From positions 62,001 through 126,000 of the forward strand of contig NZ_JADEYR010000006.1 in the NCBI RefSeq assembly GCF_015209585.1: a stretch of DNA of 64,000 bases, in the 5' to 3' direction. The notes under the pieces were generated by a model. It searched no databases and was not told where the DNA came from. It was given only the letters and a program-made list of their open reading frames with translations. The stretch comes from Brachybacterium epidermidis (GTDB lineage Bacteria; Actinomycetota; Actinomycetes; Actinomycetales; Dermabacteraceae). Shown piece by piece: positions 1 to 64,000 of this stretch. The translations under genes were made by a program, and so were the position numbers. How positions within the stretch are numbered: the stretch's first letter is position 1; every line of letters starts with the position of its first letter.

Positions 1-287
1 ATTCCCTCGTCCTGCTGCGCACGCACCCTGCCGGGGACATCCTGGTGCACCTCGCCCGCGCCGCCCATGGCAGGGTGGAGATCGACCTGGCCCATCTCCC
101 GCCCACCGAGGCGCCCGAGGCCCTCGCCGCGATCGGCGGTGCACGCGCATCGGCCACGGGCCAGGTCCTGGCCCTGGAGGCCGACAGCCCCGGCGCCACC
201 ATCACGCTGCTGTCCCGCAGCGCTGCCACGATCCCCGGGCCGGATGGCCCGGCCCCGACCGATCCCGTCCAGGAGGACACCCCGTGA
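1..287 (+). CDS. C-terminal part of an unidentified protein, truncated by the window start
   Basis: An open frame enters from the left edge (first full codon at base 3) and stops at 285-287, giving about 94 residues. Its alternation of short hydrophobic stretches (LVLLRTH, GDILVHLAR, TGQVLALEAD, ATITLLS) resembles the beta-sandwich tail of GH13 glycosidases, and the next gene is a GH13 enzyme. The stop overlaps the GTG of that gene (GTGA), so the two are probably translationally coupled. With only the tail visible the function is a guess. Confidence 0.55.
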   Translation, partial: SLVLLRTHPAGDILVHLARAAHGRVEIDLAHLPPTEAPEALAAIGGARASATGQVLALEADSPGATITLLSRSAATIPGPDGPAPTDPVQEDTP

Positions 288-1981
288 CCCAGAACGCCCC
301 CGTCACCGCCGACCACCGCGCCACCGAGCAGGCCCACCGCCAGTGGTGGCGCGACGCCGTGGTGTACCAGGTGTACCCGCGATCCTTCGCCGACAGCGAC
401 GGCGACGGCATGGGCGACCTGCCCGGCATCACCGCCCGCCTGCCCCATATCGCCGAGCTGGGGGCCGACGCCGTGTGGCTCTCCCCCTTCTACACCTCCC
501 CGCAGAACGACGGCGGCTACGACGTCGCGGACTACCGGGACGTCGACCCCCGCTTCGGCACCCTCGCCGACGCCGACGAGCTGATCGCCCGTGCCCACGA
601 GCTGGACCTCAAGGTGATCGTGGACATCGTCCCCAACCACTCCTCGAGCGAGCACGTGCTGTTCAAGCAGGCCCTGGCGGCTGCCCCCGGCTCCCCCGAG
701 CGCGAGATGTACATGTTCCGCGAGGGGCGCGGGGAGCACGGCGAGCTGCCGCCCAACAACTGGCAGTCCATCTTCCACGGGGACGCCTGGACCCGCGTCA
801 CTGAGGCCGACGGCACCCCCGGGCAGTGGTACCTGCACCTGTTCGACACCACCCAGCCGGACTTCAACTGGGAGAACCCCGCCGTGCACGAGCTGTTCGC
901 GGACGTGCTGCGCTTCTGGCTGGACCGCGGGGCGGACGGCTTCCGGGTGGACGTCGCTCACGGCATGGTCAAGCCCGAGGGCCTGCCCGACTCCCCCGTC
1001 GACTCCGAGGGGATGACCGTGGTGCCCGAGGGCGAGGTGCCCGTCTACTTCGACAACGACGGCGTGCACGCGATCTACCGCGAGTGGCGCGCGATCCTGG
1101 ACGAGTACCCCGGCGAGCGGATGATGGTGGGCGAGGCCTGGATCCCCGAGGCCTCGATGCCCAAGTACGTGCGCCCCGACGAGATGCACCAGGTGTTCAA
1201 CTTCGGCTTCCTGCAGTCCCGCTGGGACGTGGAGGCCCTCCAGCACGCCATCTCCGAGCCGCTGCGGCTGGCCGACGAGGTGGGGGCGCCGACCACCTGG
1301 GTGCTGTCCAACCACGACGTGATCCGCCACGCCACCCGCTACGGCTTCCCTCCGGAGCACCGCTTCGGCGAGGGCCTGTCCCGCCAGGAGCACCCCGACG
1401 CGCAGCTGGGCCTGGCGCGAGCCCGCGCCGCCACGCTGCTGATGCTGGCCCTTCCGGGCTCGGCCTACCTGTACCAGGGCGAGGAGCTGGGGCTGCCGGA
1501 GGTGGCCGACATCCCTGACGAGCTGCGTGAGGACCCCGCCCACAAGCGTGCGGGCGTGCCCGGGCGCGACGGCTGCCGGGTGCCCCTGCCCTGGCAGGCC
1601 GATGCCCCCGCCTTCGGCTTCTCCCCCAGTGGCGAAAGCTGGCTGCCCCAGCCCGAGGTGTTCGGCGAACTCGCCGCGGACCGTCAGCGCGGCGTTGAGG
1701 GATCGACGCTGGAGCTGTACCGCGAGGCGCTGCGCCTGCGCCGCGAGCTGCACCTGGGTGCGCACGGTGTCGGCGATCGGGTGGCCTTCGTCGAGGGCGC
1801 CCCCCAGGGCGTGCTGATGGTGGAGCACGGGCCGGTGCTGGTCGTGGTCAACACCACCGACGACCCGGTCGAGCTGCAAGCCCTGCCCCGGGGAGCCGAC
1901 GCCGAGGTGCTGCTCGCCTCGGCACCGCTGGAGGGTGGAGCGATCGTGGCGGACAGCGCGGTGTGGCTGCACCGGGCATGA
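284..1981 (+). CDS. GH13 alpha-glucosidase (oligo-1,6-glucosidase/maltase type)
   Basis: A 565-residue cytosolic enzyme without signal peptide, predicted to hydrolyse alpha-glucosidic bonds of short malto- or isomalto-oligosaccharides. The family opening VYQVYPRSF is near residue 27. Catalytic residues are recognisable: nucleophile Asp223 in DGFRVDVAHG, acid/base Glu284 in VGEAW, and the transition-state Asp345 in SNHD. The catalytic barrel fills most of the length and the last 80 residues form the usual C-terminal beta domain. The GTG start overlaps the preceding stop as GTGA, so it is probably the distal gene of a sugar-use operon that begins outside the window. Exact substrate cannot be read from sequence. 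Confidence 0.93.
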   Translation: MTQNAPVTADHRATEQAHRQWWRDAVVYQVYPRSFADSDGDGMGDLPGITARLPHIAELGADAVWLSPFYTSPQNDGGYDVADYRDVDPRFGTLADADELIARAHELDLKVIVDIVPNHSSSEHVLFKQALAAAPGSPEREMYMFREGRGEHGELPPNNWQSIFHGDAWTRVTEADGTPGQWYLHLFDTTQPDFNWENPAVHELFADVLRFWLDRGADGFRVDVAHGMVKPEGLPDSPVDSEGMTVVPEGEVPVYFDNDGVHAIYREWRAILDEYPGERMMVGEAWIPEASMPKYVRPDEMHQVFNFGFLQSRWDVEALQHAISEPLRLADEVGAPTTWVLSNHDVIRHATRYGFPPEHRFGEGLSRQEHPDAQLGLARARAATLLMLALPGSAYLYQGEELGLPEVADIPDELREDPAHKRAGVPGRDGCRVPLPWQADAPAFGFSPSGESWLPQPEVFGELAADRQRGVEGSTLELYREALRLRRELHLGAHGVGDRVAFVEGAPQGVLMVEHGPVLVVVNTTDDPVELQALPRGADAEVLLASAPLEGGAIVADSAVWLHRA

Positions 1982-2081
1982 CGCGACAGGACCGGACACG
2001 GCAGGGCCGGGCGCGAGTAGGCGCATCGATGCCGCACGCCCGGGCACGGACCGGTGCACCGCCCGAGCAGGCCCCCTCCGG

Positions 2082-2087
2082 TAGTCT
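2082..2087 (+). promoter_or_regulatory. probable -10 element of the first ATP-grasp ligase gene
   Basis: TAGTCT matches the actinobacterial TANNNT -10 consensus. It lies in the 229-bp gap after the glucosidase and would leave a leader of about 115 nt, GC-rich and able to fold, before the ATG at 2211. I see no clear -35. Confidence 0.4.
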
Positions 2088-2210
2088 GTCGGAGGTGCGG
2101 AGACGGCCCGGCCAGCCGCCGCACCGGCCGTTGGCCACCTGCAGCGGCGCTCCGCTGCCCCCTGTTCCTGTCGTCGTCAGCGCGCCGCGTGGCGTGCCGA
2201 GGAGCTCCTC

Positions 2211-3479
2211 ATGATCCGTCCCCGTTCCTCCCGCGCCGCGGCCCGCACGAAGGCCGATCCCGGCTTCGACGTGGTGATGATCGGGTCCGGTCTGGGCATC
2301 TACGCACTGACCCGGGCCTTCCACGAGGAGTACGGGGTGGTCTCCACCGTCGTGGCGGCCAACGCTCCGGCCCCGATGCACCGCTCGGTCACCTGCCGTG
2401 TCCACGAACCGGCGGGCAGCGGCGAGCAGGAGCGCCTGCAGGCCCTGCTGGACCTCGCGGCCGGACGACCGCAGGGACGCCCCGCGCTCCTGCTGTGCAA
2501 CAACGACAGCCACGTGGAATTCCTGGCCCGCCATGCCGAGCTGCTCGAGCAGCACTACCTGCTGCGGGTGCCCAGCCTGGAGACGGTGAACCAGCTCGCG
2601 GACAAGGCCAGCTTCGCCGAACTGTGCGAGCAGCACGACATCACGGTCCCGTCCACGCGGGTGCTGGACTTCCGCAGTGGCGGTGCACCCGAGATCGGCG
2701 AACTGCCCTTCGACTTCCCGATCGTGGCGAAGCCGGCCGTGGGCGGCCCCCACGCCGAGCTGCGCATGGCGGGCAAGAAGAAGGTGTACTTCCTGGAGGA
2801 CCTTCGCGAGCTGGAGGACCTCCGCGACCGTCTCCACGCGGCGGGCTTCCGCGACCGCTTCGTGCTCCAGGAGCTGATCCCCGGGGACGACACCGCGATG
2901 CGCTCCATCACCGCCTACCGGGACGCCCGCGGCACGGTGACCCTTCTGGCCAGCGCAGCGGTGCTGCTCGAGGAGCACACCCCGGAGGCGCTGGGGCGTC
3001 CGGCCGCCATGATCACCACGGACTTCCCGCAGCAGCTGGAGCAGGCCCGGCTGCTGCTCGATGCCACCGGCTATGTCGGCTTCGCCAATGTGGACATCAA
3101 GGAGGATCCGCGGGACGGCTCCCAGCGATTCCTGGAGATCAATCCGCGCATCGGCCGCAACAGCTACTACGTCACGGGGGCGGGGGCGAACGTGGCACGG
3201 TTCATGGTCGAGGACGCCGTCCATGGCCGCACGCCTGAGCCCGTGGTCGGGCTCCCGGAGGTGCTGTACTCGATCGTGCCGCTGCGGCTGCTGCGCCGCT
3301 ACGTGCTGGACCCGATCCAGCGTCAGCGCCTGCACGAGGTGGCCCGCAGGCGCACCGTGAACCCGTGGGACTATCCTGCCGAGAGGCCGTGGATGCGTGC
3401 CTACGCGCAGGCGGTGCGGCTGAACCACGTGCGCAAGTTCCGTCGGTACTACCCCAGGCCCTCCGCCACCGGGTTCTGA
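2211..3479 (+). CDS. ATP-grasp carboxylate-amine ligase, candidate D-Asp/D-Glu peptidoglycan-bridge ligase (paralogue 1)
   Basis: A 422-residue cytosolic protein. A Rossmann-like N-terminus (VVMIGSGLGIYALTRAF, about residues 21-37) precedes an ATP-grasp fold whose metal-binding end is FLEINPRIGR near residue 308. It ends in a basic RKFRRYYPRP tail that is also present in the ligase at 4357-5640. Proteins of this shape include the D-aspartate ligases that add D-Asp to the peptidoglycan stem. ATG follows GAGGAG. It converges on the racemase gene 86 bp away. Role in bridge synthesis is inferred from pairing with a second ligase and an Asp/Glu racemase; another amide- or peptide-forming role is possible. 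Confidence 0.8.
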   Translation: MIRPRSSRAAARTKADPGFDVVMIGSGLGIYALTRAFHEEYGVVSTVVAANAPAPMHRSVTCRVHEPAGSGEQERLQALLDLAAGRPQGRPALLLCNNDSHVEFLARHAELLEQHYLLRVPSLETVNQLADKASFAELCEQHDITVPSTRVLDFRSGGAPEIGELPFDFPIVAKPAVGGPHAELRMAGKKKVYFLEDLRELEDLRDRLHAAGFRDRFVLQELIPGDDTAMRSITAYRDARGTVTLLASAAVLLEEHTPEALGRPAAMITTDFPQQLEQARLLLDATGYVGFANVDIKEDPRDGSQRFLEINPRIGRNSYYVTGAGANVARFMVEDAVHGRTPEPVVGLPEVLYSIVPLRLLRRYVLDPIQRQRLHEVARRRTVNPWDYPAERPWMRAYAQAVRLNHVRKFRRYYPRPSATGF

Positions 3480-3565
3480 GGCCCGCTGCCCCGTGCTGCG
3501 CGCTGACTTCCTGCGGCGCGGCCGGACCGGTGTCCAGCCGGAGCGGGGTGTCAGCGGGGCCCAGG

Positions 3566-4360
3566 TCAGCCGAAGCCGGGCGAGAGACGCTTGCCCGAGG
3601 CCAGGATGGTCTGCTCGGCCAGGACCGTGAGGGAGTCCACCAGGCGCTCATCGCCCCGGTACCCGTGCTGGTCGTAGATCACTGACAGCTCCGTGCAGCC
3701 CAGCACCACCGTGCCGGCACCGGCCTCCAGGGCCGTGTCCACGCACTCCTCGAAGAGCGTGGTGTCCACCGGGCGGTTGGCCTTGACCTGGTCGTAGATG
3801 AGCGTGTTGATGCGGTCCTGCAGGGAACGCTCCGGGATCAGCGGCCGAGCCCCCTCCGCCGCGAGCGCATGCTCGAACACCTCGGCGCGCACATTGCCCT
3901 CGGTGGCGAACACCGCGACCGGCCTGCCGCTGTGGGCGACCCGCTGCGCGGCCGCCCTGGCGGTGGCCTCGACGATGCTCACGAAGGGGATGGCGGTCGC
4001 CTCGCGCACTCCCTGCACGAAGTGATGGGCGGTGTTGCACGGCAGCACCAGCAGTTGGGCGCCGATTCGCTCGAGCATCGCAGCATCGCGCGCGAGGACG
4101 GGACCGGGATCGGCCGCCTCGGCATCGAGGATCCGGGCGGTGCGGTCCGGGGTGCTGGAGTGCTGGGAGACCACCAGGTCCAGGTGGTCCTGGTCGGTGC
4201 GGGCGTCGGTGGCGCGCACCAGCAGGTCCAGGAACACAGCGGTCGCGGCGGGGCCCAGCCCGCCGAGCACCCCCACCACGGGCTGCGACCAGCTGCTGGC
4301 GTCCAGCCGGCCGCCGGTCTCCTCGAGGCGCCCCGTGGCGGGCCTCCCCGCATCGGTCAC
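3566..4360 (-). CDS. aspartate/glutamate racemase family protein
   Basis: A 264-residue racemase of the two-cysteine, cofactor-independent family. The N-terminal VGVLGGLGPAATAVF begins near residue 25, the first catalytic cysteine lies in LPCNTAHHF and the second in LGCTELS. The family interconverts L- and D-Asp or L- and D-Glu. GTG at 4360 overlaps the TGA of the upstream ligase (GTGA), so ligase and racemase are one transcription unit. Context suggests it supplies a D-amino acid to the ligases. MurI is less likely because the PCNTAH/GCTEL pattern and ligase linkage fit the Asp racemase branch better. Which amino acid it uses is not certain. Confidence 0.88.
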   Translation of the reverse strand: MTDAGRPATGRLEETGGRLDASSWSQPVVGVLGGLGPAATAVFLDLLVRATDARTDQDHLDLVVSQHSSTPDRTARILDAEAADPGPVLARDAAMLERIGAQLLVLPCNTAHHFVQGVREATAIPFVSIVEATARAAAQRVAHSGRPVAVFATEGNVRAEVFEHALAAEGARPLIPERSLQDRINTLIYDQVKANRPVDTTLFEECVDTALEAGAGTVVLGCTELSVIYDQHGYRGDERLVDSLTVLAEQTILASGKRLSPGFG

Positions 4361-5640
4361 GACGCCGTCTCCGGACGGTAGTACCTGCGGAACTTCCGCA
4401 CATAGTTCGCCATGGCGGCGAGGGTGTACCACAGGCGCACCGGGTCCTTCTCCACGCCCCGGTACAGCAGCGGGTTGCGGACCCGGCGGGACTTCAGCAC
4501 CCGGCGCAGCTGTGCCCTGGCCTCCGGCAGGGTGGTGTACTTCTTGACCAGCGCCACCGGCACCACGGTGTAGAGGGTCTCCTCCTGGTGCTGGACGATC
4601 TGCGGATCCTCGCCCTCCGCGACCTCGGGCAGGCCCGTCCCGAGATGCTCGTCCACGTACCACCGCACGGGGTTGTGCCCCCCGGCGGTGACGTAGTAGT
4701 TGGAGCGGCCCAGGCGCGGGTTCAGCTCGAAGAACTTCGTGCGGCCGTCGCGCGGATCGTGCTTGAGGTCGAAGTTGGCGTAGCCCACCCATCCCAGTGC
4801 GGCGCACAGCTGCTGGGCCTGGGCCACCATCTCCTCGTCCACACCGGTGATGATCGCCGCCGGGTTCCCGATCGCGCCCGGGGTGTGCTCCTCCAGCAGG
4901 GTGCGGCCCCAGGAGGCGAACCGCACCCGGGACTGCGCATCGCAGTAGCAGGTGAGGATCCGCATGTTCTGGTCGTCACCCGGGATGCGGTCTTGGACGA
5001 TGATGCTCTCGCGGTAGCCGGCCGCGCGGATGGTGCGCAGGAGGTCGAGCAGCTCCTCGTGGCTGCCCACGGTGTGGACCTTCTGCTTGCCCGGGAAATC
5101 TGCCCGCTTCCACTCCGAGACCTCGGCGGGCTTGGCGATTACCGGGTAGGTGAAGGGCACCTCGAGATCGTCGGCGACCTCCTGCGCGAGGTCCACGATC
5201 CGGGTGCTGGGGTGGTCCACGCCGAGGCGCTCGCACAGCTCGGTGAAGTTCTGCTTCTCGGTCCCCGCCCGGAAGGTCTCCAAGTCCACGTACGGGGCCA
5301 CCCAGCGCTCGTCCAGGGCGTCCGTCTCGTCGCGCACCCGGATGATGGCCTTGACCGTGGCGTCGGCCGATCCCAGCAGCAGCAGTCGTCCCTCGGGGTG
5401 CGCGGCGGCGACGTCCTGCAGCACGGGGGCGAGCTGGGCGGCGTCGAACGGGTCCGCGCAGCGCACGTTCTCGATGATCGCCGAGCGCGAGATGTGCCAG
5501 CCCTGCAGTCGGGAGATCACCACTGAGCGGATGCCGTAGGCCTCGTGGAAGGCGCGCGCCAGGGAGTAGGCGCCGATGTCGCCGCCCACCACGACGGGGA
5601 TGAACGCGGGCAGGGAGTCCTGGGGGTGCGGGGCAGACAT
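4357..5640 (-). CDS. ATP-grasp carboxylate-amine ligase, candidate D-Asp/D-Glu peptidoglycan-bridge ligase (paralogue 2)
   Basis: A 427-residue paralogue of the 2211-3479 protein with the same plan: Rossmann-like start (VVVGGDIGAYSLARAF), ATP-grasp core, metal-binding FFELNPRLGRSNYYV, and a C-terminal RKFRRYYRPETAS tail. The two align along their whole length but differ in many core positions, so they may add different residues. ATG at 5640 was chosen because TACACT sits 7 nt upstream. It is the first gene of a two-gene unit with the racemase. If the bridge has two residues, one ligase per residue is the simplest reading, but that is inference. Confidence 0.82.
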   Translation of the reverse strand: MSAPHPQDSLPAFIPVVVGGDIGAYSLARAFHEAYGIRSVVISRLQGWHISRSAIIENVRCADPFDAAQLAPVLQDVAAAHPEGRLLLLGSADATVKAIIRVRDETDALDERWVAPYVDLETFRAGTEKQNFTELCERLGVDHPSTRIVDLAQEVADDLEVPFTYPVIAKPAEVSEWKRADFPGKQKVHTVGSHEELLDLLRTIRAAGYRESIIVQDRIPGDDQNMRILTCYCDAQSRVRFASWGRTLLEEHTPGAIGNPAAIITGVDEEMVAQAQQLCAALGWVGYANFDLKHDPRDGRTKFFELNPRLGRSNYYVTAGGHNPVRWYVDEHLGTGLPEVAEGEDPQIVQHQEETLYTVVPVALVKKYTTLPEARAQLRRVLKSRRVRNPLLYRGVEKDPVRLWYTLAAMANYVRKFRRYYRPETAS

Positions 5641-5647
5641 GAGCGTC

Positions 5648-5653
5648 AGTGTA
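5648..5653 (-). promoter_or_regulatory. -10 element of the ligase-racemase operon
   Basis: TACACT on the minus strand ends 7 nt before the ATG at 5640, the spacing expected when transcription starts at the start codon (leaderless mRNA). No Shine-Dalgarno sequence is present. Confidence 0.5.
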
Positions 5654-5727
5654 TAGAGGCAACCACTGCCCGCTGCGGCGCCCCGGGGGCCGCGTTGATG
5701 TGTCTCGACACCCCCGGCGGTCCTGCC

Positions 5728-5733
5728 TACGCT
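5728..5733 (+). promoter_or_regulatory. -10 element of the PEBP gene
   Basis: TACGCT lies 6 nt before the ATG at 5740, fitting a leaderless transcript. The divergent ligase operon promoter is 75 bp away. Confidence 0.5.
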
Positions 5734-5739
5734 GGGGGT

Positions 5740-6222
5740 ATGACCGAGAACACGTTCACCTTGACCTCCTCCGCCCTTCCCGACGGCTCCGTCGTCTCCG
5801 GTGTGCACCTCGCTCCCGAGCAGGACGGCTCCTCCGTCTCCCCGGATCTCTCCTGGTCCGGTGCCCCGGAGGGCACGAAGAGCTTCGCGGTGACCTGCTA
5901 CGACCCGGACGCTCCCACCGGTTCCGGCTTCTGGCACTGGGTGGCCTGGGACCTGCCGGCCACCACCACGTCCATTCCCGCCGGGGTGGGGCGCCAGGAC
6001 GACTCCCTCAAGCAGGCCACCAATGACTTCGGCCGCGCGGGCTACGACGGCCCCAACCCCCCGGCGGGCCCCGCGCACCGCTACGTCTTCACCGTGCATG
6101 CGCTGCCAGTGGAGTCCCTGGGGGCCGATCCTGCTGATCCGCACGTGGGCATCCGCTTCGCGATCTTCACCCAGCAGCTGGGCTCCGCCTCCCTCACCGC
6201 GACTTATCAGGTATCCGACTGA
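5740..6222 (+). CDS. YbhB/YbcL (PEBP, Raf-kinase-inhibitor-like) family protein
   Basis: A 160-residue protein of the phosphatidylethanolamine-binding-protein fold, the usual length for bacterial members. Visible family signatures are SPDLSWSGAP near residue 32, CYDPDAPTGSGFWHWV near residue 49 (the ligand-site DPDAP and HW), and HRYVFTVHAL near residue 110. There is no signal peptide. Bacterial members are poorly understood; the fold binds small anionic ligands. Monocistronic, with its own leaderless-type promoter. Confidence 0.93.
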   Translation: MTENTFTLTSSALPDGSVVSGVHLAPEQDGSSVSPDLSWSGAPEGTKSFAVTCYDPDAPTGSGFWHWVAWDLPATTTSIPAGVGRQDDSLKQATNDFGRAGYDGPNPPAGPAHRYVFTVHALPVESLGADPADPHVGIRFAIFTQQLGSASLTATYQVSD

Positions 6223-6288
6223 GGTACAAGGGGGGAACTCTCCGTGACACGGCGGGCGTGCCCCGTCGTGGTGCTCGCCGCGGGACCG

Positions 6289-6294
6289 TAGTCT
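6289..6294 (+). promoter_or_regulatory. -10 element of the first glycosyltransferase gene
   Basis: TAGTCT ends 7 nt before the ATG at 6302. It supports that ATG, although an in-frame GTG at 6416 gives a protein more like the family's usual start. Confidence 0.4.
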
Positions 6295-6301
6295 CGGTGA
6301 C

Positions 6302-7669
6302 ATGAAGGTGAGGGGCACGCACCGTGGAAGGTCGGTACCGGGATCAGACCCCGGTCTGACCCGGTTCGGCCTTCCGTCGGAGGCGCCTGCGCGCACCGGG
6401 TGGGATGCTCGAGGGGTGAACAAGCTGAGGCTCCGCCCCCTGGAGCGGAACGTCCCCCACCCGGAGCGGCCGTTGCGCGTGCTGCTGACCACCGACTGGT
6501 GGGAGCCCGTGGTCAACGGTGTGGTGGCCTCGGTCAGCACCCTGCGGCGCGAGCTCGAGGCCCTGGGCTGCGAGGTGCGGGTCCTCACCCTCTCCGACGG
6601 GATGCGCACGTGGAGTGAGGGCGGTGTGTACCACATCGGCTCTCTCTCCGCCCAGCTGGTGTACGACCATGCTCGCATCGGCATGCCGGCGAACCGTCAC
6701 GTGCTGGGCGAGATCATGGCGTGGCGGCCGGACGTGGTGCACTCACAGTGCGAGTTCTCCACCCACGTGTGGGCCCGCCGCATCGCCCGCACCCTGGGGG
6801 TGCCGCTGGTGCACACGTACCACACCATCTACGAGGACTACACGCACTACTACTCCCCCAGTCGCACCGTGGGCCGCAGGGTGGTGGCCTCGTTCTCGCG
6901 CCGCCTGCTGGAGCGCACGGATGCGGTGATCGTGCCGACCGCGAAGGTGTCGCGCCTGTTGCGCTCGTACCGGGTGCGCCGGCCCATCCACGTGGTGCCC
7001 ACGGGCCTGGACCTGCAGCGGTTCCGGCCCGCGACCACAGCCGCCGAGAGGGAGGACGCCGCTGCCCTGAGGGCCGCGATCGGGGTGCGCCCGGACCAGC
7101 GCGTGCTGCTGTCCGTGTGTCGCCTGGCCAAGGAGAAGAACCTCGACGAAGTGCTGGACCACGTGGCGGCCTCCGGCCGCGAGGACACCGTGCTGGTGCT
7201 GGTGGGCGGCGGCCCCTACCGCGCGGAGCTGGTGCACCGGGCCCGCACGTTGGGCATCACCGACCGTGTGCTGTTCGTCGGGGTGGTGGATCCCTCCGAG
7301 GTGCAGCGCTGGTACCGGATCGGGGACGTGTTCGTCAGTGCCTCCCTCAGCGAGACCCAGGGGCTCACGTTCATCGAGGCGCTGGCCTGCGGTCTGCCGC
7401 TGCTGTGCCGTCGCGACCCGTCCCTGGACCCGGTGGTGATCGACGGGGTCACCGGTTGGCAGGTGGTGGGCGAGCAGGAGTTCTGCGAGCGCCTGGACCA
7501 GCTGTTGGGGGACCGCATATCCCGCGAGGCGATGTCCGGTGCGGCGGTGGAGCATGCCCGCGCCACCTGCGGGGCCCGCGAGTTCGGCCGGGCGGTGCTG
7601 GAGGTGTACCAGCAGGTGCGCAGCCGCCGGACGCCGCGGATCCTGACCCGTCAACCGGTGCCGGCATGA
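6302..7669 (+). CDS. GT4 glycosyltransferase, probable diacylglycerol glucosyltransferase
   Basis: A 455-residue GT-B enzyme. The acceptor domain begins RVLLTTDWWEPVVNGVV and contains HTYHTIYEDYTHY, a stretch typical of the monoglucosyl-diacylglycerol synthases (alMGS type). The C-terminal domain has PTGLDLQRF, LSVCRLAKEKN and the donor-binding SETQGLTFIEALACG. The first 38 residues have no counterpart in the family and the real start may be the GTG at 6416. It probably worked with the VTT protein and second glycosyltransferase downstream in glycolipid synthesis; an IS110 element now starts just after its stop. Acceptor assignment is by resemblance only. Confidence 0.82.
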   Translation: MKVRGTHRGRSVPGSDPGLTRFGLPSEAPARTGWDARGVNKLRLRPLERNVPHPERPLRVLLTTDWWEPVVNGVVASVSTLRRELEALGCEVRVLTLSDGMRTWSEGGVYHIGSLSAQLVYDHARIGMPANRHVLGEIMAWRPDVVHSQCEFSTHVWARRIARTLGVPLVHTYHTIYEDYTHYYSPSRTVGRRVVASFSRRLLERTDAVIVPTAKVSRLLRSYRVRRPIHVVPTGLDLQRFRPATTAAEREDAAALRAAIGVRPDQRVLLSVCRLAKEKNLDEVLDHVAASGREDTVLVLVGGGPYRAELVHRARTLGITDRVLFVGVVDPSEVQRWYRIGDVFVSASLSETQGLTFIEALACGLPLLCRRDPSLDPVVIDGVTGWQVVGEQEFCERLDQLLGDRISREAMSGAAVEHARATCGAREFGRAVLEVYQQVRSRRTPRILTRQPVPA

Positions 7670-7671
7670 GT

Positions 7672-9120
7672 TCCCTGAGTCAACCTCTAGGCCGCGAGAG
7701 CGGTGATGTGGTCCGTTTTCTCGGTTCTGCGCCGTTCGTGGGCGGCAGGGTCGTAGCAGGTTCCGTCGCGCCAGCAGGCGTAGATGATCCGCAGCCAGGA
7801 ACGGGCGAGGATCCGCACGGCGTGGGGGTGTCGTTTGCCTTGTTCGCGGGCGGTGTCGTAGATGTTCCTCGCCCAGGGCGAGGCGTGGCGGGAGTTATCG
7901 GCCCAGCGGACGAGGGCTTGGCGAGCTCGCCGGTTGGTGGCGTAGCGGAACACGACCGCGCGAGACTTGCCCGAGGCGCGCGTGACGGGCACGACGCCGG
8001 CCTCGGCGGCGAGCTGGTCCGCGCTGGCGGTGTGCTCCAGCAGGGGGCCGATCTCACCGATGAGCTGGGCGAGGTTGACGGTCCCGACTCGGGGCAAGTC
8101 CTTGATCAGCGCTGCCCAGGGATGGGCGGCCAGGGCCGTGTCGATCTGGGCCTCGAGCTCGTCGATCGCGGTCTTCAGGGCGCGGATGACCGCGACCTGA
8201 GCACGGACCAGCGCGGTGATCGTCTCCTCGCCGAGCCTGGAGGCAGGTGCGGGAGCGTCGCGGAGCTTGGCCACCAAAACTGTCGGGTCGTTGCGTCCGG
8301 AGTAGTGCTGGCGGGCCAGCCAGTCCCGCATTCTCGCCGGTGCCAGTCGTCTGGCCGTCGCAGGGGCGGGGAAGCGGTCGCAGAACGCCAGGGCGATATC
8401 GGAGTCCAGGCGGGCGAAGACCATCCCGGCGCCGGGCCAGTGCTCGGCCAGCAGCGCGGCGAGCTGGTTGGTCGCCGTCACGCGGGCGGTGACCTGGTCC
8501 TCACGGGCACGAACGAGTGCCTGCAGCTCAAGAGTGACCTGCTCGGTGGGGCGCAGGGTCCGCAGGCGACGACCGTCGGTGCGGAGGTAGTCGGCGAGCT
8601 TGAACGCGTCGCCGGGATCGTCCTTCGCGCGGGCCGCGCCCCAGCGGGGACGAACGGCGTTGAACGCATTGGGGTGGACGGCCACGACTGGATGCCCGGC
8701 CGCCAGAATCCGGTCCACGACCAGCCCGCGCGTGGTCTCGATCGCTACCGGCAGCTCAGCTGGCGCGCCGTGGCCCGCGAGGCGAGCGAACGTGGCGCGC
8801 AGCCCGTCCTCGCTATGGGGGCAGAGCCAACGGTCGACCGTCTGGCCCTGGCCGTCGATGACAGCGACCGCGTGGGTGGTGTTGCCCCAGTCCCATCCGA
8901 CAAACATGCATGCACTCCAGGTCTCTCGAAGGAGCACCACTTGGTAGAGGACACCTGCCGGAAGCTCACTGCTCGGCCCTCGAAGGGGCATGTTCCTGAT
9001 GCCGTTCAGATGGCCTCGGCCCGGCAGGGCTGGCAGAACTCATGCTGGCCGTCGAACGGCACGCACCATAGGCCATGCACCCACCGGGACCGAGTGGTCA
9101 CGACCCTACCGAACAAGGCC
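7672..9120 (-). mobile_element. IS110-family insertion sequence (ends not determined)
   Basis: The element sits between the glycosyltransferase stop (7669) and the VTT gene start (9141). The transposase leaves almost no 3' non-coding DNA (about 15 bp) but up to 230 bp of 5' non-coding DNA. That is the layout of IS110-group elements whose long 5' end encodes a bridge RNA. IS110 elements lack clear inverted repeats and target duplications, so I cannot place the ends precisely; coordinates are approximate. Confidence 0.65.
7687..8907 (-). CDS. IS110-family transposase (DEDD recombinase)
   Basis: A 406-residue transposase. The N-terminal RuvC-like DEDD domain starts FVGWDWGNTTH with the first catalytic Asp at residue 6, followed by AIETTRG and DDPGDAFKLADYL. 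The C-terminal Transposase_20 domain contains RVGTVNLAQLIGEIG and ASGKSRAVVFR with the serine typical of the family. ATG at 8907 was preferred because the longer frame to 8991 has no family resemblance. The gene looks intact and therefore possibly active. Confidence 0.93.
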   Translation of the reverse strand: MFVGWDWGNTTHAVAVIDGQGQTVDRWLCPHSEDGLRATFARLAGHGAPAELPVAIETTRGLVVDRILAAGHPVVAVHPNAFNAVRPRWGAARAKDDPGDAFKLADYLRTDGRRLRTLRPTEQVTLELQALVRAREDQVTARVTATNQLAALLAEHWPGAGMVFARLDSDIALAFCDRFPAPATARRLAPARMRDWLARQHYSGRNDPTVLVAKLRDAPAPASRLGEETITALVRAQVAVIRALKTAIDELEAQIDTALAAHPWAALIKDLPRVGTVNLAQLIGEIGPLLEHTASADQLAAEAGVVPVTRASGKSRAVVFRYATNRRARQALVRWADNSRHASPWARNIYDTAREQGKRHPHAVRILARSWLRIIYACWRDGTCYDPAAHERRRTEKTDHITALAA

Positions 9121-9140
9121 GCACTAAGGATGGTCCCCCA

Positions 9141-9803
9141 GTGAGCACCGCTGACGCGCTCGTGAAGCAGCCCCCGCGCCCCGCGGTCCGTGCTGATCGC
9201 CCGGCGGTCGACGCCCCTCGCTGCGATCCCCTGCGGATCGCAGCTCGCTTTTCGCCCCTGCTGGGGCTGGTGGTCAGCATCGGCCTGGTGTGGTGGGGCT
9301 GGCAGGCCGGAGTGCTGCGCTCCCTGGAGAACCTGCTGGCCTTCATCGACGGCCTCGGCGCCTGGGGACCGATCGCGTTCCTGATGGTCTCGATCGCCTC
9401 GGTGATCTTCCCGGTGATCCCCGGGGGGCTGCTGGTGGTGGCCGGGCCCGTGCTGTTCGGACCGCTGGAGGGCACCCTGTACAACTACCTCGCGGTGTGC
9501 TCCGGCTCCTTCGTGAACTTCGCGATCGGTCGACAGGTGGGCCTGGGACTGATCGAGCGCATGTTCTCCCCGAGGGCGGTGGAGAAGGCGCTGGGCTGGA
9601 CACGCAGCCCCCATTTCACGCGGGTGTTCGCCACCGCGATCGCCCTGCCCGTGGCCCCGGACGATCTGCTGTGCTATCTCACGGGTACCACCCGGATGCG
9701 GTGGCGCACCTACCTGCTGATCATCCTGACCTGCAAGCCGTGGTCGCTGATCGCCTATGGCCTGGGCGTCTCCGCGCTGCTGGTGAAGTTCGTGCCATGG
9801 TGA
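9141..9803 (+). CDS. VTT-domain (TVP38/TMEM64, DedA-related) membrane protein
   Basis: A 220-residue integral membrane protein. A polar N-terminus of about 45 residues precedes five or so hydrophobic segments. The VTT/SNARE-associated core includes FPVIPGGLLVVAGPVLFG near residue 91, the glycine-rich SGSFVNFAIGR, and PVAPDDLLCYLTGTT near residue 170, a proline-aspartate loop characteristic of the family. Members are linked to lipid scrambling or undecaprenyl-phosphate recycling. GTG follows a weak site. Its stop overlaps the next glycosyltransferase start by 7 nt, which ties it to glycolipid assembly. Confidence 0.88.
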   Translation: MSTADALVKQPPRPAVRADRPAVDAPRCDPLRIAARFSPLLGLVVSIGLVWWGWQAGVLRSLENLLAFIDGLGAWGPIAFLMVSIASVIFPVIPGGLLVVAGPVLFGPLEGTLYNYLAVCSGSFVNFAIGRQVGLGLIERMFSPRAVEKALGWTRSPHFTRVFATAIALPVAPDDLLCYLTGTTRMRWRTYLLIILTCKPWSLIAYGLGVSALLVKFVPW

Positions 9804-10888
9804 CGGGCCGGCCTCACGCACGCCCGAACGCCCGCCCGGTCCGCCCTGCCCGCCCGCTGCGGGTGCTGATGCCGACGGGTATGGCCCGCATCGCCAAGCA
9901 GTCCGGCATCGGGGCGGCCATCCGCCACCAGGAGCAGGCGGTGCGCTCCCTGGGCCACGAGGTGGTCCGCTCCCCGCTGCGCCCCTTCGACGTGATCCAT
10001 CTGAACACCCCGTTCCCGGACACGCTGCTGCTGTCGTGGTGGGCGCGGTTGCGGCGCCGTCCGGTGCTGATGTGGGCGCACTCCACGGAGGAGGACTTCC
10101 GGGACTCCTTCACCGGCGCCAATCGGATCGCGCCGCTGTTCCGCCGGTGGATCGCGCTGCTGTACCGGCGGGGCGACGCCGTGATCACCCCCACCCCGTA
10201 CTCGCGCAGCCTGGTCTCCCAGCCGAAGTACGGGATCCGCACCCGCATCCACGTGCTCTCCAACGGGGTGGACACCTCGTTCTTCCGCCCGGACGCCTCG
10301 GCGCGCGGCCGTCTGCGGGACTCCCTGGGCCTGCCTGGGGAGTCGCGCGTGGTGATGAGCGTGGGCATCCAGATGGTGCGCAAGGGAATCCTGGACTGGG
10401 TCCAGGTGGCGCGCTCCATGCCAGAGGCGCACTTCGTCTGGTACGGCCACACCGATCCGCGACTGATCACCAAGGACGTCGAAGCCGCGATCGCCTCGGC
10501 CCCCGTCAACTGCCTGTTCCCCGGGTACGTGGGGGCTGAGGTCCTGCGCGATGCGTACGCGGGAGCCGACGCCTTCTGCTTCCTCACCAAAGAGGAGACC
10601 GAGGGGATCGTGCTGCTGGAGGCCCTGGCGTGCGGGGCCCCGGTGCTGCTGAGGGACATCCCGATCTACCGCGACTGGCTGCCCGACGGGGAGGTCACCC
10701 ACATGGTGCCCGGGAACGACCCCAGTTTCCCCACCACGGTGAAGGAGCGCCTGGGGGCCCTGCTGGACGGCGAGCTGCCGGACCTGACCGCAGCCGGTCG
10801 GGCCGCCGCGCAGGAGGTGGACCTGGGCCGGGTCGCGGAGCGCCTGGCGGGGATCTACGAGGCCGAGGGAGTCATCCGTCGGTCCTGA
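9797..10888 (+). CDS. GT4 glycosyltransferase, probable second glycolipid sugar transferase
   Basis: A 363-residue GT-B enzyme. After a basic N-terminus comes LRVLMPTGMARIAKQSGIG, then AAIRHQEQAV; the SGIG..HQ pattern is that of the diglucosyl-diacylglycerol synthase branch (CpoA/BgsA-like). Later motifs are LSNGVDTSFFRPD, SVGIQMVRKGILD and the donor-binding KEETEGIVLLEALACG. The ATG lies inside the VTT gene, an 7-nt overlap implying coupling. Together with the 6302 enzyme it would build a two-sugar glycolipid; this is inference from family resemblance. Confidence 0.83.
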   Translation: MVTGRPHARPNARPVRPARPLRVLMPTGMARIAKQSGIGAAIRHQEQAVRSLGHEVVRSPLRPFDVIHLNTPFPDTLLLSWWARLRRRPVLMWAHSTEEDFRDSFTGANRIAPLFRRWIALLYRRGDAVITPTPYSRSLVSQPKYGIRTRIHVLSNGVDTSFFRPDASARGRLRDSLGLPGESRVVMSVGIQMVRKGILDWVQVARSMPEAHFVWYGHTDPRLITKDVEAAIASAPVNCLFPGYVGAEVLRDAYAGADAFCFLTKEETEGIVLLEALACGAPVLLRDIPIYRDWLPDGEVTHMVPGNDPSFPTTVKERLGALLDGELPDLTAAGRAAAQEVDLGRVAERLAGIYEAEGVIRRS

Positions 10889-10900
10889 GAGGATCGCCGG

Positions 10901-11338
10901 TCAGCGCCGGCGGTCGGGCCGCCACAGCACCAGCGCACCGCCGGGCGGGCGATCGGGTCTCTCCCCGCGGCGCAGGGAGGTCACGCGGCCGGAGCGGTCG
11001 GCGGAGAACACGCGGCCGCCGGAGCGGGCGGCCATCTCCTCGATGGCCTCGTGGACCGCGCCGAGCTGCTCGCGCAGGGAGGCCACCTCGTCCTGGAGCT
11101 GCAGGATCCGCTTGATGCCGGCCAGGTTGATGCCCTCCTCCTGGGAGAGCCGCTGCACCTCGCGCAGCTGGGCGATGTCACGGGCGCTGTAGCGGCGTCC
11201 CCGGCCGGCGGTGCGGCGGGGGGAGACCAGGCCGATGCGGTCGTACTGGCGCAGGGTCTGGGGATGCATCCCGGAGAGCTCCGCGGCCACCGAGATCACG
11301 AACACGGGGGCGCGCTCGTCGATGCGGTGGGGGCTCAT
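10901..11338 (-). CDS. hspR: HspR, MerR-family heat-shock repressor
   Basis: A 145-residue MerR-type regulator, last gene of the dnaK-grpE-dnaJ-hspR cluster. The winged helix starts VFVISVAAELSGMHPQTLRQYDRIGLVSP (seen in parts from residue 12), followed by RRYSARDIAQLREVQRLS and the HspR hallmark EEGINLAGIKRIL, then a coiled coil of about 30 residues. Known HspR binds HAIR inverted repeats together with DnaK as co-repressor. Two HAIR-like sites lie on the dnaK promoter (15263-15283 and 15327-15347), giving the expected feedback loop. Confidence 0.96.
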   Translation of the reverse strand: MSPHRIDERAPVFVISVAAELSGMHPQTLRQYDRIGLVSPRRTAGRGRRYSARDIAQLREVQRLSQEEGINLAGIKRILQLQDEVASLREQLGAVHEAIEEMAARSGGRVFSADRSGRVTSLRRGERPDRPPGGALVLWRPDRRR

Positions 11339-11417
11339 CGGGGATCACTCCTTCCTGCGGTTCGTTCTCTCAGCGTGCGGATCGCTCCGGGCGTGGATCG
11401 CTCCGTGCGTGGATCGC

Positions 11418-12458
11418 TCAGCGGGCGGCGGCCTCGGCGAGGCCGGCACGGGGATCCTCGTCGGCGAGCGCGTCGCGCAGGTCCTCGACGGCCTTGCGCG
11501 CCGCGCCCTCCACGTGGGTGGGCACTGCGACTTGCACGGTGACCAGCAGGTCACCGATGCGCTTCTTCGTGACCAGGCCCTTGCCGCGCACGCGCAGGGT
11601 GCGGCCGGCCGGGGTGCCGGCGGGCACCTTCAGACCCACGGTGCCGCCGTCCAGCAGCGGCACGGTCAGGGTGGTGCCCAGCACTGCCTCGTCGAAGGAC
11701 ACGGGCACGGTGATCCGCAGATCGGCGCCATCGGCGCTCCACACCGGGTGCTCGTCCACCTCCAGGGTGAGCATCAGGTCACCGGCGGGGCCGCCGCCGT
11801 GGCCGGGCCGGCCCTTGCCGCGCAGGCGGATCCGCTGGCCGTCGTGCACCCCGGCGGGGATGCGGGCGGTGACGGTGCGGCCGTCGACGCTCAGGCGCAC
11901 CTCGGTGCCCAGCGCCGCCTGGCGGAAGCTGATGCGGGTGCGGGCATCGATGTCCTGGCCGGCGCTGGGCCGAGGGCCATGCCCGCCGCCGAAGCCGAAG
12001 CCACCGCCGGGTGCGCCGCCCTGCTGGCCGAACATGCGCAGCAGGTCGTCGAGGTCGGGCTCGGGCCCGCCGCCGGCGGGGTTGAAACCGCCGGGGCCGC
12101 CGCCTCGGGCTCCACTGAAGCCGCCCTGACCACCGCCGAACATAGCGGAGAAGATGTCGTCGAAGCCTGCACCGCCGGCGCCGCCCGGGCCACCGGGGCC
12201 CGCAGCGAAGCGGGCGCCGCCGGAACCCATGGCGCGGATCGCGTCGTACTTCTGGCGCTCCTCGGCATCGTTGAGCACCGAGTAGGCCTCACCGACCTGC
12301 TTGAACTGCTCCTCGGCCTGCTTGTCGCCGGGGTTGCGGTCGGGGTGGAGCTTCTTGGCCTTCTTGCGGTAGGCCTTCTTGATGTCCTCCGCGCTCGCGT
12401 CCTTAGAGACGCCGAGGACCTGGTAGAAGTCCTTGTCGAGCCAGTCCTGTCCGGACAT
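11418..12458 (-). CDS. dnaJ: DnaJ-type co-chaperone lacking the zinc-finger domain
   Basis: A 346-residue J protein. The J domain covers residues 1-75 with HPD at 38-40 (KLHPDRNPG). A Gly/Phe/Pro-rich linker (about 78-170) contains many GG and GFGFGGG runs. Two C-terminal substrate-binding beta domains follow ([33 protein letters not shown]). The CxxCxGxG zinc repeats of class A DnaJ are absent, so this is a class B (CbpA-like) protein in the heat-shock operon position where a class A DnaJ1 is often found. It stimulates DnaK ATPase and delivers substrates. Confidence 0.95.
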
Positions 12459-12507
12459 GTGGAGCGCCTCCTTCCGGGAGCGTCAGGGAAATTGAGATCT
12501 GTGGGGT

Positions 12508-12549
12508 GGTGCGGGCCCGTTGGCTCGTCGTGGCCGACGGGCCCGCACC
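12508..12549 (-). terminator. 13-bp perfect stem-loop between grpE and dnaJ
   Basis: GGTGCGGGCCCGT and ACGGGCCCGCACC form a perfect 13-bp stem around a 16-nt loop in the 131-bp gap. There is no U-run. It may partly terminate or act as an mRNA processing/stability element lowering dnaJ-hspR expression relative to dnaK-grpE. Confidence 0.6.
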
Positions 12550-12589
12550 AAGGCACTGCTGGAACTTCCGGTCCTACGGGGTCTGCGGA

Positions 12590-13317
12590 TCAGGCGGGTC
12601 CGCGGGTCCCCACGCGGGCCGGCCGCAGCACGCGCTCGTGCATGCGGTAGCCGGGCTGCACCACCAGGGAGATCGTGGCCTCGTCGGCCTCGTCGTCCTG
12701 CTCGTGCATGAGTGCCTCGTGCAGGGTGGGGTCGAAGGTCTCCCCCACCGCCCCGAAGCGGTGCAGACCGTGGCCGGCCAGCACCTCCTCGAGCTTCTGG
12801 GTGATCGAGTGGAACGGGGTGCCCTCGGCGATGTCGCCGTGCTGGCGCCCCAGCTCCACGTCGTCCAGCACGCCGATCAGCGAGGCCAGGACGCGGCCCA
12901 CGGCCGCCTCCTTGCCGGTCTCGGCTGCGGCCTCGATGCGCCGACGGGAGTTGACGTACTCGGCCTGGTCCCGCTTGAGCTGCTCGCCCAGGCGGTTGAC
13001 CTCCTGCTCGAGCTCGCTGATGCGGGCCTGCTCCGGGGACGCGCCGGCGGGCTGCTCGCCCTGCTCCTGCTCGCCCTGGCCGGCCTGCTCGTAGAGCTTC
13101 GCGGCCTCCGCGTCGATCGGGTCGACGGGGGCTGCCGAGGCATCCGCCGGGCTCTCGCCCTTCGGGGCCTGCTCGGCCGAGCCGTCCTTCGCGGGGGCGG
13201 GGCCCGACGGGCGGACGCTGCCGTCCGTCGGGTCCACCTTGCGCTTGTCGGTGAACGAGAACCTCGGCTCGCCCTCAGGGCGCTGTGCGTCGTCGGGAGT
13301 GCTCCGGTCCTCGTTCA

Positions 13318-13318
<1 letters not shown>
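12590..13318 (-). CDS. grpE: GrpE, nucleotide-exchange factor for DnaK
   Basis: A 242-residue protein. An acidic, low-complexity N-terminus (about 85 residues, rich in PAKDGS and EQEQGEQ) precedes a long coiled coil (RISELEQEVNRLGEQLKRDQAEYVNSRRR) and the beta-wing with GVLDDVELGRQH and GETFDPTLHEALMHE, the standard GrpE signature. It opens the DnaK nucleotide cleft to release ADP. ATG at 13318 overlaps the dnaK TGA by one base (TGATG); a GTG one codon earlier is also possible. Confidence 0.96.
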
Positions 13319-15195
<1,877 letters not shown>

Positions 15196-15262
15196 GTGTG
15201 CCTGCCTTCCTGCGACCTTCTGGTCGCGTGTGGTTCATGCATCCGCCGGGATCGGCGGGGAG

Positions 15263-15283
15263 ACTGAGTGACAGCGACTCAAG
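15263..15283 (-). promoter_or_regulatory. HAIR operator 1 (HspR binding), overlapping the dnaK -10
   Basis: Plus-strand reading ACTGAGT, 7 nt, ACTCAAG against the HAIR consensus CTTGAGT-N7-ACTCAAG: one half exact, the other 5/7. It overlaps the last bases of the dnaK -10 hexamer and the expected transcription start. Confidence 0.75.
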
Positions 15284-15310
15284 TAGAGATCGCGAGCCGC
15301 TCCTTGTCAA
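15282..15310 (-). promoter_or_regulatory. dnaK promoter (-35 TTGACA, -10 TCTACT, 17-bp spacer)
   Basis: On the minus strand TTGACA (15310-15305) and TCTACT (15287-15282) are separated by exactly 17 bp, a good vegetative-type promoter. It lies between the two HAIR sites. Confidence 0.7.
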
Positions 15311-15326
15311 TCTGCGACGCACTGAA

Positions 15327-15347
15327 CTTGAGTACACATGGCTCAAC
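15327..15347 (-). promoter_or_regulatory. HAIR operator 2, upstream of the dnaK -35
   Basis: CTTGAGT, 7 nt, GCTCAAC: left half exact, right half 5/7. Centre-to-centre distance to HAIR 1 is 64 bp, about six helical turns, which would suit cooperative binding. Confidence 0.7.
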
Positions 15348-15564
15348 CTCCGTGCAGGGGCACATATTCCCGGGCGCACGACGTGATCACGGACACGTCC
15401 TCGTCGCCGATCAGGCCCGTCTCGATCCGGTAGGCGCTGCGCTGCGGCTGGGCCAGCTCCTCGGCGCGGGCCGCGATCTCGCGGTCGGAGAGCCTGCGCC
15501 CGCGGTCGGAGAGCCTGCGCCCGCGGGCGGGCTGCTGATCACCGTTCACGGCTCCATCCACCAT
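15343..15564 (-). CDS. small hypothetical protein upstream of dnaK
   Basis: A 73-residue frame on the same strand as dnaK. It starts MVDGAVNGDQQPARG, has two exact copies of GRRLSDR encoded by a 21-bp tandem repeat, then EIAARAEELAQPQRSAYRIE and a C-terminal TSCAREYVPLHGG. Codon use in the second half is strongly GC3-biased like real genes here. No family recognised. Its stop lies within HAIR operator 2, so readthrough into dnaK is possible. Confidence 0.45.
   Translation of the reverse strand: MVDGAVNGDQQPARGRRLSDRGRRLSDREIAARAEELAQPQRSAYRIETGLIGDEDVSVITSCAREYVPLHGG
15481..15522. repeat. 21-bp tandem duplication (2 copies)
   Basis: Two identical copies of a 21-bp unit (starting gcggtcggag, ending tgcgccc) lie head to tail. 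They encode a duplicated GRRLSDR heptapeptide in the small frame at 15343-15564. Confidence 0.85.
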
Positions 15565-15661
15565 CACCTCGCACCGGGTCGCGTGCGTTGGGACACGACG
15601 GGCCCGACCGCTCGGTGTCCTCCCGGCGCGGCCCCGCACCAGCTCGCCGATCTCATGGATC

Positions 15662-17357
15662 ATGGAAGGCGTGAACCCTTCGATCCGCCGCCCGCAGTCC
15701 GCCCGACCCGACTCCCCCGGTCCCGTCCCGCGCCGCACCCTGCCGCGCCGTCGCCTGCTGCAGTCCGCGATCGCTCTGCCCCTGGCCGGTGGCGTGCTCG
15801 CCGCGTGCGATGGTGATTCCGAGAGCTCGGCCGGCGACGGCGGCGAGGAGCACAACCCCGACGCCGTCCAGCGCTCCACCGAGACGGCGGGGGTGCTTGC
15901 CCCTGACGCCAATGCGGTGACCGCTGCCTCCTTCACCTCCTCCCCCGTGGCCGTGGTCGCAGCGAACGAGGATGCCGCTGTGCTCGCCCCGGCCGCCTCC
16001 GCCGCGATCGCCATGGGCGTGCCGCTGCTGGTGGGGGACGCCTCCGCCGTCGCCGAGACCCTGGCCTCCCTCGCCGCCGAGGCAGCCCTGACCTTCGGGG
16101 AGATCGAGCTGGACGGCGTGGACGTGGTGCGCGTCAGCAGCGACCCCGACAAGCTCTCGGAGTCGGCTCGTCACGGCTTCACCGAGCGTCGGCCGATCGC
16201 GGCCGAGGACCTTCCCGCCGAGCTGCGCGGCCTCGAGCCCGGGGGCGGCGTGCTGCTGACCATCGGCGAGGACCCACTGCCCGGCGAGGAGCTCGACGGC
16301 GAGCGGAGGCTGCCCGATGTCGAGCCCGCCGCCGGTGACGCCGCCCCGGTGGCGCTCGCGGCCGCCGGGGCCGAGGTGCCCGTCGGCGCCCTGGCCGCGG
16401 CACTGGCGGCCGGTGCGACGGTGACCGAGCTGCCGCACCCTGACCCGCGCGTCTCGGCGGAGTCGGTGGAGGCGGTCACCGCCGCCGGCGGCCCGGTGCT
16501 CGCCCTGGGCCCGGAGTTCGGCGAGCAGTTCGCCGAGCGCGTGGAGATGGCGCGCACCCAGCCGCAGGTGCCGGGGGGGCGGCCAGCTGGTGCTGCCCGG
16601 CAAGCGGATCATCGCCCTGTACGGGCACCCGGGGTCCCCGGTGCTCGGAGTGCTCGGTGAGCAGGGACCCGAGGAGTCGGTGACGCGCGCCGAGGAGCAC
16701 GCCGCCCCCTACCGCGAGCTGACCGAGGACGTGGTGGTGCCGTCCTTCGAGATCATCGCCACCATCGCCTCCTCGAGCGCCGGACGTGACGGCCAGTACT
16801 CCAACGTCTCCACCATCGACCATCTGCGTCCCTACGTGGATGCCGCCGCGGAGAACGGCATGTTCGCCCTGCTGGACCTGCAGCCGGGCCGCACCCACTT
16901 CCTGGAGCAGGCCAAGCTGTACGAGGAGCTGCTGCTGGAGCCCCACGTGGGCCTGGCCCTGGACCCGGAGTGGCGGCTCAAGCCCGATCAGGTGCACCTG
17001 AAGCAGATCGGCTCCGTGGAGGCCGCGGAGATCAACGAGGTCTCCGCGTGGCTTGCCGAGCTGACCCGCAGCAACGACCTGCCACAGAAGATCCTGGTGC
17101 TGCACCAGTTCCGCCATTCCATGATCCGTAACCGGCAGGATTTGGACACCTCCTTCGACGAACTGGCGATCATCCTGCACGCGGACGGGCAGGGCGATCA
17201 GGGGTCGAAGACCGCCACCTGGGAGGCGCTCAAGCAGGATCTGCCGGAGGGAATCCACCTGGCGTGGAAGAACTTCTACGATGAGGACATCCCGATGCTG
17301 GATGCCGAGCAGACCTTCCAGGTCGAGCCGACCCCGGTCATGGTCTCCTACCAGTGA
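15662..17357 (+). pseudogene. lipoprotein of unknown function, split by a one-base insertion in a G7 run
   Basis: Residues 1-303 read in one frame, the rest in another. Removing one G from the run at 16573-16579 restores one protein of about 564 residues through VPGGGQLVLPGKRIIALYGHP. The N-terminus has a twin-arginine-like RRTLPRRRLLQ, a hydrophobic stretch and lipobox LAAC, so it is an exported lipoprotein. The first half (alternating short alanine-rich repeats such as SSPVAVVAANEDAAVLAPA) recalls cell-wall-binding repeats; the second half (GMFALLDLQPGRTHF, VGLALDPEW, KILVLHQF) looks like a TIM-barrel domain. Function unknown. Sequencing error or homopolymer phase variation could both explain the break. 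Confidence 0.7.
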
Positions 17358-17422
17358 CCACCTGAGAGGGAGTCATGAGCGGCCCGCGCCCGCACCCGTC
17401 ACCGGGCACGGCATCTGCCGTA

Positions 17423-17428
17423 TAGGCT
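17423..17428 (+). promoter_or_regulatory. -10 element for the gene at 17435
   Basis: TAGGCT (within TATAGGCT) ends 6 nt before the GTG, supporting a leaderless start there. Confidence 0.5.
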
Positions 17429-17434
17429 CCCGAA

Positions 17435-18196
17435 GTGCCTCGACTCGACACAGTCCCGCCTCGGCCCGACGATCACGACGACGGCCCGCCCGACTCCAGT
17501 CGCTACCAGCGCCTGGACGGCGGTGCGGTGCGCCGCTCCGCCGAGGCGCTGCAGCGTCGGATCGCCTCCCGCTTCCCCGACCGCGGACTGTGGGAGGTGT
17601 GCGGGGAGGTGGTGGCGCTGGTGGACGAGGTCAACCCGGGCTCGGGCATCAGCCATCGTCGGGTGCAGCTGGCGAGGCTGCTGTCCCGCATCGCGATGCT
17701 CGTGGTGGTGGCGTTCCTGGGTGGTGCGGTGACGCTGGCCGCGATCGACGTGGCCGAGACGCCGGGAGCCCTGGCCCCGGTGGATCTACTGCCACTGATC
17801 GAGACCATCATCAACGATCTGGTGTTCGGCGGGATCGCCGTGTTCTTCCTGTTCACGGTGCCCGAACGGATGGAGCGGGCACGGGTTCTGCGGATCCTGC
17901 ACCGGCTGCGCTCCCTCGCCCACGTGATCGACATGCACCAGCTCACCAAGGTGCCCGAGCGCCTGGAGCGCTCCTCACGCGAGGACGGCGGCCTGGGCAT
18001 GAGCCGCGCCGAGCTCACCCGCTACCTGGACTTCTGCACCGAGATGCTGTCGCTCGTGGGCAAGAGCGCCGCCCTGTTCGCCGAGGACACCACCGACGGG
18101 GACGTGCTCGATGCTGTCGAGGGCATCGAAACCCTCACCTCGGACATGGCCCGCAAGGTGTGGCAGAAGATCGCGATCATCCAGCAGGAGAACTGA
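17435..18196 (+). CDS. membrane protein of unknown function with two transmembrane segments
   Basis: A 253-residue protein with a hydrophilic N-terminus, a hydrophobic segment at about 89-112 (RIAMLVVVAFLGGAVTLAA) and another at about 128-148 (NDLVFGGIAVFFLFTV), then an alpha-helical cytoplasmic tail. The layout (helix, two membrane spans, charged helices with RLERSSRED and GKSAALFAED) suggests a small signalling or structural membrane protein. I do not recognise the family. Confidence 0.8.
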   Translation: MPRLDTVPPRPDDHDDGPPDSSRYQRLDGGAVRRSAEALQRRIASRFPDRGLWEVCGEVVALVDEVNPGSGISHRRVQLARLLSRIAMLVVVAFLGGAVTLAAIDVAETPGALAPVDLLPLIETIINDLVFGGIAVFFLFTVPERMERARVLRILHRLRSLAHVIDMHQLTKVPERLERSSREDGGLGMSRAELTRYLDFCTEMLSLVGKSAALFAEDTTDGDVLDAVEGIETLTSDMARKVWQKIAIIQQEN

Positions 18197-18300
18197 GGGG
18201 ACCGTCGGTCAGGAGCGTCGCACCGAGTGGAGTGGGTCGCTGCCTTCCAGGAGTCACTCGCCGGCGGTGAAGCACCCGGCAGCGCCCTCGCCGATGCGCT

Positions 18301-18437
18301 CGATAGGCGGCCAGTGCACTCGATCGGCGGCCAGTGCACTCGATCGGGCCGCTCCGACCGGCGCGCTTGATCGGGCCGCTCAGACCGGCGCCTGATCGGG
18401 CCGCGCCTGACCGGCGCACTTGATCGGGCCGCGCGAC
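18301..18437. repeat. degenerate tandem repeats upstream of the spermidine-synthase-like gene
   Basis: Two 20-bp units (cgat-a/c-ggcggccagtgcact) are followed by four imperfect units of about 26 bp built on gatcgggccgc and gaccggcgc. They fill the 242-bp gap between 18196 and 18448 and run directly into the -10 of the next gene, so copy number could affect its promoter. Confidence 0.8.
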
Positions 18438-18440
18438 AAT
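18435..18440 (+). promoter_or_regulatory. -10 element for the gene at 18448
   Basis: GACAAT lies 7 nt before the GTG at 18448; the alternative ATG at 18439 overlaps this hexamer and is therefore disfavoured. Confidence 0.4.
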
Positions 18441-18447
18441 GGGGCGC

Positions 18448-19281
18448 GTGAACGCTCCTGATGCCCCCTTCCCCGCCCGCCGCTCGGCCCGGCTCAGCCA
18501 TTCCGGCCAGGAGGCCTGGATCGTGGCCGACGAGGTGGACGAGGGCTGGGTGCTGCAGATCGGCGGCATCGACCAGTCCCATGTCGACCTCGCCGATCCC
18601 ACGCGGGTGGTGCATGAGTACCTCAGGCGCATCGCGAACGTCCTGGATGCGTTCCGGCCCGGCAGGGAGCCGGTCCGAGTCCTGCACCTGGGCGCCGGAG
18701 CTCTGACCCTGCCCCGGTACGTACAGGCGACTCGTCCCGGATCGCCGCAGACGGTGGTGGAGATCGAGCGGGAGCTTCCCACGCTGGTCACAGGTGCCCT
18801 GCCACTACCGGCGGGCACGCAGCTGGACGTGGTGATCGGCGATGCGCGGGAGTCTCTCGCCGAGATGACACAGGCGCGGTTCGATGCGATCGTGCTGGAC
18901 GTGTTCTCCGGCGAGGAGTCACCGGCGCACCTGGCCACGCGGGACTTCTACACGGAGGCTCTTCCTCACCTGGAGCGCAACGGACTGCTGGTGGTGAACG
19001 TCGGCGACGACGCGGGCCTGCGCTTCGCCGCCGGTCAGGCGCGCGAACTGGAGCACGCCGCGGCCGAGCACGGCCTGTCCGGAGTGTGGATGCTGGCCGA
19101 CTCGGGACTGGTCACTCACCTGCGGGAGGGGAATCTCGTGCTGGCGGCGGGTGGGGCCATGTCGTCGTCGAAGGCGGAGGACTGGCGCTCCGCATGGAAT
19201 GCCGCGGGCCCGCACCCCGCAGCGGTGTTGGATCCGATGGAGACCGCCGACTTCGTGGAGCGGGTCTTGGGCGAAGCGTGA
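18448..19281 (+). CDS. spermidine synthase-like (SpeE-fold) methyltransferase-type protein
   Basis: A 277-residue protein with the aminopropyl-/methyltransferase Rossmann fold. The nucleotide-binding strand is VRVLHLGAGALTLPRYV, the ribose-binding acid is in TVVEIERELP, and the region equivalent to the catalytic loop is FDAIVLDVFSGEESPAHL followed by FYTEALPHLERNGLLVVNVG. Actinobacterial proteins of this kind are annotated as spermidine synthase-like but most lack proof of polyamine activity. An upstream in-frame ATG (18439) would add three residues. Confidence 0.85.
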   Translation: MNAPDAPFPARRSARLSHSGQEAWIVADEVDEGWVLQIGGIDQSHVDLADPTRVVHEYLRRIANVLDAFRPGREPVRVLHLGAGALTLPRYVQATRPGSPQTVVEIERELPTLVTGALPLPAGTQLDVVIGDARESLAEMTQARFDAIVLDVFSGEESPAHLATRDFYTEALPHLERNGLLVVNVGDDAGLRFAAGQARELEHAAAEHGLSGVWMLADSGLVTHLREGNLVLAAGGAMSSSKAEDWRSAWNAAGPHPAAVLDPMETADFVERVLGEA

Positions 19282-19412
19282 GGGCTCTCGCCTGTCGTCG
19301 GCTCGGTTCCCCGTCGGCCGGTCGCGCTGTCCACAATTCGCGGGAGGGGTGGCTGCGCGGTGGGGCCGTCGTTACTGTGCCGGGTGACCGCAGTTCTCCC
19401 GGAAGGCTCCTC

Positions 19413-20065
19413 ATGCATCGTCGGATCCTGGCCTCAGCAGCCGCAGCAGCCCTCACGTTCGGCCTCGCGGCGTGCGGTGATGACGGTGAGAACGGCACCG
19501 TGACCACACCGCCGCCTAGCGTCTCCGTGGGCGGCAGCGACGGCGGCGGGGACGCCCCCAGCGACGGCGGCGGTTCGACCGATGGCGATGGCAACGAGGC
19601 GAGCGACGGGGCGGCGACGCGACCGCAGCCGCCCCTGACATCCCCGCACCCGACCCCGCCGACTACCCCGGCATGGACCAGAACACCCCGGAGGGTGCGG
19701 AGCAGGCGTTCCGGTATTACATCGCGGTCGTGTACTGGGCCCACACCAGCGGAGACCCAGCCCCCCTCACGCACCTACATTCACCCACCTGCGAACAGTG
19801 CCAAGAGTTGGACGAACAGATCTCAACCATGGAAGGCAAAGATGAACTTTGGCCCTCGCAAAGCATTCATGACACTTTGATCGAGAGTCAGGAATCGGAG
19901 AATTATGCCATTGAGGTTGGGTACGGGTTCATCGTTGCAGAAACTGCTGCGTCCGGCTCGCAAGACCCAAAGGAGACCAAAATGACCGCAATCGGAGGAT
20001 TAAACTGGGACAAGGATCATTGGGTCGTGGAGGGAATGCAACTTGATGTTTCAGCATATAACTAA
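19413..20065 (+). pseudogene. DUF6318-like lipoprotein, apparently frameshifted
   Basis: The first frame gives a signal peptide with lipobox GLAACGDD and a low-complexity PS/GDG-rich linker. The conserved domain lies in another frame from about 19620: PADYPGMDQNTPEGAEQAFRYY (seen in parts), CEQCQELDEQIS, and HWVVEGMQLDV. Moving from one to the other needs one added base within about 19,500-19,640. Secreted lipid-anchored protein of unknown role. AT content rises in the last 250 bp and carries into the next gene, suggesting a different origin. Alternatively the second frame (ATG 19673) could be a separate 130-residue gene. Confidence 0.6.
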
Positions 20066-21188
20066 GAGGCCTCGCCCCACTTCCTTCAGGTTTCATCTAG
20101 CACTTGCAATCATTATCGCATTGATGGCGTTCACGTTAGCCTTCACGCCCGCCCGCGGGGACGACCCACCTCGCGAGCCGAAAGAATCACATAAGCCCGA
20201 CCCAAACGCGCACGCAAGCGACAAAGAGTTTGTAATGGACTGGTCCACTCTGGATCAGCAGTCCCACGGAGGACGACGTCGCGACAAAAGTAGCCCAAGC
20301 GGCTCACAACAAACAGGGCAACATGCAGTTGGAACCCCCGCCCAGGCCCTCAAGGAGTTCACCTTCAGTCGTCCAGCGGCCGCCCATGGCGAATACACCT
20401 GCGGTGATTACGTCAACGGCAATCAGAACTGTGTCGCTGCCCGGGGCACCTGCGCAGCTGCCCCGGACTACACGATTATTGGCGGCGAGGTCATCGCACG
20501 CGCCAGGCCCGACCAGAGTGCTAGCGCCGACCAGGTGACTGTCGAATCCATCACCCGCAATCTCCGCACCGGGACCGATACCAGGAACGGCTACTCCTGC
20601 GTCACCCCGAGCACCCCAACCCCTGCCAACGCTCTCTCACCTGCGGGCGAGCCGGTAGTGATCACAGTGACCCAGCGCGACTTCGCCGAACTCCCCGTGC
20701 AGCCCCTGGCCGCCAACGCCGGGCCGGAGGAGGGGTGGCTGCCAGTGAACATGGTCAATGTCCTGCACACGAACCCCGAAGCACAGACCCTCGACACCGA
20801 ACTGCTCGGCGTGCCCGTCCAGGTGCGCGCCGTACCGATCGAGTACCACTGGGACCTCGGAGACGGGAACACCATCACCACCACCAAGCCGGGCGAGCCC
20901 TTCCCCTCGGAGCAGGTCACCGCTACTTACTCCCACGAGGGCTGGTACGACATCACCCTCACCACCACGTTCGCAGGCCAGTTCTCCGTCGACGGCGGCG
21001 AATGGCAGGACATCGACGGCACCATCGAGATCGCCTCCGATCCCGTCGAGATCTTCTCAAAATCCCTCGAGTCACGGCTCGTCAACAGCGACGTCCCCGT
21101 CGATGAGGACACAGATCCCTGGATCCCCGCGCGCAGCCCCGAGACAGAGGGCCCACGCGACCCCGAAGCCACCCACCGTGAGATCTGA
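20046..21188 (+). CDS. exported PKD-domain protein
   Basis: A 380-residue protein starting 20 bp inside the preceding gene. The signal peptide includes FHLALAIIIALMAFTLAFTPARG. The middle has cysteine-containing stretches (YTCGDYVNGNQNC, GTCAAAPDY). A PKD-type beta-sandwich follows: IEYHWDLGDGNTITTTKPG and VTATYSHEGWYDITLTT, where the WDLGDG and Y.H.G.Y pattern is diagnostic. The C-terminus is acidic and polar. PKD domains usually mediate surface interactions. The pair with a DUF6318-like lipoprotein looks like a conserved surface module; its function is unknown. Confidence 0.85.
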   Translation: MFQHITKRPRPTSFRFHLALAIIIALMAFTLAFTPARGDDPPREPKESHKPDPNAHASDKEFVMDWSTLDQQSHGGRRRDKSSPSGSQQTGQHAVGTPAQALKEFTFSRPAAAHGEYTCGDYVNGNQNCVAARGTCAAAPDYTIIGGEVIARARPDQSASADQVTVESITRNLRTGTDTRNGYSCVTPSTPTPANALSPAGEPVVITVTQRDFAELPVQPLAANAGPEEGWLPVNMVNVLHTNPEAQTLDTELLGVPVQVRAVPIEYHWDLGDGNTITTTKPGEPFPSEQVTATYSHEGWYDITLTTTFAGQFSVDGGEWQDIDGTIEIASDPVEIFSKSLESRLVNSDVPVDEDTDPWIPARSPETEGPRDPEATHREI

Positions 21189-21215
21189 TCGACCTTCCAG
21201 CAGCAGTCGAAGTGC

Positions 21216-21253
21216 AGTGGACCCGTTACCGGACATCCGGAAACGGGTCCACT
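21216..21253 (+). terminator. hairpin terminator after the PKD gene
   Basis: AGTGGACCCGTT and AACGGGTCCACT pair over 12 bp, and the interior CCGG-ACAT-CCGG pairs again after an A-A mismatch. It lies 28 bp after the stop; no U-run, as usual in high-GC actinobacteria. Confidence 0.65.
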
Positions 21254-21440
21254 CGCATAGAAGGCCGCACACCGGGGAGCGGGGTGAGGGATCGGCCTAA
21301 GAAACGACGGGACGCCGTTGTCGTCGGTGCCACGGACGAACTGTCCCCGCACACTTCTGGAGGTTCCTCCACAATGGCAGATCATCCACAATCCCAACCA
21401 CAATGTGGATGGAGCATTGAAGTTCCTCCCCATCCGCATG

Positions 21441-21449
21441 TTATCCACA
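21441..21449 (+). promoter_or_regulatory. DnaA-box sequence upstream of the DUF222/HNH gene
   Basis: TTATCCACA is a perfect match to the DnaA box. Near matches (ATCATCCACAA at about 21,381 and TGTGGAT at about 21,404) lie within 60 bp. Binding is inferred from sequence only. Confidence 0.5.
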
Positions 21450-21530
21450 GGGCGGATTTTCATGGCATGACCAGCAGTTTTCGAATCCCCACCGTCAGAT
21501 GCGCTTCGTTTGTCAGTGCGGATGCCTTGA

Positions 21531-23350
21531 ATGGATGCCATGGATACCTCGCGCACGCCCCAGGGCGAATCGAATCCCGGCCCCGAGCCGGTGATTCGTG
21601 ATGCGCTCACAAGGGCCGTGGAGCACGCGGTCGCCATTCCGGCGGGTGGAGCGGCTCGCGACGTTCTCGCACAGATCCTCTCCCATGCGCTCGTCGCATT
21701 CACGAGCACCCACGCAGTGGTGGATCCGGTCGTGCGCACCACAGCGGATTCTGCCGAGGAGGCGCTGGCGGTGGTGGCGGGCATCGAGCAGATCCGCTCC
21801 AGCCTCGCGGCCATGGATGCCATCTGGCAGGTCACTGCTGAGCAGCGGATCCGCGCCGCAGATGCCGCCCGCAACGTGCCGGAGAAGAACCAGGGCCACG
21901 GCACCTCGAGCGAACTGGCGATGGCTCGCCGCGTCTCTCCGCACGCCTCGTCGCTGTCGCTGAGCTCTGCCCGCCGTCTCGTCACGCACATGCCGGCTAC
22001 CCTCGACCATCTCGCGACGGGCCGCATCACCGAGCAGACCGCCCAGTCCATCTCACGCACTCTGGACGGTGCCGCACCAGCCACCTGCGCCGAGGTGGAC
22101 GGCTGGATTGCCGAGAACCACCACCGTCTGGACGGCTTGGGGACACGGAGGGCATCCCAGCTCGTGCGCGAGCTCGCTCAGAAGGTGGATCCCTCCGAAT
22201 CCCGCGCCCGCGCGGAGCGCGCAGCCCGCGCACGGAACGTCACGATGCACCCCCTGGCCGACGGCATGGCACGCATCAGTGCGACTCTGCGAGCGCTTGA
22301 TGCCGCCGCCGTGATGAAGGTTCTGACCACGTCAGCTGAATCTCAGCGGAACGCCGGCAGTTGCGTCCCCCACCAGGCACTTCAGGCAGACCACCTGGTC
22401 TCCAGCATCCTCGGCGCCCCGCTCACGCGCCAGGAGGCATCCGACGGCACCGAACAACTCACGTCAGCCGGGGTATCACCCCGCAATCAGTCCTCCGGCG
22501 CCCAGACAAGCACCTCTCGGATCCGGCTCGACGTGGGCATCGTGATCACGGACCGTGCCCTGCTGTGCGGTGAGGACGAAGCCGAGGTCGCGCGTATCGA
22601 GGGCTATGGCCCGGTACCCGCCCACATCCTCCTCGACACGATCAATGGGTCGCCCCCGGGCACCATCCACCCGGGGCGGAGCAGCGCCGACGACGGCTCC
22701 GACAACGACGGCCCCGACAACGACGACCCCGCCCCCGACGGCGGTCCCGGCGCCCGGTCCGACCCCGGCTATGACGACGGCACTCCTGCCACCACCGCTC
22801 CGCCAGGAGAGGAGAGCTGGGGAGATCTGGACGACCTGGAGAACTCCTCCCCGTCCCGGAGCACCCGGACATCGACGTGAGTGCCGTGTTCCGCCGCCTT
22901 TACACCCATCCCTCCACCGGGGAGCTAGTCGCCATGGAATCCACCGCCCGGGCATTCCCCGTCGGTCTGAAGCGGATGATCCGCTGGCGCGACGAGACCT
23001 GTCGCACCCCGTGGTGCAACGCCCGCATCCGCCACCTCGACCACATCATTCCGGCGGCCGCGGGCGGGCCCACCAGCTACGACAACGGCCAGGGGCTGTG
23101 CGCCCGATGCAACTACCTCAAGGAGCACGGCACCTGGGATCTCACCTCCAGTCCGCCGGGCTCGCCACCGCACATCAGCTGGCGCAGCCCCCACAGGGCA
23201 CGGGGCAGCTCCCCCACCCCGCACTCGGAATCCCCACGTCCACCCGAGCCGTCCGACGGCCCAGTGCTGAGGGTGGCAGATGCGCCAGGCCACCAGCCGG
23301 GTCCGGTGCCAGGCGAGCGCGACATCGTCGATAGTGCCGGCGGCGGCTGA
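21531..23350 (+). pseudogene. DUF222 / HNH endonuclease, reading frame broken near the C-terminal HNH domain
   Basis: The first frame (21531-22880) carries the DUF222 domain (AEEALAVVAGIEQIRSSLAA, then SSARRLVTHMPATLDHLATG) and an acidic linker full of DNDGPDNDD. The second (GTG 22877-23350) carries the HNH domain: [16 protein letters not shown], then [13 protein letters not shown] and CNYLKEH with both CxxC-type pairs. One extra C near 22,848 would join them through [19 protein letters not shown]. The second frame's GTG overlaps the first stop as GTGA, so two coupled polypeptides are also possible. The family is abundant in Micrococcales and thought to be mobile-element-like nucleases. Confidence 0.8.
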
Positions 23351-23434
23351 TCCGTGCGTCCGCTTCGTTCGTCACACCCCGCCCGTAGCGTCGCCAACGC
23401 AAGGTCAGCAGTGCACCGACCCCCAGGAGGAGCG

Positions 23435-23875
23435 ATGTCCCCCACGACCCACCTGCATGACCCGACGACCGAACTGCATGACCCAACGGCCGATCTGCAT
23501 GACCGGACGGCCGATCTGCATGACCGCTCAACGCTCACGGCGCAGCGCGACGCCATCCGCCGGCTGCTGATCAACGCTCGCCCCGCACTCGCCCACCGGG
23601 TCCACGAAGGCCCCAGCGGCGCCCTGACGATCGGGCTTCCCGGCGGCGGCACCATCGAGATCGGCCGCATGCGACGGCGCGGCGATCCGCGCTGGGTCGT
23701 GGTCGCGCCCTGCGGCTCCCACCTGCCCGGCCGTGTGAGGATCACCGACTCCAGCACGGCGACGGGCATCGTCAGGGCCGTCCTGCGCGCACTCGACGAG
23801 CTCGCTGCGGACGGACGAATCCTCGGTCGGCCCCACGGCCACCCGTCACTGGCACCTGCTACGGTCACCGCATGA
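23435..23875 (+). CDS. hypothetical protein with an N-terminal heptad repeat
   Basis: A 146-residue protein with a good site (AGGAGG) before ATG 23435. The N-terminus has four copies of a 7-residue repeat LHD(P/R)T(T/A)(E/D), encoded by 21-bp repeats built on ctgcatgacc. A region with LRRLLINARPALAHRVHE-like helices and a beta-rich part (GALTIGLPGGGTIEIGR, PRWVVVAPCGSHLPGR) follows. Its stop overlaps the next ATG (ATGA), coupling it to the SRPBCC gene. Function unknown. Confidence 0.75.
   Translation: MSPTTHLHDPTTELHDPTADLHDRTADLHDRSTLTAQRDAIRRLLINARPALAHRVHEGPSGALTIGLPGGGTIEIGRMRRRGDPRWVVVAPCGSHLPGRVRITDSSTATGIVRAVLRALDELAADGRILGRPHGHPSLAPATVTA
23860..23865 (+). promoter_or_regulatory. possible internal -10 before the SRPBCC gene
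   Basis: TACGGT lies 6 nt before ATG 23872, inside the end of the preceding gene, and could give a separate leaderless transcript. Confidence 0.35.
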
Positions 23876-24270
23876 GCGAGACCCGACATGTCACCGCGAT
23901 CATCGACCGTCCCGCCAACGAGGTCTATGACTTCGCACGCGACCCGAAGAACCTGCCGCGCTGGGCCTCCGGTCTGGGCGGTACGGATGTGCAGCACGAG
24001 GTCGAGCAGTGGTCCATGAACACCCCCATGGGCCGGGTCCTCATCAGCTTCGTCCCGGAGAACCCCTACGGCGTCCTCGATCATTCAGTGACCCTGCCCT
24101 CCGGCGAGTCCACGCTCAATCCTATGCGCGTGATCCCCCTCGACGAGCAGCGCAGCGAGGTCGTCTTCACGCTGCACCGCGGAACCATGGCCGACGAGGA
24201 GTTCGCAACGGATGCAGAGGCTGTGGCGGAGGATCTCGCGGAGCTCAAGCAGATCCTCGAGCAGGCCTGA
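23872..24270 (+). CDS. SRPBCC (START/Bet v1-like) family protein
   Basis: A 132-residue single-domain protein. It opens TRHVTAIIDRPANEVYDFARDPKNLPRWASG (in parts, residues 4-33), the typical first strand, helix and W of polyketide-cyclase/SRPBCC domains, with a hydrophobic ligand pocket implied by the remaining strands (NPMRVIPLDEQRSEVVFTL). It probably binds a small hydrophobic molecule. Coupled to the heptad-repeat protein by ATGA overlap. Confidence 0.88.
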   Translation: MSETRHVTAIIDRPANEVYDFARDPKNLPRWASGLGGTDVQHEVEQWSMNTPMGRVLISFVPENPYGVLDHSVTLPSGESTLNPMRVIPLDEQRSEVVFTLHRGTMADEEFATDAEAVAEDLAELKQILEQA

Positions 24271-24271
24271 C

Positions 24272-24390
24272 CTCTCGCCGCTCTCTCCCCGGTTGGCCTC
24301 TCGGCCCCCTCTCGCCGATTGGCCTCTCGCCTTCCTCTCGCCTTCCTCTCGCCTCCCTCTCGCGGGGGCTCTCACGGTTCTCTCGCCTCG
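24272..24390. repeat. low-complexity ctctcgcc repeat between convergent genes
   Basis: About ten imperfect copies of ctctcgc(c/t)(t/c) fill the gap between the SRPBCC stop and the VOC gene stop. It is a polypyrimidine tract on the plus strand. Possible transcription-end region; no hairpin is obvious. Confidence 0.7.
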
Positions 24391-24810
24391 CTATCGATCC
24401 CGCGAGGACAGCACGCAGAACTCGTTGCCCTCCGGGTCGGCGAGCACCGTCCAGGTGACCTGCTCGTCGTCCTGTCCCACGTCGACCCGGGTCGCCCCCA
24501 GGCCCAGCAGTCGCTGGATCTGCGCCTCCCGGTCGTCGTCCACATGCGCGGCCAGATCGATGTGCAGGCGGTTCTTGACCTGCTTGCCTTCGGGAACGGG
24601 CACGAACACCAGGCCCGGGGACTGCCGATGCCACCTCTCGGCCGGGATCGGCGCCTCGACGTCGTACCCATCGGGCAGGCCGCCAGGAATCACGCACACT
24701 TCCTCGTCGTCCTCATAGACGATCTCGCCGTCGAGCACCTGCGCCCACCAGCGGGCCTGGGCGTGGATGTCGAGGCAGTCGATCACCAGGGTGTACCAGC
24801 GCAGCTTCAT
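24391..24810 (-). CDS. VOC-superfamily (glyoxalase/bleomycin-resistance-like) protein
   Basis: A 139-residue protein, one domain of two beta-alpha-beta-beta-beta modules. Signatures are LVIDCLDIHAQARWWAQVL near residue 8, KNRLHIDLAAHVDD near 79 (metal-site His) and TVLADPEGNEFCVL at the end. ATG at 24810 follows GGAGGGA; the longer frame to 24825 lacks a site. It may bind or modify a small electrophile. A second VOC protein of the same subtype is at 49515. Confidence 0.88.
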   Translation of the reverse strand: MKLRWYTLVIDCLDIHAQARWWAQVLDGEIVYEDDEEVCVIPGGLPDGYDVEAPIPAERWHRQSPGLVFVPVPEGKQVKNRLHIDLAAHVDDDREAQIQRLLGLGATRVDVGQDDEQVTWTVLADPEGNEFCVLSSRDR

Positions 24811-24922
24811 GGCGAGTCCCTCCATCGGGGCGGCCCGGGGGTGGGCGGCGGTGCGATGTCCACGCTACGCATCGACGCCCGGTGACGCGAGGGTCACCGG
24901 GCGTCGAGCAGTCCTGCCGGGG

Positions 24923-25786
24923 TCACTCCCAGCCCGCGGTCTCTGGATCCACACCGTGTGCTCGGGCCGCAGCCTCGATCACCTCGCGCAGCCACGCAGC
25001 GAGCCCCTCGGACCTGCGGTCGTAGTGCGCCGTGAAGCGCTCGTCCTCGGTGTACATGCGGCCCAGCACCACATGCATCGACGCAGTGCAGTCGTAGTGC
25101 TGCGAGATCGAGGCACGGTGTCGCTCGGCGAGCGCGTTCGCCTCCTCGCTCCCGGGCTCCACGCCACGGTTCATCGCCTCGGCGAGGTCGGTCTCCAGCG
25201 CGGCGGTCTCCTCAGCCACGCGCGTCCAGTCCGCGGCGGTGAAGCCTCGCGTGCGCTGCACGGACTGCTGCCACTGCTCGGTATCGCCCCACCGCTCGCG
25301 TGCCTCGTCCTGCCAGGCCGGATCCCAGTCGGTGCCGAAGATCCGGCTCTGCTCCTGCGGGCTCAGGGTGATGCTCCGGTCCTCGGCTGGGGTGCGCGGG
25401 TCACCGCTGATCGGGCCGGCACTGCTCGGGGTGTCGTTCATGGGGGTGGTCCTCTCGATCATCTCGTCGACGGCACGGGCCGCCTTCTGGAGCCGGCCGA
25501 TGCGCTCCGCCAGGAGCGACCGCTGGCGATGCAGGTGCTCGCGGGGATCCACCTCGGGATCATCAAGGATCCTGGCGATCTCGGCGAGCGGCAGACCGAT
25601 CTCGCGGTACACCAGCACCCGGTGGATGCGGGCGATGTCCTCCGCGTCGTACAGCCGGTAGTCCGACCAGCTGCGCGCGCTCGGTCGCACCAAGGCGATC
25701 GAGTCCCAGTGGTGGAGGGTGCGCACGCTGACGCCCACCAGCTGGGCCACACGGCCCACGGTGAGCGGCTGCTGCTTCTCGGTCAT
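24923..25786 (-). CDS. MerR-family regulator with TipAS drug-sensing domain
   Basis: A 287-residue TipA-type activator. The winged helix is at residues 8-75 (LTVGRVAQLVGVSVRTLHHWD, SDYRLYDAEDIARIHRVL). A coiled coil (about 80-112) has RQRSLLAERIGRLQKAARAVDEMIE in parts. The C-terminal TipAS domain starts near 140 with LSPQEQSRIFG and ends VVLGRMYTEDERFTAHYD. Related proteins bind thiopeptide-like antibiotics through this domain and activate their own gene. Its promoter has the MerR layout (see 25793-25823), so autoregulation is likely. The adjacent target, if any, is not clear. Confidence 0.92.
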   Translation of the reverse strand: MTEKQQPLTVGRVAQLVGVSVRTLHHWDSIALVRPSARSWSDYRLYDAEDIARIHRVLVYREIGLPLAEIARILDDPEVDPREHLHRQRSLLAERIGRLQKAARAVDEMIERTTPMNDTPSSAGPISGDPRTPAEDRSITLSPQEQSRIFGTDWDPAWQDEARERWGDTEQWQQSVQRTRGFTAADWTRVAEETAALETDLAEAMNRGVEPGSEEANALAERHRASISQHYDCTASMHVVLGRMYTEDERFTAHYDRRSEGLAAWLREVIEAAARAHGVDPETAGWE

Positions 25787-25792
25787 GGCCCC

Positions 25793-25823
25793 ACCTTCCT
25801 GCCTGACGTCGCGTCAGGGTCAA
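25793..25823 (-). promoter_or_regulatory. MerR-type promoter with operator dyad in a 19-bp spacer
   Basis: TTGACC (-35) and GAAGGT (-10) are 19 bp apart, the overlong spacing used by MerR-family activators. The spacer contains the palindrome CCTGACG-CGA-CGTCAGG (25802-25818), the expected binding dyad. It drives the TipA-like gene at 25786. Confidence 0.65.
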
Positions 25824-25881
25824 GCGCCGTGCCCGCCTCACCGGCACCGTGCCACCACGCCCCATCGGATGGATTCCCATC

Positions 25882-26320
25882 ATGAAGCGCCAGCTCACCG
25901 TGCGCATCCTCGGCGCCGGCGTGGCCGGCCTGACCATCGCCATCGCCCTGGCCGGCGACGGACACGACGTCGAACTCATCGGCGAAGGCGGCGCGGCTCG
26001 CAGCCATGGGGTGACGCTCCTGCGGGGCACGACCCCGGAGGCACCGCTGGAGGTCTCCGAGAGCTGGGGCGGTCGCTGGCTGTTCGGCATCACGCCGCTG
26101 GCCGGGCACACCGGCGACCACTGGCGGCGGCGATCCGCGCATCGCCCGACGTCGGGGCGGCGCTGCGCACCTGCGTGCTGGGTTGCGCACTGCCGGCCAG
26201 GCATGGCGGCTGGGTCCAGCGTCGATGCTCCACCTCGCGATGGTCGACCCTCGACTCGCGTTGCGCGACCGCGCGGCGGCGGGGCTGGGCGCGCTGGTGC
26301 CCGGAGAGCAGGCCGCCTGA
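25882..26320 (+). pseudogene. broken FAD/NAD(P)-binding protein, two frameshifts
   Basis: The first frame gives VRILGAGVAGLTIAIALAGDG, a clear GxGxxG dinucleotide-binding start, followed by ELIGEGGAARSHGVTLL. Coding sense continues in a second frame from about 26,128 (IRASPDVGAALRTCVLG) and in a third from about 26,219 (LHLAMVDPRLALRDRAAAG), ending at TGA 26318. Both breaks look like one-base losses. Even repaired, about 146 residues, it is far shorter than FAD oxidoreductases. A decaying gene or assembly errors are both possible. Confidence 0.45.
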
Positions 26321-26348
26321 GCTGGACCCCGCGGAGGTGGCCCGGCTC

Positions 26349-26948
26349 TCAGCGGAGCTTGCGGGCCAGGGTGGTGATCACGTGCCAGTGCTTCTTGTCC
26401 GCGAGGAACCGGCCGTCCTCATCCCGGACCGAGCGGTCGATCACCTGGAAGCCGCGGAACTTCGCGTCGATCTCCTCAAGGGTGAGGGTGGCGATGTCGG
26501 GGCGGTCCGCCCAGGAGTCGTTCACCCCGACGAAGTCCACCGCGATCACGCCCCCGCGAGGCAGCGCATCGACGAGCTTGGGCCAGGTGGTGGCCAGACC
26601 GTCAGCCCCCAGCAGGCCCAGCGTGTACGTCGAGTACACGATCTGTGCGCTGGGGAACTCCTCCACGTCGGTGATGTCGGTGTGGTGGAAGTTCACGGAT
26701 CCGGTCATCCGGTCGTTCTCCACCAGGCGTGATGCGATGGTGTCATCGGCGTCATAGGCGTGCACGGTCCAGCCGCGGCGGGCGAACTGGAGGGAGTCGG
26801 CTCCCGCGCCGGCCCCCAGGTCCAGCACCACGCCGGCTGCGCGGTCGCCACCGGCCGCGGCGATCGCCTTGGACACCAGGCGGCGCGCAGGGCGCCCTGC
26901 CGCATGGGCGTTCAAGGTCGCCCAATCAACCTTCTCGGCCGTTTCCAT
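26349..26948 (-). CDS. class I SAM-dependent methyltransferase
   Basis: A 199-residue methyltransferase. Motif I VVLDLGAGAGADSLQFARRG is near residue 40, the acidic loop HAYDADDT binds the SAM ribose, and HTDITDVEEFP and IVYSTYTLGLLG are motifs II-III. The C-terminus (KHWHVITTLARKLR) is typical of small Methyltransf_25-like enzymes. Substrate unknown. The ATG at 26948 is favoured; an alternative at 26990 adds 14 residues. Confidence 0.87.
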   Translation of the reverse strand: METAEKVDWATLNAHAAGRPARRLVSKAIAAAGGDRAAGVVLDLGAGAGADSLQFARRGWTVHAYDADDTIASRLVENDRMTGSVNFHHTDITDVEEFPSAQIVYSTYTLGLLGADGLATTWPKLVDALPRGGVIAVDFVGVNDSWADRPDIATLTLEEIDAKFRGFQVIDRSVRDEDGRFLADKKHWHVITTLARKLR

Positions 26949-27155
26949 GTCTCTCACGCTGACGGATGGCCGTGCATGTTTCAACTTCACGTGACCCAGG
27001 CCGCGTCATGTTTCGTCACCGGCGAACACGACCCCGTGGGATGTGCGGCTCACGCGGCACCAGGCGCCCACACCGGCGCCGACGCCCACACCGGCGCCGG
27101 CGCCGACACCCGGCGCCGACGACGGACGGCGGGTGTCGCAGGGATCACCGCTCCT

Positions 27156-27161
27156 TAGGAT
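27156..27161 (+). promoter_or_regulatory. -10 element of the MshA-like gene
   Basis: TAGGAT ends 7 nt before ATG 27169, so that ATG rather than the one at 27160 (which overlaps the hexamer) is the likely start. A short GC repeat built on caccggcgccgac lies just upstream (about 27,070-27,125). Confidence 0.5.
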
Positions 27162-27168
27162 GATCCCC

Positions 27169-28446
27169 ATGCCCGACGCCCCACTGCGCATCGCCGCGGT
27201 GTCCCTGCACACCTCCCCGTTCGCCGAGCCCGGAGGTGATGATGCCGGGGGCATGAACGTGGTGATCCTTGAGCAGTCGCGCGCCCTGGCCCGGGCCGGC
27301 CACCGGGTGGACGTGTTCACCCGTCGCTCGGACCCCCGCGCACCGGCCGTCATCGAGGCGGCCGACGGCGTGCGGGTGCACCACCTGGACGCCGGGCCGC
27401 CGGCCCCGCTGGCCAAGAGCGACATGGAGCAGGCGATCGATCCGTTCCGCACGCAGCTGCGCCGGGCCATGAGCGAGAACCGGGCCGACGCCGACGACGC
27501 TCCCTGGGACCTGATCCATTCCCACCACTGGTTCAGCGGCGTGGCCGCCCTGCCTCTCGCCGGGGAGCTCGGGATCCCCCACCTGCAGTCCTTCCACTCC
27601 GTGGCCGCGCCCGAGGACTCGGCGCAGCTTGACGCCGGGGAGCCGGCCGAGTCCTCCGGCCGCATCCCCGGGGAGCGCCTGGCGGCGCAGCGCTCGGACC
27701 TGGTGGTGGCGGTCTCCGAGGCGGAGGCCCGCACGGTCGCCGAGCGGTACGGCGTGCCCGGTGAGCGCCTCACGGTGGTGCGCCCCGGTGTCGATGTGGT
27801 GGGCTTCCATCCCGGTGCGCCAGGTGCCGTCCGTGTGCCCGGCACGGGCACCGCGCGCCCCGGTGATCGCTCTCCCGAGCCGCGCACCCTGCTGTTCGCC
27901 GCCCGCCTGCAGCCGCTGAAGGCCCCCGACCTGGCCATCGAGGTGCTGGCCCGCCTGGATCCCGCCCTGGAAGCACGCCTGATCCTCACGGGCGGGGTCT
28001 CCGAGGACTTCCGCCACTACCTGGGCGAGCTGCAGAGCACTGCCGACGAGCTGGGGGTCGCGCACAGGGTGGAGTTCGTCGGGCCCCGCAGCCGCGAGGA
28101 CCTGGCCCGCTTGATGCGCGAGGCCGATCTGCTGCTGCTGACCAGCTGGTCCGAGACCTTCGGCCTGGTGGCGCTCGAGGCGCAGGCCAGCGGCACTCCG
28201 GTCGCGGCCTGGTCCGGGGCCGGCGGGGTGCGGGAGGCCGTCGCCCCGGCCGGGATCGTGGTGCCCAGTCGCGACCCTGACGTCTGGGCCGAGGCCGTGC
28301 AGTCCCTGCTGTCGGACCCGCAGGCCCACGGCACAGCAGCGCGGGAGGCGCGGCGGTTCGCCGAGTCCCGCACCTGGGAGGCCAGTGCGCAGGTTCTCGC
28401 CGCGCAGTACGCCCGCCTGGTGCGCCCCGGTGGCGCGCCCGCCTGA
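27169..28446 (+). CDS. GT4 glycosyltransferase of the MshA type
   Basis: A 425-residue GT-B enzyme. The acceptor half has GGDDAGGMNVVILEQSRAL and GHRVDVFTRRSDP, very like MshA (D-inositol-3-phosphate N-acetylglucosaminyltransferase), and HSHHWFSGVAALPLA. The donor half has RPGVDVVGFHPG, FAARLQPLKAPDLAIEVL and SWSETFGLVALEAQASGTP. A PIG-L deacetylase follows 26 bp downstream, the same enzyme order as the first two steps of mycothiol synthesis. A role in mycothiol is likely but another GlcNAc-inositol-like product is possible. Confidence 0.85.
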   Translation: MPDAPLRIAAVSLHTSPFAEPGGDDAGGMNVVILEQSRALARAGHRVDVFTRRSDPRAPAVIEAADGVRVHHLDAGPPAPLAKSDMEQAIDPFRTQLRRAMSENRADADDAPWDLIHSHHWFSGVAALPLAGELGIPHLQSFHSVAAPEDSAQLDAGEPAESSGRIPGERLAAQRSDLVVAVSEAEARTVAERYGVPGERLTVVRPGVDVVGFHPGAPGAVRVPGTGTARPGDRSPEPRTLLFAARLQPLKAPDLAIEVLARLDPALEARLILTGGVSEDFRHYLGELQSTADELGVAHRVEFVGPRSREDLARLMREADLLLLTSWSETFGLVALEAQASGTPVAAWSGAGGVREAVAPAGIVVPSRDPDVWAEAVQSLLSDPQAHGTAAREARRFAESRTWEASAQVLAAQYARLVRPGGAPA

Positions 28447-28472
28447 GCACATCCGAAACCCGAGGAGATGCT

Positions 28473-29231
28473 GTGAGCACCGATCCCTGGTCCCTGCTGG
28501 AGCAGGCCCGCATCGTGCTGGCCGTCCACGCTCACCCTGACGACGAGTCCCTGGCCACCGGGGCCCTGCTGGCCACCCTGGCCCGCTCCGGCACCCGGGT
28601 GGTGCTGGTGACCGCCACCCGCGGGGAGGAGGGCGAGGTGGTGCCGGGCAGCACCCCCGAGGGCGATGGCCGACCGCTGGATCAGATCCGGGCCCAGGAG
28701 ATCGACGGGGCGTGCGCGCAGCTGGGCATCGAGTCCCGGCACATGCTGGGCACGCCGCCGGCCCTCGCCGGGGGCGGGTCGCCGCGCGTGTACCGCGACT
28801 CGGGCATGCGCTGGATCCGGGAGGGGCTGGCAGGCCCTGCGGAGACCGCCGGCCCGGAGAGCTTCACGAAGCGTCCCCTGGAGGAGGCCACCGGGGATCT
28901 GGTGGCCCTGATCGAGCAGCTGCGACCCGATGTGCTGCTGGGCTACGACGACGCCGGCAGCTACGGGCACCCGGATCACGTGCACGCCCATCACGTCACC
29001 GCCGCGGCCGCCGAACGCACCCGCACACCGTTCCTCCAGTTCGCGAGCGAGCCGGAGGATCCGGACTTCGTGTGGCGGGAGCTGCCGGGATGCGCCGATC
29101 AGGTGGAGGCCGCCCTGCGCTGCTACCGCACCCAGCTGACGGTGCGCGGACGCGACGGTGAGAGGGTGCTGATCCGCCATGTCGGAGGGCAGGACGACGT
29201 GATCGAGATGCGGTCGGGGCTGCGGGGCTGA
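28473..29231 (+). CDS. PIG-L/LmbE family deacetylase of the MshB type
   Basis: A 252-residue zinc deacetylase. The metal and catalytic motif AHPDDESLATGALLA is at residues 21-35 and the second metal histidine in GHPDHVHAHHV near 168; GEEGEVVPG lies between. MshB removes the acetyl group from GlcNAc-inositol in mycothiol synthesis, and Mca-type amidases share the fold. Adjacency to the MshA-like enzyme favours the MshB role. GTG follows GAGGAG. Confidence 0.88.
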   Translation: MSTDPWSLLEQARIVLAVHAHPDDESLATGALLATLARSGTRVVLVTATRGEEGEVVPGSTPEGDGRPLDQIRAQEIDGACAQLGIESRHMLGTPPALAGGGSPRVYRDSGMRWIREGLAGPAETAGPESFTKRPLEEATGDLVALIEQLRPDVLLGYDDAGSYGHPDHVHAHHVTAAAAERTRTPFLQFASEPEDPDFVWRELPGCADQVEAALRCYRTQLTVRGRDGERVLIRHVGGQDDVIEMRSGLRG

Positions 29232-29268
29232 GCGCGAGCCCGGTAGACGGCGCCCGTCCCGCGCGCTC
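29230..29268. terminator. bidirectional hairpin between convergent genes
   Basis: GAGCGCG and CGCGCTC enclose an inner GACGG-CGC-CCGTC hairpin in the 46-bp gap between the deacetylase and the EEP nuclease gene. No U-run. Confidence 0.5.
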
Positions 29269-29277
29269 GTCTCGGTC

Positions 29278-29979
29278 TCAGAGACTGACGTCCACGATCG
29301 TGGGCAGGTGGTCGGAGGCACCGGCAAGGCGGGCCTCGTCGACCGAGTCGGTGGCGCGCACCGCGCGGGCGTCCCGCACCCGCACCCCCTCGCTCATCAG
29401 GATCGCGTCGATCCGGCGCTTCGGGCCAGACGCGGGGAAGGTGTGCTGGTCGGTGCCGGCAGGGTCCTGCACCAGGGCATCCAGCAGTCGGCGGGCGGGC
29501 CCATCGGCCGTCTCATTCAGGTCCCCGCCCACGATCACGGGGGCACCGGCGGAGCTGACCAGGGCCTTCACGTGCTCGGCGTGGCTCATGCGGTTGTCCT
29601 GCTGCAGGGCGAAGTGGATCGAGGAGACCACCACCGCTGCCCCGCCCGGCACCGAGATGCGTGCCGCGGCCACGCCGCGGGGGTAGGTGGAGTTCAGGTC
29701 GCTGAGCTGCTGGGCGACGGGGTGGGCGCCGCGGCGGATCACGCGGGAGGCCACGTCCTCGGTGGCCAGGATCGCCAGGCCCCTCCCACCCAGGCCGCCC
29801 ACCAGGATCTCCATCCCCACCTGGCGGGCGAACCAGCGCAGACGCGTGGTGGGCAGCACGAAGCGCGGCGCCTCCTGCACCAGCAGCACGTCCGGGGCGA
29901 GGTCGCGGGTGGCCTCGATGAGGGCGGGCAGGTCACCGCGCAGCTCCCACAGGTTCCAGGAGCAGATCCGCAGGTCCAT
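29278..29979 (-). CDS. endonuclease/exonuclease/phosphatase (EEP) family protein
   Basis: A 233-residue EEP-fold enzyme. Motifs in order: LRICSWNLWELRG (metal Asn), DVLLVQEAPRF (metal Glu), SSIHFALQQDNR, VIVGGDLNETADG (catalytic DxN) and the final GASDHLPTIVDV (His). It cleaves phosphodiester or phosphate-ester bonds in a metal-dependent way; DNA, lipid or sugar phosphate substrates all occur in this fold. ATG overlaps the ADP-ribosylglycohydrolase stop (TGATG), so the two are co-translated. Confidence 0.9.
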   Translation of the reverse strand: MDLRICSWNLWELRGDLPALIEATRDLAPDVLLVQEAPRFVLPTTRLRWFARQVGMEILVGGLGGRGLAILATEDVASRVIRRGAHPVAQQLSDLNSTYPRGVAAARISVPGGAAVVVSSIHFALQQDNRMSHAEHVKALVSSAGAPVIVGGDLNETADGPARRLLDALVQDPAGTDQHTFPASGPKRRIDAILMSEGVRVRDARAVRATDSVDEARLAGASDHLPTIVDVSL

Positions 29980-31088
29980 CAGGGGGTCCTTTCCGTCGGG
30001 CGCTCGGGCGGGGTCACGTGCTGCCCGGGACTCGCGTGCTCCGCAGGGATCGCATGCTCCGCAGGGATCGCATGCTCCGCGGGGATCACCCGCTCCACCA
30101 GGGCGATGAGTTCGTCCACCTCGTAGCCGGGCCAGCCGAACAGCTGCCGGCGCCATTCCGGCGGCACCGCCTTGGCGCCGACGGCCGCGCCCATCAGCGC
30201 ACCGGTGATGCAGGCGACCGTATCGGTGTCGTAGCCGGCGCGCACGGCGCTCTCGAGGCTCTGCACCAGCGCCTCGCGCCGGGCGAACTTCCCACCCGGC
30301 AGCGGCAGGGTGGCCGAGATCGCCGACCACGAGGCCTGGAAGGCACCCACCACCCAGCCGTTGCGGCGGAAGGTGGCGGGGGTGGCGGCCTCGGCCTCCT
30401 CGATCCGGGTGCGCCACAGGGCGGCGCGCTCCGCGCTGAGCCGGCCCAGGCCCACCCGCACGTCGATCTCCCCGGTGAGCACGGCATGCCGCACCGCGAG
30501 GCCCCACAGCATGCAGGCCTCGGTGACATCGGGGTGCACGTGGGTGAGACGGCACACGGCGTCGATCCCCGCGGCGGCGTCGTCCTCGGAGTGCAGCAGG
30601 TACGGCATCACGGCGGCGTGGGTGCGCATCAGGGAGCCATTGCCGGCGATGCGGGGCAGTTCCTCGTGGGCGCTGAGGGCGGCGGCCCGGAAGTCCGCCG
30701 CACGCGGCGCGAAGTGGCCGTCGGCCAGGGCGCGGTCCACGGCGCGTCGCACCACCGTGGAGGTCAGGCCCCCGATGTCCGGGGTGCCCAGCGACCACGA
30801 GTACCACTCGCGGGCGATCTGGTCCTGGGCGGCCTCCAGGCGCAGGTCGTGCAGGCCCGAGATGGCGGCGGCCGCCTCGAGCACCACGATCGCCATCGCG
30901 GTGTCGTCGGTCCATTCGCCCTCCTGCCAGCCCAGCACGCCGCCGCCCAGCATCTCCACGTCCTCGGAGTCCGGGATGGGGGCGAGGAACTCGTAGGGGG
31001 CGCCGAGCGCGTCACCGGTGGCGGCGGCCACCACGGAGCCGATGGCGCGGGAGCGCTGCGCGGCGTCGAGCCCCGCCCCTGGTGCCAT
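29979..31088 (-). CDS. ADP-ribosylglycohydrolase (DraG/ARH) family protein
   Basis: A 369-residue ARH-fold enzyme. Metal-binding motifs are AATGDALGAPYEF near residue 22, GEWTDDTAMAIVVLE near 57 and GYDTDTVACITGALMGA near 290, all with the conserved Asp pairs. The family removes ADP-ribose from proteins or other targets. The C-terminus carries three copies of AIPAEH encoded by an 18-bp tandem repeat. Overlap with the EEP gene implies linked function, perhaps in ADP-ribose or NAD-derived ester turnover; the target is unknown. Confidence 0.92.
   Translation of the reverse strand: MAPGAGLDAAQRSRAIGSVVAAATGDALGAPYEFLAPIPDSEDVEMLGGGVLGWQEGEWTDDTAMAIVVLEAAAAISGLHDLRLEAAQDQIAREWYSWSLGTPDIGGLTSTVVRRAVDRALADGHFAPRAADFRAAALSAHEELPRIAGNGSLMRTHAAVMPYLLHSEDDAAAGIDAVCRLTHVHPDVTEACMLWGLAVRHAVLTGEIDVRVGLGRLSAERAALWRTRIEEAEAATPATFRRNGWVVGAFQASWSAISATLPLPGGKFARREALVQSLESAVRAGYDTDTVACITGALMGAAVGAKAVPPEWRRQLFGWPGYEVDELIALVERVIPAEHAIPAEHAIPAEHASPGQHVTPPERPTERTP
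30033..30086. repeat. 18-bp tandem repeat (3 copies) inside the ADP-ribosylglycohydrolase gene
   Basis: Three units of cgc-g/a-tgctccgc-a/g-gggat in frame encode the repeated hexapeptide IPAEHA at the protein's C-terminal end. Copy number could vary without breaking the frame. Confidence 0.85.
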
Positions 31089-31248
31089 CGTGCTCTCCGA
31101 TCTGTGTGGATCCGTGTGATCCCTGTGCGCGCCGATCCGCGGATCCGCGGATCGTCACCGTCATCGTGACATGTCGCCATGGTGACACGTCGGGCTCCGG
31201 TCGCGGACCCTCCGGACGGCTACCCTGGTGGGGACCCGAAGGAGCTCC

Positions 31249-32042
31249 ATGACCGCGACCCCGCAGGCGGCCGATCACGGCTGTGCAGACCCGCACGACC
31301 ACACCGGCCACGACCATCCTCCCACCGGGGCCGACGTGGTGCGCGATCTCGTGCGCGGGCTGTCGGTCCTGGCGCTGGTGCTGCCCGCGCTCGGGCTGGT
31401 GCTGCTGCTGGCGATCCTGCCGCTGGCCCCTCCAGCATCCTGGTGCTGGCGCTCGGTCTCGTGCTCGGTGCCGCGCAGCTGCTGGTGCTGGTGGCCACCA
31501 GCCTGTTCGTGGCCCGCACCAAGCCGCGCCTGGCGGTGAACCCCGGGCTGATGGCGGTGCGCTCCGCCGCCGAGGAGGCCCTGCGCGTGGCCGCCGTGCT
31601 GCTGGCGCTGCTGCTGTGGCCGGACGACGCCCGCTCCGAGCTGGGCGTGTGGCTGGGGGCAGGCGCGGCCCTGGTGTGGCCGGCCCCGGCCACCGCACAG
31701 ACGGTCTCCACCCGCTTGCGCATCTCCCGGCCCTCGGAGTGGTCGAAGCAGGCCGTGGCCACCTTGCTGAGCGAGCGCGTCACGCCTCGCTCGACGGTGC
31801 TCATGCGCCTGCTGGACGTGCTGGGCACGGTGCTGTTCCAGCTCGGTGCGACCGTCCTGGTGATCCTGGCTCCGGTGATGGTGGTGGGCACGGCCGTGCT
31901 GTCCATCGGCTCGGGCCTGGCCACCCTGGTGCTGCAGCGCCGCCCCCCCGCCGCGCGCCTGCGCTCCCCCCGGGCCTACGCGCCCTTCATCATCGGCCTG
32001 CTCACCCTGGGCCCGGCGGTCCTGGGTCTGACCGCGCTGTGA
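31249..32042 (+). pseudogene. integral membrane protein of unknown function, one-base frameshift
   Basis: The first frame (ATG 31249, AAGGAG site) gives a His/Asp-rich N-terminus (HGCADPHDHTGHDH, a possible metal-binding stretch) and one membrane span (VLALVLPALGLVLLLAIL). From about 31,432 the coding sense moves to a second frame: SSILVLALGLVLGAAQLLVLV and further spans near LRVAAVLLALLLW, LGATVLVILAPVMVVGTAVL and FIIGLLTLGPAVLGL. Adding one C in the gcccctcc run rejoins them into about 264 residues. Its stop is 35 bp before the M13 peptidase. Confidence 0.65.
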
Positions 32043-32077
32043 AGCTCCCTCATCCGATCCTCGAGGAGACATCCGAT

Positions 32078-34090
32078 ATGACCTCTGCCGCCCCCGAGCA
32101 TTCCCTGCCCTCCGGCCTGGACCTCGCTCACGTCGATGAGGGCATCCGCATCCAGGACGACCTGTTCGGCCACGTCAACGGGGCCTGGCTGAAGTCCCAC
32201 GTGATCCCGGCGGATCGCTCCAGCGACGGCGCCTTCCACGCCCTGCGGGACCTGTCCGAGGAGCGCGTGCGGGAGATCATCGAGGAGGCCGCGGCCGATG
32301 AGGACGCCCCCGCCGACAGCGAGCACGGCCGCATCGGCGCGCTGTACCGGATGTTCATGGACACCGTGGCCATCGATCAGGCCGGAGCGGCCCCGCTGGA
32401 GGGCCTGCTGGAGCAGATCACCTCGGCTGCTGACCTTCAGCAGGTGGTGCGCACCATGGCCGCCCCGGACTCGGGCACCAGCGCGCTGCTGGCCTACGTG
32501 TGGACCGACGACCGCGACTCCACCCGCTACCAGGTGAAGCTGCACCAGGGCGGGCTTGGCCTGCCGGACGAGTCCTACTACCGCGAGGACCGCTACGCCG
32601 ACGTGCGCGCCGCCTACGTCGAGCACCTGTCGGCGCTGGCGGAGCTGGCGGGCCTGCCGGGCCGCGAGGGGCTGCCCTCGGGCGATGCCGCCGAGCTGGC
32701 CCGGATCGTGCTGGACTTCGAGACCCGCCTGGCGGCCTGCCACGTGGACGTGGTGCGGGTGCGCGACCGCGAGAAGTCGAACAATCCCATGGATGCAGAG
32801 CAGCGCCGCGAGCTGGCCCCCGCTTTCCCCTGGGACGCCTACCTCGAGGGCACCGGGGCCCCGGCCGACGCCTTCGACGTGGTCTCGGTCAGCCAGCCCG
32901 AGTTCGTGCAGGCCGCCGCCGAGCTGCTGGCCGGTGAGGATCTCGCGGTGCTGCGGGCCTGGCTCGCGGTGCGGGCGGTCAGTGCGTACGCCCCGTACCT
33001 GGCCTCCGCCTTCGTCGACGAGGACTTCGACTTCACCGGCCGCGTCCTCAGCGGCGCGGAGGAGCTGCGTGAGCGCTGGAAGCGGGGCGTGGCCTTCGTG
33101 GAGGGCACGGTGGGCTTCTCGGTGGGCAAGGAGTACGTGGCCCGCCACTTCCCGCCCTCCCACAAGGAGCGCATGAACGAGCTGGTGGACTCCCTGCTGG
33201 AGGCCTACCGCGAGTCGATCTCCACCCTGGAGTGGATGTCCCCGGCCACCCGCGAGAGGGCCCTGGTGAAGCTTGCGAAGTTCACCCCGAAGATCGGCTA
33301 CCCGGACACCTGGCGCTCCTACGAGGGCCTGGAGATCACCGAGGGGGACCTGGTGGCGACCGTGCGCGCCTCCCGCCGCTTCGACGCCGCCTTCGAGTAC
33401 GCCAAGGTGGGCGGTCCGATCGACGAGGACGAGTGGCACATGACCCCGCAGACGGTCAACGCCTACTACAACCCCGGCCGCAACGAGATCGTGTTCCCGG
33501 CCGCGATCCTGCAGCCGCCGTTCTTCGATGCCGAGGCCGACGACGCCGTGAACTTCGGCGGCATCGGCGCGGTGATCGGCCACGAGATCGGCCACGGCTT
33601 CGATGATCAGGGCTCCAAGTACGACGGTGACGGCAACCTCGCCTCGTGGTGGACCGCGGAGGACCGCGCCGCCTTCGAGGACCGCACCACCGTGCTGATC
33701 TCGCAGTTCTCCGAGCTGTCCCCCCGTGAGCTGGACGACCAGCACACCGTCAACGGTGCCCTCACCATCGGTGGGAACATCGGCGACCTGGGCGGTCTGG
33801 GCATCGCGCTGAAGGCATACCGCGCTCGCGTCGCAAAGGACGGAGGCGAAGCACCTGTGCTGGACGGCTGGACCGGGATCCAGCGGGTGTTCCTGTCCTG
33901 GGCCACCGTGTGGCGGGGCAAGAACCGCCTGCAGGAGGCGATCCGTCGCCTCGCGGTGGACCCGCACTCCCCCGCGGAGTTCCGCTGCAACATCACGGCT
34001 GGCCACATGGACGACTTCTACGAGGCCTTCGACGTGCGCGAGGGCGATGCGATGTACCGCGCGCCGCAGCAGCGCGTGACGATCTGGTGA
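32078..34090 (+). CDS. M13 (neprilysin/Zmp1-type) metallopeptidase with an altered zinc-ligand motif
   Basis: A 670-residue, apparently cytosolic or leaderless-exported peptidase without signal peptide. Family motifs: VNAYYNPGRNEIVFPA, zinc helix GHEIGHGFDDQG with His502, Glu503 and His506, and the C-terminal CNITAGHMDDFYEAFDV. The third zinc ligand is normally the Glu of GENIGDLGG; here the codon at 33773-33775 is GGG, giving GGNIGDLGG, while Asp570 is kept. Loss of that ligand should abolish or cripple zinc binding unless it is a sequence error (GAG to GGG). Good AGGAG site; probably co-transcribed with the following gene. Confidence 0.93.
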   Translation: MTSAAPEHSLPSGLDLAHVDEGIRIQDDLFGHVNGAWLKSHVIPADRSSDGAFHALRDLSEERVREIIEEAAADEDAPADSEHGRIGALYRMFMDTVAIDQAGAAPLEGLLEQITSAADLQQVVRTMAAPDSGTSALLAYVWTDDRDSTRYQVKLHQGGLGLPDESYYREDRYADVRAAYVEHLSALAELAGLPGREGLPSGDAAELARIVLDFETRLAACHVDVVRVRDREKSNNPMDAEQRRELAPAFPWDAYLEGTGAPADAFDVVSVSQPEFVQAAAELLAGEDLAVLRAWLAVRAVSAYAPYLASAFVDEDFDFTGRVLSGAEELRERWKRGVAFVEGTVGFSVGKEYVARHFPPSHKERMNELVDSLLEAYRESISTLEWMSPATRERALVKLAKFTPKIGYPDTWRSYEGLEITEGDLVATVRASRRFDAAFEYAKVGGPIDEDEWHMTPQTVNAYYNPGRNEIVFPAAILQPPFFDAEADDAVNFGGIGAVIGHEIGHGFDDQGSKYDGDGNLASWWTAEDRAAFEDRTTVLISQFSELSPRELDDQHTVNGALTIGGNIGDLGGLGIALKAYRARVAKDGGEAPVLDGWTGIQRVFLSWATVWRGKNRLQEAIRRLAVDPHSPAEFRCNITAGHMDDFYEAFDVREGDAMYRAPQQRVTIW

Positions 34091-34094
34091 GCTG

Positions 34095-34673
34095 ATGCCC
34101 AGGCCTGACGCCCCGTTCTACGTCGGCACCACCCGGCCCGGCTCCGTGGGCTGGACCAGGATCGCGGTCACGCTGCTGGCCGGGGTGGTGCTGGTGGTGG
34201 TGATGGCCACCCGGCCCCAGCCCCTGGCCCCCGTGCTGCTGGTGAGCGCAGCGATCGTGTTCGCGGGCCTGGCGCTGTGGACCTGGATGTGCCAGTGGAC
34301 ACGGTTCATCGTGGACGAGCACGGGGTGGCGGTGAGCCTGGGCGGGTTCTGGCCCCGGCCGCCGTGGCCGCTGCAGGACTTCCGCACCGTGCAGCTGCGG
34401 GAGATCCCGCCCTCCACCATCGGCGTGACGGTGGGCGGGTACGGCTGGCGGCGCGGCCGGGTGATGGCCGCACGCCCGGCGGACCTGCGACCGGTGGGCC
34501 GCGGGAAGATCTTCACCACCGTCGATGTGCAGCGCCGCAGCCGGATCCTGGTGACCCGCGCCGGCACCATGGTGGAGATCGTGGGTCGCGGCGAGTCCGA
34601 CTACCTGTTCTCCCCCACCGATCCGATCGCCACCGCCGAGGCCGTGGAGCAGGCGATCCGCGCCAGACGCTAG
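34095..34673 (+). CDS. membrane protein with PH-like domain
   Basis: A 192-residue protein starting 4 bp after the peptidase stop. Two hydrophobic segments (about 21-37, AVTLLAGVVLVVVMA, and 45-65) are followed by a beta-rich cytosolic domain of about 120 residues (FIVDEHGVAVSLGGF, RSRILVTRAGTMVEIVG) resembling bacterial PH domains of small actinobacterial membrane proteins. Function unknown. Confidence 0.75.
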   Translation: MPRPDAPFYVGTTRPGSVGWTRIAVTLLAGVVLVVVMATRPQPLAPVLLVSAAIVFAGLALWTWMCQWTRFIVDEHGVAVSLGGFWPRPPWPLQDFRTVQLREIPPSTIGVTVGGYGWRRGRVMAARPADLRPVGRGKIFTTVDVQRRSRILVTRAGTMVEIVGRGESDYLFSPTDPIATAEAVEQAIRARR

Positions 34674-34676
34674 ACT
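34671..34676 (+). promoter_or_regulatory. -10 element of the thiamine transport operon
   Basis: TAGACT overlaps the TAG stop of the preceding gene and lies about 20 bp before the riboswitch. Confidence 0.45.
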
Positions 34677-34694
34677 GTCCGCTGGTCATCTGCT

Positions 34695-34783
34695 GACAGG
34701 GGAGCACCAACGGGGTGCTGAGAGTGCGCCGCAGGGCGCAGACCCTCGAACCTGATCCGGTTCATACCGGCGTAGGGAGTCGG
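34695..34783 (+). promoter_or_regulatory. TPP riboswitch (THI element)
   Basis: The leader contains the conserved parts in order: GGGGAGC, GGGTGCTGAGA, GACCCTCGAACCTGATC, then GGTTCATACCGGCGTAGGGAG, which is the THI-box P2/P3 and P4/P5 core. It senses thiamine pyrophosphate and here controls a thiamine-type ECF transporter. The ATG is about 65 nt beyond, with a GAAGGAGTGGAG site that could be sequestered. Confidence 0.95.
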
Positions 34784-34846
34784 GATTTCCGCGCCGGACG
34801 GCTGATCCGTCCTCGCGCGCCCCTTCCAGCCATGGAAGGAGTGGAG

Positions 34847-35443
34847 ATGAACCGTTCACACACCACCCGCTACCGCACGGTGGACCTGCTGGTCACGGTG
34901 GTCATCGGGGTCGCCTTCGGGGTGGCGTTCCTGGGGTACGGCCAGCTGTACCCCCTGATCGGGCCGCTGACGACGGCCTTCAAGCCCGCCGAGGGCCTGC
35001 TGGCCGGGATCTGGTTCCTGCCGGCGATGCTGGCCGCTCTGATCGTGCGCAAGCCCGGTGCGGCCCTCGGGGCGGAGATGATCGCTGCAGTGCTGTCGAT
35101 GCTGCTGGGCAGCCAGTGGGGCTGGGGCACCGCGATCTCCGGCCTGATGCAGGGCGGCGGCGTGGAGCTCGCCTTCCTGCTGACCCGCTACCGCCGCTTC
35201 ACCCTGCCCGTCGCCATCCTGGGCGGCGTGCTCGCGGCCGTGCTGGAGTGGGGCTACGAGAAGTTCGCCTACTACATGGAGATGAGCTGGTCGTTCTCCT
35301 TCATGATGCTGGCGTTCTTCCTGCTTTCCGGGGCGGTGCTGTGCGGCCTGCTGGGCTGGGTCGCCACCCGCGCACTGGGCGCCACCGGCGCGCTGGATGC
35401 GATGCCCGCCGGGCGCGACCGGCAGCCGGTGTCCTCGACGTGA
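34847..35443 (+). CDS. ykoE: ECF transporter S component for thiamine/HMP (YkoE type)
   Basis: A 198-residue membrane protein with about five or six spans. It follows a TPP riboswitch and matches YkoE: VVIGVAFGVAFLGYGQLY, GPLTTAFKPAEGLLAGIWFL, and LIVRKPGAALGAEMIAAV. S components bind the vitamin or its hydroxymethylpyrimidine precursor. ATG 34847 follows GGAAGGAG; an in-frame ATG at 34832 overlaps that site. The ATPase/EcfT fusion begins 5 bp after its stop. Confidence 0.92.
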   Translation: MNRSHTTRYRTVDLLVTVVIGVAFGVAFLGYGQLYPLIGPLTTAFKPAEGLLAGIWFLPAMLAALIVRKPGAALGAEMIAAVLSMLLGSQWGWGTAISGLMQGGGVELAFLLTRYRRFTLPVAILGGVLAAVLEWGYEKFAYYMEMSWSFSFMMLAFFLLSGAVLCGLLGWVATRALGATGALDAMPAGRDRQPVSST

Positions 35444-35447
35444 TCGC

Positions 35448-37583
35448 GTGACGTCCCTGTCGCTGCACGGACTGCGGTGGCGGCCGCTCTCGCGCCGCCA
35501 CCGCACCGTGGACGGCCTGGACCTGGAGATCCCCGCGGGCCAGAAGGTGCTGTTAGCCGGGGCCAGCGGCAGTGGGAAGTCCACCGTGCTGCGCGCCCTG
35601 GCCGGTCTGCTCGACGAGCAGGCCGGCGATCTCGAGGGGCAGGCCGCACCGCCCTCGCGGCCAGGTGAGCGCGGCCTGCTGCTGCAGAACCCCGCCCATG
35701 CCCTGGTGGCCGCCACGGTGGGCCGGGACGCCGCCTTCGGCCCGGAGAACGCGGCCCTGCCCCGCCCGGAGATCCACGAGCGCGCCGTCGAGGCCCTCGA
35801 CGCCGCCCGCGTGGACGTGCCCTCGAGCAGGGAGCCGCTGGCCACCTCGGGCGGCCAGCAGCAGCGCATCGCCCTGGCCGGCGCCCTGGCGCTGGAGCCG
35901 GACGTGCTGCTGCTGGACGAGCCGACCAGCATGCTCGACGGTCCCACGGCTGAGGCCGTGCGCGAGGCGGTGCTCGAAGTCGCCGCGGGCCGCACCCTGG
36001 TGGTGGCCGATCACCGGCTCGAGGCGTGGCTGCCCCATGTGGACCGGCTGATCGTGCTCGGCGAACGCGCCACGGTCCTGGCCGACGGGGACCCTGACGA
36101 GCTGCTGGCCGCACGCCCTCACCTGCTGGTCGAGGCCGGGATCGCGGTGGAGACCAGCACGGTCGATCGCCGGTCGGCTGATGGACCGGGCCCGGTGGTC
36201 GCGAGCCTGGCCGGGGTCGACGTGCACCGGCCAGGGTCCCGGCGGCGACGGTCCGAGCCGCCCCTGTTGCGCGGGGTGGATCTGGAGCTGCAGGCCGGCA
36301 CCATCACTGTCCTGACCGGCCCGAGCGGTGCCGGGAAGACCACCCTGCTGCAGGTGGTGCTGGGAATGGCGAAGCCGGCTGCGGGGCGGCTGGCGCTGCC
36401 GTCGAGGGAGAGGATCGCCTCGGTGCCGCAGAACCCGGAGCACTCCTTCGTGGCGCCCACCGTGAGGCAGGAGGTCACCGCCTCCCCCTGGGCCACCGAC
36501 GAGGCACTCGCCGAGCAGCTGCTCACGCGGGCCGGGCTCGCGGAGCTGGCCGAGGCGAATCCGTACACGCTCTCCGGTGGCGAGCAGCGGCGCCTGGCGA
36601 TCATCGCGGCCCTCGCCCAGCAGCCGGATCTGCTGGTGCTGGACGAGCCCACCGTGGGTCTGGACGCGCAGCGCCGCCGGGCGGTGCTGGAGCTGCTGGA
36701 GCAGGCACGCGCCGAGGGCCGTGCCGTCCTGGCCGCCACCCATGATCCAGTGCTGATGCAGCGGGCCGATGCGCGCCTGGACCTCGCAGACGGAGCAGGC
36801 GGGGATGCGCCACCGGTCCCACCGGCCGGCTCCGACCCCTCCCCGGATCGCCGGATCGGTCCCGTGCCCCGCACCCGCTGGATCCCGGCCGACGCCCTGA
36901 ACCCTCTGGTGCTGTGTCTGATCGGGATCCTCGCCGCGATCGGCTCCTTCGCCGTGGACACCTGGCAGGGTGGGTTGCTGGCCCTGGTGCCCACGGTGCT
37001 GCTGGCACCGCTGGCGATGCGCACCCTGGGCGGTGGTCTGCTGCGCCTGGCGCCGATCCTGCTGTCCGCAGCAGGACTGGCCTGGACCACCGCGTTCCTG
37101 GGCGACGCACCGTCACTGTCCACCGAGGCGTGGCTGCTGGGCGCGAAGGAGGCCGCCCGCATCACCGCCTTCGTCGCCCCCGGGGTGCTGGCGCTGGGCG
37201 CGGTGGACGCTACGGCCCTGGGGGATGCGCTCGGTGGACGGCTGCGCCTGCCGGCCCGGCCCATCGCAGCCTCCGTGGCGGGCCTGGTGCGAGCCGGCCA
37301 CCTGGGCCGCCAGTGGCAGATCATCACCCAGGCGCGCGTGCTGCGGGGCACAGGCTCCCCCGCCTCGCCGCGGCTGCTGACCGGTGCCACCCTCGCCCTG
37401 CTGGTCGATGCGCTGCGGGGCGCGGAGCAGCAGGCACTGGCCATGGACGCCCGCGGCTTCGCAACCGCCACCACCCGCACCTGGGCCCTGCCCAGCCCCC
37501 TGCGCTGGCCGGACCTGATCGGTGCCGGGATCGGTGTGCTGCTGCTGGTGTGGCCGTTCGTGGCGGAGATGATGGTGGGGTGA
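35448..37583 (+). CDS. ECF transporter fusion: two ATPase domains plus EcfT-type permease (YkoD-YkoC)
   Basis: A 711-residue fusion. ATPase 1: Walker A GASGSGKST near residue 38, signature TSGGQQQRIALAGAL, Walker B VLLLDEPTSMLD. ATPase 2: GPSGAGKTT near 296, LSGGEQRRLAII, LLVLDEPTVGLD. The C-terminal third (from about 480) is the EcfT permease with spans ALNPLVLCLIGILAAIGSFA and GLLALVPTVLLAPLAM and the coupling helices containing ARPIAASVAGLVRAGHL and AMDARGF. With YkoE it completes a riboswitch-controlled uptake system. Fusion of YkoD and YkoC is seen in actinobacteria. Confidence 0.92.
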   Translation: MTSLSLHGLRWRPLSRRHRTVDGLDLEIPAGQKVLLAGASGSGKSTVLRALAGLLDEQAGDLEGQAAPPSRPGERGLLLQNPAHALVAATVGRDAAFGPENAALPRPEIHERAVEALDAARVDVPSSREPLATSGGQQQRIALAGALALEPDVLLLDEPTSMLDGPTAEAVREAVLEVAAGRTLVVADHRLEAWLPHVDRLIVLGERATVLADGDPDELLAARPHLLVEAGIAVETSTVDRRSADGPGPVVASLAGVDVHRPGSRRRRSEPPLLRGVDLELQAGTITVLTGPSGAGKTTLLQVVLGMAKPAAGRLALPSRERIASVPQNPEHSFVAPTVRQEVTASPWATDEALAEQLLTRAGLAELAEANPYTLSGGEQRRLAIIAALAQQPDLLVLDEPTVGLDAQRRRAVLELLEQARAEGRAVLAATHDPVLMQRADARLDLADGAGGDAPPVPPAGSDPSPDRRIGPVPRTRWIPADALNPLVLCLIGILAAIGSFAVDTWQGGLLALVPTVLLAPLAMRTLGGGLLRLAPILLSAAGLAWTTAFLGDAPSLSTEAWLLGAKEAARITAFVAPGVLALGAVDATALGDALGGRLRLPARPIAASVAGLVRAGHLGRQWQIITQARVLRGTGSPASPRLLTGATLALLVDALRGAEQQALAMDARGFATATTRTWALPSPLRWPDLIGAGIGVLLLVWPFVAEMMVG

Positions 37584-37596
37584 GCCCGGCTCACCC
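37578..37596 (+). terminator. hairpin at the end of the thiamine operon
   Basis: GGGTGAGC-CCG-GCTCACCC, an 8-bp perfect stem that includes the stop codon. No U-run. Confidence 0.5.
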
Positions 37597-37894
37597 AGGG
37601 AGGCGCCGTTCATCGGTGCTAGCAGCGTCGCTGGCGGGCGACCGAGCTGTGCCACTGGGGTGGTCTGCTCGGCGAGCGAGACAGATGTCTCGCAGAAGGC
37701 GGGTTCAGGACCCTAATGGGAACCGTGGGATCAACTGGCCGGGGTGTAGCGCTGGGGTATGCCCCATTGTGACACTCAGGAGCGAGGCGCTGGTGTGCGT
37801 CAGCGCAGAGCACTCGATTGTCACAGTCTGGTCACAGACCTCGTCGCTTCGCGCGCGAGACGATAGCTTCCCCTTACCGAGACCAGGGGGGCGC
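37597..37894. other. gap at the left edge of the accessory island
   Basis: No gene is supported. Just upstream of the next gene are TTGTCA (about 37,818), a GTCACAG direct repeat (about 37,820-37,837) and GATAGCTT at 37,862, a plausible promoter. Base composition shifts toward AT at the right end. Confidence 0.4.
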
Positions 37895-38455
37895 ATGGAA
37901 ACACACATCCGGAAGATTGAATCGTCACGCAAACGATTTCTGTCCAAGATTGTCGCTATAATGTGCGTACTCGCATTCACAATTGGTGGCGCCTCGGCAG
38001 CCAACGCCGACTATTTCGCCGGAGGCATGCCTTCTAAGAAGAATTCCGTAAAGTACGTTGGAATCAACTCGACGTACGTCAACCAGTTCAACAATGCACG
38101 CTTTCGGTGGAACGCACTCTCGGGCGTGACGTTTGGTAAGTCGAACTCCGCGAAGAACACCATGACGGCTGCGCGATACTCCAGCTCGTGGTACGGATTG
38201 TACACCTCGAAGGGGCCGAGGAATAATTCACGTACTTTCACAATCCAGGTGAACGTCCGCTCACTCCAGGCTGCCTCAGGTGGCAATATGTCAAAGTGGA
38301 TTGCAAGCACGTCCGCACACGAGCTGGGCCATGCGCTCAGCCTGAAAGACAACCCTAATACCTCGAAGTCTTCTTTGATGAAGCATTCCCGGAACCGATC
38401 AACGGCAATCGGTCCTCAGTCGTATGACGTATCCGAAGTGAAGAGGATCTACTAA
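37895..38455 (+). CDS. secreted zinc metalloprotease of the matrixin/snapalysin type
   Basis: A 186-residue protein with a signal peptide (basic start, then IVAIMCVLAFTIGGASAANA). The zinc site is HELGHALSLKD near residue 149; the HExxHxxxxxD spacing with Asp as third ligand fits snapalysin-like peptidases, but the usual Gly at position 8 is Ser. A Met (SLMKHS) lies about 10 residues later, as in a metzincin Met-turn. Distinctly AT-richer than the preceding operon. Its TAA overlaps the next ATG by one base. Confidence 0.75.
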   Translation: METHIRKIESSRKRFLSKIVAIMCVLAFTIGGASAANADYFAGGMPSKKNSVKYVGINSTYVNQFNNARFRWNALSGVTFGKSNSAKNTMTAARYSSSWYGLYTSKGPRNNSRTFTIQVNVRSLQAASGGNMSKWIASTSAHELGHALSLKDNPNTSKSSLMKHSRNRSTAIGPQSYDVSEVKRIY

Positions 38456-39081
38456 TGAATACCCGTCGCGCACTAACTATTCTTAGCACCGCCTCAGCGG
38501 TGGTGCTACTTGGAGCCGCGTGTGCCGGTCAGTCAACTGCTGAGGGCCCGTCGAGCGAGTCGGTCGTGTACGTGTCAGCGGACTATCCCGAGTACGGAAG
38601 CACCGAAGCCGCACTCGAGGCGGCGGACGTCGTCCTTGTCGGCACAGTCGAGTCATCTCGCGAATTGATCGAGTATCCAGAGGTTGATGACTCCGGGACG
38701 GGGTTGGAGAATCCGCAGTCTGGAGTCGCCGTTTCTGACGAGGATCTTAAAGAAATGGGAGTTGTGACTACGGTGACAACCATTAAGGTTTCCGAGGTGA
38801 TTTCGGGGGATGTCGAGGTTGGCGATTCCGTCGAGGTTTCCCAAGTGGGCGGAACAAGCGAGGGTGTGACTTACATTGAGGAGAGCACCACATTCATCGA
38901 AGAAGCCGCCTCGCCCGAAGTCCTACTCCTTCTGAACGATTTCGGGGATGGCGATTATGATCTGGTGAATCCGGTCGAAGGGGTTTACGAGGTCTCAGAT
39001 GACCAAGTCGAAGCGCTCCCAGGATCCGGTGTGCAGCCAGAAGTGAGCTCGCTCGAAGAGGTCCGCGGTTTCACCGAGTGA
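38455..39081 (+). CDS. lipoprotein of unknown function paired with the metalloprotease
   Basis: A 208-residue protein with lipobox LGAACAGQ at residues 19-26. The mature part is acidic: an ADVVLVGTVESSRE strand pattern, TTVTTIKVSEVISGDVEVGD and a C-terminal LLLLNDFGDGDYDLVN. The strand arrangement resembles small beta-barrel or OB-like domains found beside extracellular proteases. Coupled to the protease gene (TAATG), so it may bind or restrain it. No family named. Confidence 0.75.
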   Translation: MNTRRALTILSTASAVVLLGAACAGQSTAEGPSSESVVYVSADYPEYGSTEAALEAADVVLVGTVESSRELIEYPEVDDSGTGLENPQSGVAVSDEDLKEMGVVTTVTTIKVSEVISGDVEVGDSVEVSQVGGTSEGVTYIEESTTFIEEAASPEVLLLLNDFGDGDYDLVNPVEGVYEVSDDQVEALPGSGVQPEVSSLEEVRGFTE

Positions 39082-39088
39082 TCAAACC

Positions 39089-40050
39089 GGCTCTTCAAGG
39101 TTCGTGGTGAAGGAGAGCGTCGCGTCGCTGGCGTAGAACGGCCCGTGGTCCTGCTGTGATGGGTGTTGTCTAGACATCCACATCCCAGAGGACCACGAGC
39201 CTGTGCACGAGAATGCTGGTTCGCAACGAGATGCTGCGAGCACGATCTTCAACCTGCCCGACTACCGCGTCATCGACGCGATCGACCTGCCCGATGGTGG
39301 CCGGCGGGTGGTGGTCGCCTCGACCCTCCCGCCTGGATGTCCGTCGTGCGGGTGCTCGCGACCAAGGTCCACTCCCGCCGGTCCCAGAAGGTGCGCGACG
39401 TCCCCGTGGCCGGGGCGGTGGAGGTGGTGTGGGCCAAGCGGCGCTGGTTCTGCCTCGAGCTGGTCTGCGCCCGGCGCACGTTCTGGGAAGCCACCGATCA
39501 GGTCCCTTACCGTGCGCGTTCGACGACCCGGCTGCGGGATCAGGTCGTCTCCGCGGTGCTCACCTCGGGCCGGGCTGCCTCCGAGGTCGCCCGGGCCCAT
39601 GGCGTCTCGTGGTGGCTGGTCCAGTCCGCGCTGGCGGCGGCCGCAGTGGTCCTCCCCGCCGCCGAGGACGTGCGAGTGACGCGCCTGGGCATCGATGAGC
39701 ACCGCTACCGGTCGGTGCGCTGGTTCCGCACCGATGAAGGTGCCTGGAGACGGTTCGAGCCATGGATGACGACCCTGGTCGACCTGACCACCGGACAGGT
39801 CCTCGGCGTCGTCGACGGCCGGGACTCCACCGCCGTCGGTGACTGGCTTGCCCAGCGCTCTGAGGACTGGCGGGAGCGGATCGAGATCGTCGCGATCGAT
39901 CCCTCGGCCGCGTTCCGCAAAGCACTGCGGACCTACCTGCCCCGCGCTGCGGTCTCGGTCGACAAGTTCCACCTCGTCAAGCTCGGGAACGACATGGTCA
40001 CCGCCGTGCGGCAACGCCTGGCCCGCGCTCACCACGGTCGTCGGGACCGG
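39089..40050 (+). mobile_element. ISL3-family element: left end and broken, 3'-truncated transposase
   Basis: The left terminal repeat starts GGCTCTTCAAGGTTCGTGG. The transposase (GTG 39203) has the N-terminal zinc motif CPSCG, then a frameshift near 39,349 (one G short of GGGG), then VHSRRSQKVRDVPVAG, RRWFCLELVCARRTFWE, the helix-turn-helix region, and the DDE core GIDEHRYRS, TTLVDLTTGQVLGVVDGRD, VAIDPSAAFRKALR and SVDKFHLVKLGNDM. Identity to an ISL3 protein stops about 40,050, where unrelated DNA starts; no right end. Non-functional. Its last 26 bp are repeated at 42249. Confidence 0.85.
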
Positions 40051-40135
40051 CGGCCTGCCGCGGTATACCTTCCTGTTAGGCCCGTACCGACATTCGGCGG
40101 TGAACTGCGAGGCAGCACTCACGAGGAGACGCGCT

Positions 40136-40396
40136 GTGTATCGGGACGTGCCGACTGAGATCGCTGAGATCAAGCGCAAGGCGCGAGTGGTGGCTGTGGT
40201 GGGAGTCCTCATAGGTGGCGTGTTGCCTGGTCTACTCGGGATCGCTGCGATGTCCACTGCCGAGACCAACCCCTACCGTGCCGAGAAGTTCACAGCCATA
40301 GCGTGGCTCATCATGATCGTCGGCTGGCTGACCTTCGCGGCGTTCCTGCTCATGGTGGCACTGGGGGTCATCACCGTCGAAGAGGGAACGCCCTAA
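40136..40396 (+). CDS. small two-span membrane protein (copy 1)
   Basis: An 86-residue protein with a GAGGAG site before GTG. A charged start (PTEIAEIKRKARV) is followed by span 1 (VVAVVGVLIGGVLPGLLGIAA), a loop, and span 2 (IAWLIMIVGWLTFAAFLLMV). No family recognised. The 17-bp cassette motif begins 3 bp after its stop. An identical gene is at 42360. Confidence 0.7.
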   Translation: MYRDVPTEIAEIKRKARVVAVVGVLIGGVLPGLLGIAAMSTAETNPYRAEKFTAIAWLIMIVGWLTFAAFLLMVALGVITVEEGTP

Positions 40397-40399
40397 CCG

Positions 40400-40416
40400 A
40401 CCGTACGTGGCACGGG
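40400..40416 (+). repeat. cassette-boundary motif a
   Basis: ACCGTACGTGGCACGGG, directly after the stop of the small membrane protein. Confidence 0.6.
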
Positions 40417-40497
40417 CTCTCGATCGCTGCTGGCTTGCGCGGACCACTGTCGCCCGCGAGCTCGCTGGGCACGCACCAAACAGGGGCACCCCAGCAA

Positions 40498-40592
40498 GAC
40501 AGTTACTAAGCGGTCATTTACGGTTACCAATAGGGTCCCGAGGTATACTTTTGCTACACATCTGTCGCACCAGGTATACCCCGGCGGGACAG
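40498..40592 (+). repeat. 95-bp dispersed element A
   Basis: Starts gacagttac, contains atctgtcgcaccaggtatac and ends ggcgggacag. Aligns without gaps and at roughly 70-75 percent by eye to 49968-50062, and is identical to 42722-42816. It contains a TATACT hexamer that could be a -10. Confidence 0.75.
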
Positions 40593-40639
40593 CTAGTCGG
40601 GGCCGCAACGAGCGGTCCGTAGCGCTCTGGCCGAGCGGG

Positions 40640-40831
40640 TCATAAGCCTTCAGTGCGAGGGGGATAAAGGCGGCAAGCGTTGGGTGGAGCACCTGGCTCT
40701 TCGTGATTGATCTGGTAGGTGCACTCGCTGCACTCGTACGTGTCCGGCCGCTCAGGCAAATGTTCGCTCCAGTCGTGACCGCATGCCTCGCACTGTTCCC
40801 TTGGGCGTCGCGCGCGCCATCTTCTCAGCAT
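40640..40831 (-). CDS. small zinc-ribbon-like protein (cassette gene)
   Basis: A 63-residue frame starting MLRRWRARRPREQ. Two CxxC pairs, CEACGHDWSEH and YECSECTYQINH, are 20 residues apart, the pattern of a small zinc ribbon. GACACT lies 6 nt before the ATG (leaderless type). Single gene between motifs a and c. Confidence 0.55.
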   Translation of the reverse strand: MLRRWRARRPREQCEACGHDWSEHLPERPDTYECSECTYQINHEEPGAPPNACRLYPPRTEGL

Positions 40832-40869
40832 GCTGGCAGTGTCCGATGGCGGTCTCCGCGTTGCAACCG

Positions 40870-40886
40870 ACTGTTTGTGACACGCC
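40870..40886 (+). repeat. cassette-boundary motif c
   Basis: ACTGTTTGTGACACGCC, 38 bp upstream of the start of the minus-strand zinc-ribbon gene. Confidence 0.6.
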
Positions 40887-40966
40887 ACCTCGGAGGTCAC
40901 GAGTAGACGCTCAGAGAGCGCAGGAAGTTGCCATACTGGCGGGAGGATCAGCACAGAGGAGGCCGC

Positions 40967-41629
40967 GTGGTGGGGAGGCTCCTGGGCCGCTTCGGCGACA
41001 TTCTGGGCTCCGTCGTCGCGGCAATCCTTCAGCTAGCCCTGACTATCGTCATCGGCCCGATCGTCCTGCTGCTCATCGGCACTGACGCCGCGCTCTCGAT
41101 CGCGAGGCGCGAACCGAGGATCACGTTGCCCTCGTCGGGTGTTGACCTCGGGGCCGCCGATGACGGTCAGGTGGATCTGACTCGCGTGGCGGACGCTATT
41201 ACTTCTCGATGCAAGATCGAGGTCACCACCGTGCGGCCGGCGCCCGGTGAGATCGAGCTGTCCTCGGACGTGACGGTCGGTCTGCCCGCCGCTATCGGGG
41301 TCATCGCTGACCTCGACGGCGAAGACTGCATCGAGGTGTCCATCGGCCTGTGGGGCGAACACGGCGTCGAAGGGCACGACGAGTGGCGCAGTGATGTCGC
41401 CGTCGCCTTGGTCGCTGCATACCTCGACTACGGCATCACGTGCCGAGTGGTCAAGGGGCACACCCTCGGGTTCTTGTGGCTCGATGATGCCGGGGTTTGG
41501 TGGTGCGTACGCCCGGAAGGCGAATCGACGTTCCATCAAACCCGGTTCCGCGATCTCCCTGGCAGGCCCGCGAGTACCACAGAAAGAGCGCAGTGGCTCG
41601 CTCTCATGCGGTCCTCGCAGTCCAACTAG
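40967..41629 (+). CDS. membrane-anchored hypothetical protein (cassette gene)
   Basis: A 220-residue protein with a strong site (GAGGAGG) before GTG. One long hydrophobic segment (VVAAILQLALTIVIGPIVLLL) near residues 13-36, then a soluble domain with mixed alpha/beta features (RCKIEVTTVRPAPGEIELS, GVWWCVRPEGES). No family recognised. It is the only gene between motifs c and d; CATACT at about 40,931 may be its -10. Confidence 0.7.
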   Translation: MVGRLLGRFGDILGSVVAAILQLALTIVIGPIVLLLIGTDAALSIARREPRITLPSSGVDLGAADDGQVDLTRVADAITSRCKIEVTTVRPAPGEIELSSDVTVGLPAAIGVIADLDGEDCIEVSIGLWGEHGVEGHDEWRSDVAVALVAAYLDYGITCRVVKGHTLGFLWLDDAGVWWCVRPEGESTFHQTRFRDLPGRPASTTERAQWLALMRSSQSN

Positions 41630-41689
41630 TCGACGAACGCAGGCCCCGAGGCCCTCCGTGTGCGGGCGCTCATCGCCATTTCACAACCG

Positions 41690-41706
41690 ACCGTTTATGG
41701 CTCGCG
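41690..41706 (+). repeat. cassette-boundary motif d
   Basis: ACCGTTTATGGCTCGCG, 60 bp after the stop of the 40967 gene. Confidence 0.6.
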
Positions 41707-41720
41707 CCTGTCAGCGCACT

Positions 41721-42194
41721 TCATACGTCTTCCGGGAGACCGGTTGGGGAGTCTGGGTCGTACCCCCCGCGTGTGAACCACCCTCCTGCCCTCTCGGCCA
41801 GCAACGGCGGCAGCCAGTTGATGGAGAGGGGTTCGCACCACGCCAGCACCTCGGGGAGCGTCAACCCGATCTGGGTCCACGACCGGTCGAGCTCTTCAGA
41901 GACCGCGTCGGGAGCGCTCGTCGGGGAGTAGATGTCGATGTCGAAGCCGCCATCAGGTGGTGGGCTCGCGGGTTCGCCGCGGAGGCGCTGGAGAAGGGTC
42001 CTTTCTGGGGTTCCTCCCCAGTGCGTCACGAGGACATCGTGGCCCTGGGCGAAGCCGGAGGTAGCCCGTCCTGCGAAGGCTCTGCATCCCGCATCGATTG
42101 CCCGCTGCGACGGCCCCCAGGGTCCGTCTGGATTCTCGGCCGTGAACTGAGCAAGTCTCTGCTCCTGCTCACGCAACCACTTCCTCGCTCTCAT
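41721..42194 (-). CDS. hypothetical protein (cassette gene)
   Basis: A 157-residue soluble protein. Recognisable stretches are WLREQEQRLAQFTAENPDG, QGHDVLVTHWGGTPERTLL and FDIDIYSPTSAPDAVSEEL. No family recognised. Opposite orientation to its neighbours and the only gene between motifs d and e, with motif e 39 bp before its start. Confidence 0.65.
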   Translation of the reverse strand: MRARKWLREQEQRLAQFTAENPDGPWGPSQRAIDAGCRAFAGRATSGFAQGHDVLVTHWGGTPERTLLQRLRGEPASPPPDGGFDIDIYSPTSAPDAVSEELDRSWTQIGLTLPEVLAWCEPLSINWLPPLLAERAGGWFTRGGYDPDSPTGLPEDV

Positions 42195-42233
42195 CCTCCG
42201 ACGATAGCCGTCTTCTGCGCTGCCCCGGAGGGG

Positions 42234-42250
42234 ACCGTTTATGGCCCGGC
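42234..42250 (+). repeat. cassette-boundary motif e, at the left junction of repeat copy 2
   Basis: ACCGTTTATGGCCCGGC. The 568-bp repeat starts at 42249 inside this motif; the shared TGGCCCG is also present at the copy 1 junction in the ISL3 remnant. Confidence 0.65.
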
Positions 42251-42359
42251 GCTCACCACGGTCGTCGGGACCGGCGGCCTGCCGCGGTATACCTTCCTGT
42301 TAGGCCCGTACCGACATTCGGCGGTGAACTGCGAGGCAGCACTCACGAGGAGACGCGCT

Positions 42360-42620
42360 GTGTATCGGGACGTGCCGACTGAGATCGCTGAGATCAAGCG
42401 CAAGGCGCGAGTGGTGGCTGTGGTGGGAGTCCTCATAGGTGGCGTGTTGCCTGGTCTACTCGGGATCGCTGCGATGTCCACTGCCGAGACCAACCCCTAC
42501 CGTGCCGAGAAGTTCACAGCCATAGCGTGGCTCATCATGATCGTCGGCTGGCTGACCTTCGCGGCGTTCCTGCTCATGGTGGCACTGGGGGTCATCACCG
42601 TCGAAGAGGGAACGCCCTAA
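42360..42620 (+). CDS. small two-span membrane protein (copy 2)
   Basis: Identical 86-residue product to the gene at 40136, with the same GAGGAG site and GTG start, and again followed directly by the 17-bp motif. The exact duplication indicates a recent event. Confidence 0.7.
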   Translation: MYRDVPTEIAEIKRKARVVAVVGVLIGGVLPGLLGIAAMSTAETNPYRAEKFTAIAWLIMIVGWLTFAAFLLMVALGVITVEEGTP

Positions 42621-42623
42621 CCG

Positions 42624-42640
42624 ACCGTACGTGGCACGGG
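42624..42640 (+). repeat. cassette-boundary motif f
   Basis: ACCGTACGTGGCACGGG, duplicate of motif a. Confidence 0.6.
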
Positions 42641-42721
42641 CTCTCGATCGCTGCTGGCTTGCGCGGACCACTGTCGCCCGCGAGCTCGCTGGGCACGCAC
42701 CAAACAGGGGCACCCCAGCAA

Positions 42722-42816
42722 GACAGTTACTAAGCGGTCATTTACGGTTACCAATAGGGTCCCGAGGTATACTTTTGCTACACATCTGTCGCACCAGGTA
42801 TACCCCGGCGGGACAG
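42722..42816 (+). repeat. 95-bp dispersed element B
   Basis: Identical to element A as part of the 568-bp repeat; ends 35 bp before the P-loop gene. Confidence 0.75.
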
Positions 42817-42839
42817 TCGCTCTCCGAGCGTTCGCCCCT

Positions 42840-42845
42840 TAACAT
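42840..42845 (+). promoter_or_regulatory. -10 element of the P-loop cassette gene
   Basis: TAACAT lies 6 nt before ATG 42852, a leaderless-type arrangement carried within the cassette. Confidence 0.45.
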
Positions 42846-42851
42846 CGTCGA

Positions 42852-43466
42852 ATGATCATCGCGGTTGAGGGTCCAAGTGCTGCCGGGAAGACGACCTGGT
42901 GTCGAAAGGCCGTGGACGAGTTCATCGGCGAGTACGTGCCGACAGGGGTTGAACCTGACGGGAGTGACCCGGAGCACCAAGCAAGGTACTGGACCGGGGT
43001 CAACGCAGATCGCTGGTCCCAGGCGATCGAGCTCGAGCACCGGGCGGGGTTGGCTGTGGGCGACAGCGATCCTCTCAAGCTGCACTACTCATGGTGCTTG
43101 GCGCGTATCGGTGCGGCTCCCATTTCGCGCTTCCTCCATGAGCTGGCCTCTGTACGTGAAGCGATGAGTCGGCGGCAGCTCGGGTTCGCTGACGCCATCC
43201 TGGTAACGCTCCCGAGCGAAGCGGTTCTGAGACGGCAGAAGGACGGCGACGCGACTCGCTCCCGGCGAACGTTCGAGCTGCACGCTCGGCTACGAGGCCC
43301 CCTCGAGCAGTGGTACCGATCGATGGATCGTCTACGTCCTGGCGCCGTCATCTGGGACCTTCAAGCCACAGCGGTCGGAGATCTATCCACAACGCTGCGG
43401 CCTGATCGCCGATACGACGTTGAGCTGCTCGATGCGCTCGTATTCGAGCTACCGCGGATTGGCTGA
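42852..43466 (+). CDS. P-loop kinase/ATPase-like protein (cassette gene)
   Basis: A 204-residue protein. Walker A is EGPSAAGKTTW at residues 6-16; the rest has the helix-rich pattern of small nucleoside- or AAA-type kinases (YWTGVNADRWSQAIELEHR, SRRTFELHARLRGPLEQWY with an RR pair that could be a lid). It may phosphorylate a small molecule; substrate unknown. Bounded by motifs f and g. Confidence 0.8.
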   Translation: MIIAVEGPSAAGKTTWCRKAVDEFIGEYVPTGVEPDGSDPEHQARYWTGVNADRWSQAIELEHRAGLAVGDSDPLKLHYSWCLARIGAAPISRFLHELASVREAMSRRQLGFADAILVTLPSEAVLRRQKDGDATRSRRTFELHARLRGPLEQWYRSMDRLRPGAVIWDLQATAVGDLSTTLRPDRRYDVELLDALVFELPRIG

Positions 43467-43471
43467 CCCCA

Positions 43472-43488
43472 ACCGTTTGTGACACGGG
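43472..43488 (+). repeat. cassette-boundary motif g
   Basis: ACCGTTTGTGACACGGG, 5 bp after the stop of the P-loop gene. Confidence 0.6.
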
Positions 43489-43524
43489 CGTTGCCGCTTG
43501 GCGGCCCGGCCCCTTCGTCTCGCT

Positions 43525-44085
43525 CTAGTTCGTTGACCAGCCCATTGGGAGTAAGTCGGGAAGGGGATCGCTGGGGAGCCTTCCGTAGGTCAGCACGTCG
43601 TGGCGCTCTCCGTCGATCAGGAACTTTTCACGTTCCGTGCCTTCATGGATGAATCCTGCGGCCCGTGCCACGGCGCCCGAAGCGGGGTTGTTCGCTCGAT
43701 GCCCTAGCTCCAAGCGCTCGAGGCCCCACCCGGCATCACTGACGGGTCCCAGCGCGGTAGTTGCGACGGTCGCTGCTGCCTGACTCGCAAGACCCCGACC
43801 ACGCCATGCTGCATGCAGCCAGTAGAAGAATCAGCCCGTACGGTTCTCCTGATCGACCGAGATCCCAACGAGGCCGATCATGGTGCCCTGCTTGGCGCCC
43901 AGCGCTGTACTCCGCCGCGCCCCGTCCCGCAGCCACTCGATGTAGGCGCGCGCTGAGTCGAGGTCTCGAACCGGCCCCTGCCTCGACATATCCGGCGCGG
44001 ACCGGAACGCGTCCAGGATGGCGGATGCGTCTTCGTCGCACACCGGGCGCAACTGAACGAGGGGCTCCTGCATCGCGTTCGTCAT
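43525..44085 (-). pseudogene. GNAT acetyltransferase interrupted by an in-frame TGA (cassette gene)
   Basis: One frame of 186 codons with a single internal stop. Before it: VQLRPVCDEDASAILDAFR to TMIGLVGISVDQENRTG. After it (43831-43833 TGA): FFYWLHAAWRGRGLASQAA (the acetyl-CoA loop RGRGLA) and RLELGHRANNPASGAVARAAG, the RimJ/RimL-type C-terminus, ending DLLPMGWSTN. A single TGG-to-TGA change (Trp) would explain it. Either a nonsense mutation, readthrough, or an error. Only gene between motifs g and h. Confidence 0.75.
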
Positions 44086-44131
44086 GCGTCCATTGTTGCT
44101 GCCGGGCGGTGGCTGGCCTGCGCCTTCACTG

Positions 44132-44148
44132 ACCGTTTACGGCACACC
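44132..44148 (+). repeat. cassette-boundary motif h
   Basis: ACCGTTTACGGCACACC, 46 bp beyond the start of the minus-strand GNAT gene. Confidence 0.6.
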
Positions 44149-44163
44149 TGCCTCCTGTGGCGT

Positions 44164-44169
44164 TAGCGT
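44164..44169 (+). promoter_or_regulatory. -10 element of the second GNAT cassette gene
   Basis: TAGCGT lies 6 nt before ATG 44176, leaderless type. Confidence 0.45.
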
Positions 44170-44175
44170 GAACGG

Positions 44176-44691
44176 ATGGACCTGGGAGTGACTGTTGAGC
44201 GGGGCGAGATCGCAGACGTGCCGGCGGCTCAGGCGCTCCTAGCGGAGGCCCGCCGCTGGTTGGCTGACCGGTCAATCGACCAGTGGCAAAACCCGGTGCC
44301 CGACCACGTCATTGAGGCGGACGCGCGCCGAGGCGGACTGTTCGTTGTCCGTGCGGACGATGGCCCCGCCGGAATGCTCGCGGTGGCTCACTCAGATGAG
44401 GACACCTGGGGTCCGGCATCGGCAAGCGCGCTCTACGTCCATCGGCTTGCCGTGGCTCACCGGTACCGAGGGGCACAGCTCGGCCCGAAGCTCCTTCGCT
44501 GGGCACGCGGTTACGCGTTCGATCGCGGGTTGACGTGGCTCCGCCTGGACTGCGCTGCTGACAATCCGGGGCTACGTCGCTTCTACGAGCGCGACGACTT
44601 CGCCTATGTCCGGGACGCGACCGTCCCGTCCCCGGATGGTCATCGAACCTTCCGCGTGAGTCTCTACCAACGTCCGGCTGAGGTGGGCTGA
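44176..44691 (+). CDS. GNAT-family N-acetyltransferase (cassette gene)
   Basis: A 171-residue GNAT enzyme. The acetyl-CoA-binding region is LYVHRLAVAHRYRGAQLGPKLLRWA (in parts, about residues 95-119), followed by LTWLRLDCAADNPGLRRFYER with the usual N and Y. Acetylates an amine on an unknown small molecule or protein; several aminoglycoside or antibiotic N-acetyltransferases have this shape but no specific match is claimed. The IS3 element is inserted 12 bp after its stop. Confidence 0.87.
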   Translation: MDLGVTVERGEIADVPAAQALLAEARRWLADRSIDQWQNPVPDHVIEADARRGGLFVVRADDGPAGMLAVAHSDEDTWGPASASALYVHRLAVAHRYRGAQLGPKLLRWARGYAFDRGLTWLRLDCAADNPGLRRFYERDDFAYVRDATVPSPDGHRTFRVSLYQRPAEVG

Positions 44692-44712
44692 GGCGGACCG
44701 GCGTGTCCCGCG

Positions 44713-45663
44713 TCAAGTAGTTGGCAGGATTTCCTTGGTTTTGAATGTCGGGGTGGTGGGGTCGGCCAGGCCCAGGTGCACCTCCTTGGGCCGGTTCCAT
44801 GAGATGGCCTCGTGGGGCCGGAGCTCGTTGTACTCGATCCGGTAGTCCTCGGCCCGCTCGGCGAGCACGATCGCGTCGTCAATCTCGTCCAGGTAGAGCC
44901 GTTCGTACTTCAGCGTGCCGAAGCCGCGTTCACGGGACCCGTTCTGCCCCGGGGTCTTCACTCGGGTGCGCACGTGGTGTAGCTCGGGGTGGGCGGCGAT
45001 GAAGGACTCGAAGCGGAAGGACCGGAACGGCCCGCCGTTGTCCGTCACGATGGTCACCACGGGCAACAGCTCACCGGTCTCGGGATCGACCGGGCAGGCC
45101 TCGACCAGCGGGTGACCGAACATGGCCTCGTAGTCGGCCAGGGCCAACTCGATCGCGTCGATCGCGTCGTGCTGGTTCCCGGTGGGCGAAACGTGGAAGG
45201 GGTGCTCGTACTTGGACCAGTAGTCCCGGCACCCGGCCAGCCGCCAGGCCCCTCCGGTGGTGGTCTCGAACTCGCTGAAGTCCAGCTGCCAGACTTGGTT
45301 CGGGCCTGAGGGCTCGGTGGCGAACGCGGCCTTGCGCCGCTCGGCCAGCTTCCGTCGCTCCCGTTGGTACTGCGCGGGCAGAATCAGCCCCTCGTCGCGC
45401 AGGATTCGCAGCACGGTCGCCTCGGAAACACCATGCCCGTCGTGGCGGACCATCGCCCAGATCTTCCGATGCCCCCACGCCGGATGGGCCAGCGCGTGCT
45501 TGACCACCAGTTCCCTGGCGGCCTGCCGTGCCGGTTGCGGCCACGGTCCCTTCACCGCCGTCCCGGTGCGGGCCTTGGCCTGCCAGCGGCGCCAGGTCCG
45601 CTCGGGCATGTCGAAGAGCTGGCAGAACCTCGCGGTCGACATGCCCGCTTCCACGCGGATCAC
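44713..45663 (-). CDS. IS3-family transposase OrfB (DDE integrase domain)
   Basis: A 316-residue product if translation starts at GTG 45663, which overlaps the OrfA stop (GTGA). Contains MSTARFCQLFDMPERTW, the HTH_21-like HPAWGHRKIWAMVR, and the rve core: VWQLDFSEFET (first D), VTIVTDNGGPF (second D) and GQNGSRERGFGTLK (E). The C-terminal YNELRPHEAISWNRP is typical. A -1 frameshift fusion with OrfA is an alternative to coupling. Confidence 0.92.
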   Translation of the reverse strand: MIRVEAGMSTARFCQLFDMPERTWRRWQAKARTGTAVKGPWPQPARQAARELVVKHALAHPAWGHRKIWAMVRHDGHGVSEATVLRILRDEGLILPAQYQRERRKLAERRKAAFATEPSGPNQVWQLDFSEFETTTGGAWRLAGCRDYWSKYEHPFHVSPTGNQHDAIDAIELALADYEAMFGHPLVEACPVDPETGELLPVVTIVTDNGGPFRSFRFESFIAAHPELHHVRTRVKTPGQNGSRERGFGTLKYERLYLDEIDDAIVLAERAEDYRIEYNELRPHEAISWNRPKEVHLGLADPTTPTFKTKEILPTT

Positions 45664-45977
45664 CTCGAGGTCCTCGAAGGGCCCAGCCGGCCCTCCGCGG
45701 ACTTCTTCCACACCCTGGCCTCCAGGTGTGCCTCGCCCAAGGCCTGGGTCAGCTCGGCGACCTCGGCCTCCAGCTGTTCCTCTCGGGAGGATGGTCCGGA
45801 CCTGCCGGCCACCAGGGCGGTCTTGCCGGCTTCCAGGAACTCGGCCTTCCACCGTCCGATGGACTGCTCACTGACTTTCTCCTTGCGTGCCGCTTCGGCG
45901 ATGGACATCTCGCCGGCCAGCACGCTCAGCACTATCCGGGTCTTCTTCTCCGCCGGAATCGAGGGTGGTCTACCCAT
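45660..45977 (-). CDS. IS3-family OrfA (helix-turn-helix)
   Basis: A 105-residue DNA-binding subunit. The HTH is EMSIAEAARKEKVSEQSIGRWK, followed by a leucine-zipper-like helix EEQLEAEVAELTQALGEAHLEA. Standard length and arrangement for IS3 OrfA. Confidence 0.92.
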   Translation of the reverse strand: MGRPPSIPAEKKTRIVLSVLAGEMSIAEAARKEKVSEQSIGRWKAEFLEAGKTALVAGRSGPSSREEQLEAEVAELTQALGEAHLEARVWKKSAEGRLGPSRTSR

Positions 45978-46051
45978 GTCTGACTCTCCTTCAGGACCTA
46001 CATAACGGCCCTGCCACTAAGTCTGACGCGCGACAGGCGCAACCACACCGG

Positions 46052-46068
46052 ACCGTTTACGGCACGGG
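46052..46068 (+). repeat. cassette-boundary motif i
   Basis: ACCGTTTACGGCACGGG. Separated from its gene (44176-44691) only by the IS3 insertion. Confidence 0.6.
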
Positions 46069-46079
46069 GACTGCTGCCC

Positions 46080-46240
46080 GCATTGGTGACACCTCAACCA
46101 CACACATCTGCCACATTGAGCACTACCCTGCGTGACAGCTACGGCACCGTAACTCTCCCCGTCACACAGGGTCCGAAACGGTCAATCTGACACAGATCTG
46201 CTCACTCGGGTATACCCAACGCGGGTGTGCCGCCTCAATG
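46080..46240 (-). repeat. dispersed element L, inverted relative to element C
   Basis: Its reverse complement aligns with 50041-50184: both have gggtatacccg, cagatctgt, gaccgtttcggaccctgtg-like core, gacgggga and agctgtcacgc, then ggttgagg. About 75 percent by eye. Together with element C it brackets the LysE, MFS, CGNR and VOC genes. Confidence 0.7.
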
Positions 46241-46303
46241 TCGCCGGGGGCGAAGATGTAGTGAGCCGCGACCGCATCCCCGCTTCGATCCCGAAGGCCG
46301 CAC

Positions 46304-46930
46304 ATGATTGACACCACCGTCCTGCCCGCGTTCATCGCCATGATCCTGGCGTTTCTGATCCCCCCAGGTCCCGACATGATGTTCATGATCGCGATCGGCC
46401 TGCAGGGCGGTCGGACGGCGGCCGTCAAGGGGATCCTCGGCATCGGGACCGGAATGGCTTTCTACGCAGCCGCAGTCACGCTCGGCCTCGGCCTGGTCAC
46501 CGCGCGAGCCCCCTGGCTGTTGTCGGCCCTCATGCTGCTCGGCGCGGTGTACCTACTGACCCTCGCATGGAGCAGTCTCCGGCGCGGCCGTGATCGAGGC
46601 ACGCAACTCCAAGATGCGGGGGTCTCCGAGCGCTGGTACCTGCGCGGCCTCACCGTTAGCCTGACGAATCCGAAGATCATCCTCTTCTTCATGGCTGTCC
46701 TCCCCCAGTTCACCGGAACGGCCACCAGCATCCCCGCCCAATTGGCGTTTCTCGGCGCAGTCAACGTCATGACCGAGGTTCTCCTTTACGGAGGCATCGG
46801 GGTCTTCGCGGGAACCTTCCGCAACGCCCTGATGCGCAACCGCGGGGCACAGGCAGTCCTCAACTATGTCGCGGCGCTCACGTACCTAGGAATTGCGATC
46901 TTCATCGTGTTCGACGTGCTCAGCGGGTGA
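46304..46930 (+). CDS. LysE/RhtB-family amino-acid or metabolite exporter
   Basis: A 208-residue membrane protein with about six spans. The family signature FLIPPGPDMMFMIAIGLQGG is at residues 18-37 and NPKIILFFMAVLPQFTG near 125. Exports amino acids such as lysine, threonine or homoserine lactone; substrate unassigned. Confidence 0.92.
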   Translation: MIDTTVLPAFIAMILAFLIPPGPDMMFMIAIGLQGGRTAAVKGILGIGTGMAFYAAAVTLGLGLVTARAPWLLSALMLLGAVYLLTLAWSSLRRGRDRGTQLQDAGVSERWYLRGLTVSLTNPKIILFFMAVLPQFTGTATSIPAQLAFLGAVNVMTEVLLYGGIGVFAGTFRNALMRNRGAQAVLNYVAALTYLGIAIFIVFDVLSG

Positions 46931-47139
46931 CGTCCTCGTAGAAGAGGAGTTTCCGTCGCAGTCTCGGGCGCCCGCGCGGGGTGACCCCCATATCCCCATC
47001 CGGGGGAATGGGGGCTGGGCTACGTGTACTGACCGGGGACGTTAATCGAAGAGCCACTGCATGAGATTTACCTCGACACTGGGTGATGGGATGGTGGGGG
47101 GATCAACATTCTGAGCGCCGTTGTCATCACGTACTGAAC
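46931..47139. other. gap after the LysE gene
   Basis: No gene is supported. A C-rich then G-rich inverted repeat (about 46,986-47,014, ccccca...tggggg) could be a terminator. The gap continues into gene remnants at 47,140-47,320. Confidence 0.35.
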
Positions 47140-47240
47140 CGCACCGGCGTCTCCGACCGGATGCTGTTTCACTAGGGACTCGAGGACTGTTGGCACCAGC
47201 GACTGCGGATCCGGCGACGGGCTACCGGCATTTCCAGAGC
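47140..47240 (+). pseudogene. remnant of a MerR-family regulator
   Basis: RTGVSDRMLFH in one frame, ended by TAG, then GLLAPATADPATGYRHFQ in another. Together they match the recognition helix and wing of MerR proteins. Too short and frameshifted to work. Confidence 0.45.
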
Positions 47241-47320
47241 AAGTCCCGTTGGACAATGGCGGGGTCTACCGCTCACGTCCGTTGCGGGTCACCTGTGCTG
47301 AAGTGTGTCGGGCCAGTGCA
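47240..47320 (+). pseudogene. remnant of a DDE (rve) transposase
   Basis: The frame QVPLDNGGVYRSRPLRVTCA has the LDNGG.YRS..L...CA pattern around the second catalytic Asp of Mu/IS481-type transposases. No flanking transposase sequence remains. Confidence 0.35.
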
Positions 47321-48559
47321 TCAAGAAGGGTCGGCCAGGTCTCGCATACCTCGTACGGGCGACAGGGCGACGGGAAGGGTGGAGGCTGCCATCAACGTTG
47401 CACCCACAATCGCTGCCGGCCACCAGGACCATGTGGTGACCAGTGAACCCGCAAGAAGGGCTCCGATGGCCAGAGCCCCCCAGGATAGCATCCGGTATGC
47501 GGCATTAACCCGGCCTCGGAGAGGTTCTGGGACTGTGAGCTGACGAACCGTGACGGCTTGGGAGTTCGCGACCCCAACACCGACGCCCGAGGCGAGCAAG
47601 GCGACGCCCAGGACGACCAGTGAACGCGTCGAGGTGTCCGACGCGAGAAGGACGCCCAGGAGTGGAGCCGTGTTTCCCAGGGTCATGGCTGCGATCAAGG
47701 AACGTCCGTAGCCGAACGTGGCCGTCAGCTGAGAACTCAGACTGGCCCCCAGGAAGGCGCCGATGCCGCCTGCCATGAGGATCACACCCAGCGCCAGAGG
47801 CCCACTGGGGTGCCCCTGAACCACTGCGACGGTCAGGGCGAGCATGAGGACCTCGTTGCCGAGATTCCACGCGGTGGCCTCCGCTGCGAGAGATCGCACG
47901 ACACGGTGTCGAGCCAAAGCGGCCAGTCCTTCACTGGCCTGGCGCAGGGTGGAGTCAGTCGACGGTTCCGGAGTCGGTTCTGGCGTGCGAACCCGGCAGA
48001 TGAGAGCCACCGCCAAGAACCGCCCGATCCCGTTCAGGGCTACGGCGAAGGGCGCCGACAGCCATTGGACTAGGGCCCCGCCGACCCCGGATCCGCCGAT
48101 CCCGATTGCAGACTGAGTGGCCGTGATGCGGGCATTGGCGTCAGCGAGCTGCTCCCGGGAGACGACCAGTGGCACAAATGAGAAGTCGGCCAGCATGTGA
48201 AGCACCGCCATCGAGCCCAACACGGCCGCTGCGGCGATCAGCATGGGAATGGTCAGGCTCCCCACCAGCGCGAGTCCGGCCATCGTCAAGAGGACACAGG
48301 CACTCACCGCCTCGGCTCCGATGAGCAGGGGCCTGCGTGGATGACGATCCACGAGCACCCCGATCCACAGTGTCAAGGCCAGATAGGGCAAGAACGTGGC
48401 GACACGGACCCACGACAGTTCTTCCGCCGAAGCACCCAGCCACACCAGCGCGAGCACCGGGAGGGCTAGCTCTCCCACCTCGTTCCCCAAGGCCGAAGCG
48501 GTCGTGGCCCCCCAGATCCGCCTGAAGTCGCGGCTGCTCCATGCTGTAACCTTCTTCAT
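47321..48559 (-). CDS. MFS efflux transporter
   Basis: A 412-residue major facilitator with about twelve hydrophobic segments, of the MFS_3/enterobactin-exporter-like group (start DFRRIWGATTASALGNEVGE, loop GVLVDRHPRRPLLIG with the conserved D-R-PR motif A). Divergent from a CGNR-domain regulator, with two matching operators between them. Probably drug or metabolite efflux controlled by that regulator. ATG at 48559 lies inside operator 1. Confidence 0.9.
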   Translation of the reverse strand: MKKVTAWSSRDFRRIWGATTASALGNEVGELALPVLALVWLGASAEELSWVRVATFLPYLALTLWIGVLVDRHPRRPLLIGAEAVSACVLLTMAGLALVGSLTIPMLIAAAAVLGSMAVLHMLADFSFVPLVVSREQLADANARITATQSAIGIGGSGVGGALVQWLSAPFAVALNGIGRFLAVALICRVRTPEPTPEPSTDSTLRQASEGLAALARHRVVRSLAAEATAWNLGNEVLMLALTVAVVQGHPSGPLALGVILMAGGIGAFLGASLSSQLTATFGYGRSLIAAMTLGNTAPLLGVLLASDTSTRSLVVLGVALLASGVGVGVANSQAVTVRQLTVPEPLRGRVNAAYRMLSWGALAIGALLAGSLVTTWSWWPAAIVGATLMAASTLPVALSPVRGMRDLADPS

Positions 48560-48572
48560 AGCAACGAAGGTT
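48548..48572. promoter_or_regulatory. operator 1, overlapping the MFS start codon
   Basis: AACCTTC-N11-GAAGGTT, a perfect 7-bp inverted repeat. Confidence 0.65.
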
Positions 48573-48594
48573 ATGAGACGGGCGCCGGGAGGGC

Positions 48595-48619
48595 AACCGC
48601 CAAACTGGGCTGGACGGTT
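48595..48619. promoter_or_regulatory. operator 2, upstream of the CGNR gene
   Basis: AACCGCC-N11-GACGGTT has the same spacing and the same outer AACC/GGTT as operator 1, 47 bp away centre to centre, and ends 10 bp before the regulator's ATG. Confidence 0.55.
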
Positions 48620-48629
48620 ATGCTGGAGC

Positions 48630-49193
48630 ATGGTCTCGTCACAAGCCCCCTTTGCTCCGGGGCACCTTGAACTGGTCCGAAAATTCGTCAACACCCGTGA
48701 CTTGGAAAAGGGCACCGATGAGTTGCTCGAATCCAGCGATTGGGACGCGTGGTGCCAGTCGCAAGAGCTCCCCACCGGAAGCGCTCGTGACGATCGGGAG
48801 CGTCTTCAGGGATTGCGTGAGGCGCTGAGGGTGGGCATGCTGGCGAATCACGACCGTGCCGCACCGCCCACCCCCATGCTGGATGCCTTGAATGCCGCGC
48901 TCGCATGGAGTGAGGCCTGCCCTGTCGCCACCTCGAAGGGCCTCGACCTCCAGCCAGCTGGGGATGGTGCCAGCTATGTGGCGGGACTCCTCGTCCGGAC
49001 GGTGGCCCAGGCGCTCACCGATGGCTCATGGTCTCGGATGAAGGCTTGCGGCGACGACACCTGCCAATGGGCCTTCTATGACCACTCACGCTCCAGAAGC
49101 GGCCATTGGTGCTCCATGGACATCTGCGGGAATCGAAACAAGCAGATGCGTTGGCGGAAACGTCAAGCCCGTGAGCCTCGCAGCGATGGCTGA
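48630..49193 (+). CDS. ABATE/CGNR zinc-finger regulator
   Basis: A 187-residue putative transcription regulator. The N-terminal ABATE-like part is HLELVRKFVNTRDLEKGTDEL; the C-terminal zinc finger has CGDDTCQWAFYDHSRSRSG and WCSMDICGNRNKQMRWRKR, the CGNR signature. Divergent from the MFS gene and likely its regulator; TATGCT just before the start may be the -10. Confidence 0.88.
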   Translation: MVSSQAPFAPGHLELVRKFVNTRDLEKGTDELLESSDWDAWCQSQELPTGSARDDRERLQGLREALRVGMLANHDRAAPPTPMLDALNAALAWSEACPVATSKGLDLQPAGDGASYVAGLLVRTVAQALTDGSWSRMKACGDDTCQWAFYDHSRSRSGHWCSMDICGNRNKQMRWRKRQAREPRSDG

Positions 49194-49514
49194 CATGCCC
49201 CCAAGCGAATCCGAATAGTCCGGCAAGCACTCACGATCGACAGGGCGATGAAACGGCAGAACGCTTCAGCCCGAACCAGCGCAGCGACGGCGATGTCGAT
49301 CATGCAGCCTTCTTGGCCCGGGCGCTGGCGTCGGTTCGCCACAGGGGAAGCTCAATCAGCTGCGTCCTGGGGGAAGCCTTCGGTGCCCGTCCAGCCGCGA
49401 TTATCGGCGCTCTCCTGATGTGCCTGTCCGTCACGCCCATGCTCACCCGATCCATCCGAACCCCCACACTCCCCTCGACCTGACCACAGCCCCGCAACGA
49501 ACAAGGAGAACGTC
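49194..49514. other. gap between the CGNR and second VOC genes
   Basis: No gene I would defend. A minus-strand frame ending at 49300 (PKASPRTQLIELPLWRT... AKKAA) looks like the C-terminal tip of some protein, possibly a remnant, but is not identified. Confidence 0.35.
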
Positions 49515-49874
49515 ATGTCACTGCGCCTGTCGCATACCACCTGGGATGCCCTCGACCCGTACGCCATCGCGGAGTTCTGGCGTCAACTGCTGGACTGGAG
49601 CATCACGGAGGCCGACACCTACAAGCCCGGATCAGACGAGTGCTACCTGACCAGCCCGCACGGGTACACAGTCCTCTTCTACCGCGTGCCCGACGCCAAG
49701 ACCGTCAAGAACCGCGCACACATGGACCTCGCCCCCGAGGGCTCCACGCGAGACGAACAGGTCGAACGCGCACTGGACCTCGGAGCAACCCTCGTCGACG
49801 ACCGGCGCGGGGACCTCGGCTGGGCCGTCATGGCCGACCCCGAGGGAAACGAGTTCTGCATCCTCACTGCATGA
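49515..49874 (+). CDS. VOC-superfamily (glyoxalase-like) protein
   Basis: A 119-residue protein of the same subtype as 24391-24810: DALDPYAIAEFWRQLLDW, KNRAHMDLAPEGSTRDEQ and AVMADPEGNEFCIL. The site AAGGAGAA precedes ATG. A cargo gene in the island; ligand unknown. Confidence 0.88.
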   Translation: MSLRLSHTTWDALDPYAIAEFWRQLLDWSITEADTYKPGSDECYLTSPHGYTVLFYRVPDAKTVKNRAHMDLAPEGSTRDEQVERALDLGATLVDDRRGDLGWAVMADPEGNEFCILTA

Positions 49875-49967
49875 CCCCACTGGCCGCGCCACTGAGGACA
49901 AGGCGCCGGAAGCTCCACGCTGCTTCGGTGGCCTGACTTCGCTGTACGGATGGAAGGCACCTCAGCA

Positions 49968-50184
49968 AGACAGTTACGTGACCGTAGGTTCACGGTTCTC
50001 ACTAGGGCCCGAAGTTGCCCTTTTGTGACAGATCTGTCGCACTGGGTATACCCGCCGGCGCAGATCTGTCATGCAATGGCCGTTTCGGACCCTGTGGGAC
50101 GGGGAAGCCTACGGCCCCGCAGCTGTCACGCGGGGTGGTTCTCAAGGTGGCAGAGGTGTCTGGTTGAGGCGTCATCGACTCGTG
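49968..50184 (+). repeat. dispersed element C
   Basis: The left 95 bp (to 50062) match elements A and B; the right part (50041-50184) matches the inverse of element L. It is thus the most complete copy of the family. A reversed partial boundary motif (ACCGTACGTGCC on the minus strand) follows at 50214-50225. The 427-bp gap 49875-50301 holds only this element and the next hairpin. Confidence 0.7.
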
Positions 50185-50227
50185 CATCGGTCCCGGCAGC
50201 TTCGTCCTGGATTGGCACGTACGGTGA

Positions 50228-50265
50228 ATCGGCTCCACAGCCGTCGCCACGGCTGTGGAGCCGAT
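50228..50265 (-). terminator. 17-bp perfect hairpin after the monooxygenase gene
   Basis: ATCGGCTCCACAGCCGT and ACGGCTGTGGAGCCGAT pair fully around a CGCC loop, 37 bp beyond the minus-strand stop. A very stable terminator without a U-run. Confidence 0.75.
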
Positions 50266-50301
50266 CGGGGCCGCAGCCCGACGTCAATCGACGCTGATGC
50301 T

Positions 50302-50613
50302 CTAGGCGGTCTCGCCGGGCAGCTTGTACGCGATCACGTCCACGTTCTGGATGCTCGGTTCGGTGCTGAACAGATCTGCGCCCTGGGCAGCAAGCGCCTT
50401 ACCGACGCCACCCGAGAGGTGGGTCTGGCGGGCCTCGTCGTCGGGGAACACGTCGAAGATCCCGAAGGTCGATTCGTCGAACTGCAGAGCGAACCAGGCC
50501 CGCGTACCCTCCTCCTGCTCGACGATGGGACGGGCGCTGCGGAGGAAGTCCGCGACGTCCTGTTCCTTCCCGGGCTCGGCGTGCACGACGACCGACAATG
50601 CAGAGTTGATCAT
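50302..50613 (-). CDS. antibiotic biosynthesis monooxygenase (ABM) domain protein
   Basis: A 103-residue single ferredoxin-like ABM domain: NSALSVVVHAEPGKEQDVADF, EGTRAWFALQFDESTFGIFD and HLSGGVGKALAAQG. Homologues are quinol or small-molecule monooxygenases or haem-degrading proteins. It follows the PfpI-like gene by 7 bp with GAGGAAA before the ATG, so the two form an operon, often stress-related. Confidence 0.9.
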   Translation of the reverse strand: MINSALSVVVHAEPGKEQDVADFLRSARPIVEQEEGTRAWFALQFDESTFGIFDVFPDDEARQTHLSGGVGKALAAQGADLFSTEPSIQNVDVIAYKLPGETA

Positions 50614-50620
50614 GGTTTCC

Positions 50621-51169
50621 TCACTTGGCCTGGCTGAACAGCTCGACCATCGCGGCGCAGAAGGCCGGGAGATCCTCGGGTGAGCGGCTGGTGATCAGGT
50701 TCCCGTCGCGTGCCACCTCTTCGTCGACGACGTTCGCCCCGGCATTGCGCAGGTCGGTGCGGATGCTCGGGTACGAGGTCAGCGTCCGACCCTCCACGAC
50801 ACCGGCCTCGATCAGCGTCCACGGTCCGTGGCAGATCGCGGCAACCGGCCTGCCGGCGACCATGACATCGCGCACGAATCCGACTGCGTCGGTGTCCGTC
50901 CGCAACTGATCGGGGTTGACCGTCCCCCCGGGAAGCAGCAGGGCGTCGTAGTCGTCGGCCGAGGCTGACTTCACCACGGCATCGACCGGGAATGTCCCGG
51001 CCTCATCCAGGTCGTTCTCGCGGGCCTTGATCTCGCCCTCGTGCAGCGACAGCAGCTCGGTCGTGGCCCCGGCGTCCTGCAGAGCCTGCCTGGGCTGTTC
51101 GAGCTCCACGCGCTCGACACCGTCCGCGGCCAGGATCGCGATCCTCTTGCCATGCAATTCATCTGCCAT
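50621..51169 (-). CDS. DJ-1/PfpI family protein (YhbO/deglycase type)
   Basis: A 182-residue class I glutamine-amidotransferase-like protein. Start KRIAILAADGVERVELEQPR with the active-site Glu, DALLLPGGTVNPDQLR, and nucleophile elbow VAAICHGPWTLIEAG with Cys near 115 and the following His. Family roles include protein or nucleotide deglycation and stress defence; peptidase activity is debated. Confidence 0.92.
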   Translation of the reverse strand: MADELHGKRIAILAADGVERVELEQPRQALQDAGATTELLSLHEGEIKARENDLDEAGTFPVDAVVKSASADDYDALLLPGGTVNPDQLRTDTDAVGFVRDVMVAGRPVAAICHGPWTLIEAGVVEGRTLTSYPSIRTDLRNAGANVVDEEVARDGNLITSRSPEDLPAFCAAMVELFSQAK

Positions 51170-51661
51170 GTTCTGCTCCGTTCTGCGAGAGATGACGGCC
51201 TGCCCTTACGGGCGAGCCGCCCGCCGTCCGTACCGGGCAGCGTGGTTCGGGTGCAGTACGACTCGGGTGCAGTCGTTGCGCTCATCAAGGTCCCGGCAGG
51301 TGTTGGCTGCCGATTCTCGGGCCGGGTCCTGAAAGACGGTGCAGCAGCTTCGACACTGCGGTCGTCGATGACGTATCGCCATCGACGGTTGATCTTCTCC
51401 ACCAGGGCCCGGCCGACTGTGAGCGCCTGGCCCGTCAGCCAGTGTAGACCTCGTTCGTCAGGAGACGGGGCCGCCCGTGGCCAACTCGCCCGGAACGCCA
51501 GGGCCGGGACGCCGGGGCTTCGGGGGCACGAAAACGGCGCGGAGCGCCTGCTGCCCGCGCTGCGAAGGCGCGCGGCGCGGGTTCCCGATCGGGCGACGCA
51601 GCCTGCCCGTCCGGTGCGCTCTCTGCGCGAGGTCATCGCCCTCGTCGCAGCCTTCCGACTT
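51170..51661. other. 492-bp gap before the UvrA-like gene
   Basis: Several long frames exist on both strands but none has recognisable family motifs or a convincing start. I see no RNA gene, hairpin or repeat worth naming. It may be eroded coding sequence. Confidence 0.35.
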
Positions 51662-54343
51662 TCACATCGGGGAGGCGGCTTCCTGCAGTGCGGCCTCGAG
51701 GTACGGTGCCGACGCGCCGGCTCCGGACGAGGCGACCTGCGCGGGCGTGCCTGAGGCGACCACCGTGCCGCCATCGTCTCCCGCACCGGGCCCGAGGTCG
51801 ATGACGTGGTCGGCTACGGCAACGATGCGCATGTCGAGCTCGACCGCGACGACGGTGTTGCCGGCGTCGACGAGGGCCTGCAGGTGGGTCACGAGCCGAT
51901 CGGAATCGGCGCAGTGCAGCCCGGAGGTCGGCTCGTCCAGGACGTAGAGCGTGTCCCCGCGCTGGGATCGCTGGAGCTCGGCTGCGAGCTTGACGCGCTG
52001 CGCCTCACCCCCGGACAGCTCGGTCGCCGGCTGTCCGAGACGGAGATACCCCAAGCCCACGTCGATCAGTGCCGTGAGCGAGCGCATGATGTCGAACTCG
52101 CCGTGGAAGAAGTCATGGGCCTCCTCGACGCTCATGGCGAGGACCTCGGCGATGCTGCGGCCGCGCCAGGCGATCTCCAGGGTGCTGGACTGGTAGCGGG
52201 TGCCGTGGCAGTCGGGGCACTCGGTGTAGACCGAGGGGAGGAAGAGCAGCTCCACCATGACGGATCCCTCGCCCTTGCAGGTAGGGCAGCGGCCGCCGGT
52301 GACGTTGAAGGAGAATCTGCCCGCTTTGTACCCCCGAGCGCGGGCCTCGGGGGTCTCCGCGAACCTCCGCCTCACATGGTCGAACAGGCCCGTATAGGTA
52401 GCGACGTTCGAGCGCGGGGTGCGGCCGATGGGCTTCTGATCGATGCTCACCACGCGGCGCACCCTCGAGAGGTCTCCCCGGATCTCTCCCTCGAGCTCGT
52501 CGGGTTCGTCCGACAGCAGGAGCTCGTCCCCTTCAGGGGCGGTGGCGTCCTCCGCCTGGTCGGCTCGTCCCTGCCGTTCGCCGAGCAGCGCAGGCAGAGC
52601 CTGGCTGACCAGGCTGGACTTGCCTGATCCCGACACTCCGGTGACGGCGGTGAACACCCCGAGCGGAAAGGAGATCGACACGCCGCGCAGGTTGTTGCGG
52701 GTGACGTTCTCGAGCTGCAGCCATCCCTGCGGCTCCCGGGGCGTCCGGTGGGGCAGGCCGCTGCCGCCGAAGACATAGCCGCGGGTGACGGACTCCTCCA
52801 CTTCTGCCAGCCCTTCGGTGGGCCCGCTGTAGACGACGCGTCCGCCGCGATCACCCGCGCCGGGCCCGATGTCGACCAGCCAGTCCGCGTGCCGCATCAC
52901 GTCCACAGAATGCTCCACGACGAACAGGCTGTTGCCTCGGCGCTTGAGCCCGTCGAGGATGCCGAGCAGGGCGCTGACGTCCTGCGGATGGAGCCCCGCG
53001 GAAGGCTCATCGAGCACATAGACCACGCCGAACAGTTCGGAGGTCAGCTGGGTGGCGAGCCGCAGCCGCTGCAGCTCGCCGCCGGAGAGGGTGGGTGTGG
53101 TGCGGCCCAGGGAGAGGTACCCCAGACCCAGATCGATGATCGGCCGCAGTCTGTTGACGAGCTCCGTGCCCAGCCGCACCGTCGCGGCCAGCTTCTCCAC
53201 CGAGTCGTTCGGTGTCCTGCGGACGTCGGCGGCGGCCGCATGGGCTGATCCGCCGGTGTCGACTCGCTGCGGGGCGGAGTCGCGTCGCGTTTCCTCATCA
53301 CGTGCCTGACCCGCCGACTCGGTCCCGTCAAGAGCGCCGGCGGCACGCTCGACCGCCTGCTCGATCAGCGTGGAGAGCTCCGCGATCGGCAGCGCGGAGA
53401 GTTCTGCGACGTCGAGGCCTTCGAACGTCACGGACAGGGCCTCCGGCTTCACTCTCTTGCCGTGGCAGGCGGGGCAGGAAGCGACCGTGAGGAACTGCGC
53501 CACGCGTCGCTTCATCGACTCGCTCTTGGTGTTCGCGAACGTGTCGAGCACGTACCGGCGTGCGCCGACGAAGGTGCCCGAGTAGCTCGGTTCGACACCT
53601 GCCGCGGTCGCGGCCCGCGCCTCGGCCAGGGTCAGCCGTGAATGGACCGGGACGTACGGCGTCTCCTCGGTGTAGAGGATCCAGTCCCGATCCTCCTTCG
53701 GCAGATCCTTCCACGGGACGTCGACGTCATATCCGAGAGCGACGAGCACATCGCGCAGCTGATGACCGTGCCAGGCCGTCGGCCAGGAGGCGATGGCCCG
53801 CTCGCGGATCGTCAGCGAAGGATCGGGCACCATCGTGTCCTCGGTGACCTCGTACACCCGGCCGATGCCGTGGCATTGCGGACACGCGCCCTGCACTGTG
53901 TTGGCCGAGAAGTCCTCGGCGTAGAGCATCGGTTGATCCTCGGGGTAATGGCCGGTTCGGGAGTAGAGCATGCGCACCAGCGAGGAGAGCGTGGTGATGC
54001 TGCCCACCGAAGAGCGCGCGCTGCGGCCGCCGCGCTGCTGCTGAAGAGCGACGGCCGGCGGCATGCCCGTGATGGAATCGACGTCCGGGACGCCGGCCTG
54101 GTCGATCAGGCGGCGAGCGTAGGGAGCGACGGACTCGAGATAACGGCGCTGGGACTCCGCGAACAGGGTTCCGAAGGCCAGGGAGGACTTCCCCGAGCCG
54201 GAGACCCCGGTGAACACCACCAGCGCGTCGCGAGGCACCGTCAGGTCGATGTCCTGGAGGTTGTGCTCGCGAGCGCCGAGAACACGCACGTCCGGCTGGA
54301 TGGGCGAGGAATCCGCGGGCGAGGGCGTGGGGGCTTTGGCCAT
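51662..54343 (-). CDS. UvrA-like ABC ATPase (UvrA2/drug-resistance type)
   Basis: An 893-residue double ABC ATPase. Walker A motifs GVSGSGKSSLAFG (near 45) and GVSGSGKSSLVSQ; signatures TLSGGELQRLRLAT and ELSGGEAQRVKLAA; Walker B VYVLDEPSAGLHPQD and LYVLDEPTSGLH. Zinc cysteines appear in CPQCHGIG, CPACHGKR and CPTCKGEG...CPDCHGTR. It is shorter than housekeeping UvrA and begins differently, fitting class II UvrA proteins that lack the UvrB-binding region and are associated with DNA-intercalating drug tolerance. ATG 54343 chosen because upstream sequence is unrelated. Confidence 0.9.
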   Translation of the reverse strand: MAKAPTPSPADSSPIQPDVRVLGAREHNLQDIDLTVPRDALVVFTGVSGSGKSSLAFGTLFAESQRRYLESVAPYARRLIDQAGVPDVDSITGMPPAVALQQQRGGRSARSSVGSITTLSSLVRMLYSRTGHYPEDQPMLYAEDFSANTVQGACPQCHGIGRVYEVTEDTMVPDPSLTIRERAIASWPTAWHGHQLRDVLVALGYDVDVPWKDLPKEDRDWILYTEETPYVPVHSRLTLAEARAATAAGVEPSYSGTFVGARRYVLDTFANTKSESMKRRVAQFLTVASCPACHGKRVKPEALSVTFEGLDVAELSALPIAELSTLIEQAVERAAGALDGTESAGQARDEETRRDSAPQRVDTGGSAHAAAADVRRTPNDSVEKLAATVRLGTELVNRLRPIIDLGLGYLSLGRTTPTLSGGELQRLRLATQLTSELFGVVYVLDEPSAGLHPQDVSALLGILDGLKRRGNSLFVVEHSVDVMRHADWLVDIGPGAGDRGGRVVYSGPTEGLAEVEESVTRGYVFGGSGLPHRTPREPQGWLQLENVTRNNLRGVSISFPLGVFTAVTGVSGSGKSSLVSQALPALLGERQGRADQAEDATAPEGDELLLSDEPDELEGEIRGDLSRVRRVVSIDQKPIGRTPRSNVATYTGLFDHVRRRFAETPEARARGYKAGRFSFNVTGGRCPTCKGEGSVMVELLFLPSVYTECPDCHGTRYQSSTLEIAWRGRSIAEVLAMSVEEAHDFFHGEFDIMRSLTALIDVGLGYLRLGQPATELSGGEAQRVKLAAELQRSQRGDTLYVLDEPTSGLHCADSDRLVTHLQALVDAGNTVVAVELDMRIVAVADHVIDLGPGAGDDGGTVVASGTPAQVASSGAGASAPYLEAALQEAASPM

Positions 54344-54398
54344 GCCAGGGAGACTAACAACGCGGTCCGCCGATCGCGTCGGGGCGTCCACCTGTCCT

Positions 54399-55010
54399 GG
54401 ATCGTTCCTCCCCGACAAGGACCAGGCCATGGAGAAGATCCGTGACCTCGCCCTGCTCTCGGACATCCTGCCCACCGCGTTCCACGGCCTCATGGAAGCC
54501 GGGGCCAAGCCCGGCTCGACCGTCTACATCGCCGGCGCCGGTCCCGTCGGTCGCTGCGGCGCCGCGGCGGCCCGGCCCCTGGGCGCTTCCTGCATCATCG
54601 TCGGTGACTACCATCAGGACCGTCTGGACCTGGTGAAGAACAACGGCTGCGAGACCATCGACCTGAACCAGGACGTGCCGCTGACCGATCAGATCGAGGC
54701 CATCCTCGGCGAGCCCATGGTGGACTGCGCCGTCGACTACGTCGGCTCCGAAGCCCACGGGATCGGCCGCGAGGCCGAGGACATGAACCCGGCCTACGCC
54801 ATCAACCAGGTCATGGACGCCACCCGTGCAGGCGGTGCCACCGGCGTCATCGGCGTCTACGGCCCGAACCCGCTGGCGTCCTCCAAGGCCGAGCAGGAGG
54901 GCACCTTCTCGCTCGACTTCGGCAAGGCGTGGATCAAATCGCCTCGGATCACCGGCGGCCTCCCGACATCCGCCAGGGCGGCCGGGTCCTCTGGGCGGGC
55001 CCCCTTGTGA
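54399..55010 (+). pseudogene. fragment of glutathione-independent formaldehyde dehydrogenase (FdhA-like)
   Basis: The frame holds only the NAD-binding part: LPDKDQAMEKIRDLALLSD, STVYIAGAGPVGRCGAAAA (GxGxxG), VDCAVDYVGSEAHG and FGKAWIKSPRITGG. The N-terminal zinc-binding catalytic half is missing and similarity ends near 54,955, before the usual C-terminus. No start signal. A truncated gene left at the edge of the island. Confidence 0.75.
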
Positions 55011-55096
55011 ATTGGGTTGCCAGAGCGTAGACAGATGGGGACCAGCGTGCCCTCTGCTCTCATGGGCAACGCAGATCCTCAGCGAAGGAGTGCCCC

Positions 55097-55840
55097 ATGT
55101 TCCGCACCGACGTCGCCCCTGGTGTGCACCTGTTGCAGCACGGCAATGTGAACTGCTACCTCGTCGAGGAGGGCGACGCTCTCACGTTGGTCGACGCCGG
55201 GTTGCCCGGAGCGTGGGCAGAGCTGGGGCGCGCCGTTCGCCACCTTGGGCGTGCACCTGAGGACATCCGAGCACTAGTGCTGACCCACGCACATTTTGAC
55301 CACGTCGGTCTTGCCCGGCGTCTGGTGCAGCGACTGAACATTCCCGTCTATGCCCATCCTGAGGAGTGGACGCTGGCCGCTCACCCGTATCGGTATGCGC
55401 ACGAGAACCCGCGGGCGTTGTACCCGTTGCGGCATCCGCGCGCGATCCCGGTCCTCGCCTCCATGGTGGCCGCTGGCGCGGGCTGGGTGCGGGGCGTCGA
55501 GGGACTGTCTTCCCTGGAGCCCGGCGTCACGCTCACTGTGCCGGGAAGTCCCCGGGTTGTGGCGACCTACGGTCACACCTTCGGCCACTGCTCTCTGCAC
55601 CTTCCTGACCGTGACGCCGTACTGTCCGGCGATGCCCTGGTCACCCTGGATCCGTACACCGGACGAACCGGCCCCAGGATCATCGCCGGCGCCGCGACCG
55701 CTGACAGTTCGATGGCGCTGGCTTCACTGGAGGGAATCGCCGCCACTGGAGCGATGCACGTTCTTCCCGGCCACGGCGATCCATGGCACGAAGGCGTCGA
55801 CCTGGCCGTCCGCCGTGCTCGCAACAATGGTCCGGCCTGA
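55097..55840 (+). CDS. MBL-fold metallo-hydrolase
   Basis: A 247-residue metallo-beta-lactamase-fold enzyme. The metal motif LTHAHFDHVGLARRL is near residue 61; further ligands are TYGHTFGHCSLHLPD, VLSGDALVTLD and HVLPGHGDPW. AAGGAG precedes ATG. Hydrolyses an ester, thioester or similar; substrate unknown. Confidence 0.92.
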   Translation: MFRTDVAPGVHLLQHGNVNCYLVEEGDALTLVDAGLPGAWAELGRAVRHLGRAPEDIRALVLTHAHFDHVGLARRLVQRLNIPVYAHPEEWTLAAHPYRYAHENPRALYPLRHPRAIPVLASMVAAGAGWVRGVEGLSSLEPGVTLTVPGSPRVVATYGHTFGHCSLHLPDRDAVLSGDALVTLDPYTGRTGPRIIAGAATADSSMALASLEGIAATGAMHVLPGHGDPWHEGVDLAVRRARNNGPA

Positions 55841-55992
55841 GATCGAACCATTCCCCTGCCGTGCTCTCGTCTCCGGAGCTTCGGTCAGCGATTGCTTCAC
55901 CTCGTCAATCCGCCAGTGGTCGTCGGAGCGAGATGGGAAGGTGCGCACCGCCTTCTCACGGACGTAACAAGCGGGCGTCGAGCACCGCCCCG

Positions 55993-55998
55993 TACCCT
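55993..55998 (+). promoter_or_regulatory. -10 element of the ankyrin gene
   Basis: TACCCT ends 7 nt before ATG 56006 (leaderless type). Confidence 0.5.
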
Positions 55999-56005
55999 GA
56001 TCCAC

Positions 56006-56410
56006 ATGGATGATGACGTCGTGGAGCTCGCCCACCAGATGTTCGACATGGCCCGGCAGGGTGATGCCGTCCCCCTGCTGGCGCTGGTGGACCAGGGCGC
56101 ACCGGCTAACATGCAGGACGCCGAGGGGAACTCGATGCTGATGCTCGCCGCGTACCACGACCACCCCACCCTGGTGGAGGCCCTGGCCTCCTGCGGGGCC
56201 GACGTGGACCTGCTGAACGACCGCGGGCAGTCCCCGCTGGCAGGGGCCGCGTTCAAGGGCTACACCGAGGTGGCCCGGGTGCTGCTGAAGGCCGGGGCGA
56301 ACCCGGACCTGGGTGATCCCAGCGGCCGCGCCGCCGCCCACTTCTTCGGCCGCGAGGACATCACGGCACTGCTGGAGGACTCAACGGGTGAGGATCCGGG
56401 CCAGGCCTGA
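56006..56410 (+). CDS. ankyrin-repeat protein
   Basis: A 134-residue protein with three or so ankyrin repeats: GDAVPLLALVDQGAPANMQD, GNSMLMLAAYHDHPTLVEALA and GQSPLAGAAFKGYTEVARVLLKAGANPDLGD (in parts). A small cytosolic protein-interaction scaffold. It converges on the GNAT gene with 1 bp between stops. Confidence 0.9.
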   Translation: MDDDVVELAHQMFDMARQGDAVPLLALVDQGAPANMQDAEGNSMLMLAAYHDHPTLVEALASCGADVDLLNDRGQSPLAGAAFKGYTEVARVLLKAGANPDLGDPSGRAAAHFFGREDITALLEDSTGEDPGQA

Positions 56411-56411
56411 G

Positions 56412-56939
56412 TCAGCGCGGGTGCCGGTACACCATCGGCACATGCTCGATGCCGGCCTCCATGAACACCGGCCCGGTGGTCTCGTACCCCATGGACAGGT
56501 ACCACTTCTCCAGGTAGGCCTGGGCGTCGATGTGCACCTCGGCGGCAGGGTCGATCTGGTGGGTGAGGTCCAGTGCCGCGCGCATGATCCGGCCGCCGAA
56601 CCCGTCGCGACGGTTCTGCTTGCGCACCGCGAGGCGGCCGATGCGCAGCGTGCCGTCGTCCTCGGTGAGCACCCGGATGTGGGCGGCGGGCTCTCCGCGC
56701 GCGGTCTCGATCCACAGGATGGTGGTGCCGGGCTCCAGCTCACGGCCGTCGAGATCCGCGTCGGTGGCGTGCTGCTCGAGGGTGAACACATCCTGCCGCA
56801 GCTTGGCCAGCAGGTACACGGTGGCCGCGGGGATCGCGGTGAGGTGGGCGCGGTGGAGGGTCGCTCCGCCAGACAGGTCGACGACGGGCAGGTCGAGGGG
56901 CTCGCTGCCGGCGGGCGCATCGGGAAGGGCATCAGGCAT
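56412..56939 (-). CDS. GNAT-family N-acetyltransferase (ElaA-like)
   Basis: A 175-residue acetyltransferase. LLAKLRQDVFTLEQHATDADLDGRE (in parts) is the ElaA-type start, followed by LRIGRLAVRKQNRRDGFGGRIMR (acetyl-CoA loop) and IDAQAYLEKWYLSMGY. ATG 56939 is supported by TACAGT 6 nt upstream. Confidence 0.92.
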   Translation of the reverse strand: MPDALPDAPAGSEPLDLPVVDLSGGATLHRAHLTAIPAATVYLLAKLRQDVFTLEQHATDADLDGRELEPGTTILWIETARGEPAAHIRVLTEDDGTLRIGRLAVRKQNRRDGFGGRIMRAALDLTHQIDPAAEVHIDAQAYLEKWYLSMGYETTGPVFMEAGIEHVPMVYRHPR

Positions 56940-56945
56940 GGCGCC

Positions 56946-56951
56946 ACTGTA
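56946..56951 (-). promoter_or_regulatory. -10 element of the ElaA-like gene
   Basis: TACAGT on the minus strand lies 6 nt before ATG 56939. Confidence 0.5.
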
Positions 56952-57085
56952 ATCGTGCCCAGCGCGGCCTCGGAACGAGCGGTCGGGTCTCTCCCCTCTG
57001 CGGTGTCCAGCGCCGTGACACGCATCCCCTCGTGAAGACCTCGCTCGCCACCGCTGCACCGCCTGGACCGCGTTCGCGACCGCGC

Positions 57086-58146
57086 TCAGCGCCGCCCTGA
57101 AGGAGCGCGACCCGAGCCAATGAACTCGGTCATCGCCGCACGCCATAGTTGGACCATCTCCGGACCGCCGTGGCCCTCGTGCTCGATGATCCGCAGGGTG
57201 CTGCCGGGCCATGCCCGGTGCACGAGGTACGGGGTGCGCACCGGCCCGGAGACGTCGCGCCTGCCGTGGATCAGCACCCCGGGAACATCCGCGAGGCGAT
57301 GCATGCCGCCCAGCAGCCCGCTGCCGGGCTCCGCGCCCCAGCCTGCCGCCCAGTCGGCCACGAATCCGTCGTGGGCCCAGTAGTGGGTGACCAGACGCGC
57401 GAACTCGAGCTGCTGCGCCTCTGAGCGGGGGAGGCCGCCCTGGGTGCCGGGGTGCGGGAGCCCGATCCCGATGTGCGCGTCCTCCCAGTCGATCCAGGCC
57501 GCGGCTGCCTCGCGCACGCGCTGCGGGTCGGGATCAGCGAGCATGTCCCGGTACGCATCCACCAGGCGCAAAGACCCCTCGGCGCGGCCATGGCCCAGGG
57601 GGCCGCGGCGGAACTGCGTGCGCTGCTCCGCGAGAGTCGCCAGCGCGTCCCATGCCTCCGGGTACAGCGCGCCCACGCCCTCGGTGATCCAGTCGACCTC
57701 CCATCGGGAGGTAGTGGTGACTGCGAACAGCACCACGGCCCGCACCCGGTGGGGATGCGCCTGCGCGTAGGCGAGCGCGAGGGTGCTCCCCCAGGAGACG
57801 CCCTGCACGATCCACGACTCGATACCGAGGTGCTCGCGCAGCAGCTCGATGTCCCCCACCAGGTTCGCCGTGGTCTGCGCGGCCAGGCCCCCACCCGGTG
57901 AGCCCTCCTGGATGCGCCGCTGCAGCATCCCCACCAGCAGCGTGCCGTCCGCCGGGACGTTCCGGCGATAGCCCGATCCCAGCGTGCCGCCGGGCCCGCC
58001 GTGCAGGTACAGCGCTGGAGCGCCGTCGCGGGTCCCGGACAGCTCGTAGGGCAGCTGGTGTCCGTCGGCCGTGGTGAGCGAGCCCTGCTCGAGCAGCGGG
58101 GCGGGCGCGGGCAGGGCGGGTCAGGCGGCGGGGCCGGGGAGGTCAT
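57086..58146 (-). pseudogene. alpha/beta hydrolase, prolyl-aminopeptidase-like, frame broken near the N-terminus
   Basis: ATG 58146 (MTSPAPPPDPPC) is in a different frame from the rest. The main frame runs without any start codon through LPYELSGTRDG and YLHGGPGGTLGSGY (the HGGPG oxyanion motif), then LLREHLGIESWIVQGVSWGSTLAL (nucleophile Ser in GVSWGS) and the C-terminal IIEHEGHGG with the catalytic His. One extra base in the C-rich 58,090-58,120 stretch would restore a protein of about 353 residues. It overlaps the Nei gene stop. Cleaves N-terminal proline in known members. Confidence 0.75.
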
Positions 58147-59164
58147 GCAGATCAGCGTAGGCCCACGGCGCGGCTGGGTTCTCGCGGATCCACGCGGCGC
58201 GTCGGGTCCTCGCGGTCTGGCAGCGCGGGCACCAGTAGACGGTGCGTCCGGCCAGCTCCTGGGACCTCACCACCGTCCCGCACAGGCGGCAGGGCAGGGT
58301 GTGGCGGTGGTACACGTAGAAGGACTGCTCGCGCGGGACCACGGTGGGATCCTCGTCGCCGTTCTGGCGAGTGCGCTCCATGATGCGGGGGTCCAGCAGG
58401 CGGTGCTCGGGCTGGGTGGTGACGATCCGGCCGGTGCGGGCACCGTAGTGCATCAGCGCCACCAGGTCCTCCCAGATCCCCTCGACCATCGACCTGCTCA
58501 GGGCCTTGCCGGGGACGAAGGGGTCCAGCCGCGCCCGGAACAGCAGCTCGGCGCGGTAGATGTTGCCGATGCCCGCCACCACCTCCTGGTTCATCAGCAT
58601 GGTGCCGATCCCGGAGCGGGAGCCCACCACCCGTGACACGAACTGCTCGGGGTCGGCGTCGGCCCGCAGCGGGTCCGGGCCCAGGCGGTCGATGATCGCC
58701 TGCCGGCCGGCACCGTCCAGGAGGGTGCAGGCGGTGGGTCCGGTGAGGTCGGCCAGCCCGCAGGGCCCCTGGATGCGCAGTCGCGTCGTGGGCCGGGGCA
58801 GCAGGTACTGCCAGTCCGCGGTGCCCGCGTCGAGGGAGCGCTCCTGCTCCCCCACCCGCACCCGAGGAGCACCGATCGCGTGCATGCGCGCGAAGCCGGG
58901 CTCACCGGCGAAGGTCCACGAACCGTACAGCCCCAGGTGTACGTGGACGAACCGCACCACGGGCGCGTCCAGGTCGACGTCCGCACTGGGGGCGAAGGCC
59001 AGGAACAGGTGCTTGCCCACCGCCTCGGCTCCCAGCAGCACCATCCGGTCGATCTGGGCGGCCTCGGAGAACCGTCCCTGGGGGCTGGAGGTGTGCACCC
59101 GCTGGCCCACCAGGCCGTGGCCGAAGGCCTCCGCGAGCCGGTGGACGGTATGGCCCTCCGGCAT
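58121..59164 (-). CDS. Fpg/Nei-family DNA glycosylase
   Basis: A 347-residue base-excision repair enzyme. It begins MPEGHTVHRLAE, with catalytic Pro2 and Glu3 and the Nei-like GHT. The H2TH region is VVAGIGNIYRAELLFRARLDP and the C-terminal zinc finger CRLCG...YWCPRCQ. Actinobacterial Nei2-type proteins begin the same way. Removes oxidised pyrimidines and nicks the strand. ATG overlaps the rpiB stop (TGATG). Confidence 0.95.
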   Translation of the reverse strand: MPEGHTVHRLAEAFGHGLVGQRVHTSSPQGRFSEAAQIDRMVLLGAEAVGKHLFLAFAPSADVDLDAPVVRFVHVHLGLYGSWTFAGEPGFARMHAIGAPRVRVGEQERSLDAGTADWQYLLPRPTTRLRIQGPCGLADLTGPTACTLLDGAGRQAIIDRLGPDPLRADADPEQFVSRVVGSRSGIGTMLMNQEVVAGIGNIYRAELLFRARLDPFVPGKALSRSMVEGIWEDLVALMHYGARTGRIVTTQPEHRLLDPRIMERTRQNGDEDPTVVPREQSFYVYHRHTLPCRLCGTVVRSQELAGRTVYWCPRCQTARTRRAAWIRENPAAPWAYADLHDLPGPAA

Positions 59165-59637
59165 CAGTGCTGCTCGGGTGTGCCGTACCCGCCGGTCCTC
59201 TCGAAGCCGGCGATCAGGTCGATGCGCCGCTGGTGGCGCTCCTCGTGGCTGAAGGGCTCGGCCAGGAACAGGTCGATCAGGCCCTCGAGCTCCTCCTCGG
59301 TGTGCTGGCGGGCGCCCACGGAGATCACGTTGGCGTCGTTGTGCTGGCGGGCCAGCTTCGCGGTGTCCTCGTTCCACACCAGCGCGGCCCGCACACCGGC
59401 CACCTTGTTGGCCGCGATCTGCTCGCCGTTGCCGGAGCCGCCGATCACGACGCCGAAGGAGCCGGGCTGGGCCACCACGGCCTCACCCACAGCGGTGCAG
59501 AACGGCGGGTAGTCGTCCAGGGCGTCGTACTCGTGGGCGCCGTGGTCGGTGACCTCGTGGCCCTTGGAGCGCAGCGCGGCCACCAGTCGGTTCTTCAGCT
59601 CGAAGCCGGCGTGGTCGGTGCCGATGTGCACGATCAT
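59164..59637 (-). CDS. rpiB: ribose-5-phosphate isomerase B
   Basis: A 157-residue RpiB/LacA-type isomerase: IVHIGTDHAGFELKNRL at the start, VIGGSGNGEQIAANKVAGVRAAL for substrate binding (Ser where some members have Cys) and RQHNDANVISVGAR. Interconverts ribose-5-P and ribulose-5-P in the pentose phosphate pathway. Overlapping Nei and preceded 31 bp by the DsbA-like gene: one operon. Confidence 0.95.
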   Translation of the reverse strand: MIVHIGTDHAGFELKNRLVAALRSKGHEVTDHGAHEYDALDDYPPFCTAVGEAVVAQPGSFGVVIGGSGNGEQIAANKVAGVRAALVWNEDTAKLARQHNDANVISVGARQHTEEELEGLIDLFLAEPFSHEERHQRRIDLIAGFERTGGYGTPEQH

Positions 59638-59668
59638 GGTTCAGTTCCGTCCTTGCTCCATGGGGCTG

Positions 59669-60301
59669 TCAGCTGAGGTCGATGCCGCCGGTGCGGCTGC
59701 GCTTGAGCTCGTAGAAGCCCTGCACCGACGCCAGTGCGCGCAAGCCGTCCAGCAGGCGGCCGGCCTCCTCCCCCTTGGGGGCCGGGGACACCACGGGGCC
59801 GAAATAGGCGGTGCCCTCGCCGAAGGAGATCACCGGGGTGCCCACGTCGTCGCCCACCATGTCGATGGCGTCCTGGTGGGAGGCGCGCAGCGCCCGGTCG
59901 GTGTCGTCGCCATCGGCCGGATCGTAGGCGTCGATCAGCCCGGCGGGCAGGCCGGCGTCCTCGAGGGCCGCCACGGCGGTGGCCCGTCGATCCTCCTTCT
60001 GCCCGCCCACGTGGTAGCGCTCGCCCCAGGCGGTGTACCAGCGGGCGAAGGCCTCGTCCCCCTCCGTGCGGGCGATGTGGATCGCCAGCCGCGCGGCGCC
60101 CCAGCTCTGGTCGGTGCTGCGGCGGTAGTCGGGATCCAGGTCGCGGCCCTCGTTCAGCACGGCCAGGGACATCACCCGGAAGCGGGGAGCGATCTCCCGC
60201 ACCTCGGCCGCGTGCAGCAGCCAGCGGCTGGTCATCCAGGCGAAGGGGCAGGCGGGATCGACGAACAGCTCGACGGTGGGCTCGACATCGGTGGTGCTCA
60301 C
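59669..60301 (-). CDS. DsbA-family protein (mycothiol-dependent reductase Rv2466c-like)
   Basis: A 210-residue thioredoxin-fold protein with helical insert. The active site is DPACPFAWMTSRWL: one Cys, with Ala where the second Cys of CPxC would be. WGAARLAIHIARTEGDEAFARWY and VGTPVISFGEGTAYFGPVVSP (cis-Pro) fit the Rv2466c group. GTG 60301 follows a GAGGAGAGG stretch. With an MshA/MshB-like pair in the window, a mycothiol-linked monothiol role is plausible. Confidence 0.87.
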   Translation of the reverse strand: MSTTDVEPTVELFVDPACPFAWMTSRWLLHAAEVREIAPRFRVMSLAVLNEGRDLDPDYRRSTDQSWGAARLAIHIARTEGDEAFARWYTAWGERYHVGGQKEDRRATAVAALEDAGLPAGLIDAYDPADGDDTDRALRASHQDAIDMVGDDVGTPVISFGEGTAYFGPVVSPAPKGEEAGRLLDGLRALASVQGFYELKRSRTGGIDLS

Positions 60302-60434
60302 GCGGGTTTCCTCTCCTCGGGGGTGATGGACCCATTCTGTCACCGCGCCCGTCAGCGTGCTGACGTGACCGGCACTACACCATCAGCCTGCATATTCGTT
60401 TGCGACCGGGCTCAGCGCGGGGAAGGATCGACGG

Positions 60435-62255
60435 GTGCACGATCCCTCTCCCCCGCTCGCGACCGCACCCGTCCCCGATCCCGCCTCTGCCGATCCCGCC
60501 GCCCCGCGCCCCGGGGTGCTGCGGTCGATCGTGCGCGCCCATAAGAGGATGCTCGCCTGGGTGCTGCCGTTGGCGGCGATCTCCGAGGGCATCGAGATGC
60601 TGGTGCCGATCGGTCTGGGCCTGGTGATCGACCACGGCATCGTGGCCGGCGACCTGCGCGTGACGATCCTGGGTGCCCTCGCCGTAGTGGCGCTGCGCCT
60701 GGTGGGCACCGTGTGCTGGATCCTTACCTTCCTGGCCTCCCAGAAGGCCTGCATGCTGGAGCGGCACCGCCTGCGTGTGGCGATGACCGGCGCGGTGCTC
60801 GACCCCCGCTCCCGCGGCATCGACCGGCCCGCCGGGGAGGTGCTCTCCATCGCCACTTCCGATGCCGACAAGGCCTCGGACGTGCTGGACATGCTGCCCT
60901 GGGTGGTGCCGTCCCTGCTGGTGGTGCTCGGCGCGACCGTCTGGCTGACGGTGCTGGACGTGTGGCTGGGCTTGGCGATGCTGCTGGGCATCGTGGTGAT
61001 GGTGGTGGTGATCCGGGTGATCACCCCGACCCTGTCCAAGCGGTACGACGACCAGCAGTCCCAGGCCGCCGAGGCAGCCGCCACCGCCACCGACCTGGTG
61101 CACGGCCTGCGCGTGCTGCAGGGGCTGGGTGTGCAGTCCCGTGCCCGCGCCCTGTACCGCCGCCGATCCCGGGTGGCCCTCGAAGCAGCCCTGGTCAACG
61201 CCCGCTACTCCGGCATCTCCAGCGGCCTGACCACCCTGGTGACCGGCCTGATGCTGGCCGCCGTGGTGGTGATAGCCGCCCAGCGCACCCTGGCCGGTGA
61301 CCTCTCCATCGGGGTGCTGATCGCCGTGGTGGGCGTGGCCCGCACCGTGATGGGGATGCTGCAGGGCCTTTCCGGTGCTCCCGTGTGGTGGGCCGGCATG
61401 TCGACCTCGGCGCGCCGTGTGCGCGACCTGCTGGGCGATCTGGGCCGCACCGTGGACGACGAGGAGCTCACCCTGGAGCGCCTGACCACGCAGCGCGACG
61501 ACCGCGGCGGGGGCCCCGGCGGTCTCGCCGAGCGCCGCGGCGCCGCTGGCGGACTGCACCTGGACTCCGTGACCACCGGCACCCTGGACAGCGTGGACCT
61601 CACGGTCGATGACGGCACCGTGGTGGCCGTGGCCTGCGCGGATGTGCGCGATGCCGACGCCCTGGTGGAGACGGTCTCCGGCCGCACCGACGGCGGGGCC
61701 CGCGTGGGTGACCGCCCGATCACGCCGCAGGAGCGGATGCAGCTGCGCGCTGATCTGCTGGTGGAGCCGCACGTGGTGGACCTCTTCGACGGCACCCTGC
61801 GTGAGCAGCTGGCCACCCGCGCACCCGACACGGCGGCCACCGACGGCTCCGACGACGCCTGGGCCGATGCCGCCCTGCATGCCGCCGGTGCCGGTGACCT
61901 ACTGCGGATCCTGCCCGAGGGCTACGACACCCGGATCCTGGACCGTGGCTCGAACCTCTCCGGCGGGCAGCGTCAGCGCATCGCGCTGGCCCGCTCCGTC
62001 GCGGCCGACCCGCCCGTACTGGTGCTGCAGGACCCCACCACCGCGGTCGACGCAGTGACCGAGCAGCACATCGCCGAGGCGCTGGTGGCGGCACGCCGCC
62101 GCACCGACCGGGCCACCCTGATCGTCACCCGGGCCCCGGCGCTGCTGCGCCACGCCGACCGGGTGGTGTACCTGCGCTCCGGGCGGATCGTCGCCGAGGG
62201 CGACCACGCCGAGCTGATGGACCTCGAGGACTACCGGGAGATGGTGCAGCGATGA
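60435..62255 (+). CDS. ABC exporter half-transporter with degenerate ATP site
   Basis: A 606-residue protein: six-span ABC transmembrane domain (about 30-330), then an NBD. Walker A is replaced by VVAVACADVRDADALVE, without the GxxGxGK lysine, and Walker B reads VLVLQDPTTAVD. The signature LSGGQRQRIALARS is intact. It is the non-catalytic partner of the next gene, whose ATG overlaps its stop (ATGA). Substrate unknown. Confidence 0.92.
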   Translation: MHDPSPPLATAPVPDPASADPAAPRPGVLRSIVRAHKRMLAWVLPLAAISEGIEMLVPIGLGLVIDHGIVAGDLRVTILGALAVVALRLVGTVCWILTFLASQKACMLERHRLRVAMTGAVLDPRSRGIDRPAGEVLSIATSDADKASDVLDMLPWVVPSLLVVLGATVWLTVLDVWLGLAMLLGIVVMVVVIRVITPTLSKRYDDQQSQAAEAAATATDLVHGLRVLQGLGVQSRARALYRRRSRVALEAALVNARYSGISSGLTTLVTGLMLAAVVVIAAQRTLAGDLSIGVLIAVVGVARTVMGMLQGLSGAPVWWAGMSTSARRVRDLLGDLGRTVDDEELTLERLTTQRDDRGGGPGGLAERRGAAGGLHLDSVTTGTLDSVDLTVDDGTVVAVACADVRDADALVETVSGRTDGGARVGDRPITPQERMQLRADLLVEPHVVDLFDGTLREQLATRAPDTAATDGSDDAWADAALHAAGAGDLLRILPEGYDTRILDRGSNLSGGQRQRIALARSVAADPPVLVLQDPTTAVDAVTEQHIAEALVAARRRTDRATLIVTRAPALLRHADRVVYLRSGRIVAEGDHAELMDLEDYREMVQR

Positions 62256-64000
62256 GCATGATCGACTGGAACCGCTCCGTCGAGGAGGTCCTGGGCGATG
62301 ACACCACCGCCCAGCGGCAGCTGGACGAGCACGCCCAGCTGCTGCCGATCGCCAGCGGCGGCCAGGCAGCGCGCTTCATGCTGGCGCGGCTCAGTGAGCA
62401 CCGCTGGTTCACGGCCGTGACGCTGCTGATCACCATCGGCAGCGCGGTCGCCGCGGCGATCCTGCCCCGCCTGATCGGTGCGGCGGTGGGCGTGGTGGAC
62501 TCCGAGGGCACCTCCCGCGCCGTGTGGGCGCTGGGTGGGCAGATCGTGGCCGTCGGCGCGGTCCAGGCCGTGCTGATGGCGGTGGGCTGGACGATGATCT
62601 CCTCGCTGGGACAGCGGATCCTGGCCGGGATGCGCGAGGACGTGATCGACCGCGCCCTGGACCTGCCGGCCCAATCGATGGAGCAGACCGGCATCGGCGA
62701 CGCCCTCTCCCGCGTGGCCGACGATGTGGACGTGGCCGCCCGCGCCGTGAACAACCTGGTGCCCAACCTGATCCAGCTGGGCTTCCTGGTGGTGGTGACC
62801 CTGGCCGGCATGGCCACCCTCTCGCCCTACCTGCTGCTGATGGTCGTGGTGATCGTGCCGCTGTACGTGCTGGCGGCCCGCTGGTACCTGCGCCGCACCG
62901 CCCCGCTGTACCGCAAGGAGCGAGTGGCGATGGGCGCCCGCGCCCAGGGCCTGCTCTCCGCCATCCACGGCATCCCCACCGTCAACGCCTACGGCATCGA
63001 ACGCCGCGAGACCCGCCACGTGGCCGTGCTGTCGGAGACCGCCGCGGTGCTGAACATGCGGGTGATGAGCCTGGTGGGGAAGATGGTGGCGCTGATCAAC
63101 ATCCCGGAGTCGATCGCGCTGCTGTCGGTGATGGTGATCGGCTTCGCGATGGTGCACCAGGCGGGCGCCCCGCTGGGCCTGGTCACCGCGGCCGCGATCT
63201 ACCTGGTGAGCCTGTTCTGGCCGATGCTGGCGTTCATCTTCAACCTCGACGACGTCCAGAGTGCCGGGGCGAGCCTGTCGCGCATGGTCGGGGTGATCAC
63301 ATCGATCGACCCAGCCGCTTCCCCGGGCCCCCAGGTCCCGCAGGACTCCTCGATCCGCCTGGAGCAGGTCTCCCACTCCTACACCACCGACGAGGACGGT
63401 CAGGAGCGGGTGGTGCTGCACCCGATCGACCTGGACATCGCCGCCGGGGAGACGGTGGCCCTGGTGGGCGCCTCCGGTGCCGGCAAGTCCACCTTGGCCT
63501 CGATCATCACCGGCACCCTCACCCCCCGTCACGGGCGGGTGCTCCACGGCGGGGCGGATCTGGCGCGTGCCGACATCGAGGCCGTGCGCTCGCACGCCTC
63601 GATCGTGAGCCAGGACGTGCACGTGTTCCGCGGCACCCTCGCGGAGGACCTGAAGCTGGCCCGCCCCCTCGCCACCGAGGAGGAGCTGTGGGCGGCGCTG
63701 CGCACCGTGGAGGCCGATGCGTGGGCCGAGCGCCTGCCCAAGGGCCTTGAGACCGAGGTGGGCGAGAAGGGCGAGCGGCTCAGCGCCGAGCAGTCCCAGC
63801 AGCTGGCACTGGCCCGGATCGCCCTGCAGGACCCGGCCGTGCTGGTGCTGGACGAGGCCACGGCCGACGAGGGCTCCTCCGGCGCCCGGGTGCTGGAGCG
63901 GGCGGCGCTGGCGGTGGCCGCCGGTCGCACCACGGTGATCGTGGCGCACCGACTCTCCCAGGCAAAGGAGGCCGACCGCATCCTGGTGATGGCAGAGGGC
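62252..64000 (+). CDS. ABC exporter half-transporter, catalytic partner (cut by the window end)
   Basis: The first 583 residues are present. Six-span domain, then an NBD with intact Walker A VGASGAGKST and Walker B VLVLDEATADEG, the switch His in VIVAHRLSQ, but a degenerate signature LSAEQSQQLALAR. Its Walker motifs would pair with LSGGQ of the upstream protein to form the one competent ATP site, as in known asymmetric heterodimeric exporters. Confidence 0.92.
   Translation, partial: MSMIDWNRSVEEVLGDDTTAQRQLDEHAQLLPIASGGQAARFMLARLSEHRWFTAVTLLITIGSAVAAAILPRLIGAAVGVVDSEGTSRAVWALGGQIVAVGAVQAVLMAVGWTMISSLGQRILAGMREDVIDRALDLPAQSMEQTGIGDALSRVADDVDVAARAVNNLVPNLIQLGFLVVVTLAGMATLSPYLLLMVVVIVPLYVLAARWYLRRTAPLYRKERVAMGARAQGLLSAIHGIPTVNAYGIERRETRHVAVLSETAAVLNMRVMSLVGKMVALINIPESIALLSVMVIGFAMVHQAGAPLGLVTAAAIYLVSLFWPMLAFIFNLDDVQSAGASLSRMVGVITSIDPAASPGPQVPQDSSIRLEQVSHSYTTDEDGQERVVLHPIDLDIAAGETVALVGASGAGKSTLASIITGTLTPRHGRVLHGGADLARADIEAVRSHASIVSQDVHVFRGTLAEDLKLARPLATEEELWAALRTVEADAWAERLPKGLETEVGEKGERLSAEQSQQLALARIALQDPAVLVLDEATADEGSSGARVLERAALAVAAGRTTVIVAHRLSQAKEADRILVMAEG

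Follow-up and report, generated by a model that had tools for sequence, protein, structure and literature searches.

A Row of Single-Gene Units in Brachybacterium That May Have Been Joined at Crossover Sites of a Small Serine Recombinase

In Brachybacterium epidermidis, a stretch of 64,000 nucleotides (which we call the window) contains a row of seven intervals, each with one small gene and each bounded by copies of one short site. Judging from sequence comparison, we think it rather probable that the row consists of cassettes of one gene each, linked to one another at solitary copies of the crossover site (site I) that belongs to a small serine recombinase of the resolvase/invertase family. 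Integrons are the textbook collectors of gene cassettes, and they are based on one family of tyrosine recombinases; the site in the window matches the crossover site of a small serine recombinase, and therefore the row would be an integron-style array that runs on a different enzyme family.

Results

The eight motif copies lie at 40400, 40870, 41690, 42234, 42624, 43472, 44132 and 46052, all on the forward strand, just as the initial annotation had them. Allowing up to three mismatches, the 64-kb window holds 8 matches, against a mean of 1.14 and a maximum of 4 in shuffled sequence (8 matches came up in 0 of 100 shuffles). The motif forms half of an inverted pair centred on AC. At each junction, the arm to the right of the AC (CGTTTRYGGCRCRG) is strongly conserved, and the arm to the left is degenerate and resembles the inverse of the right one. 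Site 1 (40386–40415) has its AC at 40400–40401, arms of about 14 bp and a right arm that is off consensus; site 5 (42610–42639) is identical to site 1 by duplication; and motif search with arm analysis gave site 2 (40856–40885), site 3 (41676–41705), site 4 (42220–42249) and site 7 (44118–44147). Sites 6 (43458–43487) and 8 (46038–46067) recur in congeners. Of 25 distinct sites, 18 have a left arm whose likeness to the inverted right arm exceeds the 95th percentile of flanking DNA, and 10 have one that exceeds the 99th; the AC centre is present in 26 of 26 sites, which the seed pattern in part imposes. Left out of the 26 were sites that abut or resemble IS30-type ends (L075 9822, L083, two at L084/L150, L085 and L086), L082, L079 (which is site 6 of the window), weak or isolated single matches (L081 9850, L102, L134, L147, L148, L149, L154 and L205) and sites linked to recombinase homologues (L186/L198 and L195/L200).

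Across the 3.07-Mb genome, the 15-mer ACCGTTTRYGRCACG occurs at 28 places with two or fewer mismatches and at 6 places with none or one, and all 6 of these are inside the array. The reversed-pattern control gives 16 + 14 matches at up to two mismatches and 1 + 1 at up to one, so the two-mismatch matches are at background level. Random scatter of the motif through the genome, the outcome that the initial annotation had set against its own reading, was thus not found.

One small gene per interval, in either orientation, was also part of that reading, and it holds for all seven intervals, except that interval 7 contains an IS3-type element besides. To the left of the array lie an ISL3-type transposase gene, cut short (39163–40024, +), and, left of site 1, the first copy of a gene for a two-span membrane protein (40136–40396, +). 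Interval 1 has a zinc-ribbon gene (40640–40831, −; its Pfam C1_2 match is below cut-off) that fits the interval only if an internal ATG is taken as the start; interval 2, a membrane-anchored protein without a family match (40928–41629, +); interval 3, a hypothetical gene (41721–42194, −), with homologous, decayed DNA in congeners G012 and G008; interval 4, the second copy of the two-span gene (42360–42620, +); and interval 5, a P-loop gene (42852–43466, +; AAA_33 match below its cut-off). The GNAT gene of interval 6 (43525–44085, −) is indeed broken, by one in-frame stop, and interval 7 pairs another GNAT gene (44176–44691, +; PF00583) with the IS3-type genes (44713–45977, −; by Pfam, orfA at 45660–45977 and orfB at 44713–45852). 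The two-span gene is present twice, for 40025–40592 is repeated exactly at 42249–42816 (568 bp, both +), and because of this duplication sites 40400 and 42624 are a single site that was copied. There are therefore seven independent sites, not eight.

Do other members of the genus keep the same row? The fixed gene order that would speak against exchange was not found: the rows in congeners contain quite different genes, as in G037 (8 sites), G024 (2, and one beside an IS) and G027 (2). From the AC of site 8 rightwards, the DNA is common to three genomes (the window, G037 and G127), and their left flanks are unrelated. The order P-loop gene, site 6, GNAT gene is common to the window and G012, where a decayed copy preserves the succession of gene 3, site 4 and the beginning of the two-span gene; identity between the window and G012 switches at the end of a repeat of a second kind (A, below), not at AC. 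In the genomes compared, one per species, no recombination event, no excised circle and no clean gain or loss of a single cassette was seen. The sites of other congeners likewise abut IS elements.

The recombinase that the initial annotation wished to see linked to the motif is absent from the window and present in congener G033. There, a divergent gene for a small serine recombinase has a res-like region of three subsites upstream: the array-type site is farthest from the gene, and two accessory subsites lie between them. Resolvase res sites are known as three-subsite regions upstream of the gene, with a crossover subsite that has a 2-bp centre, and G033 shows the crossover site and both accessory subsites in full; judged by sequence, this is how the res region of a resolvase is laid out, and the motif takes the place of crossover site I. 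The accessory subsites recur in two other congeners, giving a res alignment of three: G007 has subsites II and III on a contig that begins before site I, and in G031 all three are present, with no intact gene immediately following. Of the 38 genus genomes, 3 have an exact subsite II, namely at these loci, and the loci examined hold no other; two further matches, with two mismatches (G036 and G017), had neither recombinase nor motif site in view. Within the window, subsite II has no match at three or fewer mismatches, so the accessory subsites do not accompany every site of the motif.

The G007 protein (205 aa) combines a resolvase catalytic domain (PF00239, 127.8 bits; cut-off 23.3) with a C-terminal helix-turn-helix (HTH_7, 22.9 bits, just under the cut-off of 23.8) and matches gamma-delta/Tn3 resolvases and DNA invertases in the PDB. 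It is the one intact copy among the four close homologues found in the genus. The array's own genome has a single close homologue, located elsewhere than the array and truncated, and for this reason we call the window's array an orphan, which would be movable only in trans, or else a relic. Five other congeners (G037, G024, G027, G012 and G016) have sites, and no close recombinase homologue was found in them. Outside, two distant homologues in other families (L186, 52% identity, and L195, 45%) each have a strong motif match upstream. Strong matches stand upstream at just 3 of the 29 homologue loci examined, with weaker scores (8–12) at L157, L160, L174 and L191; the 29 exclude L182, which repeats L157, and nine loci where the simple gene caller found no recombinase (L158, L159, L161, L164, L166, L169, L171, L172 and L188).

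The exact 17-mer of the motif occurs in 8 of 396 genomes of an order sample (4 of 27 in the genus, 4 of 369 outside; reversed control, 2). In a class sample, 78 of 394 genomes have it at up to one mismatch, similar to the control level, and among the matches listed no two on one contig are closer than about 100 kb. Among the matches listed for 198 genomes at up to one mismatch, single matches are background, and close same-strand pairs occur in G000, G024, G037 and G131, those of G131 (2.2 kb apart on C5, 5.6 kb apart on C20) without the GTTT core. Plasmids gave no match to site 8/repeat B or to the G033 recombinase, and viral contigs gave one exact motif match, which we take as chance. When the own sites of distant homologues were considered at five loci (L196–L200), two direct copies appeared in G392 only, and that homologue's site is present in 2 of 3 genomes of its genus.

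The same region holds a second family of repeats. Repeat A lies at 40476–40590 and 42700–42814 (both +; cores GTATAC at 40574 and 42798), repeat B at 46069–46218 (+; core at 46210), starting directly after site 8, and A (+) and B (−) meet head to head at one core, 50046, within 49956–50192. All 8 occurrences of GTATAC in the window fall at 40.0–50.1 kb, and several are centres of this family. As plain promoters the repeats do poorly: some cores lie 38–93 bp before a same-direction gene (for example 38, 44, 48, 86 and 88 bp), many do not, and A and B can share a core head to head. The same core (once GTGTAC) precedes, by about 93–328 bp, genes for serine recombinases with an "RVSS" start at the four distinct Brachybacterium loci examined (L102, L178, L179 and L180; L140 and L142 repeat two of them). 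Because the core precedes these genes and the promoter reading fails, A/B reads as res sites of a second type of serine recombinase. A Corynebacterium locus (L097) had no fitting core within 500 bp of its recombinase gene, and at L099 the simple gene caller reported no gene.

Discussion

How might such a row be built? The recombinase could make cuts staggered by 2 bp at AC and so join a circular cassette, with its one site I, to a site I already in place. Each cassette would then start with a right arm and end with a left arm, and the non-palindromic AC would set the orientation of the sites, not that of the genes. The array sites are without subsites II and III, so joining cassettes there would require a reaction less strict than classical resolution.

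The most serious competitor, which we nonetheless hold to be unlikely, is that the motifs are fragments of res sites: IS elements, transposons and homologous recombination between repeats would have made the gene row, site I would be a passenger, and the recombinase would just resolve cointegrates or multimers, as res sites are known to do. The IS elements and the 568-bp duplication in the region, the lack of accessory subsites in the array, the IS elements that adjoin congeners' sites and the second res-like family within the same loci all suit this view. What it has trouble with is that seven independent sites in one orientation at successive single-gene boundaries, and a similar row in G037, are hard to get by chance, and that the DNA common to three genomes starts at AC. 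Much less probable is a tyrosine recombinase system, whether Xer/pdif-like modules or another unlinked integrase. Tyrosine recombinases are present in 38 of 38 genus genomes, and a site of two inverted arms, one strong and the other weak, would suit them too, but none is on the window's contig, and it is a serine recombinase gene that the site and its accessory subsites precede, with like sites at homologues elsewhere.

Less probable again is that the motif is a recurring intergenic regulatory element (an operator, part of a promoter or a terminator); the sites are intergenic, and some adjoin a stop codon, yet they keep a single orientation although the genes face both ways, form no hairpin and belong to a res-like region as a subsite. 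As for a canonical integron with divergent attC sites, single-gene units with a recurring site do recall one (there are seven tandem units of one gene each, besides the IS3-type insertion), and we give it next to no credence, regarding it as refuted on two of the features that define integrons. None of the 38 genus genomes reaches the cut-off of the IntI model (TIGR02249; 265 bits, with about 82 as the best score); the attC-like hairpins that the initial annotation had suggested looking for did not appear when the seven distinct window sites were folded as 130-nt pieces, each on both strands (z from −1.1 to 1.6); and two genes stop just short of the site centre, the two-span gene by 3 bp and the P-loop gene by 5 bp. 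Two of that annotation's own reservations stand as well: the core does not fit GTTRRRY, and no integrase is in the window, the genome's five PF00589 and two PF00239 matches all being on other contigs. Essentially, its cassette logic and its fallback of "a different recombination system" fit best, and the array is not an integron.

The array of cassettes at serine recombinase sites, as we read it, shares features with several known systems. Like integrons and integrase-less cassette clusters, it has tandem single-gene units with one site per junction, an orphan array apart from its recombinase and mixed small accessory genes; unlike integrons, it would use a serine and not a tyrosine recombinase, a short double-stranded-type site without an attC hairpin, and genes in both orientations. 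With Tn3/gamma-delta resolvase–res systems it shares the recombinase family (by protein comparison), the three-subsite region upstream and a crossover subsite with a 2-bp centre, but here site I occurs singly between genes and is not accompanied by subsites II and III. SCC elements with Ccr also combine a serine recombinase with serial tandem integration; Ccr, however, is a large recombinase on long elements, and the 205-aa G007 protein scores 33.8 bits for CcrB and 32.6 for CcrC, against 900. In pdif/Xer modules, the site is a 28-bp XerC/XerD site related to chromosomal dif. For Acinetobacter, PMC6449649 describes accessory genes between dif-like sites of XerC/XerD, tyrosine recombinases with a normal role in resolution; our array resembles these modules, as described there, in having accessory genes flanked by the sites of a resolution recombinase, and differs in that the recombinase is of the serine type.

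Taken as a whole, a "serine integron" suggests itself, a form of gene capture convergent with integrons. A small resolvase-type recombinase would insert cassettes of one gene each at lone copies of site I; a platform of res type would stand next to the recombinase, other strains would have orphan arrays, the cargo would include anti-phage genes, and a second resolvase system would add exchange points in the same arrays. On this full picture we are nearly evenly divided, leaning slightly against it, and we offer it tentatively. With one intact recombinase available and the sites delimited to about 30 bp, a direct test is feasible. A cassette array on small serine recombinase sites would be a convergent invention in Actinobacteria, and an example of resolution systems being recruited for gene capture.

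Results

A motif search of the window bears out the eight same-orientation sites that the initial annotation described, and a genome-wide search (3.07 Mb in all, with the window on contig C27) finds the motif concentrated in the array; two of the eight are one site, copied inside an exact 568-bp repeat. Neighbouring sites lie 470, 820, 544, 390, 848, 660 and 1920 bp apart, with genes that, as claimed, point both ways. The claim of one gene per interval needs amending in that the last, 1920-bp interval also contains an IS3-type element. The AC centre of the site is 3 bp past the end of the two-span gene, in either copy, and 5 bp past that of the P-loop gene, so that there is no space for an attC there; from the end of the membrane-protein gene to the centre it is 60 bp. 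A Plantibacter chromosome resembles the P-loop gene at the DNA level over 42844-43467, a stretch that corresponds to the ORF and ends short of the site.

What, then, is a site? An alignment of 26 of them, 25 being distinct, taken from the window together with nine further loci, gives AC and then CGTTTRYGGCRCRG, with a degenerate arm on the left; AC is present in 26/26, partly forced by the seed pattern. Read outward, the left arms are far closer to the right arm than flanking DNA is (mean -3.7; null mean -23.0, SD 8.2), lying above the 95th percentile of flanking DNA in 18 of 25 and above the 99th in 10, with clear cases at L151 18377, L076 9846, L137 4416 and L077 8890.

A second repeat family shares these loci. 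Repeat A (about 105-115 bp; in the window at 40476-40590 and 42700-42814) and repeat B (about 150 bp; 46069-46218) both terminate in a GGGTATACCC-like core whose right arm is loose, and at 49956-50192 they stand head to head, meeting at 50046. Both are found again in many Brachybacterium congeners; A, in addition, occurs on plasmids of Corynebacterium and Winkia. In all four Brachybacterium loci examined, the A/B core lies upstream of another type of serine recombinase, and we read A and B as putative res sites of this second enzyme. In genome G127, at L146 6918-9911, a B repeat is truncated on the side facing a unit with a resolvase and a Mu-type transposase; this unit may be a transposon that hunts res sites.

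From AC rightwards, window site 8 has DNA in common with sites in G037 (10685) and in G127 (9923), the latter from another family than Brachybacterium. Over 137 bp, G037 and G127 agree at 86.9% and the window and G127 at 78.1%; the window-G037 match starts at 46066, the end of the right arm. The 16-bp flanks to the left match one another at 5-6 positions. The downstream B repeat is present in G033 without the site.

G037 has eight one-orientation sites on a 39-kb contig (six in locus L076, two in L152), in units that include a NUDIX gene and a TetR-type gene by Pfam and, by eye, a GntR-like gene and hypotheticals. In G024, genes between sites or next to them encode a methyltransferase, a small protein and a P-loop protein, and in G027 two sites flank a small gene adjoining a cytidine-deaminase-like gene (below model cut-offs). 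When window DNA 40136-44700 was searched against 38 genus genomes, close sharing of cassettes appeared only in G012, in a match of 1304 bp at 97% that takes in site 6; beyond this the G012 GNAT gene is cut. Repeat A, upstream within this match, is about 79% identical, and thus the same gene pair is preceded by diverged A copies in the two genomes; identity switches where the A site ends, not at its core. A decayed G012 copy (77%) still has hypothetical gene 3 in line with site 4 and the beginning of the two-span gene, a collinearity that counts against free shuffling. The initial annotation held that a gene order fixed, with the same spacers, in all relatives would speak against a cassette array; order is partly kept in G012, and other rows of sites hold other genes.

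In G033, a divergent serine recombinase gene, whose end looks altered compared with homologues, has a 19-bp core of the motif 136-154 bp upstream of it (L077 8890). Two subsites occupy the space between, and the DNA upstream of an intact homologue in G007 aligns with them; this G007 protein, of 205 aa, is a resolvase/invertase-family recombinase by profile and PDB comparison. A region of G031 aligns with the same subsites and has the motif site at the matching place, with no intact recombinase directly after. Of 38 genus genomes, 3 have an exact subsite II, at these three loci; two extra hits, each with 2 mismatches, seem to be due to chance. Two more genomes have close homologues: that of G032 (94%) contains one internal stop and lies immediately downstream of a transposase-like gene, and that of the genome to which the window belongs (91% over residues 46-172) lacks its start and adjoins a transposase-like gene.

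In the order sample, 14 of 396 genomes hold homologues at E <= 1e-35. Strong motif matches lie upstream of those at L186 (AAACGACCGTTTGTGAC; 52% identity) and L195 (GCCACAGACGACCGTTTGTGGCG; 45%); of the 29 distinct homologue loci in which a gene could be recognised, only these two and that of G033 have one. Other homologues have different sites, such as AACGATCGTTTTCGAGC in G392, from another family, where a single small gene next to the recombinase is bracketed by two direct 30-bp copies 807 bp apart (L196 9009-9845), each with accessory sequence that by eye looks similar. In a second species, G409 (L211), such a site adjoins a small gene, with no recombinase there.

Downstream of the recombinase, G007, G033, G032 and G000 have a small cysteine-rich gene or a reading frame like it (L157 820-1179, L155 1129-1359, L156 2171-2491, L158 897-1283); that of G007 matches nothing in Pfam or NCBIfam. 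Genes beside platform sites match anti-phage models, namely CAP12/Pycsar TIR effector, ThsB-like TIR and AIPR/AbiU (L077 9187-9963 and 10418-11338 in G033; L137 2345-4177 in G031). Ends of IS30-type elements lie directly beside motif right arms (L075 ~9822; L150 ~6734 and ~14347; L083 ~165; by eye, L076 ~13190), as if targeting the sites; the L075 element has HTH_38 and rve.

Discussion

Integrons, SCC elements and res regions provide the anatomies for comparison. The array is like an integron in anatomy, and we reject an integron on the two defining features tested: there is no IntI-type integrase above the model cut-off in 38 genus genomes and no attC hairpin at the seven distinct window sites. 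The suggestion of a different recombination system holds to that extent, and a serine recombinase is its best-supported form. Among the open-licence papers listed in the literature searches, PMC6449649 included, none was seen to describe such an array, which is weak evidence of novelty.

Several points weigh against cassette joining by a serine recombinase: no recombination was observed, the gene is intact in one of four close homologues only, several arrays sit in genomes that lack a close homologue, accessory subsites are missing from the array sites, and gene order is partly retained between relatives. In its favour, the sequence shows the site, its dyad, the platform, the homologue-linked sites and the other rows of sites. 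We lean, with some confidence, towards a small serine recombinase that joins cassettes at isolated copies of site I, the crossover subsite of a res region. Such an enzyme would cut at AC, act in trans and tolerate missing accessory sites, and the cassettes would pass through circular intermediates.
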